Below, in pieces: positions 1 through 64,000 of a stretch of 64,000 bases of DNA. The notes below the pieces were generated by a model. It saw nothing but the letters and a program-made list of their open reading frames with translations. It made no database searches and was not told where the DNA came from. Position 1 is the first letter of the stretch, and every line of letters starts with the position of its first letter. The DNA is taken from the NCBI RefSeq assembly GCF_037975245.1, contig NC_092583.1, positions 4,869,264 through 4,933,263 of the forward strand, read 5' to 3'. This stretch comes from Apostichopus japonicus (Eukaryota > Echinodermata > Holothuroidea > Aspidochirotida > Stichopodidae). The position numbers and the translations under genes were made by a program.

Positions 1-655
1 TATACCTACAATCTTAATGGTGAGGAGTTACAGGTCTTTGTTGAAAGAGACCTCGGTATCTACAATGATTCATCTCTGCAAACTTCTAAACATTGTCTCA
101 AAGCTGCTAAAAGAGGTAATAGGGTTTAAGGAATGAATAAGAGGAACTTTAGTTTTCGGAATGAGGACATACTTGTTAGGCTTTATATGCAGTTGGTTAG
201 GCCTCATCTGGAGTATGCTGTGCAGGCTTGGAACCCATATTTTGCTAAAAGGGTAAGGAAGTACTTGAAAAGGTCCAGAGGAGGGCTACTAGGATGATTA
301 GTTCCTTAAAATGTGTTCCTTATAATAGGCGGTTACAACTGTTGAATCTCACCACACTGGAGCTTAGGAGGTTACATGGGGACTTGATTCAGGTTTTCAA
401 GATTGTGTATGGTTTTGACAATTTATCCTTCACCGACTTTTTCATGTTTGCTAATAGTAGTTGTACCAGAGGTCATTGTCTTAAACTCCAAAAGTCACAA
501 AGTAGGATTAATATTTGGCATTACTTTTTTTCTAGTAGGGTTGTAAATGAGTGGAACGGCCGTTTGTCTGAGAAAGTTGTACTTGCAAGTAGTGTGAATG
601 GGTTAAAGAATGCTTTGGACAATCCTATAGGGTCCTTGATGGGGACTTGAGTGTC
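1..655 (+). mobile_element. LINE fragment, CR1/Jockey-like, C-terminal part of reverse transcriptase ORF
   Basis: Reading the plus strand across two frames gives the end of a non-LTR retrotransposon polymerase. The landmarks are ERDLGIYNDSSLQTSKHC, then LVRLYMQLVRPHLEYAVQAW, then LELRRLHGDLIQVFKIVYG, and finally VVNEWNGRLSEKVV just before the stop near 648. These are the conserved post-catalytic motifs of CR1/Jockey-type LINEs. An in-frame stop near 128 and a frame change near 290 show it is inactive. The catalytic part would lie left of the window. Family is assigned by motif only. Confidence 0.85.
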
Positions 656-744
656 CCTCCTGATCCTTTTTTTCTACTTAAGTAAACTAACTCCCAAACA
701 CAAAAATACAACGCACGCGTTCTCTGTATTAACTTTACAAATAC

Positions 745-984
745 CTACTCTGTTTGTCGATCGATGAATCTTCGCGGTACACAGGACCACGAACCGCTAT
801 TACAAAATGAACATCCTTCATCCAGATCAAATTCTTCTTCTCGTAATTGTTTCCCGACTTTATCAATTCCTCTGCATTGAGATTTTCTCCTTTTCAATAT
901 GAACTTCACCAAAGGAATGGAAAGAACAAATACTAGACCTACGGAAGAACATATAACAGCTGATAAACGCACGTTGTCCGGCAT
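745..984 (-). CDS. Small single-pass membrane protein, unrecognised family, copy 1
   Basis: This is a 79-residue open frame on the minus strand and I do not recognise its function. It has a short N terminus, one hydrophobic segment (about residues 8-29, LSAVICSSVGLVFVLSIPLV and on), then a basic stretch KRRKSQ that should face the cytosol. A conserved tail follows: EEEFDLDEGCSFCNSG, then SWSCVPRRFIDRQTE. The tail is shared almost residue for residue with the gene at 7088-7315 and with a broken copy at 2078-2190, which supports coding by paralogue conservation. The DNA upstream of the ATG also shares a CACTGACCTCT-type block with the upstream of the 7088 gene, so whole transcription units were probably duplicated. 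Two close cysteines could bind metal or be modified. The function is unknown. Confidence 0.6.
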   Translation of the reverse strand: MPDNVRLSAVICSSVGLVFVLSIPLVKFILKRRKSQCRGIDKVGKQLREEEFDLDEGCSFCNSGSWSCVPRRFIDRQTE

Positions 985-1398
985 TTTGAAGCAAGCATTT
1001 CCACATGTAATTGTATACAGTATTGTACCGGACTCTTTGAATCTGAATATTGGTTCGAAGTCCGTTCACAGTCTACCTGCATAAGTTATCATAGTACGTC
1101 ATCATACTTCAACTTCTATGGCTTACGTGCTGTAACCACTGAACTTTAGAGGTCAGTGGCAGTAACACATCGTATTTCTGAAGGTACGTAATGAATGCAG
1201 CATATACAATACTGAATGAATTGTCTTGTAAAATTGTTTCCGCCAGTAGGCTGGGAAAAGAACTTAGCAGGAAAAATTAAAGATTCAGGAGACTGTGATT
1301 TTGAAGTTGTTGAAGTTATGGAGGCTGTATAAGCTGGAGAACGTGCTAAGGCGAAAATGTATAGAACGCGAAAAGTATGGAACGCGAAAAAGGGAAAC

Positions 1399-1840
1399 TA
1401 ATATCGTTGTCTAAACTAAGTTTGCTGTTGCATTGCTACTGTTTTTACCATATTGTTGCTCTGACTCATGTTGATGTGTAAGCTTGAATGCAATCTGAAC
1501 TTACGTTGTTGTCTAAACTCACGTTGGTGTCTAAACTTTTATTATGTCTAAACATTCTTTGCTATCTAAAGTTACGGTGTTGTCTAAACTTACTTTAATA
1601 TCTAACCTCACGTTCATATCTAAACGCACGTTGGTGTATAAAGTCACGTTGGTGTCTTAACTCACGTCGATGTCTAAACTCACGTTGATGTCTAAATTCA
1701 CGTTGATGTCTAAAACTAACGTTGATGCTTAAACTTACGTTGATGTCTAAACCTACGTTGTTGTCGAAACGTTCGGTGCTATCTTAATATCTGTTGTTGT
1801 CTAAAACTTACGTTGATGCCTTAACTTTCCTTGCTATGGG
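1399..1840. repeat. Degenerate 18-bp tandem repeat
   Basis: More than a dozen imperfect units of the form TGTCTAAACTCACGTTGA follow one another, with a period of about 18 bp. Units vary at the third and final positions and some carry small indels, so this is an old minisatellite. A short AAT microsatellite follows at about 1857-1878. No gene is visible between 985 and 2077. Confidence 0.85.
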
Positions 1841-2077
1841 CGGCCATTACCTCCAAAAATAATAATAATAATAATTCTGTTTAAATTTCACCAAAAATTA
1901 CATGAGAATAAATAAATTCCTTCATCAAAAATAAATTTACTAAATCACATAAAAAATTAATTTACTCCAGTAAAGAAACATATTTTCTTCATCAAAAAGT
2001 TCACCCCCCACATATTAAATCTACCCGTCCGATAAGTCCAAAATACTGCAAAAATGTTTAATAATTCGAGTACATAC

Positions 2078-2190
2078 TTTGTTTGTCGATTGATGAATCT
2101 TTGCGGTACACATCAGGACCACGAACCGCTATTACAAAAGGAACATCCTTCATCCAGATCAAATTCTTCCTCTTGTGGTTGTTTCCCTTA
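2078..2190 (-). pseudogene. Broken third copy of the small membrane protein family (tail only)
   Basis: The minus strand encodes EEEFDLDEGCSFCNSGSWS, then a stop, then CVPQRFINRQTK. The 745-984 gene has EEEFDLDEGCSFCNSGSWS followed directly by CVPRRFIDRQTE. The stop comes from an extra TGA triplet relative to copy 1. No membrane segment or start codon precedes it in frame, so only the last coding segment was copied or survives. It is closer to copy 1 than to the 7088 gene, which suggests local duplication about 1.3 kb apart on the same strand. Confidence 0.75.
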
Positions 2191-2689
2191 GTTAATCGAT
2201 TCTAAAAGTGCATACCGGTATTTAGATTTGCCCATCAAACCGTATTTCGTCTGGCAGCAACTTACAATAGTTGATAAATTTGATCAATAACCCATTGCAG
2301 TTGTAATTGGCGGTTTAGGGAGGTTGCCCATGATATATTTGCTCCTATACTCAGGGGTGTCACTAAAGGGGTGTACTCCCCCCCCCCCCCAACCCCAGAA
2401 ATATTTGCCAGGGCGACAGCTGTTGGGCAAACTTTGCGGTTTGTCAGAAAATCATGATGTTTTTCACCGGGAAAGTAGTCTGTTTGTCGGGAAGAAATTG
2501 TGAAAGTCGGGTGAATACCAAATAACTAACCAGAATGCAAAATGCATTGAGGTTTCGATGACTTCATTGCACTAGGCGTTTGCTTGTTTGTAACCAGAAC
2601 TAGCTGTACGATAGAAATGGCCCGAACCAATAGTTTGATACAATTACATAAAGGCATAATAAACACATGTAAGTCTACTGTACGTGGCA

Positions 2690-2960
2690 ATGCACAACTC
2701 TACAAACACAATACGGGTGTACTCAATGATATGTATACACACACCAAGTACGAGAAGTACCCACGATTCCCATCGTTGGATATCATGTAAAAGGATTTTC
2801 ATAGTGAGACCTCTGGTGACCTCAAATGAGATTGGACCTCACAAGCAACAGGATCACAGTACTCAATACGGCAAATCCATACATCATGTACGAAAGGTAT
2901 CCATGATTTCTACCATGAGAAGTCATGTTTTCAAGGTATTCAGGCCTAGACAAATATTTT
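2690..2960. repeat. Dispersed GGTGACC-type ~130-bp repeat, about two units
   Basis: Two diverged units carry the sequence order 'extreme of range TACTCAAT, then ACGAGAAGTACCCA, then TTTTCA, then CCTCTGGTGACCTCAAATGA'. The same family occurs at 24220-24700, 35160-35400 and 48300-48520. The open frames at 2584-2989 lie inside this repeat and are not credible genes. Confidence 0.55.
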
Positions 2961-4122
2961 TAAAAGTACTCGCTATTTGGGGACCGTGACTACAAATCTA
3001 TTTGCCAAATTTCACTCGCCACTGGGACTGCACTTAAGCAGATACATGATGCTACGTAATTGCACATTGGAAAATTATGTTTCTGTGCTGTATGACATTT
3101 AAACTTTTTTCACCAAAAGTATAAGTGTTGAACAAAGACAAACAAATGTCGTAGAATCATAAATAAGCAGTTATGCCTACTGTAATGTCTCAAACAATTA
3201 AAAATAAAACATCTGCAAGAATTCCTCAGTGCGATGCTCGAGTGTATCCGGGAGGTAATGAGCCTGTTCGATACCGGTCTGGCCAAAGTAAGGTGGCATG
3301 CTCATCCATGAGAAATCCACCGGTTTGCCGTGAAATGCTCAAACTTGAAAAGAGAAAAACAATTCAAAATGAGCTAAACCTCTAAATTGGTTATTACCAA
3401 CCGACGTGACTAGTGTTTAAGGTACAAGGCATTCGGCTTCTCCGTCATGTGTGGAGCCGATTATTATTAAACGTTACATATACCACCCCCCCCCCCCATT
3501 TCCAACAACGTATATCAAGTAGTAACAACTAAAACATATTGTAACGACACGTCAAAGCTCATTGTTTGTCGTTAGCGTTAACAAGTATTTTCTCCCATCA
3601 AATGTTTTAACTTGGGTTGATTCTTTACATTATTAGACGCTTTACGGGAATTGTTTGTTAGATAAAATCTTATAAGGGGGTGTCACTTGCTTGATTTATG
3701 AACAACTGTTAAGGGGGAACTCTCTCTTGTTGACCGATTTTGGAGGTCACTGAGTAGGACTTCTAGTTTACGCTCCGGGGGGCCAAAAATGTTAGGTCTG
3801 GGTAAATCTTAACCAGCACGCATGTCGTATTTAATTGTGTGTTATTGGTTGATGGTTGTAAACTGGGCGTGGTTTATGTTTCTAATAGGGTTAAGTGCAA
3901 GTTTACACATTGTAGGTATAGGAAGTAGTTTCTGCTTAAAAGCAACTGCGGGCTCGGACGAGGGGCGGTTCCCGGCTCGGAATAGGAGGGGTAGAACGAT
4001 TCTGACCATGAGTTAGGAGACGAATGAGTCATCTATTGACAAAAACAGTGGTGGAACAGCCCAGGAAGTCGGATCGGACGACGAGTACAATAACCTAGAA
4101 GACCAGGTTCAACACTTCGGTT
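2961..4122. other. Intergenic stretch, no supported gene
   Basis: It contains short poly-C tracts (about 3487-3500) and G-rich blocks. Short open frames at 3173-3385 and 3822-4016 have no recognisable protein similarity and no paralogue support. The segment at about 3405-3470 (AAGGCATTCGGCTTCTCC) resembles the tail of the SINE-like repeat at 56.3-56.8 kb. Nothing else stands out. Confidence 0.4.
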
Positions 4123-4444
4123 CGACTGCGCCGCAGTTCACCAATCCGCCAACTGCGCCGCCGATCACCAATCCGCCGACTGCGCCGCAGTTCACCAATC
4201 CGCCAACTGCGCCGCCGATCACCAATCCGCCAACTGCGCCGCCGATCACCAATCCGCCAACTGCTCCGCCGATCACCAATCCGCCAACTGCGCCGCTGTT
4301 CACCATTCCGCCAACTGCGCCGCAGTTCACCAATCCGCCAACTGCGCCGCCGTTCACCAATCCGCCAACTGCGCCGCTGTTCACCATTCCGCCAACTGCG
4401 CCGCAGTTCATCAATCCGCCAACTGCGCCGCCGTTCACCATAGC
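4123..4444. repeat. 27-bp tandem array encoding Pro/Thr-rich nonapeptide repeats
   Basis: About twelve 27-bp units lie head to tail, with 1-3 differences between units. On the plus strand one frame reads FTNPPTAPQ / ITNPPTAPP repeats. That frame is open from 4017 to a stop near 4521, and before the repeats it has ETNESSIDKNSGG and LEDQVQHFGS. There is no in-frame ATG after the stop at 4014, so if coding it would be an internal exon or part of a broken larger element. Because 27 is a multiple of three, other frames on both strands are also open by chance (a minus frame gives GAVGGLVNC repeats), so openness alone is weak evidence. A Pro/Thr-rich stalk or mucin-like linker is possible; its identity is unknown. 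Confidence 0.9.
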
Positions 4445-4726
4445 CCAATCTTCAGCGCCGAAGTCTATCGTTCTGCCCTCCGTGTCGAGACCCGCCATTA
4501 GTAATGTACTGTGTTGTATTTAACTTCATCGACTGTCACATTAGAATAGCATCATTTCGTTAATTTGTATTTGTATGACAGAAGAAGTCAATCTGTCAGC
4601 TGTTTATTTTAGAAAGTTTTTTTTTCAGTAACTTTTACTTTAGTCAATCCTGGTTGTTGTTGTTGTTGGAGAGTAGTATCCAGGGATGTAGGACAATTTA
4701 CACAAACCCTAATCCCTCTATTCACT

Positions 4727-4870
4727 ACAAAAATACAAGGTAGCATAATTGAGTATATATACAAAAGAAACATCACCAGGCCAGGGCATAGTTATATAGT
4801 ACAAATGTACAGGGTAGCATAGCATAGCTAGTGCACACAAAAGAAACACTACCAGGGCAGGGAATAGTCA
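4727..4870. repeat. Two-copy tandem duplication (~70 bp)
   Basis: The blocks starting at about 4727 and about 4799 share ACAAAAATACAAGGTAGCAT / ACAAATGTACAGGGTAGCAT and end in CACCAGGCCAGGGCATAGT / CTACCAGGGCAGGGAATAGT. The flanking DNA is non-coding. Confidence 0.7.
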
Positions 4871-6484
4871 AGATGACAATGTATTGTATTGCCAAGTTAT
4901 GCAAATTGATGCACTAGTAATTATGTGTGACATCACATCCAGCCAGTGAAGTGAGTGTTGGATAAGATTTTTATTCACTCTCCAAAATACCATCATCGGA
5001 TTGAGTCCTGCTATATCTCTTAGCTGAAAAAGACGGAGCTACAGTAGTGTGATTTTCATATCATGGGGCACAGGATCCTCTATATAGGATACCTGTATTG
5101 AAGCCTGGGCTAGTATATTGTAATTTATAACTGGCATTTAACTGTGAAATCTGAAAACACAATTATTTCCTGGAGACTCCAGATTCACTCAATATGTAGT
5201 GTTCTGGATAGGGCAGCTTGTCGGCAGAGTTGGGATGGAAGTACATCACCTGACCGGATAAAATATAGCTGTATTGCAGAGCTCGTCTGACAGGTTAAGA
5301 ACTGGAACCATTGTAAGTAGAAACTTGTTATATTAATCTGTTCTGTATATGTAATATTTGGGATGCAGCCACTTTAAAATTTGTATACTTTTGGAGGTGC
5401 ACAAAAGTCATTTTAATTTTGTGTAGTAATTTTTCATTATGTTGGATAGTAAAAGTCACGCCTTAATTGACTTTCCTTAAGAAAGTGGATGTTTGCTATG
5501 ATTGTAATAGTGATGGTGACTTTTATAGCACTACAAATTATTTCAAACTAATTTTGGCAGAGAGTGGTTATATGTTTAGTGTAGTGAACATGAGGTTAGC
5601 GCGCATAAAGGAAAGTTATGATGTGCTCACCATAGCTTTGGAGTAGGAATGTATATATGTTTGAGTTTAACCAATTTTTTGTTTGTATGTGGAACAAGCT
5701 AAACTTTGTTCAAGATTCATATATGGGTTATTGTTACAAATTTTTTATTATAAATTTATGCAACATATTTAGTATAGTGTGTTTGGACAAAGTATTATAA
5801 GAGAATTTGATTGTGTATTTTGTTCCGATACAGTGCCACTCTCCTCACATTGGGTCGAAGACCGGAAGCTTTTGAGGATAGTTTTTTCACCGACTATAAC
5901 ACCTACCACAACCTGATATCAGCAACCACGTGTCAACAAGTATTGTCAACATCTTTAGGCAATATTCGTCATAGTGACAACTCTGAACTCATTTTTTTTA
6001 AGATAAATGTTAAATCAGAATTTCATGATGGAAAGGGGGGAAAGCTCTTCAGACTAGAAGAGGTAATCTCATTCTTTTATAGAGAAAAGAATATCCAATT
6101 AATATATATTAAGACTAAATTTATACGTACCAGTTTGCTCTCTCGCAATTGAAAAAGATCCAGGGGTATCAAAACTTTGGAAAGTCTCAAACTTTTCAGT
6201 AGTCAAGCTAAATCTAGTATATGTCATCCTCTGGTAAAGATTGCGACAAAGCAATCCGTTATCTCTAAGTAGTCAGTAGTCATATGTGTCCTTAAGCAAT
6301 ATTACAGAACGTTGTAACCTTTATTTTCCATATTCTTCTTTTTATTATTTTAAGGAGAAAGTTCCTCCTCGATAAATACATATTCACTTAAGAAGTTGAA
6401 TTTATAAAACTCGTTTGTATCATTAGTTGGTTGGAGTAATTCTTTTTTGCATTGCATAATGATTTTGGATAGCCGCTAGGCGAA
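4871..6484. other. Intergenic stretch, one weak open frame
   Basis: AT-rich DNA without recognisable genes. A 113-codon open frame at 5811-6152 contains a segment that looks somewhat protein-like (ISATTCQQVLSTSLGNIRHS). It has no family match I can name, no paralogue here, and it ends in AT-rich sequence. It could be an exon or a fragment of a mobile element. Confidence 0.3.
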
Positions 6485-6723
6485 TGTGTCGCATTGCCAC
6501 TTGCATTCTTTTAGGGGGTGACATCGACTTCTGAGCATGTGTTAAAACTTGGTTTCGTATTTAATAATTGCCTCTGTAATGCACGACCACTGTGCACCAT
6601 CTTGACATGTATATAGATCGTAAATAAACGGGTAAACTTTAATATCTCCTGTCGACAGCCTCATTCCTGTGTTCCCGCATTTCCACTCTTCCTTGCGCTC
6701 ACCACCGAGGACGGCGCGTTACA
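6485..6723 (+). mobile_element. Possible solo LTR (fossil), family uncertain
   Basis: The block begins TGTGTC and ends GTTACA. It contains a polyadenylation-type AATAAA and a sharp change to GC-rich sequence in its last 80 bp, the general layout of a retroelement LTR. No target duplication could be seen and no second copy lies in the window. The assignment is tentative. Confidence 0.25.
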
Positions 6724-6769
6724 ATATTTACTTCTTTTTTTTTCTGTATCAACCGGTGTTTCCATTTAA

Positions 6770-6925
6770 CTGCAATAAATCGAGTTAATTCAATTTTCGA
6801 TATCTCAAATATGTTTTAATTTTTGATATCTGGAAATGAATTAAAGATATCTGGAAATGAATACGATATTTCTGAAAATGAATTAGAGATTTCTGAAAAT
6901 GAATTAGGGATATCTGTAATTATTG
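6770..6925. repeat. ~22-bp tandem repeat (GATATCTGGAAATGAATTA)
   Basis: Five to six imperfect units of GATATCTGGAAATGAATTAA and GATTTCTGAAAATGAATTAG run in tandem just upstream of the second small membrane protein gene. This is an old minisatellite with no coding content. Confidence 0.75.
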
Positions 6926-7087
6926 AATAAAATGGCGTTCCATACTGATATATTCACCTCTGTGCTGCGTGCACTGACCTCTACCACCAGGTCAGTGGCT
7001 GCGAGCCTGTATTTAGCACCACTGTATTCATTCACTGTTGTATATATCTGTTTAGTGTTTACGCCGCGACAGGAGCAAATTTAAATC

Positions 7088-7315
7088 ATGGCGAATGAAG
7101 AAGTGACCATATTTTCCACTGGTGTTTTTGTTATTGCTGTTTATCTGATAAAACTTGTCTTACTTATGAAGAAGGACACCACGTCTAGAAAGGAACCAGA
7201 ATTAGGGAAGCCGTTAAGAGAGCGTGAATTTGACTTGGACGAGCAATCTGTGTTCTGCAACAGCGGAACTTATAGTTGTGTACCGAGAAGGCTGGTTCAC
7301 CGACAAATTCAGTGA
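7088..7315 (+). CDS. Small single-pass membrane protein, unrecognised family, copy 2
   Basis: A 75-residue open frame starts MANEEVTIFSTGV. It has a hydrophobic span at about residues 8-26 (FSTGVFVIAVYLIKLVLLM), a basic segment KKDTTSRKEPE, then the conserved tail PLREREFDLDEQSVFCNSG followed by TYSCVPRRLVHRQIQ. It aligns end to end with the minus-strand gene at 745-984: same length class, same membrane topology, same FDLDE, FCNSG and SCVPRR blocks. The leader upstream (about 6950-7085) shares a CACTGACCTCT block with the leader of copy 1. No splice sites are needed for the frame. The single-pass topology is predicted from hydropathy and charge, and the role is unknown. Substitutions concentrate outside the tail, which argues that the tail is the functional part. 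Confidence 0.6.
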   Translation: MANEEVTIFSTGVFVIAVYLIKLVLLMKKDTTSRKEPELGKPLREREFDLDEQSVFCNSGTYSCVPRRLVHRQIQ

Positions 7316-7779
7316 GTTGACTTTGACCAGTTGAGTTGTGTACCACAGACATTTAAACATGCATAGAACAGTACGCTTTGTAGCTATTTGAAGGGTCGTT
7401 CGCGCCATCTTGGTACACTGACTCGCGCAAAGGGTGCCTACGTTATATTTTAACGAGGTTTCAACGAAATCCTGATTTTATCGTCAAAATGTCTTCATTT
7501 TTTCATATATAGAACTACTTGATGCACCAGATAAGCTCGAATTTTGTGGGAAATGATATACCAATTGAAATGAGTTACAAATCTGTGGTATTAAGGCCTG
7601 GCTTACAAATTGTTCGTACTTTTGATAAAACAAAATCCTAGCAAAGTTCGCAAATGTTGTACAATCTAACTTGTCAGAATATTACCCTGTGCAGGTAAAC
7701 AATCCCTTGAAGGCTGTCAGTCTCGAATAACGAGTCTTAGAGGGATTTGCATCGGAAATTGGAATAGAAATTCTATACT

Positions 7780-8144
7780 CAGGGGCGTCGGAAGCTATTT
7801 GGGATTGGTACGGCAGATCAGAGTGTGGCCATCTATCATAATTATCGTGGGACGTTTGGTAGGTCAAACTACGCAACGTGCCACCATGGTTGGCGCGTAG
7901 CGTAATGGAGAAAATTTTGAAAAAATGCCTCCCAGATTGCAGGAAATGGCACTTCCCGAGCTTGAAAGCAAGACCCCTGCCATGCCAGAGAAGTCACATT
8001 TAGCCTACTTGCTTGTTTCATTTTGGTTCTTTATTTTTTTGCCATTTTTTTTTCTTAGTCATACTTTTTTTTTTTCTTTTTTTTTGCGCCGTGAATATTG
8101 GTCCGGCGTTCGCCGGACCTGCCGTACCGGCTCCGACGCCCCTG
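7780..8144. mobile_element. Non-autonomous DNA transposon, hAT-like TIRs with 5-bp target duplication
   Basis: The left end CAGGGGCGTCGGAAGC and the right end, read in reverse complement as CAGGGGCGTCGGAGCC, form terminal inverted repeats. Both ends are followed inward by GGTACGGCAG. The element is flanked by ATACT on both sides (7775-7779 and 8145-8149). It is 365 bp, includes a poly-T tract, and encodes no transposase. The 5-bp duplication with CAGGGG ends suits the hAT groups known to make 5-bp duplications. Confidence 0.8.
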
Positions 8145-9013
8145 ATACTGCAAAATTCTTATCAGGGAATTAAATGGTTAATACGGTTTGTTTGTGGAAA
8201 ATTAACTTGAGTCCGGCCAAACATCATGTTAGCGTTATTTTGGTCGTATTTTAATGGCCTTCCATAGTAGCTGAAATTGTTGACCCCTCCCCCTCCCCCA
8301 TAGATTTAAACCATTTCATGTTGTTCAGTCCGACTCAAGATTGCATATGGGCCTACACATCGGTAAAAACATTGGAATTCGTTTAACATTATCCTTCCGT
8401 ATGTATTGTTCATCTAATAGACCCCAATTCCGTCACATTGCAAACCCACACCATTCCTATCAATATATATGTGGTTAATTGTCAAAAAATAACAGCAAAT
8501 TCGTATTTGTCGGTTTCCACCCGATTTGGCCACTAATTTGGCTGGTTACGTCACAGCCTGAGAAGCCTGCTTGGGGGCCCGGGTGGCGAAGCTCGCGGAA
8601 GCATTTCGTTAGCTTATAATATGACTTTAATGTTGGAAATGTATACATATTTGTACTGTTATCAGTTTTCGATTGGGGCGTTCTGTACATCCGGGGTCTC
8701 TGACAAGGTTTTCCTCTGTTTGTCTTCACTGCAATATAATGTGCCAAAACCACACTGTTTAGTTCGCTGCAGCTATTCTTGGATCAAGATATGGCAGTGC
8801 TTTAAGCGACTTCTGTCTGTTCATAAACAAAAGGAAGCCCTACCCCAAACTTACAGTTATATTCTTCGTATGTTCCTCCCAATCTGCCCGCTCCCCATGT
8901 TGGTTCCCACAAACTAAAGACATTTGTTTTTACAAAATTTCGGATCGTTTAATATTTGTTTCCCCATGCTCATATACACATCCCCATATTGCTCCCTATA
9001 ATTCTCTATCCAA
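8145..9013. other. Intergenic stretch, nothing recognised
   Basis: Mixed-composition DNA with several short overlapping open frames on both strands, none with recognisable similarity, splice structure or paralogue support. No RNA gene is seen. Confidence 0.4.
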
Positions 9014-9373
9014 CAAGGGGGTAGGAACGGGGGGGCCGGGGGCGCCAGCCCCCAGTGAAAAATATGGTGGGGCGGAAGTATCATTCCGCCCCCCGCTTCG
9101 CAAGTCACAAAACCCCTTTTTCATTTCCAAATGAGAAAAAAATCTCATTTGGAGCACCAAATTGCATCTAAGGCCAGGTGAAAATGCAAAATTATTTACA
9201 AAATGGAGTGGGTGTTGAAGTGTGCTATATTGCACCAAATTGCATCTGAGGCCACCTGGAAATGCAAAAAAATTCCAAAGGGGAGGGGGACATCCCCCTC
9301 CCCTTAGACCCCTCCCCCAGGCCGGCCATCAGTCTTCAGGCCCCCCACTCAAAAGTACATTCCTACGCCACTG
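9014..9373. mobile_element. hAT-like MITE, family shared with the 16.2-kb copy
   Basis: The ends are CAAGGGGGTAGGAAC on the left and TTCCTACGCCACTG on the right. An exact 8-bp duplication CTATCCAA flanks it at 9006-9013 and 9374-9381, the signature of hAT transposition. The interior is G/C-run rich and contains blocks also present, in inverted orientation, in the element at 16240-16607 (AGATGCAATTTGGTG-type and CATTTCCAAATGAG-type segments). It is 360 bp with no transposase gene. The open frames covering it are shadows. Confidence 0.92.
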
Positions 9374-10305
9374 CTATCCAATGATACCGACATTGAGCTT
9401 CATATATAGGGTTCTGCCGAATAAACTAAAATTTACAATCAAGGATAATCAGCAGAATTCAGCAGCTTCATACCTCGTGATAAGAACAAGTTGCTGGTAT
9501 AGGCGTATGCTGCATTATTTTTGTTACTCATGAAGTGACCGTGTTAAGGTTTCTAATGTTTTCTGTTTGTTTTTATGTTTTTAGTTTTTTGTTTTTATTT
9601 ACGCCGTTCCTTTCTTACCTGTCTCCAGTCTACCTATGCACTTTCCTTTACTACAGTAATTGTTATGTCAAACACTTATAGTGTCGTGAACCCTCATGTT
9701 TATTTAATATATGCAGATTTATGTAAATACTCTGTTAACCTTTCCATTAAAAGATTTCCAGGAAATAATCATAATATAGAGTGTGATTGGCTGCTGCTGT
9801 CTTGTGACAGAAACGTAAAGTTATGATTGGAGGAAAGTATCATGTCTTTTACCTCGTGTTTGGCAGTTTAGTGTAAGCCAATTCAGTCTTACTGTATACC
9901 TCTACCGTGTAAGGTCTCCGTGTGTGAAAGGCACGTTAAACATATTATTACTACTGATCATATAGGGTTCAACGTAATAAGTCTAATCAATCCTGCAAAT
10001 AAATAGAACGAAATCATTAAATATCTCTGTGGACTGATAATTTTACGTTATTCATGTCGTCCCCGCCACGCGACCATCGAAATCTGCCTTACCGTACCGG
10101 GACGGACGCGACACTAACCTATTAACTTGGTAACATTTTGCCACTGCTCCTCATGTAGCAAGGTTCATGTAACATTTTATCACGTGTATCAAACTTCAAC
10201 AGCACAGTAGTTGCATTAGAAACGAGAAAGGCGGTGGAATTTGCTTCATATTGTAATTAAAACTAAATGAATATTTTATAGTAACTTTTGTGTAATTTAT
10301 TGTAG
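9374..10305. other. Region upstream of the aminotransferase exons
   Basis: No exon for the missing N-terminal end of the downstream aminotransferase could be recognised here. The segment at about 9851-9960 (TAAGGTCTCCGTGTGTGAAA, then TTAAACATATTATTACTAC) looks like the tail of a SINE. The rest is unremarkable. Confidence 0.4.
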
Positions 10306-13300
10306 ATTGATCAAGGAACGCGAATGGAATCCTTTTCGATGGTACAAAACTACACACCATCAATTATTGGAGGGATCCTTGAATGCAGTCGCTCAGCTGG
10401 TTGGTGCCAAGAAGGAGAATTTAACGTTAATCGATAATACAACTACAGGTTCGAAATAAAAATAAAATATATAACCTATTAACCGGCATAAGCTCTGACC
10501 ATAACAAATATTGAGATACTTCTTCAAAGATCACGAAGGGAGTGGGGTGGGGGGGGGGGGGGTGGGGTGGAAGAATGGGTTAGGTGGATTGCATAACTTG
10601 CTTTTCCATAAATTTTCGATTGTAACTGTATAAAACCCCATCCCAAGAAGTTGACCAATCACGTTATGACTATGAAATTAACATTCCTTTCACTCAATCA
10701 AAGTCTGTCAGCTCCCTAAAGTAAACCCCGTAGACCCTCTGCCAAGCCCACATGGATGTTAGCTCAACCGTCGTTACATAACAAGCGAGCTGAATTTCCG
10801 TCATGAAAATTAATAATTCTAGAAATTATTCCTTCATTCTCTGTGTACCCGGGAAGCCTTGCAGCTATCCAGATAAGAGTATGCAAAAGGTAACATTATA
10901 AACTTAATTGATTAAAGGACTATTCTAATGTAAAACAGGTTGGATCTGCACCCAACGACAAAAATAATTTCTTACGGTATATTGGCATATTCTGTCTTCA
11001 AATACGATCTGACATTATTATATTTTCTAATGTTGTCAAGTCAGTATGTTTGTGTTAAATATATATATATATTTTTTTTAATTGGCAGCAACAAACGTCA
11101 TCTTAAAAAACCATAAATATTTCCCTGGAGATAAGTTTCTTGTGGTCAATCAACATACGTATCCTGCTGTCTGGAAACAAGTTGAGGTCGTTGCTAGGGA
11201 AACCCCAGGTATGGTTCAAGCTATTTATATAAACCAGGGTTGTCCAACCTACGGCCCGCGGGCCACAGTCCGGCCCGCCGCATGGTTGCGTCCGGCCCGC
11301 CAGCAAGTTTTGAGCAAATTTATTGATAACAATTTTAAGCTATATAATCAATCATTCGAACCTTCTGGGTCCAAAAAACTGCATACAGGTCAGTTTGTGT
11401 GACACTCTCTCAGCGGGGGGGGGGGGGGGGGTCGGCTGGACTTTATTCATGTTTTATCAGGAAGGAAAATAAAACAGTGCGCTCCGCACGCAGTGCTCAT
11501 ATCTTGTTGCCTTTGGGCTTCGGGCAAAAATCGAAAAATCGAGCGTAGAGTTCATGCGGCCCCCTCCTTCATCATAATCATTCCATGCGGCCCTCCTCTG
11601 CAAAAGGTTGGACAACACTGATATAAACCGATATGTATAATATTGCTAATAAACACATTATTACTTAAATATTCTTATATTGTGTATTCTTAGAATGTGG
11701 GAAGCTTTGAAGTGTACCATTTACAATTGAGCAAGTGCTAATAATGATGTTACATATACGAAGTATAAAGATACCCACCATATTGTTAATCCCCTAATTA
11801 CCATCGTTTTAACGTATAGACAATTTTCTATAACCATGGAAGTTTATGTTAATCTTGAATACAGAGAATGTAAGACTAAACGGTCTAACATATACACAAT
11901 TTTATAGTTAATGATGTAACGGATATCTGGGGTTTAGTCTCAGACTCGTCTCCAGCCAATATTCAACTCCAACCCCCCACCCACCCCTAAGCCCCCATGT
12001 TTTACTTTTAAAAAAGTTTCTTTTTTCAATAGGCCTACTTTGACCAAACGTATATAGCCTAGTGCATGGTTCTTATTTCCTCAGGAGTGGGAATTGTTGA
12101 TATTGACATACCATTCCCCATAAGAAGTAAAGATGACATCATTGGGCCCTACGCTAAGGCTCTGAAGGAGAACCCGGGGATTAAGATAGCAATCGTGGAC
12201 CACATAACCAGTAATACTGTCACACAAATGCCATTACAGGAGTTAATAGATCTATGTCACCTTCATGACGTCATTGTAGTGGTGGATGGTGCGCATGCTC
12301 CCGGACAATTACAATTGAGGGTAGAGGAATACGGAGCTGACTATTACGTAGGTTAGTTATTTCTTTCTTTGTCAGCGACAATTAAAAGAAAACAAAATCG
12401 AAAAGTGTTGGCCGAGTGAGAAAAAAAATGGGGCGATATTTTCGGGAATGATATGGTTAACTGGGTGTTCCTATAAGCTATCGGTTGTTCCTATCTTGTC
12501 GCCGTTTTAAAAAAAAAACTTTCCTAACATAAGTAAGGAAAAAAGAATGGTTATCATTCACATAAGCACATGCTCGCAATTTTTTTTCAATCAAACGAAC
12601 ATTAATTACAAAGAAACTGCTTTTTAAAAAAAGAAAAGATAGAGCCGCGGAGAACGAGAACTAAAGCTCTCAACTCTAAGTCGAATAATAACAACTCCAT
12701 TCGAAACGGAATAAACACTATATGTTCTTCAACAACTCTTCATACTGGTAGTCACATGCAAAGCGGAATGTATAAATGATGAAAATGTCAAGATTTTGCT
12801 AAATGGACATATTTTTCCTGTCAAAGTTTCCTGAAATGACGAATTTGAACTGAAATCTTAATTTTCAGTTTTTTTTAAGTTAACTCCCATAAGAGTTATA
12901 ACTTAACCGCCGATTACTATAAAGAATGTCGCTGTTTTGATTATATTTTTTTCAGGTAATTTATGCAAATGGCTGATGACTCCAAGAAGCGTGGCGTTTC
13001 TCTGGGTCCATCCAAAGCACCAGTCAACTCTTCGTCCTTTAGTGACGTCACACATGGAGTATATGGACAACTTCAGAGAGCGCTTTTACTCTTTCATGAC
13101 AAGAGATTTGATTCCTCATTTCTTGGTCAAAGATGCTATCGAGTTTCATAAAGAGCTTGGTGGAATTGTAAGTAGCAACCCCAGCCTTTCACGTTCACCC
13201 CCCCCCCCCACCCTCACGAACAGCCATCATGCACCACATACAAAAACATATCGTTTGAGGTAAATCATTTGTACAGCATTTGTGCTAGTAAGTATATGAT

Positions 13301-14735
13301 GTGCATGCTGCCTACCGTATATCACTGACTGAAATACTGTAGCAGGTACTTTGTCTATACAGAAAGTGTTTCAACACTATCCTACCACACCTTCAGAAGT
13401 AGAATTACCAAGCCTAACCTGCTAAGTATTCAAATATTGCACATTTATGTACGTTTAAGACTCTGTTGGAAGGGAAATCTGGATTATGGACCCTCAGACA
13501 GCTGTTTGAAGTGAAACCATATATTGCTGGAACTCACAAGATTGAATATGAAACGAGAAACCAACTTTTGAAGATACTTCTGCTGAAATTAATATTCAAA
13601 TTAAAAAAAAATAGAGTCATGCAAATATACAGCATCGCTATAAAAGGAATTAACATCTTTACCGTATTTAATAGATCATTTGAAGTCACCCGTTTAATTT
13701 CAACTTGTATTATACATATTTTAATATTTAGCCGTATAAAATTAGATGGAGATCAAAGGATCCAAATGTTATGTTTCATCATAAAGTGATATTTCTCTGA
13801 CTAAAAACACAAAGGTATAGCAAGTTATACTTCTAAGTTTTCATTACAAAGCGTTATCGATAAACCTTACACTTGCACACCTGCCACTGAAGGAAAATAA
13901 TATATTTCAAAGTTACAAGTGAATGACTAATGTGATTTTTTGCCAAAACCATGCACTTTACTGCTGCCACCACAAATAATGAAGTAAATATTGCCCTCCT
14001 GCAGTGCAACACGTGACTGTGCTAAAGCAATTTCCATCCAAATTGGTCACTTGATTGAAAGCTGTGTTGTTTTCATTCTTATGTGGCAAATAATCATATA
14101 TGGAAGGGCTTCCACTCTGGTTTCAGTATTTATTCATATCATTGGCTGACATCGTGTTCCCTTGAGAATTGGTACACGACATACACAATGCCGTGTACAC
14201 ACTCTGTGCGCGCCTCCATTATCCTGATGTCGGTTTGAGACGGCTTTACATAGTCATTACGGTGAGTGATCGGATATTTGTCCAAAAGGACAATTCATGA
14301 AACTATATTCTAATGTTCAAACAGATTACAACAACAAAAATTCAAGAACGATAACTTTCTTTTCAGGACGTCATAGTGCCACGCAGTTCTGGCATATTAA
14401 CGAAGGCTGTTGACATGCTTTCAAAATCTTGGCAAACTAGAGAATTAGGAATATGTCCAGAATTAAGAGCGCCCTGCATGAGAATGCTCGCCTTCCCATC
14501 GGAACTGAATGAGATCTACAAATATTCTGATCCAGGATTTTGCCGCGAGCTTTCCGAGGATTTATGCGAAGAAGGAATTCACGTGAAGTGCTTCTACTTC
14601 GATGGAAAGATTTGGTGTAGAATCTCTTGTAACGTATGGAACGATATGGATGATTTCGAGAAAGTTAGAGACGTCATTTTAAAGTTCGTCCGTGAAAAGA
14701 AAGAAAGGATTAAGAAAAGGACTTTGACGCAATAG
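10306..14735 (+). CDS. Class-V PLP-dependent aminotransferase, isopenicillin-N-epimerase-like (5' end missing)
   Basis: Five exons join in phase: 10306-10448, 11089-11208, 12085-12351, 12956-13167, 14367-14735 (stop TAG). They give about 369 residues. The first reads LIKEREWNPFRWYKTTHHQ, then VGAKKENLTLIDNTTTATNV, the cofactor-phosphate region of class-V enzymes. Exon 3 carries VVVDGAHAPGQL (the Asp and His that hold the PLP ring). Exon 4 carries GNLCKWLMTPRSVAFLWV, whose Lys should form the internal aldimine; most relatives have His where this has Cys. It continues TRDLIPHFLVKDAIEFHKELGG. The last exon is the small domain and ends KKRTLTQ. Family members run about 400 residues or more, so some 40-60 N-terminal residues (the HGSFG-type segment) lie in an unrecognised upstream exon. 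The substrate is unknown, probably a small amino-acid-type compound in the cytosol. All introns are GT-AG. Intron 2 holds a hAT element. Confidence 0.88.
11235..11620. mobile_element. hAT-like MITE in intron 2 of the aminotransferase
   Basis: The ends CAGGGTTGTCCAACCT and AGGTTGGACAACACTG are inverted repeats. An exact 8-bp target duplication ATATAAAC flanks the element (11227-11234 and 11621-11628). Interior CGGCCCGCGGGCC blocks and GCGGCCCTCC near the right end are typical of a widespread hAT family. It is 386 bp, non-coding, and begins 26 bp after the splice donor of exon 2 without touching it. Confidence 0.95.
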
Positions 14736-16239
14736 TTTCATGTAAATTGTCAACAAAAAAAAAAGAGCAAAAACTAAGGGAAAAAGAAGAAAATATTTTG
14801 CTGCGTGTATTTTCTTTGCAAATTGCAACGTTTTGGCAATTGCGCAGTGAATTTCAGCCGTCCGTGATTTTTTTTTTCAAGTCGTGAATAACCTGCCACC
14901 CATCATCATGCACCTGGGAAGAATAAAACTCTGTAAAATGGTGCCTTAAAATATCACTTATTATATATTACACAATATGAAGAAACTTAAAGATTTATAA
15001 GGCGTTATCAATGTAAGAGGTAACATTTTTCGTTACAATGTTATATTTCTCTCCGAATAAAATTATTTTATTATATCAGAACAGTTATACATATAGAGAT
15101 AATTTATTGTTACTGTTAGCTCGCTGAGTAAAAACACCTGTTGTTGCAAGACAAATGTTTCTAACGAAAATGATGAAACTTAATGATAGTTTTAGAACGT
15201 GCCGTTTTTGCTATGGAAACAGTTGGAAACACATCGATGCAGAAATTTAATGATAGGAAGTTTTGTTATAATTAAATGCTGTCATTTGAATATTGAAGTA
15301 ATCAGGAGCTCAGAAATGTGTAGAAATGGGGGAGGGACAAGGGTGCAGCATTTTCATCCAATTCTTGTTTCATTGCTAATTGTATTAATAAATTGTATGT
15401 AATCCCCTTGAAGAGTTCAAGTTAGGCGATTCATGCGAGGTAGGCCACAGCATAATTATCATGATTTGTGATATCTGATGCTATTGTACTATCTCAGTTC
15501 GTCATATATCGTACGGTAAGTGGCTCAGCAAGCCATGGCCACCTTGTATCATATATGCCTTGGAAAGATCTAATCGTTTCAGTCTAATTAAAATAAACAT
15601 TCATGTCAAAGTGGTATCCATTGAAATATTCTATATTATATTATGTCACGTCACGACGTCACGTCATGTTGTCTGATGTCGTGTCGCCTGGCGTTAGTTA
15701 TATCAGTTAGGGAAATGGCGGGATTACAATTTAGTACCGTGTTGACATTCGGATTTAAACCCTATAATCAACTTACAGAATAACCTACATAAGGATGCAC
15801 AATCTGAATACCTGTAAAATATGCCATGGAGTTTTCGAGCATTCAATATCAAAAGTTTTGATATTTCTTGATATGAACTTGCTTCCATTTTAAGTGTCCA
15901 TATTTTCTAGCTACTGTATTTATCAATCATTGACTGTACATACTATAGAGTTTATGATTTAGTTTTGCATAATTATATATTCAATTCGAAAGGAAATACC
16001 GTGTCTTTATTTCTCATCATTCAGTGCATTCCGCTTTCCTTGCGATTAAAGGGTGTGAAGACTCGCGCATAAAGAAACGTCTCATACCGGTAATCTGACC
16101 TAGTTTCGAATGAGGTGTAACAGAAGTGTTAGACACCACCATCGATCCCAGAAAGTATACACACAGCTTGCTACCGTCGGTAATTAGACACTAGTGTACA
16201 GTCAATACATACTGCTACGGCAATACCCACAACACAGTG
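14736..16239. other. 3' flank of the aminotransferase and intergenic DNA
   Basis: Candidate polyadenylation signals on the plus strand lie at about 14924 (AATAAA in GAAGAATAAAACTC) and about 15056 (AATAAA in CCGAATAAAATT). At 15645-15700 there is a run of GTCACGTCACGACGTCACGTC, an imperfect repeat rich in ACGTCA half-sites. No further gene is seen. Confidence 0.45.
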
Positions 16240-16607
16240 CAGTGGCGTAGGAAGTTACTTTTGAGTGGGGGGGGGGGCTGAAGACTGATGGCCGGCCTGG
16301 GGGAGGGGTCTAAGGGGAGGGGGTGCCCCCTCCCCTTTTGGATTTTTTTGCATTTGCAGGTGGCCTCAGATGCAATTTGGTGAAATATAGCACACTTCAA
16401 CACCCACTCCATTTTGTAAACTAAATTTTGTATTTTCACCTGGCCTTAGATGCAATTTGGTGCTCCAAATGAGATTTTTTTTCTCATTTGGAAATGAAAA
16501 AGGGGTTTTTTGACTTGCGAAGTGGGGGGGCGGAATGATACTTCAGCCCCTCCACATTTTTCACTGGGGGGGCTGGCGCCCCCAGCCCCCCGGTTCCTAC
16601 GCCCTTG
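16240..16607. mobile_element. hAT-like MITE, inverted copy of the 9.0-kb family
   Basis: The ends are CAGTGGCGTAGGAA and TTCCTACGCCCTTG. An exact 8-bp duplication ACACAGTG lies at 16232-16239 and 16608-16615. The body aligns along its length with the reverse complement of 9014-9373, with G-run length changes and scattered substitutions. It is 368 bp and non-coding. The minus-strand open frames over it are shadows. Confidence 0.95.
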
Positions 16608-16744
16608 ACACAGTGTACATACAGCAGCGATGGACATCTCAGGTCTAGATAAAAGATAACAAGGTATCACGTTTCATTACTGTCTGCATTTTGTAGCGAC
16701 AAGCAGAAAACTTCACTTGCAAGCAACGGAAAGTTAACTTTTTT

Positions 16745-17400
16745 TTTTCAGAGCGTGGCACTCGGTTTGGGGCGAGTGCAATTTTTAGGCCCTTTGTCTA
16801 TTTTCACATGATTAATTCCTGTGTGGGCAATTGGGCCTTTGAGGTTGCTACATGGGCCCCGTTACAGTTAAAAACTGAATTCGTTGGTATTTTTGAATAG
16901 CGCAATGTCCAATAGAGCCAACACCTTTAAAAGAGTTATCCTGCTTTAAATCATGTGTGGGCCATTGGCCCTTTATGGCTGTTGTGTGGGGCCCGGTAAA
17001 GATAAAAGTCGTCGATGGTATTTTTTGGCACTAAGGCATCAACGTGGTCCCTTTGGCTTGAATAACTTATTTCCTTCTCTCAACATGCTGACACAAGTTT
17101 TGGACATTCTCATATAAATCTCGACATACTGATACAGTTTTGGGCATTAACGAAACGTTGGCGCGCGCCGATGTTCCAAAATTATAGAACGATGTCAATA
17201 TTGTATCTAGCAAGCAATGTTGACATGACCAGTGTAGTACGTGTCATGCTGTTACAAGTTTTCGACATGCTGATGTTGAATTTGACATGTTGATAGACGC
17301 AATGAAATATTGTATTTTGTTTCGACATGTTCATATGGAATTGTAACATGTTGATATCGAATTGTAACATGTTGATATCGTTTTGGACACTTCACTTTCT
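16745..17400. repeat. Tandem ~130-bp duplication followed by a GACATG-core minisatellite
   Basis: Two copies of a block with GTGTGGGCAATTGGGCCTTT / GTGTGGGCCATTGGCCCTTT, then GGGCCC and GTTGGTATTTTT / GATGGTATTTTTT, lie at about 16820-16890 and about 16955-17025. From about 17080 to 17400 a degenerate 20-25 bp repeat with core GACATGTTGATAT follows. No gene is seen. Confidence 0.6.
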
Positions 17401-17819
17401 TTTTCGACATTTATGGAACGTTTGGCTCTCCGTACGAGTCTTCAGTGCAGAGGTATTGTGAATTAACTGGGCATCAAAGCTTTTTGCTTAGCACGCGTGA
17501 ACTCTTGCCATCTTATACATTGTATCTTTATTACATTATATTCGTGCTAGCCTCTCACAGAATGGGCAAGTCAAACCGGTTTGGCCAAATTCACGGTAGG
17601 ACAGTGACACTGAGGTGGAAGGTAGCGCGGATGGGTGTTTTCGTAAAGTTAAAGAGTGACTCCTTACGATTTGATAATTTGCTACTGTGGTTATCAAGAT
17701 ATTAAACTTGTAAAATATACTAATTCTCTGGATTACTCCTTCACGACTAACTTGATTTTATTTGTTTATTTATCAATCGTAAAAACTCGACGAAAACTTC
17801 TTCTTTTAACTTACATATC
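17401..17819. other. Intergenic, nothing recognised
   Basis: Short overlapping open frames only (17445-17913), without any similarity or splice context I can support. Confidence 0.35.
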
Positions 17820-18100
17820 AGAGCCTGAAGTTTTCGTCACTTGTAAACAAATGTCTCCACTCAGTAGTAAACAATTTTCGTACGCTGCTCCTGGGAGGCC
17901 TAAAAGGGTCTAGCATTGCCTCAGTTGACCCAATGTTTGCAGCACATATGTACTTCCATTCATGCTCTTCACATTCACGCGACAAAACACCAAATCCTGA
18001 TTGATAACTTATCCCAAAAGATGTCCTCCTACTGCATTTTGGCACTTTTCCTGCAGAGATTGGAGAACATCCGGGCGGATTGATACGAGTATGTCACCGC
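17820..18100 (-). repeat. Repeat family R1, intact copy (empty site of the 39.4-kb insertion)
   Basis: The reverse complement of this block matches 39165-39370 plus 39516-39555. Shared landmarks are ATCAATCCGCCCG, AAAGTGCCAAAA, ATCAATCAGGATTTGG / ATCAGGATCTGG, GAGCATGAA, CAGGCCTCCCAGGAGCAGC, GAAAATTGTTTACTACTGAGT and TTACAAGTGACGAAAACTTC. It lacks the ~145-bp insert found in the other copy. Identity of the family is unknown. Confidence 0.7.
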
Positions 18101-19744
18101 ATAATCATTCCACAGCGAAAACTAAAAAAATTCTGTTCCACATGCATTAGCTATGATGGCAAAATCCTGTATTGAATGTTGGCCACCCCAAATTAAAACC
18201 GATCTGCGCGAAAGCGGCATGCCCATGTGGCTAACATGCCAAAGGTTGCGTACGGATTGCGTTATATTGTACTAACGTTGTAACTGACCTGTTATAGTGT
18301 TACAATCCTAACGTAGGGTATTCAGCTTTGCCTAGGCTACAGTGGGCTACATTGTGAAGTGCCTTCTCTCTTCTCGTCAGCTCTTATCCTCTACTGTGTA
18401 AGTATTAAGGGCTTAAATCGTCTATACTGACAATCAAATTCCATTTGCTTGTATCAGTGACACTCACTGGTAATGTCCGCCCCGTATCCTAAGAATAACA
18501 CTGCTTAGCCCACATAAGCCCAGGTCTGTGGTACTACTGGTTAGGCCTAACAATATTTTAATGAACATAGTCTAGCGATAGGCCTAACTTATGCCCGAGT
18601 TAGGCCTTCAAGTACTAGTTATGCGAAATTTGGATAGTTTTTTTTTATCAAGAACTCTGCAAATCAAGATTAAATAGGCCCAGCCTGTACATGAAGAAAT
18701 GGCCTAGCCTTAACTTCTGAAGAGTGAAGGGGTGGGAACGGTGGTGATTGAGTTTGCTAGGTCTAAAATATGGCCTAACAGTAACATTAACAAGTTACAC
18801 TTACAACTTAGTTACAGTAGCCCTAGGGCTTAGCTGCAGAATACCCCGCAACACAAAGTAGCCACACTGTAGCCACACTGTAGCTACACTGTAGCTTGCT
18901 ACACCGTTGCATAAAACTAGGTAACCAAATTATCCTTCTGAAATTTCTGATTCACAAAACAGCAAAATAAAAATAAGAAAGAATCTGATTACATTTTGAG
19001 TAATAAAATCACAAACGGGCCATAGTATTAATAATTATATGATGTAGGCCTAATGTTGGTCATACTTAAATGGAATGGCAAAAACTGAACTGTCCCAAGG
19101 GTGTTAGATGGTGTAGCCACGACAGCATAATACATTGAACTACTTAAGTTTATTTTTGGCACTTTTCTTTATATGAACTCCCTATGCTCCGCAAAATGTA
19201 GATGGAAAAGTACACATTTTTTAAATATAACTTCGAAAAAAAAATCCAGAAGGATTGTTTCTAGCATAACAGTTATCCATGTAAGCTTGCACGGTTTCAT
19301 GAAAACTATAAACAGTTTTTTTTTCTAGCCAAAAAACGAATCTGGCTCAAAAACCGTTTTTTTCCCTCCCGAAGTGCATTGAAAACATCCAAATTTTTGA
19401 CGGAGGTGTCGCGATCTCTAAGATGTGTATTTTTGAAGCTTTACCAACAGCTGTCCAAGTCTAGTTCGTTCACAGTAAAGGGTAAAATATAAGGAGAATA
19501 AATTCAAGAAATGTTACTGTCTTCATGACTCTCTTTTAATTACCCTCTTTAACTTAACTGAAGTAAAAATGTTGAAAAGAAATGTGTTAGTGGAATGTTT
19601 TCTTAAAGTTTTAACATCACGTACACGTGTCGTTTTGTCTTGTGTTTACTATACTTCACGAAGTTCAAGTTTGTGTTCAGAACAATAATCACGGTCATCC
19701 AAATCACCCGATGGTCTCGTGAGCTAGAAAACTACTCCGATAAT
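18101..19744. other. Intergenic, AT-rich, no gene
   Basis: Only minor features are visible: a short GTAGCCACACT tandem repeat at about 18858-18895 and several poly-T or poly-A runs. No conserved exon was recognised on either strand. Confidence 0.4.
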
Positions 19745-20800
19745 CAGGCGCGTATACAGGGGGCGGGTAAGGAAAAGAGGAGAGAAAAAAGGGAAGAAAA
19801 AAGGGAAAAAGAGGGGGGAAAAAAGAAAAGGAGGAAAGGAAGGAAGGGAAAAGAAAAAGAAGAAAGAGAGAAAAAGGAGAAAAAGAGGGAGTAGAAGATA
19901 AACGCCAAGACCTCGGGAAGAGAAAGAGGAACAGTCATAATTACAGCGCTGATCCCTATTATATACACAGGGTAGCCAGTGACAGATCGAGGATTACGGA
20001 GGGGGCGTGCGCCTCACCCTACCTCTTACACCGACAACTCCATTTTTGACGTTCCATTTTTCCTCTCTCACTAATGTATCTGTATATATGGTCTATCATA
20101 ACGTGTGTGTGTGTATGGACGCCTTAAACAATTGTACAATTGTGCTATAGAACCAACTGTGGCTGGTCTTGAACTCGACCGAGGCGTCGGGGGACATGAC
20201 GCATTTCGGGAAGGGGGCGACCGCCCCCCCCCCTTAGCAAATTTTCTTTATGATATCGCTAGTAATTTCAAAATAGACAATAATTAGATGCAACTTACAA
20301 GGCATGGGAAGTGTCATTTCCAGCGAACTGGGAGGCATTTTCGGCCAAATTTTCTTGTACGCTTCGCGCCAACTCATGGTGGCGCTACGCTTAGTTTGCC
20401 TACAGGCTTCGCCCCTCCCTTGGCAAATTACTCGCTACACGCCAGTTCGAATTTGTAAAGCAAAGAGCAGATATCACATCATATCAGTGAGCATGAAAAT
20501 GCATGTTCCAGGATGAACAGCCTCAAAAATGTCTATTTGTGTAGTCAAAGGCGTAGGAGCCCAATTGGATTTGGGGGCTGTAACGACTTGCCCGAAAAAT
20601 ATTACCAAAATTTTTCGCGCGCGTTCAACATGTTAATGTCAATATCATATAAGCAAGCACTGGTTATTACATCGCATGGCGTCGTGTGCCGTACGGTCCG
20701 TGAAAGTTGCGCAGTATACCGCCGGATGCTAATGTAAACAACGAAATGTCTTATGTAGATGGAGAAAAAGCATACAGGTCCAATTATGGATACGCCCCTG
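19745..20800. mobile_element. Larger hAT-like non-autonomous element, 5-bp target duplication
   Basis: The left end CAGGCGCGTATACA and the right end read in reverse, CAGGGGCGTATCCA, match at 12 of 14 positions. ATAAT flanks both sides (19740-19744 and 20801-20805). The body is 1056 bp, includes a 150-bp nearly pure purine strand (about 19767-19925), and has several G-run blocks that may be smaller nested elements (about 19980-20010, 20205-20240, 20550-20580). No transposase is recognisable. The 5-bp duplication matches the class of the 7780-8144 element. Confidence 0.7.
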
Positions 20801-21113
20801 ATAATGACAGTACAAGGAAATATTACTTACAATCGTCTAAGAATTTCTGTTAACTAAGGAAGGGTTTGCTCGGTCGGTTGCTTACTGTTTAACCTGCTTA
20901 TGATGATTAAATAGAATTTGTTGATTAACACAAAAGTTTTTTTAGATATTAACATTGTGGCTGCATCCAAGAAGAAACTTAAAGCATCCATATTTAATGC
21001 TGTGGCAATTAAGGTAGCTTGCCAAGTAGTTTTAATGTGTTATGGTGCAGATTTGTCTCGTAAATTCTGTTGCTTCACAAAGTGCCCTCCATTTCATTTC
21101 ATTGCAGAATATC

Positions 21114-24100
21114 ATGCCACCTAAGAAGAAGGCAGAGGAGTCAAAACCTATTCTGTTTGGTCGTCTTGGAACATCACTTAGAATAGGCATTGTGGGTCTT
21201 CCAAATGTTGGGTTAGTTCAAACAACTTTTCGTTATTACATTAAACTGAAACCTCATTTTACAATTGTGTTTTTGTTTGGCTTCTAAGGTTCTATCTTTC
21301 CATATTAGTAAATATTAGTTATTTTAAAAAACTGAATGATCAATTGTTATGAGTCTAGGTATCTGTAATAATTGTTACCTTTAAAACATTGTATGCTGCT
21401 TCCATGTTTATATCAATAGCCCACTTAATGTTGTACCTCATGCATGTAGAGGAAAAAACAAAGATTTTTAGAAAAAATTAAATCTATCCAACTAGTTTAA
21501 TTTTGCTCTTTACTCAAATTTATTAATGTAAAAGAAAAAACATATGGGACATTCATCAGGTTAATTTTCACACCATACATTACCTCAGTGTGGTCCTCTT
21601 TCATCTTACTATATACTTTATTTTATGTGCCTTAACTCTGCAGCAAATCAACTTTCTTCAATGTCTTAACCAAGAGTCAAGCATCTGCAGAAAACTTCCC
21701 GTTCTGTACCATCGGTATGTCTATATTTACCTTTATGTGTAGTTGTAGCAGACCAGTGGAGTACGTGAAGACAGGTTTAATGCTCTCTGCCTTCAAGTTG
21801 GTCTTCAGTGCGACAGCTAGGTGGATGGCCACCTAGACTTGTAGTAAAATTATTTCTTGAAGCAAATGATAAAAAGACTGTCTAGCAAATTATAAAGTTA
21901 TGAACACTTTTTAAGAAGTAGATTTAGAAAATATTTGACAAAAACATTCATGTTAATGTTGTTATAATGCAACCATCTTTGTGAACTGATACAGGACAAT
22001 AGTCAGGTGCTTTCTCTTCATGTATGTACACCATCTGGTTTCAGGTTAACCTAAAGTACCCTTAATATATGATCATCAGATTAGTCTATGGTTATATACG
22101 CATATTATCAATAGAACGACTCACATGCAGTGAAGTAGTAAGTACTTGGCACAATTTTAAGAAGTTTCTTCTCAGGTGAGGAGGGTAACAGCATCAAGAA
22201 CTCATTACAAAACAGTAATGAATCAGTTAGCACTTTGAAACCTGCTGTGAAATTGTTCAAGTGTTATCATGACCTCAGTAGGCTCAGTGCCTTCTTCAGT
22301 TCTGTTGGCAAAGTTAAATTTACCAGAGCAACTCTTTTATTGTCATATACCACTGTAAAAATGAGTCACGAGCAAGCATTTGAAATACATTTTGAATAGA
22401 ACTGAATTGACAGCAAGGGGGGAGGGGGTTGTCTTGTTTTGTGTGTATTATATGACCTTTTCAAAGCAATTCCTTACTTTGTGACCTTTGTACAATTTTG
22501 GTGATACATATGATGCAATATTTATATTTTCCTAAATATTCTGATAATTTCTCTTTACCTTTTCTTTCTATGCTTCACTGTGCTTCCTACCAACTTCCAG
22601 ACCCTAATGAAAATAAGTATTTTTTTATTTGCATTGTTTTTATTTTGTAGTGTTTAAATTAAAGAGATGAATAATAGATTTAAGAAGAAAAGTACAAAAT
22701 TGATAGAAGATTTTGTTTATGTTTTGTAGGTACGCCGTGTACTAGCTTAAGAATGGTTTATTGAAATTTAGTCTGTAACTTTGTATTTACAATACCTTTA
22801 GATACATACGTTTTTATTTGCAAAGATCCAGCTGTTTACCCCCAATTAACAGTTAATAAGTAATATTAATGAAATGTAGTTTAATTAGTTGACAAGAAAT
22901 TATTACATCATACTTCTGCAAATTGACCATTGAAAACAGGAATAGTACCATACCCACTTCTTCCAAGACCACATGAATTTTTATTTTTTTTATGATTGAA
23001 TATGCTTAAACATGATATTGGAGGGAAAGTACTACTTAGTAAAGAGTAAAAAAACTTTCAGCTTGGAATAGTTTCTGTAGTGTTGTGTGACAGGTCATCA
23101 TGTTCATCCACAATTGCAGTTTGATTGATGAAAGATGTTTTTGTTTTTTTGTAGATACGTCGAGTACCAGTACCGGATGAGAGGTTTGACTTCCTGTGTG
23201 ATTATTTCAAACCAGCAAGGTGAGAAGCACCTAACTTTGAGTTCTCCTAAAACCAGTGCTAGTTTGTTAGGCTTTTAATAGTATGCAGGGATGTGCCCAG
23301 GATTTCCTGAGTGCCGGGTATACTGATCGCCGTCCTGGGGGAGGGTTTAAGAGGGAGGGGAGTGCCCCCCTCCCCTTTGAGAAATTTTTCAATTTTTGAA
23401 GGTGCTCAGATGCCAAATGCTGGCACTTGTGTAGCTTTTTAAGCACATACACAAGTACTAGTTTTGCTAACAATTGACATTTTGTTTTTAGTGAAATATA
23501 TTACGTACCTGCCTGGTAAAAGTTATTAGTTGGTTTCAAAGAGATTTTAAGGGACCGATTCAGAGCAGTAAGTAATGTTTCTTGCATGCGTAATTGATGC
23601 ATTATTAGTCTGTATGGTTTTGGCATATGCTAGGCCCAATTTATGTTGAATGTATTGTCAGGAATGTCGGGATTTAAGATGAAAATAGTGCTGGGCGTTT
23701 GTTGTTTTGTGCGACAAGCCTTGAGGCATGCTGGTCATTTAAGGTAATGAAATTGTGTGTGCAAACTACTTCTTTTGAAAGTATATATATATTTCTAAGA
23801 CATTTTTGTTTTATATACACAGCAAAGTTCCAGCATTCCTTAATGTCACAGACATAGCTGGCTTGGTACAAGGTGCCCATGAAGGGGCAGGACTGGGCAA
23901 TGCCTTCTTATCTCACATCAGAGCCTGTGATGCCCTTTTCCACCTGATGAGTAAGTACATCTTTCCAGACGTTTTCCAATTTGTTGATAATGGCACATCA
24001 TTGCTTTTCAGATTTCCAGGGTATATTTTATTGTTAGGCACTTTAAGGATGGGCATCGTTTAAATTCATTCATTCACATCTGCAGTTTGTTGTTTCTTTT

Positions 24101-27100
24101 CACTTCCATGTTACAATTATGTTTGAGGTAAACACTTCCTTCCAGACCACATTCCAATGGATAAACATTGGTACAGAGGCAGAACGGAATCTATGGGATG
24201 GTGATGGCATGTGTTTGTGTGTGTATGTTACACTTCTATGTGACACTCAAAAAGTTCAAGGTGGATTAACTTCATGCTTAGTATGTGGATCCCTCTTATT
24301 GAGCACAAGAACCCTATTGGTCATTTGGGGTCAACAGATGTCAAAGTCTGAAAACTTTGTAAACTTCATAACTCAAAAAGTACTTCTTTGGTTAACTTCA
24401 CACATGGTATGTAGATCCAGCTTGGTGAGTACAAGAACCCAATTGCAATTGGTGGAGGTCAAAGGTCATTCGCAGTCAGCATTTCAAGTCAAAGTCTGAA
24501 AATCTTGTAAACATGATAACTCAAGAAGAAGTATATCTTTCTTGAACTTCATACTTAGTATGTAGATCCAGCTTGGTGATTGCATGACCCCTATTGAAAT
24601 TGGTAACTCTAGGTCAAAGATCAAGTGAGGTCAAAAGAGATCAAAGGCTGAAAACCTTTTAAACATGATAACTCCAAAATTAAAGATACAATTAATCTGT
24701 GAATTTTTAATGCTATGGTTGTCTTTTGGTAAACATAGTTTGGTCAAGTCCAATATTAGTTTTGTGAAGGGGCTCTATATATCTTCAACAATAAATTGAG
24801 TCATGCAGTTGTGAAATCTGCCTCAACGAGTTGATAGTCTTGCTTTAACACACTTACGGGCCCTTCTCAGTTTTCACCTCTCAAATGGTGAAAAATTGGC
24901 TCAGGGGGTCAATAGGTTATCTCAAATAGTGGGAAAATTGGCCATTTTCTCCATGATTTATATTCAAGGACTTTTGCTCTGGCAGTAAGTTGTGCAGATA
25001 TTTCAGTGTATAAACAATGTCATGTACAACTCACATTCATTAATAACAATTAAGGAATGGTTGCAAGGTGGCAGAGCTGATTTGCTAGCTCACAATTGGT
25101 AACAGAAAATGTCTCTTTATTCATACATCCATGTGTCTGTATTTCACCTAGGAAGACTATATTCTTTCTGGATATTGAAACATTTTGGAATAAAAATTCT
25201 ATGTATACATTCAAATCCTTACCAATGGATTAAATGGTTGATGGCCCACAAGGGAGTGTTACGAATGAGAGCTGAAAATCTCTGATCTTTTCTGGTTTTC
25301 ACTTTAATCCTTGGACAGATTTGACTCACCTGCTACAGTAGTCAGATACTTATTTTTAGTTTTGAGCAAATTGTATAAGCAAGGAATCACAAAGCCAACT
25401 GGCTCTGTGTTTGATTTACAAAGCAATTTCAGTTTTATGCACACTCAAAGGTACAGTGGGGATGAGGGAGTTGGGTTTTTTGTCAGAATATGTCATCTGC
25501 TAAGATGAGCATGCAGTGTGTGTCAAATTGACCATTTCTAACGATAAATTTTATATTATTATAATATAAATTTATTTATATTTTATAAATTAATATAAAT
25601 TTATATTGAAAACTCATATTTCTCTTAGTTTGGATTCTAATCCCAAATGCAAAAATGCTGCATTTTAGCCGCTTTGGTTGTAGTTTGATCTGCTTGTCAA
25701 ATCCTTAACCACTAGAGATAATAAACAAATAGAAAAACCTTTTTTGCAAGTCCTATTCTTGCTTTAGTTTGGGTAAACCTAGAAAAGTGGAAGTTAGCTT
25801 GTTTTTGAATGTGCCAACAGTACTCATTCTTTCGGTTAAAAAAAGCATTTGGCGAGGAGCAGGCAAAGTGTACGTAATTTGAACTCAAATTACCGTACAT
25901 TCAGGTCTGTTTAATATTATTTTGTGTTAATATTTCCTAATTAGCTGTGGTTTTTTACTATGTTGCTTTTTTGTGATGATAGCAAGAAGTTTTAAAGTTA
26001 AAATTGACTTACTTTTTCACCATACCGCTATGTTTCATGGTTTTACTCCAGGAGCTTTCACCGACGGCGACGTCACTCACGTGGAGGGAGAGGTCGATCC
26101 GGTCCGCGATCTTGACATCATTTTTGATGAGTTGAGACTCAAAGATATCAACTACTTGGAGAAACAGATCAACGACATCGAGAAGAAGGTCGTGCGAGGC
26201 GGAGACAAGAAGGTCAAACCCGAATTTGTGAGTACAATAGCCAAAGTGACCCATCCGGAGGCTCTCACTTTGATTACAAAACCCAAGTCATTTTTCATGG
26301 TGATTTAAATTGTAGATATGTGATTTATACACTTGTTGGACATTACTTTTAGGTAAGCTTAGTCTGGTGATCCTCCTCATGGTTAGAAAGCACAGCATCT
26401 TGAAACTCAACCCAAGTGATGAATTTTTTCGTAATATAAAGCTTTTTCTTTGCGACAGTTATTAATCTGTAATGTGAGGTATGTGCATCATATTAGCTGC
26501 TACTTTTACTCTTCTGAGGGTGCCTCAGTGTCTTGCTGGTCATGATCTTGAGTGCTGTGAGGGGGGAGGGGAGGGAGGGAGGAGAAGTTTTTTTCAACAT
26601 CAATGCAGTGCAGTAACAACTTCCTACATCTCATTTCTTCAGCAGAATGGTGTGCATAGTTGGAACTGCAGCACACGGTTAGAATTCTTTCTTGAAGAAT
26701 TGAGAATTAGTAGCCGTCACTTCAAGTTTCAAGTTTATTTTCCACTTTCCATATATATAAACAGTAACAGAGTCAATGAGTAATTTACTCACACTATGAT
26801 GAAATAACAATAAATAAAGTTCAAAATATGCTATAATGGAAGTGGAGGAACCAGAAGTAAGTAGAGACTTTTCGACTCTGGACCCTTAACAAACAAAAGA
26901 AAATTTCAAAATCACATAAGTACAGAGCGAGTAAAGAGATAAGGAAAAACAGAGAAAAAAAATAAGGAGGAAGCGAAGAAAGGTTAAAGCAAATCCATAC
27001 AAAGAGAAAATGTAACAACTCAGTGTGGGTGGTGTGTACTATTATTTAAAAGGTAATGCTTGAGTTTTCTTTTAAATGAGTTAAGAGTATTTGAGTTTTT

Positions 27101-30100
27101 GATATCTTGATCAAGTGAGTTCCAGATGTATATACACCAGTACTTCGTACTTGGGTTTGACTGTGGATAGTTTTGGAATATGGTTGACTTAAAGAGTGTT
27201 CATTCATACTTAGTAAAGATTCCTAAATCCTATTGGTCCATTCAGGTCAGCTGACCGTGGTTAATCCTGTGAGTAACGCACGGTAAAATTACGGGGCATC
27301 ACTTTAATAAATCTTTGGTTATATGTAACCAAAAATGTTTTGTTTCATGATTTTTCCCCCACACAAATGGTAGTGTATGAATGAACGGGGTTAATCAACG
27401 GTCTAGCGTGTGTTACTCACATTATTAATGCACTCCGGGTGTGATGCAAGCGATGCACTCGGCTCTGCTACGCTCTGCCCTTGTGCATCGCTTGCATTAT
27501 CCCCGATCGTGCATTAATCCTGTGAGTAACGCACACTAGACCGTTGATTAACCCCTCATTTATAACAATTGTTAAAGGTATGATATTCTGAGTTACTACA
27601 ACAGAAATTATTGAAAGCTACTGGGAGCGTACCTTTGTGAAATTTATATAAAAAAATCCCAAGTTGATAATGATTTAGGTCAAAGAGAGTAAGAATTTTA
27701 AGCTCTTTAAAGTGAGGTGGAGTATTACACCTAAAATGTGTATTACAAATATTACGAATGACACGTTTTTGTAGTCTAACCTTTCAAGTGTTGTTCTGTG
27801 AGTACATCCCCACAAAAGGAGACAATAGTTCAAATGAGGGAGCACAAGTGTGTTATACAATGTTAAAAGTGCACTCCGGGGTAAAATGGTTTTTAGTCTA
27901 TTTATGATGCCATTATATTTTGAAATTTTAATACAGATATTATGAACGTGTTCTTTCCAATTTAAATTTTCATCAATTGTTATTCCTAGAAAATTTGTAT
28001 GAGGTGATGCTTTTATCTGTTGACCATCTAGTACAACCATTATATTACTTGTGTCATGAATTTTATTGTCAAATATCATAAGTTTTGTTTTCAGTATATT
28101 GAGAGATAATTTGTTTCAATTCAGCCAGTTAGATATATGATGAAATTCACATTCGACATCCATTAGAGTATCATTAAGATTTTTATTTTGATAAAACACA
28201 GTAGTATCGCCCGCAAATAAGATAAAGTTAGATTTTCTGGACGAATAGTGAATGTCATTCATGTATAGAATAAACAACAAAGGTCCTAAAATGGATCCTT
28301 GTGGCACACCAATGTTACAAGTCAAGATTTGGGAGGAACTACTGCCAAACTGGACATAATTGATGATGCTCTCTTCCAGCTTCCTCAGATGATGGCAAAA
28401 TGATTACTAAGTCCATCTCAGACTTCTGACCTTATCATGGGCCATTTTTTTTGCCATTCTATTTTCAATCAACTTATTTCAAGTCCTGTAGAAGCTTTAA
28501 GCCACACTTTTGAGGATTGTGTCCACTCAGCCTTTACCTAAGCCTTAACGTTATGCTAGCTATATTTCTTTGCAAGGTTTAGAATCGGTCAGTTTTACAA
28601 ATAGTGTATTGTGTTCTCTATTACAGGATTTTCTTCAAAGGATTCATAAGTACTTAACAGAGGAAAAGAAGCCACTCAGACATCAAGAGTACAATGCCGT
28701 TGAAGTAAGTTTAACTTTGGACTAGATAAGCACACTTTTCTTCTGTCCCCCCTCCTTCTCCCCTTGTCCCCCCCCCATCATACCTCTTCTCATAGCTCTC
28801 TTCCACCCTTTTTTCTCCACACCTTTCTGCCTTTGTCCTTCTCCAGTTAATTCCCTACCCACTTCCCTTAATCCTCTCTTTGCCCTCCACTGTTTATCTC
28901 CTACCTCTCCTCTTCCCCTGTTGGTTTCTTTCTTTCTTCTCTCCATCCCTTGTCTACTAATCCCCTTACATCTATCTCTTTGTGTTCACCATGCTCATTT
29001 ACCTGTCTGTATTCTGTGCATGTCTTTGTCCCTTCTGTTACTGTTACTTGTCATTTAGCTTTGAAGAAGATCCTGCTAGGATCGAAACGTCAGGCCAACT
29101 TACTTTTACACATTCTCTTACACAGGCTGGATTAGCAGTTGGCTAACAGTTTTATTTTATTTAGATAAACACATGTATGTACATTCATGTCTGTGTATAG
29201 TCCTGTAGAAGCAGGCCAGGTTTACCAAGCTACAGTATGCCTGTGTACAATTTGACAGATATAACAGAATATTCACTGGATATTCTTAAATATTTGATAA
29301 GATTTGCCAAAATATAAAATGCAGAAGATTGTGTATTCCAATAAACCATCGCTTGTACATGGTATCAGTTTTTTTTTTACAAAGGAATGACCTTATGGTG
29401 ACCTTAGGGAACATGAGTGTTTGGTGATCGGTTGGGGCTAAGTCTGTATCCTGTTATAATTATGGGAAAACCAGTAACCAAGAAGTCAGACCCTGAAGTA
29501 TTAAGGATATTTTACCAGCAGACAAACAAAACAACATCTGTAGAACTGAACTTTTTTTTACTTTATCATTAAGTGAGAAGATTCTGAGATCAGATGAGGT
29601 TTTAATGTGTAACTTGATTAATCCTAAGTGGCACCTAGGCTACTCACCATAACACATTCCATGAGATTAGCTTATGTGCATGGGATTACTGCCAGTCGTT
29701 AGTTTAATAACTGCTCTATATAGCATCTAGAGAAAATTATACCCTTCATTTATTATAGCCTTAGCTTGAACTCATGACAGGGATTTTCTTGGTAATAAAC
29801 AATAGGAAACTTATATTGAAGAGAAATATATTCCACACTGCTAGTTGAAATCTCCCATCTCAATACCTTGCCCCTGACTCGAAATATGGTTCATTGAATG
29901 TAGTTATCATTTCTGACTGGCTAAACCTTTCAACTATGGCAGGAAGTTGGATCACAGTGGGGGGTCTGTGATTTCATCTGGTCAAATGCTCTTTAAAAGC
30001 ACTACTAAGGCTATTATTATCTTCTTGTTGATTTATTCTTGAAACCTGATACATTTGGAAGGTTGCATATTTGTCTGTACTAAGAATTTTATCAAATTTT

Positions 30101-33100
30101 TTTTTTGGTAGAAATATTCCTTTTCCCATGGATAAATGATTGCCAAACAAAGATATTTTCAGCTGAATTGTCCTGATGACATCATCCATTCTACTGTTGC
30201 CAGATGCATTATGTGTTAACAATCAACTTCAGCCACCAGAAAATCCTTTGTAATCCCATGCACTTTGTCTGTTAACTGTATCTTTGGGACACATAGGCAA
30301 AACAAAGCAAGCTGGAATACTATGTTAACAACTCGTAATAGAAATTTTGCTGTGTAAAGGTACACTTTGATTGTAAAAGACCACTAGTTTAATGTGATGT
30401 AATGGTACAAATTAATTTTAAAAACATTTCTTTTTGGACCAACAGATTGAAGTTTTAAACAAGCATCTCCTAATTACAGCCAAACCTATCATTTACCTTG
30501 TTAACTTATCAGAGAAAGCTTACATCAAAAAGAAAAATAAGTGGTGAGTTTACAGACTTTACAAAAGTGGTTCTCAACTTTTCTTCAGATGTTCATAACT
30601 AAAGTGAATAGTTAAGTGAATAATTAATTAATTAATAGTGATTGTATCCTAACTTCCAATACAGTTGTTGGTTAAGTGCTGGTAAAGGTGGGCATAGATG
30701 TTATGATATTGGGTGATGACATATAACACTTTAATATTCTACTAAGTAAGGAATGATAGTGTCCGTTGAGCTCTTGATTTAATATGCAGTCATATGTAAT
30801 GAAAAAGTGTCTGAAAGAATAGCATGGTGTCATAACATATGTATTGATTAATGCTATTGTTGTTGAATTGTGTTGAAGGGTGGGTGCCTTAGCTATATCA
30901 ATTGCAATCTTATTTTTGGAATTACTCAAAATGTTTGCTAAAATGACTGAATATTGGCCAACAGACTGACAAAGCTGATTAAGATATTTATGAATAAAGA
31001 TTAAAATGATGATAAGATTACCCCAAAATCCTCTTTATTTTAATTAATTTTTTAAACTTTATAAACTCTTTCAAATGTGTTAAATGGAGATTTGTCTTCC
31101 ATATTTTCATTGAGCTTGACAGAATTCAAGTAAAGAAAAGGTGTTTGTTTGATAAAGTTGCTAGGTTAGTGCAGCGTATGCCTCTTAATGAGGTTCATGA
31201 AACTCAATGGTCCATAAACTTTGCACTTTGCAGAATAAGTCCTTTCTTCTAGCCTGCCAGAAGCCTTATTACACTACAGAATGGAACCACTGGATGAGAA
31301 AGAAAAAAAATCATTTTTGTTGTTCCGTATGAATGCTGGTATTTTCATTGTACCAGTCCATTACGATATAACTATTGCTGTATTTCTAGTGTGCAAAGTA
31401 TGCTATGGCTGGCTGGGTACATTTTATTGTGGTTAATGTAATTGGTTCTCCAGGATAAGCCTAGATGGGTTTTTGAAAAAAAATAGTTCTTGGTGTAAGC
31501 AAAAACCAGGTAAATTCGACCTTATACACAGCCCATGTATAGGTGGGACAGTACAAAGTTGCTGCTGACAAAAGTCTCTCGCTGGGCATGTGCCTGGCAA
31601 GTAATGCATCGCTTAATGGAAATTAATGTAGGTTAGCTTATGATGATGATGATGACATAACAGCTAATAATGTTAATAGTCCAGGCATCTCAGTAACATC
31701 ACCCATCCCATCTTTGCTTACATGAGGAGAAGAAGAAAAAAAATAGATGAGATACCGTGATGCTAGTTGAAAGAGATTAATACAGTACTTGTTGTGTATT
31801 TTGATAAAAAGGTTACCGAAGATCAAAGAATGGGTGGACGCCAACGATCCCGGCTCTATGATTATACCATTCAGTGCTTCTTTAGAACTAAAACTCTTTG
31901 AGATGGAGACTGATGAGGAGAGGAAGAAATACCTGGAGGAGGCCAGCACTGTCAGGTAAGGTCACATGACACATACTTTTGTCTGTTGAAGCTGCCTCTA
32001 ATGTGTGATTCAATAGCGAAAATGTTTGTTGGTGGGGAAGCAGTAGGTTTTAGAGATGTAAAGCTCAAAAATAATTACAAAACAATTTTTTGGTATCTTC
32101 TGAGATGGAATTCGTTGGAAGTTCATATATAGAAGTCCCTCCCCCCTCAATGTAGAGTACAGGACCCAGGGGCGGACTGGGTCTTAAAACCGGCTGGGCA
32201 TTTTCCACCTAGACCAGTCCATTATTCAATGATATGCTACTTACATAGTGATCGCCGTCCTGGGGGAGGGGTCTAAGGGGTGTGGGTGTCCCCCTCCCCA
32301 GTGAGATCTTTACGAAGTTAAGGAATCCCTAGATGGAAAATGGTGCTATATTTCTCAATTGTGTAGGTTACAATAATCCGTTAAAAATGACCCAAAAATA
32401 ATTTTCCAGAAGCAACACTTGATTAAACTGAGGAAAGTTAAAAACGTTAACAAAAATAGACAAAAATAAATGTTTCAGACTGGATTTTATTTCGTTTTCC
32501 AAGCATTTTGTGAAAACATGCTTGAAAAAAATGGAAAAAACCTAAATAAAATCCATTAGCACGGACAGGTTGCCAATAGCACGTTCTTTTGTTACGAAGT
32601 AACATTGTGATTTCATGAGCTGATTCCCACAGAAAATGGGCTGTAATTTTTCCTGGCTCCCCAGCCCACCGGGCATTGCCCAAATGCCAGTGTGGCCAGT
32701 CCGCCACTGACAAGACCTCCCCCCCCCTCCTCCCCAATGTTGACTACAGGATGATAGGTGAAAAGTAGAATGTGTTTGTTAAAATTTGGCAAGTGTGATC
32801 TACATTTTGGTACTCAGTGTTGAATATACTACTCAGTCTTGGTTATACTGAATTACCTTAGAGTATTGTAGCTTTTTCAATACTCTGTATGTAGGAATAA
32901 AATGAAGTAGGAACTGTATCTTCAGAGAGAATGTGTTTTGCTTTTTTGTAGAGAATAACAACTGTAATTGCAGGAATGTACTTTTGTGTTTTTTTTACCA
33001 GCAATCTGGACAAAATCATCACGAATGGCTTCAAAGCTCTTTATCTGGAATATTTCTTCACCTCTGGGGAAGATGAAGTTAAAGCATGGACCATACAGGT

Positions 33101-35586
33101 AAGTATTATTAATTCTATATGTTGAGTGAAAACTGTGGAGAGCTCGGGAATCCCTACATTACTATGGAATACCATTTTTGGAACAAGATGCCAAAAATTA
33201 AAGCCTGCAGTCACAGCGCATCCAGTTTAAGATCCTACTTCTCACCTACAAAGCGATCAACGGGCTTGCCCCTCAATATTTCACTGACCTTCTTACTCCT
33301 TTGCGTTGGTCAACTTCAGTTATGCTTCGCTCTTCCAATCATGCACATTTGCAATTAACTTCTGGTACACGTACCAGCACTCATTATGGCGATTATGCCT
33401 TTTTTTGTTGCTGCGCCTTGTCTTTGGAACAAACTCCCATTTCAAGTTCGTGACTCTCCCTCCCATTGTACTTTCAAGAGACAACTTAAAACATTGCTGT
33501 TTGATTCCTAGTTTCTTTTTTTACCCTTGGTTTCCTTTGTCTCTTTCCTACTTTGTAAAGCGCTTTGAAATGCTGTATTAAGCGCTATAGAAGTGTAATT
33601 TATTATGATTACAGAGAATTGAGAAAGATTACAGGTGATCGTGGGATTAAATGGGAGTCGAGAGGGATACAAAGGAATGACTTTGGCATTAAAACCAGCA
33701 GCGATTTTAGGTGGTAGTAAAATGGATAAAGGCTTTGAGATAAAAGATATCCAATGTCTTTTGTAACTAGAAGCATTGGCTTATGTAGTGTGTTCTGGGC
33801 TAACGTAGTTTGTTCTGGGCTAACGTAGTCTGTTCTGGGCTAACGTAGTTTGTTCTGGGCTAACGTAGTTTGTTCTGGGCTAACGTAGTTTGTTCTGGGC
33901 TAACGTAGTTTGTTCTGGCCTAGTAAAACATCAAAATCATTCTTTCATTGCACCATTTTCTTCAGAGAGATTCACATGATGTTACAGAAACAATGTTGTA
34001 AAATGGCTGTCAGTCATGCATATAGCCGGGCTGGGGGGGGGGGGGGAGGGTGTCAAAAGAACCATCTGTCCACAGCTTCAGGTAGAACCTGTTGGATATA
34101 ACGTGCTTCTTAAGCACCGGCCAAGAAAAAGAATATGGCTTGCGAAAATGGATTCACAATTATAACCCATTGAACAGGGAAAGTGGTATCACTACTTGCA
34201 CAAACAACAAACACAAAGAAACGCGAGCTGCAGTATATTATGGTGCATCTGTTAATCCTTAGCCTTATCAAAGAGCTGCAGTATATAATGTACATCTGTT
34301 AATTCTTAGCCTTTGTGTGAATTTTTGTTGAACAGAAAGGCACCAAGGCACCCCAAGCAGCTGGAAGGATCCACACAGACTTTGAGAAGGGTTTCATCAT
34401 GGCAGAGGTCATGAAATTTGATGACTTCAAAGAATTAGGAAGTGAGGGCGCTGTTAAGGTAGGTGGGAGGGGAAAGGGCTTAACATGCTAATTGACTTTT
34501 AGAGAATGAAAAGGATTGTCTTTCATTCTGTTCATTTTGTAGAGTTACCTACGAGTGGTGCAATTTGCCAGTCTTCTTACTCGTCAAGCTGTTGTACATC
34601 AGTGTGTCATACATCTGAATTTAAGCCAAAGGAAATTACATTGCTTTTGCCCCCCCCCCCCCAATTTATCCGAACCTCATTGTGGTCATTAAAAGTCCTG
34701 AAAGGTGTAAGTGAGGTTTTTTAACCATTTCTAACTGTCAAATCCGTTTTTATAGTACTAAACAACCAAGAAACATAACAGAGGAGAAATGCTTTAGGTA
34801 CATGTTGGGGTTTAGTTTTGAAATTTCTACACTAGATTCTTGATAGTTTGTGGGTTTGTCACAGAGAGTGGGTTTAGCAATTGCTCCTGCAGCATGGAAT
34901 GGTAGATGGATAGCTAATAGACACAAGTGAGGGGATGGTAGATGGGGAGGGTAGGTGGAGGGGGGGATGACTAGAAGGATACATGTGTATTGTTCATCAC
35001 ATTGGATACTGTTATGCTTTGTTAGATTTGTTTCGTTTAGGCTGAAAATCTAAGGTTGAAAGAGCATCTATCTTTCACTTGCAACCAGTGTTAAGTGAAA
35101 ATCTTTGCCAAAATCCTAGCAGCAATAACAACAAACTTGTCCCAAAACTCCTTAAATTGTTGTATATTTTGCCAATTATGAGATTCGTCCACGACTCCCT
35201 TCTTGAGATATCGTGTTTACAAGGTTTTCACATTTTGACCCCTGGTGACCCAAAATGAATTTGACCTCCTCTAAAAGCAATAGGTTTCTTCTACTCAATG
35301 CGGTACACCGACTCACCAATGTGAGATTGGTCCAAGCTTCCATGCTTGAGATATTGTGTTTACAAGCGAGGCGTCACACACACACACACTCATCCACCAG
35401 CATGACTGCATAGGTTACGATCATCATCGGTAACTTCTTTGATCAAAAGTTAAACATATTTTGTTTTTGTTTATTTAGTCTGCAGGTAAATATCGACAGC
35501 AAGGACGTAACTACACAGTAGAGGATGGAGACATCATCCTGTTCAAGTTCAATGCAGGCGCTGGTCTACAGGACAAAAAGAAATAA
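21114..35586 (+). CDS. OLA1: Obg-like ATPase 1 (YchF family P-loop ATPase), complete
   Basis: Twelve coding exons: 21114-21211, 21644-21714, 22601-22612, 23159-23219, 23823-23950, 26052-26227, 28627-28704, 30446-30543, 31812-31955, 33002-33098, 34336-34458, 35479-35586. They sum to 1194 nt, that is 397 aa; the human protein is 396 aa. The start [12 protein letters not shown] matches the family start. Walker A GLPNVGKST is at 28-36, DIAG at 91-94, and NLSE at 228-231. NLSE replaces the GTPase NKxD and gives ATP preference. A coiled-coil insertion lies between, and the C-terminal TGS domain includes [20 protein letters not shown] and [16 protein letters not shown]. It is a cytosolic ATPase that associates with ribosomes and translation. 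Exon 7 ([16 protein letters not shown]) is the most diverged part. Intron 3 is AT-AC; the others are GT-AG, though the acceptor of intron 8 has a weak pyrimidine tract. The exon holding the ATG probably begins at 21107 after an AG, implying an untranslated first exon upstream. Confidence 0.97.
22613..23158 (+). other. OLA1: AT-AC intron of OLA1 (intron 3)
   Basis: Joining 22612 to 23159 gives GAA-AGT-CGA-GTA and the protein [14 protein letters not shown], matching the OLA1 family exactly. The intron then starts ATAAGTATTT and ends TTTTGTAGATAC. The nearest GT and AG (GT at 22617, AG at 23153-23154) would add eight bases and break the frame of a gene otherwise perfectly in phase. The donor ATAAGT looks like a U2-type GTAAGT with the first base changed, not the minor-class ATATCCTT, and a long T tract precedes the acceptor. 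So it is most likely an AT-AC intron removed by the major spliceosome. Confidence 0.85.
22699..22745 (+). repeat. Decayed copy of the 3' end of OLA1 intron 3 and start of exon 4
   Basis: By hand alignment without gaps, 36 of 47 bases match 23124-23170, including the TTTGTAG acceptor-like motif and the exon start (TACGCCGTGTACTAG against TACGTCGAGTACCAG). The copy would hit a stop at once, so it is not an alternative exon. Confidence 0.6.
23285..23440. mobile_element. hAT-like relic related to the 9.0/16.2-kb MITEs
   Basis: GATCGCCGTCCTGGGGGAGG, TGCCCCCCTCCCCTTT and GGTGCTCAGATGCCAAAT mirror the order of blocks inside the 16240-16607 element. It starts with a CAGGGATGTGCCCAGG end, but no second end or target duplication could be found. 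It lies in OLA1 intron 4. Confidence 0.5.
24220..24700. repeat. GGTCA-rich ~130-bp tandem repeat, three to four units
   Basis: Successive units carry CTTAGTATGTGGATCC, AGCACAAGAACCCTATTGG, GGTCAAAGGTCA-type runs, AAAGTCTGAAAAC and TTGTAAACATGATAACTC. The period is about 130-140 bp. It lies in OLA1 intron 5. Relatives lie at 2.7, 35.2 and 48.4 kb. Confidence 0.75.
26990..28370 (-). mobile_element. 5'-truncated LINE (CR1/L2/Jockey-like reverse transcriptase), split by a MITE
   Basis: The minus strand reads [20 protein letters not shown], then [12 protein letters not shown], where the usual FADD catalytic pair is damaged to FAGD. Next come [17 protein letters not shown] and [16 protein letters not shown]. 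Beyond the inserted MITE it reads [20 protein letters not shown] and [15 protein letters not shown]. This is palm to C terminus of a non-LTR reverse transcriptase, with frame breaks, in OLA1 intron 6 against the direction of the gene. It is inactive. Confidence 0.88.
27230..27560. mobile_element. Fold-back (palindromic) MITE nested in the LINE
   Basis: The arms 27387-27420 (GGGGTTAATCAACGGTCTAG and on) and 27522-27555 are reverse complements at 32 of 34 positions. Inner segments (GATGCAAGCGATGCAC with GTGCATCGCTTGCAT; ATTAATGCAC with GTGCATTAAT) extend the stem. A third partial arm, TTAATCCTGTGAGTAACGCA, lies at about 27265. LINE protein sequence resumes on both sides, so this is a later insertion. 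Exact outer borders are uncertain. Confidence 0.75.
29040..29165 (+). mobile_element. Short repeat R2 with CTGAAGA...GAAACGTC-like core (copy in OLA1 intron 7)
   Basis: It contains TTGAAGAAGATCCTGCTAGG and ATCGAAACGTCAGGCC, then TTTTACACATTCTCTTACAC, and ends GTTTTATTTTATTTAG. The same order is found, inverted, at 39370-39515. The central six-base inverted repeat GATCCT-GCT-AGGATC can form a stem. It resembles the short non-coding repeats of Penelope-like elements or retrozymes that carry hammerhead motifs. That link is inference. Confidence 0.6.
32167..32709. mobile_element. hAT-like MITE in OLA1 intron 9
   Basis: The ends CAGGGGCGGACTGGG and CCAGTCCGCCACTG are inverted repeats. The flanks are ACAGGACC (32159-32166) and ACAAGACC (32710-32717), an 8-bp target duplication with one difference. 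It is 543 bp and has no transposase. It contains a GATCGCCGTCCTGGGGGAGG block also found in the 23.3-kb relic. Confidence 0.9.
33190..33610 (+). mobile_element. L2-like LINE 3' end
   Basis: The plus strand reads [20 protein letters not shown], then [20 protein letters not shown] and [12 protein letters not shown], the end of an L2/CR1-type ORF. The 3' tail TTTGTAAAGCGCTTTGAAAT, then AAGCGCTATAGAAGTGTAAT and TTATTATGA, is characteristic. Frame breaks occur and the element is 5'-truncated. It lies in OLA1 intron 10, in sense orientation. A similar tail lies on the minus strand at about 56125-56185. Confidence 0.85.
33791..33922. repeat. 20-bp satellite, six units and a partial
   Basis: Units TGTTCTGGGCTAACGTAGTT start at 33791, 33811, 33831, 33851, 33871 and 33891, with a partial one at 33911. 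The second unit differs by one base from the others. The near-perfect identity means it is young. It lies in OLA1 intron 10. Confidence 0.97.
35160..35400. repeat. GGTGACC-type ~130-bp repeat, about two units
   Basis: Two units with CTTGAGATATCGTGTTTACA / CTTGAGATATTGTGTTTACA and TTTTGACCCCTGGTGACCC lie about 140 bp apart. A short CA microsatellite follows. It lies in the last OLA1 intron. Confidence 0.65.
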
Positions 35587-38500
35587 TCTTAAAAGCATGG
35601 CACAGTTTCAGGGATTTCATTTTGTTTGCATGGCTTGAATAATTAACTGACGATGGTTTGAAATTTGATTAATCTTGTGTACATTCTTCGATATCGAAGG
35701 GTTCCTGTGGCCTAGTACTACGTCTGCAGAACCACTGTGTCGGTATTAGGATGGAATTCGTCAGCTTGGTACATGGTGTGAACCTTATTAATATGGTTGA
35801 TCATTGCTGATCAGACATAGTTATGTAACACATATCATGGGATAAAAGTCTTGTATTTTATAATCACTTAATAACATTTGGAATGAATGTACTCCACGAA
35901 TGCATGGTGGTTGTAAAGTAACAGATACAATTCACTGTTGCTTCTTCTCAATGCTTAGCAAATGCAAAGAATTGAAGTAGTAGCTTCAGGAAAAGCAATA
36001 TGCAATTTCTTTAGAAGTCTAAAAAGGTAAGCTATGAGCTCACCTTCAATCTGGCCACAAAAAGCCAGAATAATAGTGAATATTTCAAAATAAAACAATA
36101 CCTATTGATGCAGATGGTTTCCGAAACAATGTTTATAAATCAGTCAGTACTGTTTGAACTTTCTGTATCTGGAGCACCAGCAACTCTTTAAATGTTTCAG
36201 TGTTGAATTAGCAAAAAGAATTCCTCAATTCTGTTGATATTATGAACTGGGCAAATTTTAGTCATCAGTTAGACATTTATTTATATTGTTTTATAGGCTA
36301 CGTTAACACTTTTACATTATTACATCAACTTTGCCATTTCTTTGGGTTCTGTTCATCTTGGTGATGGCGAAACAATGCTTTTTAAACACTTTTATTAAGA
36401 CTTATCTAAGATGTTGAGAACATGAAAGTACTACATGTACGGTCTTATTTCAATTCAATACCTTGTTTATTTGGGAATAGGATACTAAATTACAAGAATG
36501 TTATATTTTTTTCATTTTAGTTCAGTGTGTCGATTTCAATGATTTAAACTGAAGGATGCAATATGTTGGAGGTATGTTGGTGGGTTGGTTTCAAAAGTCT
36601 GTTTATCTTCGACTTTGTTGTCAGTTTATCAGGGATGAGCCTGGGGTAAAAAAAAATCACGGAATTTTGCAAAAATTGCGGTATAGGCTCCAGTTTGCGT
36701 ATGCTACAGTGTGTTAGGATAATAGTTTTTGTCCCCGAGGTAGAAAAGAAATCACGGAAAAAGCTAATGCCTGGTACATGAGTGAAGTACAGTGTCAGCA
36801 TAGAAAAGACAGTCAGTATTGCAAGGGCTGAAGAAGAAGATTGCCCATGTGAAATGATGAGACTCAAGCTGGTCTGCAAAAGCCAGATGTCTTGTTTCTT
36901 TGTTATGATTGGGTTAAATTACATATAGGACATATTGGTTAGCTGGGCTTATGATAAGATTTGGTAAGATGCAGACAGGAATTGCTAGTGTAGGTGTGAG
37001 CTGTGTTGTCAGTCTCAGATATGGACAGCTTGATTTGGGAATTGTGGTATGACACAAATATAAATTAATGGTATGACTGACGATTTCTGTAAGATGCAGT
37101 ATTGGTCTCAGAAACACAGATGTGGCCTGGTTCATTGAAGTGATTTGTTCAGGCATGGTATTATGTAAACTAACATGTATGGTATGATGTGGTATTGGTT
37201 TACTGTGCTCTGTGAGATGTGGTTTGACACACACACACACACAGAGGAATTATTCATCTGAATGAGGTAATACCATGGTGTGTGGTATGATGCTGTTTTG
37301 ATCTGCGAAACACAGGTTTTACAATCTCTGTGAGATGTGGCATTACAGGCTTGGATCATGTGGTAACACATACACTATTTTTGAGTAACATGTGATAAGA
37401 TGTGATGTCTCTCTCAGAAATACAAATACAAAAAAGTACAAATAATATACATTGTTGTGCATGATGGATTTCCAGACTTCAATGAGTTGTGGTGTGAGAT
37501 GTGAACCTTCAGTCAATGTAAGATTACTCTCTGCCCTGTACTATGTTGTCACAGTATCATTAAACATGATGTTTGAGATGGTGAGGTTATCATATGATTA
37601 TTACCTTTATAGAACATGTTTAATTTCACATAGTAGTTTCACATATCCTATGAAATGTGGTGTGACTTGCACATGAATTGTATAATTGGATGCTGTGTGT
37701 CACTTTATACAGAGATGCTGAAGTCACACACATAATTAGTTATCTGGAATAGAGCCAGAATGAACTTGTAGCAGGCCAGGTTCACCCTGCTTACTGATGT
37801 GATAAAATCACTAGACGAATTGTGATATCTCTGCAAAGGGTTTTACTTGCTTTTTGAGATATGGTGTGATAAACAAACACACAACAGTGGCTAATTGTTC
37901 AAAATTTGTATTCCTAATTGGTTATTTGCTGTAGCACATGAATCTGGTTTCGGGATTAGATGCCTTGTCACCTTCACAGGACCAAGAGGGAATACTGTCT
38001 CATGTTTTGTTCATTCTTTGCAGAAATTCTATTGATAACATACAATATATCTGCTTACCTCTGAAGATACAATACCAATCTATCACAGGTATGTGAGGTT
38101 ATTTCATAGTAAATGTCTCGTGACAGTGAAACATGTTAAAAAAATATGGTACTTCACATTCAAAAAGGGCCCATAACTGTTGTTAAAGGCTTTTTTGAGT
38201 AGTAAAATCTATTCTGCAGTGTTTATCTTCACGTACACATTTAACCCGCAGACGAGCTGAAATTTAAAAAACCAGTGAGGCATGTTCAATTTCGTTTCGG
38301 AAATTAACTGCCCTTAATGAGTACGGTATACCTGATGGGTGAAGTAAACTGCTGATATCTTTAAATGCTCTTTTTCATATTTGATTATGTTCTTTCTATT
38401 ATGTAAGGTACATTAACGCAAGACGGATAATAAAGATGGAAAGTGACAACAACATTGTATGATTGTCTTTTAGTTCATACATCAGCTGTATCCCCCAAAT

Positions 38501-39164
38501 GTTAGCTTGCTAAATTTACTTACGTTTCTAAATTAGCTTGTCACGACCTTCTACCCCGCTAAATTCTTCGACGACTTTGAAATGGGTCAACTTGAACAAG
38601 TAAATAAGCAGGGAGGGAAACTACTTAGAGGGTTGCAGTAAAATGATACCCTCTACCCTACCTACACCCTTCTCCTTAACCTAGACCCCCCTCCCTAACC
38701 CTTCTCTACAACTTTACCCCTTTCTACACCCCTTTCCCAAATCCTTACCCTTCTTCCATTCAACACCACCCATCCCAACCTTTCCCAATGAACTCACCCA
38801 CACAGTTCTTTGGTCCACTTTTTTAATGTTAATCGTGGTTGTTTGAAAAACAACCCAAAAACAAACCTGCAAATGTTGTAGTGAAAATGTAAATATGTGA
38901 AAATTAACTCAGACATTTTCGTTTAAGAAATGCTTATGAGGCAAGAACCTCTAGTGTTCTTACTATAGGAAACGCTGGGGGAAATCACTAAATGACAAAC
39001 TATTAAAGCCACATGCATGAACAATTTTGTTAAGGTACCTTTCAACACCTTGGTACCTTGTAACTCTCATAATGGTGGGATTGAGAAGTGGTATTTCGTA
39101 GTATGTAACATCCATTCAGTAACCGAGTTTACCTAGTAGTACGTACTGTAGGTTTGAACTTTAG
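35587..39164. other. OLA1 3' flank and intergenic DNA
   Basis: The start will be OLA1 3' UTR; I could not place its end. From about 36920 to 37900 a degenerate repeat of about 80 bp recurs with cores such as CTCTGTGAGATGTGGTTTGA and GGTATGATGTGGTATTGG. A C/T-rich tract lies at 38645-38780. Open frames here (36544-37676) fall in the degenerate repeat and are not credible genes. Confidence 0.45.
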
Positions 39165-39555
39165 GGTGTATATCAATCCGCCCGAGTGTTCTTCTATCTC
39201 ATGAAAAGTGCCAAAAAGGCATGTTATCAATCAGGATCTGGGATTTTGTGGCTTGCATGTTGAAGAGCATGAACTGAAGTACATGTGGTGCAAAAACTGG
39301 GTCACTTGAGGTAATTTTAGACCCCTTCAGGCCTCCCAGGAGCAGCATATGAAAATTGTTTACTACTGAGTAAAGAAAAATAAAATAAAAGTGTTAGCAA
39401 ACTGCGTGTCCACTAAAGAACTTGTGTAAAAGAATGTGTTAAATTAAGTGGGCCTGACGTTTCGATCCTAGCAGGATCTTCTTCAGTTGCTGAATGACAA
39501 GTGAGTAAATAGGTAATTTACAAGTGACGAAAACTTCAGGCTCTAATGGCAAAAA
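39165..39555 (+). repeat. Repeat family R1, second copy, interrupted
   Basis: This is the inverted counterpart of 17820-18100. Homology runs from ATCAATCCGCCCGAGTG to GAAAATTGTTTACTACTGAGT, stops for about 145 bp, and resumes at TTTACAAGTGACGAAAACTT. The gap is the insertion described separately. Confidence 0.7.
39370..39515 (-). mobile_element. Insertion of short repeat R2 into R1, 8-bp target duplication
   Basis: TGAGTAAA occurs at both edges and the 17.9-kb copy of the host repeat lacks the insert. On the minus strand it starts with CACTTGTCATTCAGCAACTG, runs through CTGAAGAAGATCCTGCTAGG and ATCGAAACGTCAGGCC, and ends in a T-rich tail TTTTATTTTATTTTTC. It matches 29040-29165. It has no coding capacity. 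Confidence 0.7.
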
Positions 39556-41137
39556 ACTTCTGCAAGTTCATTAATCCGCAAGTATACGGATAATTGATGT
39601 TGCCATGGATGGCCAACTTGTCAGCTATCCAGTGATGGGTAGCGCTTAGCTAGTGAGAACTTCTATTCTAGACTAAAGTGACCACATTACCATGTGATTT
39701 AGTTTGTAAGCTAATGGGGCATGTAATAGGCATATGCTACCCCAAGCCCAGAAGAGGAAATTTAGGTAAGTTTTGGTGTCGTAAAGGCCATATGGAATAA
39801 ATGTAGAAATTTCAAAACGGGAATCCCTGTCCCACACGCCACACCTATTCTTTTCTATATGAAAGATACTGGCAGCAACTCGCCACTACAATTTCTTCAT
39901 ATGTTACCCTTAGACACCTGCTACAGTGGCCCCTGTATATAACATATCAACATATAACCTTTCTCATTCGAGAATATGAATAAGAAAAAGGTGGTTTGGA
40001 CATGTCAAGCCTGCATACATTTTCATCATTCGTAGCTGAACAACGTACACGATGTTTCATGTGATCATTGCTTCATTTTGTTATAACGGTCCCTCGATGC
40101 AGTTTTTCATATTTAATTGCCACGGGAGCTAAAATCCGCCGATAACCACACCCACACGTTCCGCCCTTTTGCCTTTCCGGCGAAAGAGGACAGTGACCCT
40201 TGTTGTGATTGCCACACCCTTTCATCTTGCCCCACCCCTGGCCCCACCCTCTACTAGAGGTGGTATAAACATTTCACATCTCAGTCTTTCACCTACTTCT
40301 AGAGCATTGAAGTGGGGCTTAATATTACGACCACTGCACTAATAAATAATCAACCTAGATGACATAGTTTTTCTTCAGCGAGAAACATACGTATTTTTAA
40401 CTTGCAAAAGTATAATGAATATTTTGCTGATACTCGAACGTAGGACAACTTGACAAGATCAAGTAGCTTTTGCAATGCCACGTAAGATTACCGAAAACAA
40501 AAAAGTTGTGCCTCGATCTTTAACTGTTGCGGTTATTTACATATTTTCCCATTATGCTTACAAAATATATGTATGACTATGTAATAAAGCAGTAATAGCA
40601 ATGTTTATTTCGCAATTGCTTCTTCCATCGTAAAGCAGAATTCGCTGCATAGGTACCTGCCAATCACAACAGATAAAAGGAGCCGCCCGCGAAGTTAGTA
40701 ATTACATACAATGTTATGACACAAAATAAAGTAGATCGTAGGTGAACGCTTTGTATCTTTGTCAATTTTGAGAATCCTTGACAATAAATGAAAAGCTATG
40801 TTTTGCTTGAAGAAAGGTTCATTAATTTTGCGAGAGGCTACCTTACGGATACATGTTAACTATTTTAGTTGACATGTTTCTGGAGGTTGCGAATGAATAT
40901 ACCATTGACGTCAGAACGTTCCCTTTCCTTTTGTTGACGCCCTTTCGTAACAGAAACGCATGTGGGAAGAGATACACTCATTTATACATACAACGTAGGA
41001 AGCTAGTATCTGGACTCGTGTACGTAAGGGTTTGTAATGTAGTTCGTTTGGCGTCGAGTTCTTTCTCAACGCTGGCTTGTTATGCAGCCTGGAAACTTAT
41101 GAACGTTTCTTCCCAGATGTAGGGACGATTGTTGGAA
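39556..41137. other. Upstream region of the Sp gene
   Basis: Non-coding. It includes a cluster of CACCC boxes at 40146-40250, annotated separately. An open frame at 40853-41122 overlaps the probable 5' UTR and has no similarity I recognise. No other gene is seen. Confidence 0.45.
40146..40250 (+). promoter_or_regulatory. CACCC/GC-box cluster upstream of Sp
   Basis: CCACACCC at 40146 and 40212, CCCCACCCC at 40230 and GCCCCACCC at 40241 lie within 105 bp, about 0.9-1 kb before the Sp start codon. Sp/KLF fingers bind GC and CACCC boxes, so autoregulation is possible. The transcription start is not known. Confidence 0.4.
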
Positions 41138-44100
41138 ATGTCGAAAACAGATGAAAGTAAATCCAGCGGAACGTCTCAGGTAAGATTTTGTTTCTTTTAT
41201 GTGAAATTTGTGAAGAAATATGGCAAGTATTTGTGTGGCCTGATTTGCGAAGCTCGGCCCCTTTCAACACCCCCAACAGTAACAACCCGCCCATTACCCG
41301 AAGGCCTAACTGGATAATCGTCTTTATTGTTTACATTGACAGGGACAAGAAAATAGTGGCTCGCAACCTTCACCATTAGCCCTCCTCGCAGCTACTTGCA
41401 GTAAAATAGGATCACCGTCGAAACCAGCAAAAACGCAAGGCAATCAATCCAATCAAGCACAAGCTGTCCAAGTATTGAATCAAGCCCAAAGCCAGGCTAT
41501 CCTAACAGCTACTGGACAGCCAGGTATAACACTACAACAACAACCTATACAATTACCATCGCTTCCCATACAGCTGGGGTCTTTGGGTGGCACTGTACAG
41601 GTACAACTAGACGCTAACACCCTGGCAAGTATACAACAACAGCTGCAACAGCAGCAGTTGGCAACTCCTAAAACTCAGCAGCAACAACAACAACAAGGGG
41701 GCCAAAACACATTAGTAACTAACTTGAATCAAACTCCTCAAGTTCTCCAACCTGCACAAATCTTTCAATCGAATGGAATCCAATATAATGTTGTCCCACA
41801 GTTAGTAGTGGACGCTGATGGTAATATTATACCACAGAATGCTGGAAATCAAGCAACTTCCACTGCTCAACAACAGGTTGTTCAACAAACCGGGCAATTT
41901 ACCCAAGCCCAAACTAGTACTGGTAACCAGGTCGTGAATATCCCTGGCTTTGGGAATGTTCTAATACCAACTGGTGGTCAAGTTTTGCAAGGAAACCAAA
42001 TTGTTCAAAATGTTGGTACTCCAACAAGGTTGTCAATTGGCAATCCACCTATTGCTCTTCAAGTCGCAAACAACTATTCAGGAGTGGTGCCAGTTAGTTC
42101 AGCTCAAGTTGTCAGTGGAGGACAACAGTTCACTCTTGGAAATGTATCAAGTCAGAACACTGCCGTGGGGACAACCCAAAAAGGACAACAGAATCTTCAA
42201 CCAAAGACCATGGTAGATTCAAAGTCATCAGATGTGACGTCAGTGGTCCAGACTCCGCATAAAACATCCAACGTGGTGGGTAGTTTAGGTACCACCGCCA
42301 ACCCAACAGTATCTTCGCAACAAGTTCAAGTGTTGCCTCAGGTGAGAGTCATTTGTAAGCAATGTCTTGCGACAGTACAAAAGTACAGCAACATTATTAC
42401 TCAATGGAATCAAGATGTATCTTAACTGATGCAATCATTTCTGTGTTTGTCATGCTATTAAAACTTAACACAAGTCCATCAAATGCATGTAGTTTATGCA
42501 CCAGTTTATGTGATTGGATAGGTCTGGTAGTGTTTAAAACTGAAAGTAGCCTATGTTGTTCACATTTCTAAACTGCAATTTATACTTTTATGAGTGCCAT
42601 CGGCAAAGATTACTCTAGTGCAACAAAGTGATCAGGAAAAAAACTTATATGTACAGCTGTTTGTTGTTTAAAGTTGCACGTGAACTGTAGGACTAGGTCA
42701 TGTACAAAGAGCAAGGGAAACTTGCATGCTACAAGTTTAACTTCCTCCATTTAATACTCCATCACTTGAAAACTGTCATTCATCTTGAGTGCTTCTGGTT
42801 AAAATTCACCCCATGTCTTCAACAGAATAAATAAAGCAACATATATACATCCTAATTAAATAGAACTAGATCTTTTTGGACATAATGTCAATGCATTGAT
42901 CTTTATGTACTCTGGTGTAATTGGGAGCCTACATAATTATACAAGTTCTATCATTGCAATGCCAGACTTTTGGATGTACTTTTGTGCTCTTAAAATCTAA
43001 GCAAATTTTATAAGAAAATTAAGGTAACTGTTTAGTAATTATTCATCAACAATGTTACAGAATATTCTACAATGCAGTTTTTGCGATATAAAGTAGTAAA
43101 TATTGAGTGCTCTATGTCAATGCTCAGCATAACAGTGATGTTCTGTTTGGTCCTAAGACTAGTTCCTTTTACTTCTGATCAAAGAGGGTGGCATATACTT
43201 GTGAGTTTTTTTTTGTTCGAAGGACCTGCCATGGCACCATGACAAATTTAATTGGATGCATCTTTTGTGCCTATTGTGCATTGTATCTATCTTGAAAATT
43301 TCATGCTACTTAAATAGAAGAAAAGTGTGTCAGACATGTCAGAGCGCTCCTCCCAGTAAAACAAAATCTATTGTGGACTTTAAAAAGAATGGAGTTAGAT
43401 TTTTGAGATTTTGGTTGTCGTCACATTCAGGGATTGATGTCATGTAATCCAATGAGAGACATATATATTTAAGTTACAGTTTATATTCTGTTGAGGAGAT
43501 GATAAATAGCTAGTCTGCTAACCATTGTACATTACTCAACAGTGTTTATTGCAACTAGCCCATGCTCAAACAAATTGAGTCAAGGTTAATATAAATTTTT
43601 CCTGTATGCCAGATTTGAGACTACGTTCTCAGGTCAACCCACACTGTAGAACAATGTTATAATATAGGTAAAGTAACAATTATTATTATGATTATTATTA
43701 TCATTTTTCTCTGTAGATTGTAAACAATCAGCAGTTTGTCCAGGTACAATCCCAGAACACACAAAAGCATATACAGAATGTGTTAAACCAGTTACATCAG
43801 CAGGTACAGAGTACAGCTAACAACCTACAGACATCACAGAGCAATCAGACACAGCAAGTTACAACAGCACAGCAACAGAATGTGGTTAGCAGTCAGGCTA
43901 CTCCTGTCACATCCACCGCCACTTCAAAGGTCCAAACGTCCACCGCAGGAACTCAACTTCAAGGACAGACCATACAGTTCGGTCAACAAAATTTACAGAT
44001 TCAGCAGCTGCCAAATGGACAGATAACGTTGACTCCACAGCCAACCCAACAGCAGGGCATCGTCCTGCAGGCCATTCAGCAGCCGCAGACAATAACGTTA

Positions 44101-47100
44101 CAGACGCTCGGAAACATTCAGGGTGTACCCCAGACAATTACCATACCGATTCAAAGTCAGACAGTTGGACAGCAGTTGGCGGGGGCTAACATTTTTATAC
44201 AGACACCGCAAGGCCTGCAAGCAGTGCAGCCGGGTCAAGCTCTCTACCAGAATCCTGTCTTCTTAGGAGGTAATAATGGAGGAGTGCAAACATTACAGAT
44301 ACAAGGGCTTAATGTAGCCGGTCAACAGCAGCAGCAGACGGCTACTTCCAATGCCATCACGGCCGTACCGTATGCTACGACTATCGGTGGACAACAGGTA
44401 CAGATCAGTCAGATGCAAGCAGCAACACTTGGCAACAAAGGTCAAATTGGTGAGTCACCATTTGTGTTACGCAATTTGAGTCATTTTTTAGGACTTTTCA
44501 AAAAATGTCTAGTACTAAGAAGTGTAGTCGTGGAGAGGTTTAAGTAAGGATGTGTCGAAGGATGTAATTATCCATTCAAAAGTTAGATCTTGGAAGTAGT
44601 ATGAAGGAAATGGGTTAACTTTTTGTAGCACTACCACCCTGCATGGAATGTTTTTTTTTGTATTGGTGTACTTCTACCAAAATCATCCTTTTGAGTGTTG
44701 GGGGGGGGGGGGTTGTGAGGGGTAGGGGCGGGTAATGTTGCAAATGCTCAAAATATATCTTTGTAGCCGCCACAAACTTTTCAAATTGAACCGTTAAGTT
44801 GATGCCAATTATAGAGTATTCAAATGGTTTCAACTGACAGGACACCTTTGCTGAAAACAATAAGAAGATTCCGCTTGTATCAGAACATTGGCCACTCTAA
44901 AATGCATAATTTACCTTCACAGGCACTTTGTGCAGTTGGTTCACAGGCATTTTCTCTCTTCCTTTCTTCTTTGCAAGTAGTTACACAAAACAACAGCAAT
45001 GGGATCACCTTGCCAACCAAATCATGGACTAATCAACAGGCTGTTACCAATACTACACAGTCATCTAATCTGCTCACACCCCAGCAGGTGGTTACTGGGT
45101 CCGCCCAATTTATATCTCTGCCTGGTGATGGAGAGATCCCAGATGGGAGCTCTCAAAGGGTCAAGAAGGTGGTCAAGAGAATGGCATGTACCTGTCCGAA
45201 TTGTTCAGATTCTGAAAAGTGAGTGAGTTGTGTTTATGAAGGCATGTTTGGACGTACAGTGTTTTACTGAAGATCAATGTTAGTGAGGGTACTCATGGTA
45301 TGATGTTTTAAGGCTATCGGTCCTAATAATGCATCAATACTTTTATTGAAAGGTGCTTTTTAGCTGCATGACACAGAAATTACATTCACCTTATTCCCAT
45401 GTTTCAGAGAAAGCCAATGTCAATTTAGGGAACAGCATACCCCTCCTCCCCACCCTGACCACCCCTCCCTGCCCTCCTCCAGGAAATTTCAGAAATAGAA
45501 TACTACTATGTCATGTTCTGGTTTACAGGGTTGTTTACAAAGTTTCCATACCGAATTAACCCAACTGCTATTACACAGATAAATGTACACTACCTCTCAA
45601 AATAGTGCAAAACAGGTGCGTTAAGACCTCTGCTTAATATTAACAGTATGCAAGAAAGGTGCTTAGTGAATTACAGGTGCACTCTTAAAAATTTCAGGTA
45701 GAGATAAGTCAGTAAATGGGGATAGTTATGGTTATAGCACATGTAATGTTTTTCACATGATGCAGTTAGTGAGATTGTTGATTTGATTAATATTGGCAAG
45801 TATTACAACTGTGTGTTGTTGCTTAAAGCAGCATTTTGCATCCTTTTCTATGATTTTTCTCAACCTCACTGATTCCACTTTGCCATAACGACATACATAA
45901 CTAGCTAATCTATTTATATTTTACTTCAAATGGTGGCATAAAAGTCGAAAAATTTGCAACTTTCAACTTTGTTGTTCTCCAAGATATTTTCCGTTGGGAA
46001 CCCAATAAACCTCGCCCATAATATGAATATTTAAACACTACGAACGTCATTGACAAATACGTAATATAACACCACGCTTGATTTGTGTACAATCTATATG
46101 GCAGTTGTATCAGGGAGTTGCATAACAACTCCCTGGTTCATGTGGTTGTACCAACGCAAAGTCTTGAATCTATTTTTAGCAATGGCTCATAACTAAACCT
46201 GCATCTGATTGGTTGCATTCAAACTAGTGGGTTTGGCGGAATTGTATACGATTAATTTTAACTGTGGAATTTGTCGAGGACACTCTTCTCATTATCGACA
46301 TAAATCGTTAATTACTCGCTAATTAATGATCTTGGCAGGGTGAAACTTGGATGGTATCTAAGTTTGCTGTTTTATGATTGATACATGTAAAAAAATCGAT
46401 GCACATGATAAAAAGGTGGAAAAAAGTGACCCAACGCAAAATGCTGCTTTAAGTGTGGTATTGATGCTCGTACTGATGTCTAAGATATGTATATGTATCC
46501 ATTTTAACATAGGATGGGATTCCTGTTTTATTTGACATTGCCTTGCCTTGCATTTGATAGTTTGTGTTGTTTTGACCTTAATTGTAGACATTTTCACTAT
46601 TTACAATTTTCAAAGGTTTTGGGTGAATGTCACAAGTCAAATGTCTGCATCCAGCAGTAGGACTTCCACATACCATTTATGAACATCTACAGTGATATAT
46701 ATGAGGTTGTGTACAGTGCAGTAGGTAAAGCTGAAATATTTATTATCTATATACACCTAGTGGTAATTGTTTGGTCTCTACATTGCAGGAATCACAGTGG
46801 ATCTGGTAAAAAGAAGCAGCATATCTGTCACATAGCTGGTTGCAAGAAGGTTTATGGGAAAACTTCACATCTCAGGGCCCACTTGAGGTGGCACACTGGT
46901 GAAAGGCCTTTCGTTTGTGACTGGATCTTCTGTGGCAAGAGATTCACACGGTCAGATGAACTTCAGAGACACAAAAGAACACACACAGGTAAACTATGGC
47001 GGAGTTAAATGTGGCGGTTAAAATGAAGTTTTTGTTTTATGGATATACTTAGTTGAACACACACAGGTAAAGTCTAATAGAGTAAAATGTGGCGGTTAAA

Positions 47101-48884
47101 ATGAAGTTTGTGTTTTATGGATATACTTAGTTGAACACACACAGGTAAAGTCTAATAGAGTAAAATGTGGCGGTTAAAATGAAGTTTGTGTTTTATGGAT
47201 ATACTTAGTTGAACACACACAGGTAAAGTCTAATAGAGATAAATGTGGCGGTTAAAATGAAGTTTGTGTTTTATGGATATTTAGTTGTTTTAATTTTTAA
47301 TGTTTACTTGAACGTTGACATCAGTTGGATTTTGCCTACAAGCACTATCACCAAAAACACTGATAAGAACAGATTACAAGCTATGGTAGTTAGTACTGCT
47401 ATATATACAAAGCATAGCGTATTCCATAGAATGTTCAATGTGTACCTGCTTCGAATTTTACAAGTTTAGCCAATGCCCCCCTCCCCCCCACCCCCATATG
47501 AATATATAAATACATGCCAGTGGTTAAGGAGCCTTTTGGGGTAACATCAAGTTCTCACTGGTATTTTCCGGAATTTACAACCCACAATAGTTTACTGCAT
47601 GTAGGCTTTTGAGAGCAGCTCAATAAAACAACATTTGCTGATAATAAGCAGTAACACAGGGTTTATGATATCAGGGCGTACAGAAATCAAGCCAATTCTT
47701 TGACTGATGATTGTTTACTGAATTTATATCGTATATTTAAATTTGTGGTCTCTACTGGCAGAAAATGATCTGACTTGTATACACAACAGGAAGCAAATTC
47801 ATACTTTTCAGGGGATAAGTGGTTTCTATTTTGTGGAGAAAATATGTAAATTAAGTATCGGCACAAGAAATTAAATTGACATCACTAATGATCTCTCATT
47901 ATCACTGGTGAATTAACACAAGCTGCCAAACAAGTTAACTATGAGGAGAGTCACTTAGTGTTATGTGCAATAGCTTACAAGTATTAAGATCGTTCATGGG
48001 GTCATGACCTTGGGTTTGCCGAGTCGAATTCATTGTTAAGAGATATTGCAGGAGAAATGGACAGAAACATTTAAGAGCCTGTGTTCATGAAGACATATAC
48101 TCATTAAATTGTTAGTGTGGAAATTTATGCTTGTATATTTCATGAAATCGACGTACACTTCTGAAATCGCATGGCAGTTCTTGAAACAGAATGAAACATC
48201 AAGTTTTGCTGATGCTGTCCATGAAATTTTAAAAATCCAATTTGATCACTGTCCATGTATGTACTTAAACATATGTATGTATGTATGTATGTATGAATGT
48301 GACACCTTGACTTGTAAAGTCAAAATTGCATAATGGATTAATTTCACACCTGGTACATGGATTCATGTTAGTGCTTACAAGAACACTATTGGTTTGCAGA
48401 GAGGTCAAATGTCATGTGGGACCACCAGAGGTGAAAATGTGAACTATAAGATGATAACTCCCCTAAGTAAAGTTTTCATGAGATTCATACTTATTGTAGG
48501 TCCACCTTGGTGTGTAGAGCATTTTTCAATTTGTTGTTGTTTTTGTTGCTATTCTTTGCAGGAGAGAAGAAATTTGAGTGCACTGAGTGTGGTAAACGTT
48601 TCATGAGAAGTGATCACCTGACGAAACACGTCAGAACTCACATAAATAAACAAAGGAGCAAAGATTCGCCAGATGTTAAACCTGGAGATATGGAGATGGG
48701 TGGCATGGAAGCATCCCCTTCAATGGTAGAAGGAGAGGGTCTTCAAAGGACAATAGTCACACCAGCAATGGATTCATCTATGATTACCATGAACAGCAAC
48801 ATTCAAGCCACTCAAGGTATGGTTGGGAAACCTATGGAAGGTACTAACATGGTTGAAGATGGGGAGAATATCACACTTAACTGA
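41138..48884 (+). CDS. Sp1-4: Sp family zinc-finger transcription factor (Sp1/Sp3/Sp4 type), complete
   Basis: Six coding exons, 41138-41179, 41343-42341, 43717-44449, 44978-45218, 46789-46988, 48562-48884, sum to 2538 nt, 845 aa. The Sp box [14 protein letters not shown] lies near residue 20. Two long glutamine-, serine- and threonine-rich activation domains follow in exons 2 and 3. The Buttonhead box [13 protein letters not shown] ends exon 4. Three C2H2 fingers follow: [40 protein letters not shown] and [18 protein letters not shown]. The helix contacts KTSHLRA, RSDELQR and RSDHLTK are those of Sp1 and predict binding to GGGCGG/CACCC boxes in the nucleus. The tail after the fingers is acidic and poorly conserved. 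Q-rich architecture assigns it to the Sp1-4 group and not Sp5-9. The ATG at 41475 is internal to exon 2, not the start. Exon 5 ends between fingers 2 and 3. Confidence 0.97.
46978..47295 (+). repeat. 78-bp tandem repeat that multiplies the exon-5 splice donor of Sp
   Basis: The end of exon 5 with its donor, ACACACACAG|GTAAA, is repeated downstream with GT at 46989, 47067, 47145 and 47223, exactly 78 bp apart. The units share TGTGGCGGTTAAAATGAAGT and TTATGGATATACTTAGTTGA. Only the first donor keeps the reading frame, because the next bases give a stop within a few codons. Confidence 0.95.
48300..48520. repeat. GGTCA-rich ~130-bp repeat, partial, before the last Sp exon
   Basis: It contains CACCTGGTACATGGATTCAT, TACAAGAACACTATTGG, GAGGTCAAATGTCATG and GATGATAACTCCCCTAAGT, as in the 24.2-kb array. 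A GTAT microsatellite (about 48268-48295) precedes it. Confidence 0.6.
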
Positions 48885-50620
48885 GAAACAGCAAGAGGCT
48901 GCACCATTGGCAGATGTGTGAATCTGATGGTCATTTACAGAGCGCACCAGCCAAGTCAACCACACCAGACCAGTACTGTTAGAGTTGTCTCTGATGGCCA
49001 TTAACAGTGTACCAGCCAAGTCAAATATTGGAGGTATAAAAACGGAGTACCTACAACAGTTGAAGGTCTTATCTGATGATCAAAAACCGAGCATACCAGC
49101 CAATCAAATGTATTTGAGGTAAAGCTATGGAAGATGCTACATGTGGGAGAATATCAAACAAACTAGGAAACAAGGAAACCAAGCTCAAAAACTAAACTCA
49201 AACAAGGAAACTAAGCTCAAGATGTACATCCATTTGGTGGTTGATTCTGCACTGGTTTATACCTACAATACAGTACTCAAGTACCTACAGTGTACCTACA
49301 TGTACCTACTGTGGCTTTACAGGAAAATCCTGCTCCTACACAAGTCACTTGAAAAACATAAAATCTGCTCCTACTTTGAGTATTCCTTGGACTAGGGAAT
49401 ATGATATAAGTATGTTGATAGCTTGGACAGTAATAAATGCTATTTGCTACCAGGGAGTAAACATGAAGGTAAAGAGGGTGAACTGGTTGCATGTATGGAG
49501 GTTGTTTTCTAGATTATTTAGCACTGGTTCATTCTGCGCTGGTAAGGGCATTTAGCACTGGTAAGTGGATGCTACTACAAACAAGTTGCATAGAACTTCC
49601 CCACTTAGGTAGCAGATTGGTGTAATATTAGTCTGTTCGTACAAAGTGTCTTCATTATTTCTTTATCTTCATTATTTCTTTATGAATTAGTATGTCGGTC
49701 AACATCATTGCCTGCAGTCCTTGCAATCAGGTAAACTTAATACTTGGTTATTGGAAACTGGTTTTTAATTTGTTTCAACATAACTGTATTGCTTTTACTC
49801 CGCTGACAGAAATCCAGCAGAGAATGTTTGGTCAGCTGCGTACATACCTGTTGGATCCTCATAGAAAGTGGAGGAAAGCTACATCATACATAATATTGCA
49901 TCAGCTTAGTGTCAGTAGTGCTGTTTCCAAGTTACCGAAAGTAAATTAATTTTATTTAGCACACTCTCTACGGTAGGTGTACAAGTTTCACTATCGTTAA
50001 TTTTAAGTTGGATTTTCAAAGCAGGGAACTAAGTTTTAATATCGATGTGGAGCAGGTGGTGTGGGAGAAATACCTCTTCCCACAGCAACATTGCCTGTGC
50101 AGTAGAAACTGGTTTCAAATATAAAAAATTATTCCACCATCATACAGTTTTGTTACGTTTCTGATCAATATCCATTCTGAGGCAAACTGGAAGTGCTTTG
50201 AAATTATTTTGCAACGATTCTACAATCGTTTACAAAAGGCGGGTGATATCCATCTCTTCTCATCGGATCTTTCGTTTACTGAGACTTTAAAACTTTTACA
50301 AACTTTTAATACTGTTGTTGCATCAAAGACAATTTTCTGAAATATTTTAGAGACTTAAAGCGAAAGGTGTTTAAGGGTGTACATACTTTATGAAGGCAGA
50401 TGCTCAAATTGTTTAAATTTGTTTGTATATTCAGTAAAGTTAAAGACGTGTCTGCATTCATTGTCGTGAAGCAGTTTCATTAATCATGACCATATATCAA
50501 TTGAAACAGAAAACTGTCATAGGAAGTTCAGGGACACTTGTCAAGTTGATGGGAAAGTATTTTGTACTCATACTGTGAATAAGAATAAATAAATAAAAGG
50601 ATATCAAACTGAATTGAATG
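48885..50620 (+). other. Sp 3' UTR and flank
   Basis: It contains three degenerate direct repeats around 48918, 48990 and 49070 with TCTGATGGTCATT / TCTGATGGCCATT and ACCAGCCAAGTCAA. A run of AATAAATAAATAAAAGG at about 50583-50600 is a plausible polyadenylation signal, giving a UTR of about 1.7 kb. Short frames here are not supported as genes. Confidence 0.5.
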
Positions 50621-51273
50621 TTTGTTATTTTTCATTATGTATTGGTATTATCAAATTCTTCATGATGTTGGACATCACAAATCAAAGCCTTTTTGTGGTT
50701 ATTGAAATTTCTGGATAATGAAAGTCCATCCATCCTGGCATGTGCGCATCCATTAAAGTCGGCATTGGCAGTTTTCTCTGCCATGTCATAATTTTCACCA
50801 ATAGTTTTCACAATTTCGACAATTTTCACCATAGTTTTCACCAAACAAATTGTTCAGTTTCATGGGAGGGTTCCAGACACCAGTCTTTCATCCATGACTA
50901 CTTGTCAAATTAATGACTCTTTTATACCTAAGTAAGGTACTTAGTAATCTTTTGATTCCTAAGTAATATTACTATTGTTTTATCCAGAGTTTTATCCAGA
51001 GTTGTATCCAAAAGATAAGTTTTATTCAAAAACTCTAAAACATTCCACAATTAGTTGATCCAAACAATTTGTTAACTCCCTCAACTAGATTGTCACTGTT
51101 ACTGCAGTCACAGGTAACTCCAGTCCCGAGGGTCACAATTCACAAACACTACATATTGGTCAAGACACTTGTTTTTCTTCCCAGGAATGATCAATATAGT
51201 GGCATGGGATGTGGGCAACAAAAAGTTTTCTTTACTCCATGTGCTGTTCTCAGGTGTAGGACCTCCACCATAG

Positions 51274-54200
51274 CTCAAAAATCTCCCTTTTGATCTGAAA
51301 GAAAAATTGGATCTTTATGAATTGTGGTGCAGCACTGATGTTGATAAACATCAATTCATGAACACTCGACATTAGTTTATTGGTAGTCATTCCACATGGT
51401 GCCCAGCAGTGGAGACATGAAGGTAAGGTGTTTTGGATGTTTTCACCGCAAACTATTCCTACCAATTACAAAAAACAAACTAAAATAGTTTTACAGTCTA
51501 ACAAACATTGCCCAGGGAAATTGATCCCATCTCTCACCGCTCATTGCTAGTCGTTTTTCTTGCCATCCTTTCTCCATTCCAGTCACAAACTGCTCCAATA
51601 CCTCAATGCTTTGCATCAAGCTAGTCTTCTTGTAGTCTGCAAAGGAGAGAAGATACATTACAGACTCAGATATCAATTAGCTTTAGTAAATTGCAACAGA
51701 AATATTAACTGATCAAACATATCAATGCATAAAATATGACTGTCAAAATAATGGCTTGTATTACCAGATTGGTGACTAGCGTTACACTGTTGTAATACTT
51801 GGACATAATAATATTGGTAGGTTACCTAAAAATGCACTGTATCTGTGATGGTTACAGTATCTTACATGCAGTTGTATCAGAAAGTAATGTCACATGAGAC
51901 ATGTCTCATGACACAAAGAGATGGAGAGTGTAAACTAACAGGTCTTTGTTCAGCTGTGTCTAATAAAGATCTGTTCATTAACAGGGTATGCGAGACAGAT
52001 GAGTCTTTAAAGACGAAGGCCTGTTACTTACTAACAATGGCTACTGTCCTAACCTACTGCCTTTTGGACTATTCCAAATCGTTACTAGGGGGTGTATCTT
52101 GTACCAAGTATACTTATCATTACAGTTACCTTTCATTCTCCTCTTTGGAGGTGTTGGTTGGTCACCTTCTATGACTTCTGGCTTATTCTTCTTGTCATAC
52201 TCATCAATTTCCGTACACAATTGACTGCACGGAAAGAAATAACCACAGACAATAAAACACTTACAATTAATACTATGTTAATCATGGACATTTAAACAGG
52301 AATTCATCTCAACTTAAAAGTGATTACTGTGAGCATTTGCTATTCAAGGGTTGCTTAAGAAGTTATCATATAGACAATATAAAAGAAATGATCAACTTCA
52401 AATAAAAAAGTAGCAAGCTTTCTACAACTATACAATACATGGCCAACTTCCTCTGTACAGCCTCGGTTAACATCTTCTGCATGCCTCTATACAATTTGGA
52501 TTTGGGACTTAATAACAGACACAACTACAAAGTTAATTCATACCTGATGTCTGGTACAGTGAAAGGATCAAATCTGTCAACATCTTTCACACTGATAGGG
52601 ACACAGACCTTGCCAGTTTTCGGATGCACGCAGAATGGACTCTTAAGAAGATGGTTGATTCCTTTACTAACGTTCACGTCAAGGCGAGGGTAGCAGTACT
52701 GTAGACCGATCTCCTTGCAACAATGGCGAGACTTTCGAATGTTTGCCTGAAATGATCATAAAGTAACAGAGGTTTAACTTTAATTCTTTGTCTAGGTAAG
52801 GGTGATAGTTTAATCCTTTGACTTTTAATCCAGTGGATGCTTAATCCTTTCCTCGGGCAAAGTGACATCAATAAGCTCACAAGATTGAAACCAACCTAAG
52901 ACTTTTGATGGACAAATTGTTAAAAATGTCAATGGCCTGTGTCTTTATTTGAATGTTGTACAGCTTTGGAATATAAATATGTGCAATACAGAATTCCAGA
53001 AACAAACATTTGATTGGTGCAATAAGAACTAGGCAAATGCACAAAACTCTCATAATAATATTATAAGGAATTATTATAAAGAATAATTATCCAAGAGGTG
53101 TGATGAAACAGGTGTTCATCCACAGCCACCATATATCGTGGGCAGACAGCATAAGTATCACTTCCTACCATGGGGGTGAAGTGGTTGCTATGGATAATTG
53201 ATTTAATGTCAAGAAACACCTAGATAATGTCACAAATTTACTTACATCACCATCAACTAAGCTCATGTGTCTCATCCTAAATGACTCCCAACGATCTTTA
53301 GAGTTCTTTTCCTTCTCCATGAGTTTGAGAACATCCTCCCGTAAATCTGTGCGATTTGTCAAAGAAATCTCTTAAAATCAGACATAAATATGGTGAAAAA
53401 ATGTATAGTTATTGTTAATAACAACATGAAGTAAGTACACGAGAGAAAACTTGAATAAAAAAAGTGTGTTTTAGTATAGAGGCATTCTAAACCTCCTTCC
53501 CCCAGAACCACTCCCCTTCCTGAGCTGAGAGATCAACAGACCTTCAAACAAACATTGCTGATATGTTAACACAATTGTGAAGACAGCAAAAAAAAACCCC
53601 CCAAAAACCCAATACCTTAAATGCTAAGTCATAGAGAGAACTTTTGGTCACTGAGCAGTGAAACGTCCAGTGCTGGACATTTTAGCTTTACCCTTCTTGC
53701 ATACCATATAGCTTTACGCTTATTGCATACAATCAAGATTACAAACTTAATTGTCAGAGTATGCTGGGTAATATCTTGTGACATTGCATGACCTCTAACC
53801 CATGCTTTTATTGAAGCCCTAAGCATGCAATGCATTGTACATTCAAGTACTTAAATCTGTCAAAAGCTGTTTTCAGCCTATCAGATTGCTGGACAAATCA
53901 CAATTGTCAGTTGCTCTTAAGATCTAAAAACATGAAGAACCATTCATCAGTGTGAAAATATTTGAATGTTTTCTTGAAAAGGATACTATCATCAGGAATT
54001 ATCGCTAGGGCTTTCTGCCAAGACTCCTTGTCGCCGAGGATGTCCTGCTTATCTAGAGCATAGTCGTCGAAATAATCATTGATGATACCAATGGCTCGTC
54101 TGTGAATACCAAAAAGAAACTGAATAACTCTTATAGATTCATTTAGAAAAAGGAAAACTATGTATAATCTTAATGCTGTATAGTCAATAATATATTAATT

Positions 54201-57200
54201 TAAATCTCTCAAGGAAACATATGGAAACTCTTTCACCAAAGTAGAAGATAAAACTATCAAACAAAATCTCGCTTTAGCTATGTAGAGTAATGATCTTTTC
54301 TTTTGACTGAGCACACTCTTACATAGATGCCAAAGATGTAAACTAGAATAAGACAAGATCGGTGGAGTCATAATACACAAGTTAATTTTCATTACGAGCA
54401 ATCTGTTTAGTTGTATTAGCAATAAAACGACTACTGCCAACTTCCATGTCAAGAAAGATCTTATCGTTTGAATACAAAAACAACCACAAGCAGTTGCAAA
54501 TGTAGTTGTATAATTCTTAACTCACTCTATAGATGGATGGATGTTTTCTGGCAAATGAACTTTCCTCACATTGTTTTCACCTCCCTAGCAACAGAGAGTA
54601 AAAATAAAAGATACATATAATCAAACTAAAAGCTGCATTGGCTGAAATTATTATATTTTACTCAAAATTGTTGTACAGTCAGTTTCACTGACCGCTGTAA
54701 GGCTGTATTATTCACAGAATTTTGAAAAGGAAATTTTCTCAAGACTTTCAGATTAAAATGCAGTTCTTCCAATTAAGTAGAAATTAGTAGAGGTGTGATG
54801 TTAGTCATTAGACATGTGTAACTGTCTATTGGTATCTCAGAATACACTATCAAAATACATGCCAGCTAATATCAGTGTCTGAAGTATACAATCAGAAAAT
54901 AATGGTGTATCAGAGTATACTAGTATCTAAGAGTTTTACTATCAGACTACATCTCAAAGTAAACTGGTATCTCAAGTATACTATCTGAGCATACTGGTGT
55001 CTCAGAGTATACTAATATCTAAGAGTTTACTATCAGACTACACCTCAAAGTAAACTGGTATCTCAAGTATACTATCTGAGCATACTGGTGTCTCAGAGTA
55101 TACTAATATCTAAGAGTTTACTATCAGACTACATCTCAAAGTAAACTGGTATCTCAAGTATACTATCTGAGCATACTGGTGTCTCAGAGTATACTAGTTT
55201 CTAAGAGTTTTACTATCAGACTACATCTCAAAGTAAACTGGTATCTCAAGTATACTATCTGAGCATACTGGTGTCTCAGAGTATACTAATATCTAAGAGT
55301 TTACTATCAGACTACATCTCAAAGTAAACTGGTATCTCTAGTATACTATCTGAGCATAGTGGTGTCTTAGAGTATACAAGTATCTAAGAGTTTATTTTCA
55401 GATAACATCTCAAGGTAAAGTGGTATCTCAAGTATACTATCTGAGTATACTGGTGTCTCAGAGTATACTAGTATATAAGAGTTTGCTATCAGACTACATT
55501 TCAGAGTAAACTGGTAATGTATTGTCTCTGGCAATAGATATTGCATTAGATGTCAACAAGATGACAGAGATCATCTGGTTCATTAGTTAATTAACTAATT
55601 AATGAACTTAAGTTACATTTGGAGGTGACGCTGCTGCCCTTTGTATACACTTTACTGCCTCAACATGTCTAACAATAAATAAGCCAAGATGCAAAGGATC
55701 ATGGGAGCTTAATGTGGAAGAGACAGGGAGAATGATCAAAGTGGACAAGAAGATAGTTGTACCTTCACGAGACTGAGATATTCAGCGACGGCTCCTCTCG
55801 CATTTTGAGACAGCTTCCTTGCTGCCTCATCTGCTATCCAGCAATGGACGCCACGACGACCAGAATATACCCACAGTCGATGATCAAAACCAAAGTCCTC
55901 TGCAGATAAAGGAATATGAGGATCATTGAAATAATCGGAAGTAGAATCCATACTGAGGCAAATACCCAAAGTTAATAAGATGTCCATGTCTGATGACAAA
56001 AAATTGATAAGAATCCCTCCTTGGTACTGAATAGAGCAAAGGGACAAATAAACAGAAGATAGTTTAATATGTGAGTATATTGTGCACTACAGAGATCACT
56101 TTTACAATGACATTCACCCTTAATAATATCATAAGTAATATTTATATAGCACATAATCAGCAAAGCTGCTCAAAGAGCTTTACAAATGTAAAACCTAAAA
56201 ACAAATAGTAACAAAAACCAAAATATATAGAACCAATAAGGCATAAAAATGAGTTATCCTGAGAATGAGTCATCAATGAGTTATAAAATTTATCGTATAA
56301 GGCAGCGGTTAGTGTCCACCTCACAATTCGTAGGTTACCGGATCAAAATTCCGCCAGGAGCCAGATTCTCTTGACCTATTCAAAAATCACAGCAGTGCAG
56401 TGGTGATGTGCGGAATCTTCCGTGGATCTGGTATTTCTGGTTTGTGAACTTGGGAAAAGGGGTTTGCTTCTGTTCTTCACTTGGTTTTGAAACAACTTTG
56501 TTCGTCATGGCTGCACTGCAATTATATTGAATGGGCTGCCTTTGCCTTCCTTGAGCAGTGTTTGAGAAAGTGGTCAGATGGGGTATACACTCTCATCCAT
56601 CAGATGGAGACGTTAAATGTCGGTCAAGGAAGCAGGGAAGGGAGTGAATTCACACCCCTGCCTCGTTATCTTCTGAACACTTATCGAAAAGAGAAGGCTT
56701 GAAATAAGCCGGTGTTCATCCCCGATCTAACACGGTTAGGGTCTCAAAATAAGCTACTGTAAGGCCTTCGGTCTCTAAACTAAATTAAACTATATTTACC
56801 ATCTAAAGCTCTGTCAACAATTTTTATAGCCATCTTCATCAAAGGCCAGCATTTTGGGCAAATGTCAGCTCCTCTGTTGAAAAACAAACCGAGGAGAAAT
56901 TAAGTAGCTAAGACCACAAACAGCACCACTGTAAAATGATCGAAAACTAGAAAACATAGGTTGAGGTTGAATGGTTTAACATTACTTAATTTAGTCTCAG
57001 AGTGCAAAAGTCCACACTTTCAGGTTATGACCAAACAGCTTCATGGAGACCAGACTTGCATTGCTGTTCTAGTTAGCAGGCTCCTTTATGTGATTTCAGC
57101 TCATCTTACTTTTCAATCAGACTTTTCCAGTTGATTCTAAGATTTTCCAAGCAACATAATCTATCTAATTTCAATTTTGTACTCAGTTCTGAAGACATAC

Positions 57201-60200
57201 TTACTTAGCACTACCAAGCAATTAGCAATGATGCGAATAGCTCATATTTGAAAATAGACCCACTATACACTTTGCAAAATCAGTAGCCAATATTGGCTAT
57301 TTATGGTTCTCGTCTTAAAACCAATTTTGTAGGAGTAATTTGTTCATCAAGTTAATTTGAAATCTTTCTTATGTGTAAGAATGATTTCATGTTGTGACTT
57401 GTACCATTTATTCAGCCTACAGTAATAAAGACAACTTTGCTATCAGTTCACATGCCATAAACTAACTTCACTAACTCTCACAGACCAAAAAGAAAAAAAA
57501 TATGAATTATGGCATAAAAACAGACTGCAAAATATGGACCACCATTTAGAATGCAATAAAGTGATATAAGTTTGGTTTCTACACTGAAACTGACAGCTGA
57601 CAGGAACTGACAGGACTGACAGGACTGACAGGAACTGACAGCTGAGTAGGTAGAGCACACAGATTGTACTTCCTACATGCATATTTACTTAATAGGCTAG
57701 ATCTAGAACATCAACAGGTCCCTTAATTATATTGTGCATGCTATTCATGGACTCTGTATGCAAGTTTATATATAAGTTTATTATTTTTGACATGCTTCTA
57801 CACAATCATATATTACTGCTTTGTTTATATATATATGTTGTTTGTATATATTTAATGTTTTTCAGCCTGACCCTTGACCCTTTGATACTCACTGACAACA
57901 GCTTCTGACATCATCGTAATCTGTCATATCTATATCAAAGACCAACTCCTTCTCCAAAGCCTGAAATGCTGTTGGCTTCACTGTCTTGTGTTCCTTTGGC
58001 TAAAAATAGAATACAAATTATTAAAATGAATATAACCAAAACCACAAATTTGCCGACAAAATGAAGACAGCATAGCCACAGAATTCTGTTTCTCTTCTTG
58101 TTTTTTTTTTTAAATGATAGGACAAACACTGCACCATTTCCATCCTTCTTAACATTTGCTGACCTACTCCTCAAAAGCATGAACATTTTGGACTAAGTGC
58201 TCCATTAACATTACAAACCTAATTGCAGTACTGGGTAAGTCCAAAGAATTAGAGAATCACCAGAAGGCAACAGACTTATTGCTTACTTACAATATTTTAA
58301 TAACAATATTATACTTTCAAATGGGGTGTTACTAAAACGAATGACAATTGCGTTACACATAACGAATGACAATATGTTGTACACACTAAAAACTTGCGTT
58401 GACTAAAACGAATGACAGTAATGACAGTACAGACATTTGCTTCAACCGGATATCACAGTTCAGACTTCGTGGGTATATTAAAGCCACGCAAACCGAGTGG
58501 ACGCGAAGTGCGTGGCTTACAGATCTAGTAAGGTACGGACAAGATATTAACGCACCTTATAGTAAGCGAAATTGTAAGTCTGATTTTAAAAAGTAAATTT
58601 AACGTCATTTTTCCGATATTAATTGTTAGAAACTAACAATACTATCATCCTGAAACGGCTTCAGTTATCTTTCTATATACATCTACAGAGGTAAATGTCA
58701 AAAGCACAGCACTCAAGCGCATTCTCACAAAAAAAAAAACTTTCCCTGTGGTTTCTATTCGTAAATTACACCAAAACCCTGCAACCACGTAACATGCGAT
58801 TTTCCTCAAATCATTTTTGCGCAGAAAACCAGTAACCGCATTTACTCCACCCACTCATTCTATCTCTCCTCACCACTGTCCTTCGTTGTCATTCGTTGTC
58901 ATATTCGTTGTCATTCGTTGTCATTTGTTGACATTCGTTGTCGTTCGCTGTCATTCGCTGTCATTCGCGAATGATATTTAACCCTGTACAAAGTCAATTG
59001 TCATTCGGTCATTCGCTGTCATTCGTTTTAGTTTGTCCCTTTCAAATGTAATACTGCACACAATATTTTCCAGTTCTGGCAATTTACTGACAGCAAATTG
59101 TGTTTTACAGACAATGACCAATGTTGAACTTGTATGACCTTTAAGCTCCAGCAAAAACATAGGGCTCTTGTACTCACTGAAGTGTATTTATATAGAATGT
59201 CTGGAGTTCATTCAAAACTTTTTTGAGTAAATTGAGTTTACAAAGTTTTCAGACTTATTTTCACCAAAAATGACCTTTTCCCAAACACTACAGTTCTTTT
59301 ATGTTAACAACAAGGTGAATAATAATAATACTCAGGCAGTTATTTTTACGTTGCTTAAGGGACCACGAATGTGCGAGAAGCCCGCAAGAGCTTGTGGATT
59401 ACAACTTTCGTGTAGGGTGGCTTCCAATTCAACATTATATCTCAAATTTGGAATCTTTTTAATGAAGAGAACCATTTTAGATGCAAAACCGTAGGTTGCT
59501 CTTGGATGAGAAACCCACCTTACTATCACCCGGCAGGGAATCACTTTTGGAATTGCCATGCCTACAAATTACATGGTTTCATATTTTATTTAAGTAGCGC
59601 TAATGCGCTAGCTTTACAATTGACCCCATCATTCACCCGTTGTCCTAGAGTCTCGTACCTTATGAGAATATACTGCTCCAATGTCAATCTTGTATGGACA
59701 TTGTCTCTGAATTTGTTTCTCCATCTCTTGCTGATCAGAAAACGACTGGTAACGGATATAGACATCGTCTTTCAGGGTGAAAGAGAACTCTCTGTTGGTA
59801 AAGTAGTTCTTCTGGACTGAATTGAAGATAATGAAAGCAAAATAGAATGTAAGATAAGTTAAATTAGTATCATTGTGATGACACTGTAGATCACTCTCAT
59901 GACCAACATGAAAATGAAGTTGACTGTTCTCTACAAAGATTTTTAACTTGTAGGACAGTTGTAACTTTATGAAGTCAAATGGCAGCTAACAAACAAAGTA
60001 TTTGCTTAGCATGATTTAAAGACAAATTATTTGCTAAGCATGATTTAAAGACACATTTGTGTCAAGATTGAAAAACAAATTTACGTTTCTTAATGGCAAA
60101 ATAAATTTGAGCATCAGAAACCATACATCACAGAAAGAGTCTGATTAAAATTGCATCTCTGCAAGTTTTTGTGGCGATGTTTATCTTTTTTTTCTTTTGA

Positions 60201-60630
60201 TAGGCTTAGCCCAAATCTCCAGTAGGCTAGTTCAAGTAGTAGTAGCCTACTGCTGTAGACCTAACCCTAATTGGCTTTTGGCCTAGGAACAAGTCATATG
60301 GCTCAGGTTTCTCCAACACAATTGTTCAAAATACAAAAGAAAGTAAAGCCCTCACTTCACTATATAGCTTAAGTGGGCACGGCACTACTGTAGGATTGGT
60401 CTTAATACTCTTATACTTAGGCTTAGCCATCTGACACTGTAGCCTTCTACTTTTGTAGGCACCACTATGAGTGATAGAAATTTTACTTCCTCCACCAAAT
60501 ACTTACCACCTCCATAATTCAACCATCTGAAGTACAGACTGTATGGAAATAGCCGTTTATAGTACACTGGTAGGTACTCAGGTAACTCATCCGGTGAGTA
60601 TGTTGGTTTTGACTTTTCACTTTCAGTCAT
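51274..60630 (-). CDS. PRIM1: DNA primase small (catalytic) subunit, complete
   Basis: Twelve minus-strand exons: 60507-60630, 59659-59816, 57893-57999, 56800-56873, 55763-55899, 54526-54584, 53987-54099, 53246-53346, 52544-52746, 52130-52224, 51538-51636, 51274-51293. They total 1290 nt, 429 aa; the human protein is 420 aa. The start is [31 protein letters not shown] holds catalytic Asp116 and Asp118, and RLDVNVSKG holds the third, Asp314. [13 protein letters not shown] (128-139) is the zinc motif. [10 protein letters not shown] (166-175) and [10 protein letters not shown] bind nucleotide. With the large primase subunit and DNA polymerase alpha it makes RNA primers for nuclear DNA replication. 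The last exon encodes only DQKGDF; its acceptor was chosen because it restores the conserved C terminus, whereas reading through exon 11 gives an unrelated tail. Intron 7 is U12-type. Transcription converges with Sp. Confidence 0.97.
53347..53986 (-). other. PRIM1: U12-type (minor spliceosome) intron 7 of PRIM1
   Basis: On the minus strand the donor is GTATCCTTTT, the minor-class consensus. The acceptor region is TTTCTTTGACAAATCGCACAG, in which TTCTTTGAC differs at one base from the branch consensus TTCCTTRAC. The branch A lies about 12 nt from the acceptor, within the 10-20 nt typical of U12 introns. The splice joins PDD to NLREDV in frame. Confidence 0.88.
54880..55515. repeat. 91-bp minisatellite in PRIM1 intron 5
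   Basis: About seven units share TATCAGACTACATCTCAAAG, TAAACTGGTATCTCAAGTAT, ACTATCTGAGCATACTGG and TGTCTCAGAGTATACTA. The anchor ACTGGTGTCTC recurs at 91- or 92-bp steps. The edge units are the most diverged. A palindrome, TTCATTAGTTAATTAAC and on, lies at about 55580-55610. Confidence 0.93.
56297..56790 (+). mobile_element. tRNA-derived SINE-like repeat in PRIM1 intron 4
   Basis: The start GGCAGCGGTTAGTGTCCACC followed by GTTACCGGATCAAAATTCC resembles degraded A and B boxes of a tRNA promoter. The 3' part includes CAGATGGAGACGTTAAATGT and ends GGCCTTCGGTCTCTAAAC. The open frame at 56481-56702 lies inside and is not a gene. An L2-like tail lies just left (56125-56185, minus). Confidence 0.45.
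57596..57645. repeat. Short GACAGGACT tandem repeat
   Basis: GACAGCTGACAGGAACTGAC, then AGGACTGACAGGACTGACAG, then GAACTGACAGCTGA form a small repeat array in PRIM1 intron 3. Confidence 0.85.
58331..59032. mobile_element. MITE with 16-bp perfect TIRs and GTCATTCG subterminal arrays, PRIM1 intron 2
   Basis: ACTAAAACGAATGACA at 58331-58346 is the exact reverse complement of 59017-59032. Inside each end the motif ACGAATGACA (GTCATTCGTT) is repeated, about four times on the left and ten on the right (58875-59015). It is 702 bp with no transposase. The target duplication is not clear (TT on both sides at most). Family unassigned. Confidence 0.75.
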
Positions 60631-62600
60631 CCTGATAGTGCTGACTCCTTGAGAATCAAAAAGCAAATTAGTCTAATTGTTGGTACTAAGTTGTGCAAGT
60701 TCCAATTCCAACAATAGTGGGAATGGAAGTACAATAACTCGAACGTTATGTGTCTAGCGATCAGACCTACTGCACTGTTGCAGTACCGCAGTGTACCTAC
60801 ACTAACAGTTAACAGTTACACAGTGTTAGTACTACTAGTAGTACTAGTGTACAATTACTATAGTACAAAATAAATGTAATAATGTTACTCGTTTGACAGG
60901 AATTCAGGAGTAACACTAACAGCTATAATAGATCAGACTAGGCGGCCAATGACATTTCATAATGCATACTCGATAAGGTCCGCATAGGAGAATCAGTCGT
61001 ATTATCCTATCAGCACACTTCACTAGCTTTACGCATTTTGTTTTTGATTTTCGCACGTCAGTTTCCCGCGGTTCCAAATTTGATGCATATTCATCATTTC
61101 CATGTCAACGAATGTATTTACACATTGCGCCCTCGATCAACTAATGACTGATTGGTTCCGCGAATTGTAAACTTGTGCTTCATCGGTTGAAGACTTCGAC
61201 TGGACTAGGCCCAGATGGAAGTTTATCTTGCAGAGAACACCTAGCAATTACAGTAATGTTACAACTATTATTACGCCAAGTCAACCTCAGCTGTCTGAAG
61301 TTCCTGGTTTTAATGCATATAACTAGCTCATTAAAATTTCAAAGTTGAAATTCCTAGCCTAGAAATAGCATTGCCCGAAAAAATTACCATGATACTGTAC
61401 ATCACATGTATGCTATTCAAAGTTTTCTTTGTTTTTATGGGAACTTCAGTCTGTTTAAAAAATTTGAAAGAATTACAGTATTTACCGTAGGCAGAACTTA
61501 CGATTTGCAATGGTACCCATAATAGTTAAGACCAAACTGATTGGCTTTAGTCAGCTTGATATAGTTTTGATTAATTTTTTTTTTTTCAGTTTATGGAAAG
61601 TATATATATGTATATAAGTTATTGTATCATCGGTATTAAAGTTATGTATATTTGATCTCCATTTTCACTGAGATTTTGTTTACAAAAAAGAGATCAAAAC
61701 CTTGTAAAGTGAGGAATTGAGGACTCTGTGGAATTTGTACTGCCTACTTTGTACTGCATATTTCTTTAAACAGGCTTTAAATTTCTTAGAACAGTATCAT
61801 ACCAATTTTTATTATCTTTCTTTTGAAGCAACAAAACCAACATAATCATAATAAGTTATCTTCAGAAATTTCTTATTGAAAGAAAGCTCTTTACTTTCAT
61901 AATCTAAGAATTTCATATCACATCAGTTAGATAGTATGATAGACACTATCTTCACAAACTGGTTGACTGCTGTATCTCTGACATAATCATTTCTAATCAT
62001 GTTACAATTTAATAATCAATCCTCAGTATTTCCCGAAACACTTTTATTTTATTTGACCTGAAACACTGACTGTGAATCAATGATGTCATTAAGTGAGATA
62101 GATTTTTGTTCCTTTGTTACCCCTGTATAACTTCATAAGATTTCATGACTGCTTTGATATGGCCAAATCAACTTCGTACTAATCAGTTGTCTATCTGATT
62201 TGGTGGTTAATTATGCCATTTCTGATGGATTTGGCCAGATGAATCATATTTTTATTAATATTTTTCAATACTGATCAATGATTCATAAAACCAGATTAAA
62301 GTTTCTGTACTCTAACCTCATTTGTTTTAAATCACTCCAACAACTTGAAATGTATTATAATCAGATAGTCAGTAATTTGATGGTATTCTGTTATAACGAT
62401 AACTTAAAGGTTTATAAGGAGCTCGACATGGCCAGATAAATCTTTATTTCCACATCTGGTTTGCCTACAGATCAAGGTATATCTAATGTGATACAGAGGA
62501 AGGCTAGAAATGGCCAGATGAGAGCACGTACATTGTAAGTTTTAGTAAATAAAGGAAATCACAGATTGCATTTTCGTACTTCCAACAGAACATTGTAACA
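60631..62600. other. Intergenic region between PRIM1 and the PP2D1-like gene
   Basis: The PRIM1 promoter must lie in the left part. AT-rich sequence fills 61560-62400. An 18-bp palindrome AGTACTACTAGTAGTACT sits near 60828. A TTCCAACAG at about 62579-62587 could be the acceptor of a 5' UTR exon of the right-hand gene. No other gene is seen. Confidence 0.5.
61062..61155 (-). promoter_or_regulatory. Candidate PRIM1 promoter: E2F site and CCAAT box
   Basis: TTTCCCGCG at 61062-61070 matches the E2F consensus. ATTGG at 61151-61155 is a CCAAT box on the minus strand, placed upstream of it. Both lie 430-530 bp before the PRIM1 start. Replication genes are classic E2F targets; the use of these sites here is inference. 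Confidence 0.45.
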
Positions 62601-63780
62601 ATGAGCAGTGACATATCTTCTCTCTCCGATGGTAACAACAGAGATCAGGCTGTTCTTGTCAAGAACCGCAACATAGTCCGAGCTGTAACCCCGGACAGTG
62701 TGGTCGAAGAAGAAGTGCATTTTCCAGAGGTCACTGTTAAATGTAGAAAGTGCAAGAGCCCTGTGGCAGTGAAGTACCTGCAAGCGCACCGTGCTTATCA
62801 CAATGCTCTGTCTACGATGGAATATTCATCAAAGAAAGTACCGAAGACTACCGCTCTCTTACTGAAAAGACGAAATGCACTCGTGCAGAAATTGAAGAAA
62901 GAAGTAGCGGAGAGTGCGACCGCTTCCAGTCGCCTGCAGGCCATTGATGAAGCTTTTGAGTTGCTTAAGTCCTACATTGAAGATACTCACGATGAAAGAT
63001 TTATAGGTAAAAACAACGTGGACCTCGACTGCAGAGCGGTCGGCTTGAGCAGCAGTTCTCCCTGTATTTCATCCGTTGGAATTTGCTGGAGTGAAAATTC
63101 AAGATGGAAACCCACCATGGAAGATACCCGAGTTTTTCAAGATTATTTTGGTAACGATATGAATAAATGTTTCTTCGCCATCTACGACGGTCACAACGGG
63201 CGGTTTGCAGCCGATATGGCAGCCAACGACTTGCATCACCATCTGCTACAAGAGATGTCACAATTCGACCCGTTGACTAAATGTACATGTGCAGTGAACT
63301 TAGCAGGAATGAACGATTTGTCCTGCTACCAAATCGAGAGAGTTCGACCGGTGGTGAGGAAGGACAGTATCAGACACATTCTTCACGCAGAGAGTGTCAA
63401 CATACTTCAGCAGATTATGCACACTTGTTCTGGTCACGTCGAAGATCTAAAAATGGAGAAAGCCGCTGCAGAGAGAGACCGTTCAAAATGTCGAGATCCT
63501 TACGCGGAGAACATGAGCCGTGCGTTTAGAAAGACCTTCATGCTGACCGATCACATCTTGTCCTTTGGTGTTCAGGAACAGTCGAGGGTTAGGTGGAGTG
63601 GTTGCTCCGCCTTGGCGTGTGTTGTGAAAAGTTCAGGTGTCGACGAGGATCCACATACAGACGCAGGTGAGAGGATGCGAGGAACGCAAACAGAGCCACA
63701 AGATGAAACCATAGGGGAGGAGGAGAATAAAGATGAAAACACAGTAACAGAACTTGGAGCAATTTATATCGCAAATGCAG
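62601..63780 (+). CDS. PP2D1: PP2C-like domain protein resembling PP2D1, first coding exon (gene continues past the window)
   Basis: The ATG at 62601 opens a frame of 393 codons that ends at a donor (GCAAATGCAG|GTGAGA). The reading past 63780 to 63860 is intron. An N-terminal finger-like motif is CRKCKSPVAVKYLQAHRAYH (C-x2-C-x12-H-x3-H), as in vertebrate PP2D1. A helical linker follows, then the PP2C fold: ENSRWKPTMEDTRVF, CFFAIYDGHNGRFAADMAAN, LLQEMSQFDP, VRWSGCSALACVV and LGAIYIANAGE. The R-x3-MED and DGH-x-G metal-binding motifs are present, unlike in human PP2D1 as I recall it, so catalysis is not excluded. The substrate is unknown. It is head to head with PRIM1 about 2 kb away. Confidence 0.85.
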
Positions 63781-64000
63781 GTGAGATGAATGTTGGCAAG
63801 AGAACTGTCCTGTGGGATACTGTTAGAAATGTAACAATCCAAGGACATTTTCAGTATTAGAGAAAGAAAATAAGGGGTTTTAGTTAGTAGCTATGTTGTT
63901 CTAAAATATCTATGCAAAGATCATAATACTACAGAGTAAATAATGTTTTAATACTAAGGAGTTGGCATACATTACACAATACTAACCAAATACAAATACT
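63781..64000 (+). other. Start of the first intron of the PP2D1-like gene
   Basis: Non-coding sequence after a good GTGAGA donor. The stop at 63858-63860 belongs to read-through of the intron and not to the protein. Confidence 0.7.

Follow-up and report, generated by a model that had tools for sequence, protein, structure and literature searches.

A putative U2-type AT-AC intron with a nested GT-AG pair in the OLA1 gene of the sea cucumber Apostichopus japonicus

The OLA1 gene of the sea cucumber Apostichopus japonicus contains 11 coding introns, ten of which have GT-AG ends and join their exons in phase, and this raises the question of how the remaining one, intron 3, is bounded and which spliceosome removes it. 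We analysed a window of 64,000 nucleotides (contig NC_092583.1, positions 4,869,264 to 4,933,263 of the forward strand), to which all coordinates given here and in Table 1 refer. In agreement with the species, a ferritin exon translated from this genome is identical at 89 of 89 residues to chain 7vhr_A, an entry cited in work on the ferritin of A. japonicus. Joining of the 12 coding exons resulted in an intact reading frame of 1,194 nt, stop codon included, which encodes 397 amino acids. In a phmmer search this protein matched 2ohf_A (E 2.3e-188), which is GTP-binding protein 9, the human OLA1. In a search of the genome (671,581,487 bases in 35 contigs) the protein gave 12 matches, of which 11 fell on exons of the same gene and the twelfth was weak (42% identity, E 0.0015, contig C3). 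OLA1 is thus apparently single-copy in this genome, and a retrocopy, which would represent a fossil cDNA, was not found among the 12 matches. Exon 3 is only 12 nt long, a point absent from the preliminary description of this DNA. At 22601-22612, a 12-nt exon of a housekeeping gene is combined with a non-canonical donor.

For the boundaries of intron 3, GT-AG, GC-AG, AT-AC and AT-AG pairs were scanned. The frame stayed open through exon 4 with 33 pairs, all of which were individually tested in a repeat scan, and AT22613/AC23158 alone gave the conserved NESRV motif. The in-frame canonical solutions among them, four GT-AG and two GC-AG pairs (6 of 33), did not restore it. When the scan was made blind to the terminal dinucleotides, 6 of 2,200 boundary pairs restored the motif apart from one variable residue. 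This residue was S once, with the AT-AC pair and identical to the human residue, R twice and N three times; the termini of the other five pairs were AA-AT, AA-TA, TA-CG, AA-GT and AG-TC. Across the AT-AC junction a conserved stretch of 16 residues aligns to human OLA1 without a gap, and an insertion at the junction was seen in none of the five protein alignments shown. We regard this conservation as strong evidence for the junction and infer the AT-AC termini from it. The preliminary description had placed an AT-AC intron at these very coordinates, with GT-AG introns in phase elsewhere in the gene and a conserved protein from 1,194 nt of coding sequence, all of which holds. It had also stated that splicing from GT22617 to AG23154 brings in 8 extra nt and disrupts the frame; translation of this product indeed ends after 94 residues, within exon 5.

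Table 1. Features of the OLA1 locus and of the region around intron 3
Feature	Position	Strand	Basis
OLA1 coding region, 12 exons, 397 aa	21114..35586	+	In-frame exon joining; phmmer match to 2ohf_A
Exon 3, 12-nt microexon; completes a D codon, encodes PNE and supplies the first base of an S codon	22601..22612	+	Sequence ACCCTAATGAAA; CTTCCAG acceptor upstream
Predicted AT-AC intron 3, 546 nt, ATAAGTAT...TTTTTTTGTAGATAC	22613..23158	+	Boundary-pair scans, protein conservation
Putative U2-type AT donor ATAAGTAT, able to pair with U1 at +2 to +8	22613..22620	+	Comparison with the U1 of the genome
Nested GT (GTATTT), 4 nt inside the AT donor	22617..22618	+	Boundary scan, U1 comparison
Putative decayed second 3' splice-site module: branch-like TTGAT, T tract, GTAG, GTAC, exon 4 start	22699..22745	+	36/47 ungapped identity to 23124-23170
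Two yUnAy branch-like TTGAT words (23121-23125, 23125-23129)	23121..23129	+	Sequence inspection
T-rich tract, 78% pyrimidine	23135..23152	+	Composition; polypyrimidine tract present
AG (TTTTTTTGTAG) upstream of the terminal AC, not used in the product that keeps the frame	23153..23154	+	Boundary scans
Terminal AC of intron 3, 4 nt beyond the AG	23157..23158	+	Boundary scans
Exon 4, first and last codons split with the adjoining exons	23159..23219	+	In-frame exon joining

Canonical routes around the AT-AC junction were also tried. Microexons of 6-45 nt from the interval 21760-23130, flanked by AG and by GT or GC, were combined with AG23154 or AG23164. Of these 692 combinations 150 were open, and none gave DPNESRV; an open frame alone is, with so many open combinations, weak evidence. 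Skipping of exon 3 was open with 2 of 33 AG acceptors (exon start at 23165 or 23171), at the loss of DPNESR or more. Recursive splicing at 22729 (AG/GTACGC; a slash marks the splice junction here and below) returned, on reading the sequence, to frameshifted or stopped products.

The main mRNA might nevertheless be made from canonical sites and encode an altered protein, either by skipping exon 3 to AG23164 or by joining an 8-nt microexon (22826-22833) to AG23154. Both routes are open to the normal C-terminus, and the microexon even leaves the protein length unchanged. However, this comes at the cost of conserved residues common to human OLA1 (DPNESR or NES), which are lost or replaced, and the microexon donor GCT/GTTTACCC matches U1 at only 2 of 11 positions; we consider such an mRNA very unlikely. 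The presence of a GT at 22617 and an AG at 23154, both out of frame, could also point to an error of sequence or assembly by which a base is missing from exon 3, so that GT-AG splicing would otherwise be in frame. Single-base insertions on the exon 3 side (22601-22616) that open the GT-AG frame resulted in seven distinct proteins, none of them with NESRV and all three residues longer. The alignments mentioned above have no insertion at this place. Moreover, the matching published assembly, presumably the one analysed here, is based on PacBio HiFi data at ~64x (PMC10344927). An error of this kind is therefore highly improbable. Finally, a GT donor might arise if the first base of the intron underwent A-to-I editing, and for human the editing of AT-AG sites to GT-AG is on record (PMC4176328). 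Yet an edited donor retains the boundary at 22612, which still leads to a frameshift when joined to AG23154 (DPNENTSSTSTG followed by a stop), and the AC end is required even then; the chance that editing accounts for the junction is close to negligible.

If the ends are AT and AC, the intron could still be a divergent U12-type intron that is removed by the minor spliceosome. AT-AC termini are a frequent feature of U12 introns, genes for U12 (115.9 bits) and U11 (88.7 bits) are present in the genome with scores above the Rfam cut-offs, and the nested GTATTTTTT agrees with GTATCCTTT at 7 of 9 positions. On the other hand, the AT donor itself agrees with the U12 donor ATATCCTTT at only 5 of 9 positions and carries a G at +5. 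The best word resembling a U12 branch site, situated 30 nt from the intron end, scores 6 of 9, so that a TTCCTTRAC-like site close to the 3' end is lacking, as had been described before, and the intron contains a T-rich tract. A control intron in the PHB2 gene of the same genome looks different. By direct reading, it is a U12-like AT-AC intron with the donor ATATCCTTTT and the near-consensus branch word TTGCCTTGAC, with 13 nt between this word and the intron end (junction GAGGCAGCTTACATG/ATATCCTTTT...TTTGCCTTGACATCATTTTCTTAC/CTCGGTGAA). The U12-type donor pattern ATATCCTT occurs in this control and not in OLA1 intron 3. PHB2 is tabulated with a U12 AT-AC intron in fly and human (PMC2831892). 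OLA1 intron 3 hence shares its termini with U12-type AT-AC introns such as that of PHB2 and differs from the latter in donor, branch site and T tract, which makes removal by the minor spliceosome very improbable.

The donor of OLA1 intron 3 fits U1 instead. The first 11 bases of U1 in this genome are ATACTTACCTG in the three of 42 U1 genes that were inspected, and AAA/ATAAGTAT can pair with them at 8 of 11 positions, seven of which (+2 to +8) are contiguous. This equals or exceeds the pairing of nine of the ten canonical OLA1 introns (6, 7, 7, 7, 6, 8, 7, 8 and 7; the tenth pairs at 11), and the nested donor TAA/GTATTTTT pairs at 6 of 11 positions. Judged by the U1-fitting donor, the missing U12 signals and the T-rich tract, intron 3 of A. 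japonicus OLA1 is very probably a U2-type intron of the 'AT-AC II' kind, spliced by the major spliceosome, which agrees with the class suggested in the preliminary description. All 42 U1 snRNA matches returned were located within ~68 kb of a single contig (G000:C20:29019462-29087219), many of them ~855 bases apart.

A second pair of splice sites lies within the predicted intron. The borders of a GT-AG pair are each set in by exactly 4 nt from those of the AT-AC pair, a layout that had not been noted before, and a further AG is found at 23133-23134. The strong-looking AG 4 nt upstream of the AC speaks against use of the AT-AC ends. Parker and Siliciano reportedly showed that introns of the major spliceosome need matching first and last bases. 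PMC2831892, too, describes a restricted interaction between these bases for splicing of the U2 type. A mechanism by which the AC might be chosen would begin with the T tract, which would recruit U2AF, probably docking at AG 23154, and branching might take place at one of the TTGAT words. Once the branch had formed, an A as the first intron base would be incompatible with ligation at AG 23154, and the second step would take the AC four bases downstream by the first-last nucleotide rule. The pair GT22617/AG23154 would be a possible, unproductive competitor (frameshift, stop in exon 5). Because the stop lies in exon 5 of 12, this product is expected to undergo nonsense-mediated decay. The two pairs might even form a native nested switch, in which the pre-mRNA is spliced either productively from AT to AC or from the inner GT to the inner AG with frameshift and predicted decay. 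The choice of AC or AG in the second step would then set the output of OLA1, with the inner AG serving as the U2AF dock for the outer AC. We put this forward tentatively and regard it as possible but rather doubtful.

The intron also contains a segment at 22699-22745 that resembles its own 3' end. The match takes in a TTGAT word and the T tract, continues through GTAG and RTAC and includes 12 nt at the start of exon 4. It was spotted by eye before testing; its score was reached in 3 of 1000 dinucleotide shuffles. The signal depends on the splice-site part (4 of 1000 and 3 of 1000). The exon-only part was not significant, since 773 of 1000 shuffles reached its score. A 20-mer from GTAG onward, chosen after the match had been seen, is identical at 16 of 20 positions, which was reached by none of 5000 first-order Markov sequences. 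Comparable 20-mers at the ten other OLA1 exon starts had at most 13 of 20 matches within their upstream introns; the exon 4 row of this comparison, placed at the AC boundary, gave 12. If the AC or AG of the copy was used, the frame would end within 4 or 5 codons. We read the segment as a probable relic of a local duplication, and it may possibly act as a regulatory decoy. A donor-like repeat at 22802-22822 was not significant (213 of 1000 shuffles), and a genome search for copies of intron 3, which skips simple repeats, returned the intron itself as its single match.

Some further features were seen in the window. Within an OLA1 intron, a 20-bp unit (GTAGTTTGTTCTGGGCTAAC) occurs approximately seven times at 33785-33922. 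Fragments which by eye resemble reverse transcriptases of the LINE type are located at 249-647 (+), 27678-28115 (-) and 33202-33579 (+). Downstream of OLA1 and on the same strand, glutamine-rich and C2H2 zinc-finger open stretches at 41340-48881 have, again by eye, the look of an Sp1/3/4-type gene; OLA1 and SP3 are neighbours in human as well. A 78-bp tandem repeat of about four copies occupies 46977-47287. Its unit includes the last part of an Sp-family zinc-finger exon together with a presumed splice donor (ACACACAG/GTAAA), which is hence present four times in a row.

In the literature searched, there was no record of an AT-AC or minor intron in OLA1 or of AT-AC splicing in a sea cucumber. 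U2-type AT-AC introns are very rare. For 13 species listed in Table 2 of PMC7367187, their share of all U2-type introns was 0.01-0.07% in eight and 0 in the other five, and according to the same source the U2-type spliceosome recognises AT-AC introns poorly. OLA1 intron 3 would thus be a further case of a known intron class with an unusual nested layout. It is located in an echinoderm gene for a conserved, apparently single-copy housekeeping ATPase/GTPase, and the GT-AG offset is fixed at 4 nt on both sides. This provides a natural setting in which to study the influence of the first intron base on the choice between AG and AC, and it bears on the need for an upstream AG in recognition and on the origin and persistence of AT-AC introns. 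Gene finders restricted to GT-AG introns would be expected to break or mis-model OLA1.

The original papers on U2-dependent AT-AC introns are those of Wu and Krainer from 1997 and 1999. Among known cases, the AT-AC II introns of sodium-channel genes, such as intron 21 of human SCN4A, have the same termini and the same G at +5 as OLA1 intron 3. SCN4A intron 21 requires the major-type spliceosome, and Lin et al. (2010) proposed, arguing from sodium-channel genes, that such U2-type introns derive from trapped U12 AT-AC introns (PMC2831892). This route differs from the one suggested by the preliminary description, in which the OLA1 donor would be a GTAAGT whose first G had been changed to A. The OLA1 intron differs in gene and phylum, in the GT-AG pair nested 4 nt inside both ends and in its position beside a 12-nt exon, and its class is assigned from sequence features. 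In one sodium-channel region of the A. japonicus genome, in which the exact position of SCN4A intron 21 was not fixed, one GC-AG and one GT-AG intron were present and no AT-AC intron. The twintron of fly CG3294, the ZRSR2 orthologue, likewise has two intron pairs in one place (PMC2831892); it combines a U2-type with a U12-type pair, whereas both pairs of OLA1 look U2-type and use of the inner one is putative.

The closest layout is that of the Arabidopsis GFP reporter studied by Kanno, Matzke and colleagues, in which a GT-AG intron is nested within a U2-type AT-AC intron, the AC lies just outside the AG and the AT-AC product alone is translatable (PMC5473141, PMC5873924, PMC6283158). This reporter is spliced both ways, yet in the parent line the AT-AC product accounted for only ~17.5% of the transcripts (PMC5473141), and its AT-AC splicing is lowered in a prp18a second-step mutant (PMC5873924). 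The reporter is a transgene with a 3-nt spacing at the 3' end; in OLA1, which is conserved and in its native setting, the spacing is 4 nt at either end. The position of an AG next to the AC in both suggests that the AG may help recognition of the AC. If OLA1 pre-mRNA is indeed switched between its two nested pairs, intron 3 would represent the natural equivalent, in an animal, of the Arabidopsis reporter and would put the first-last rule to the test in a native gene.
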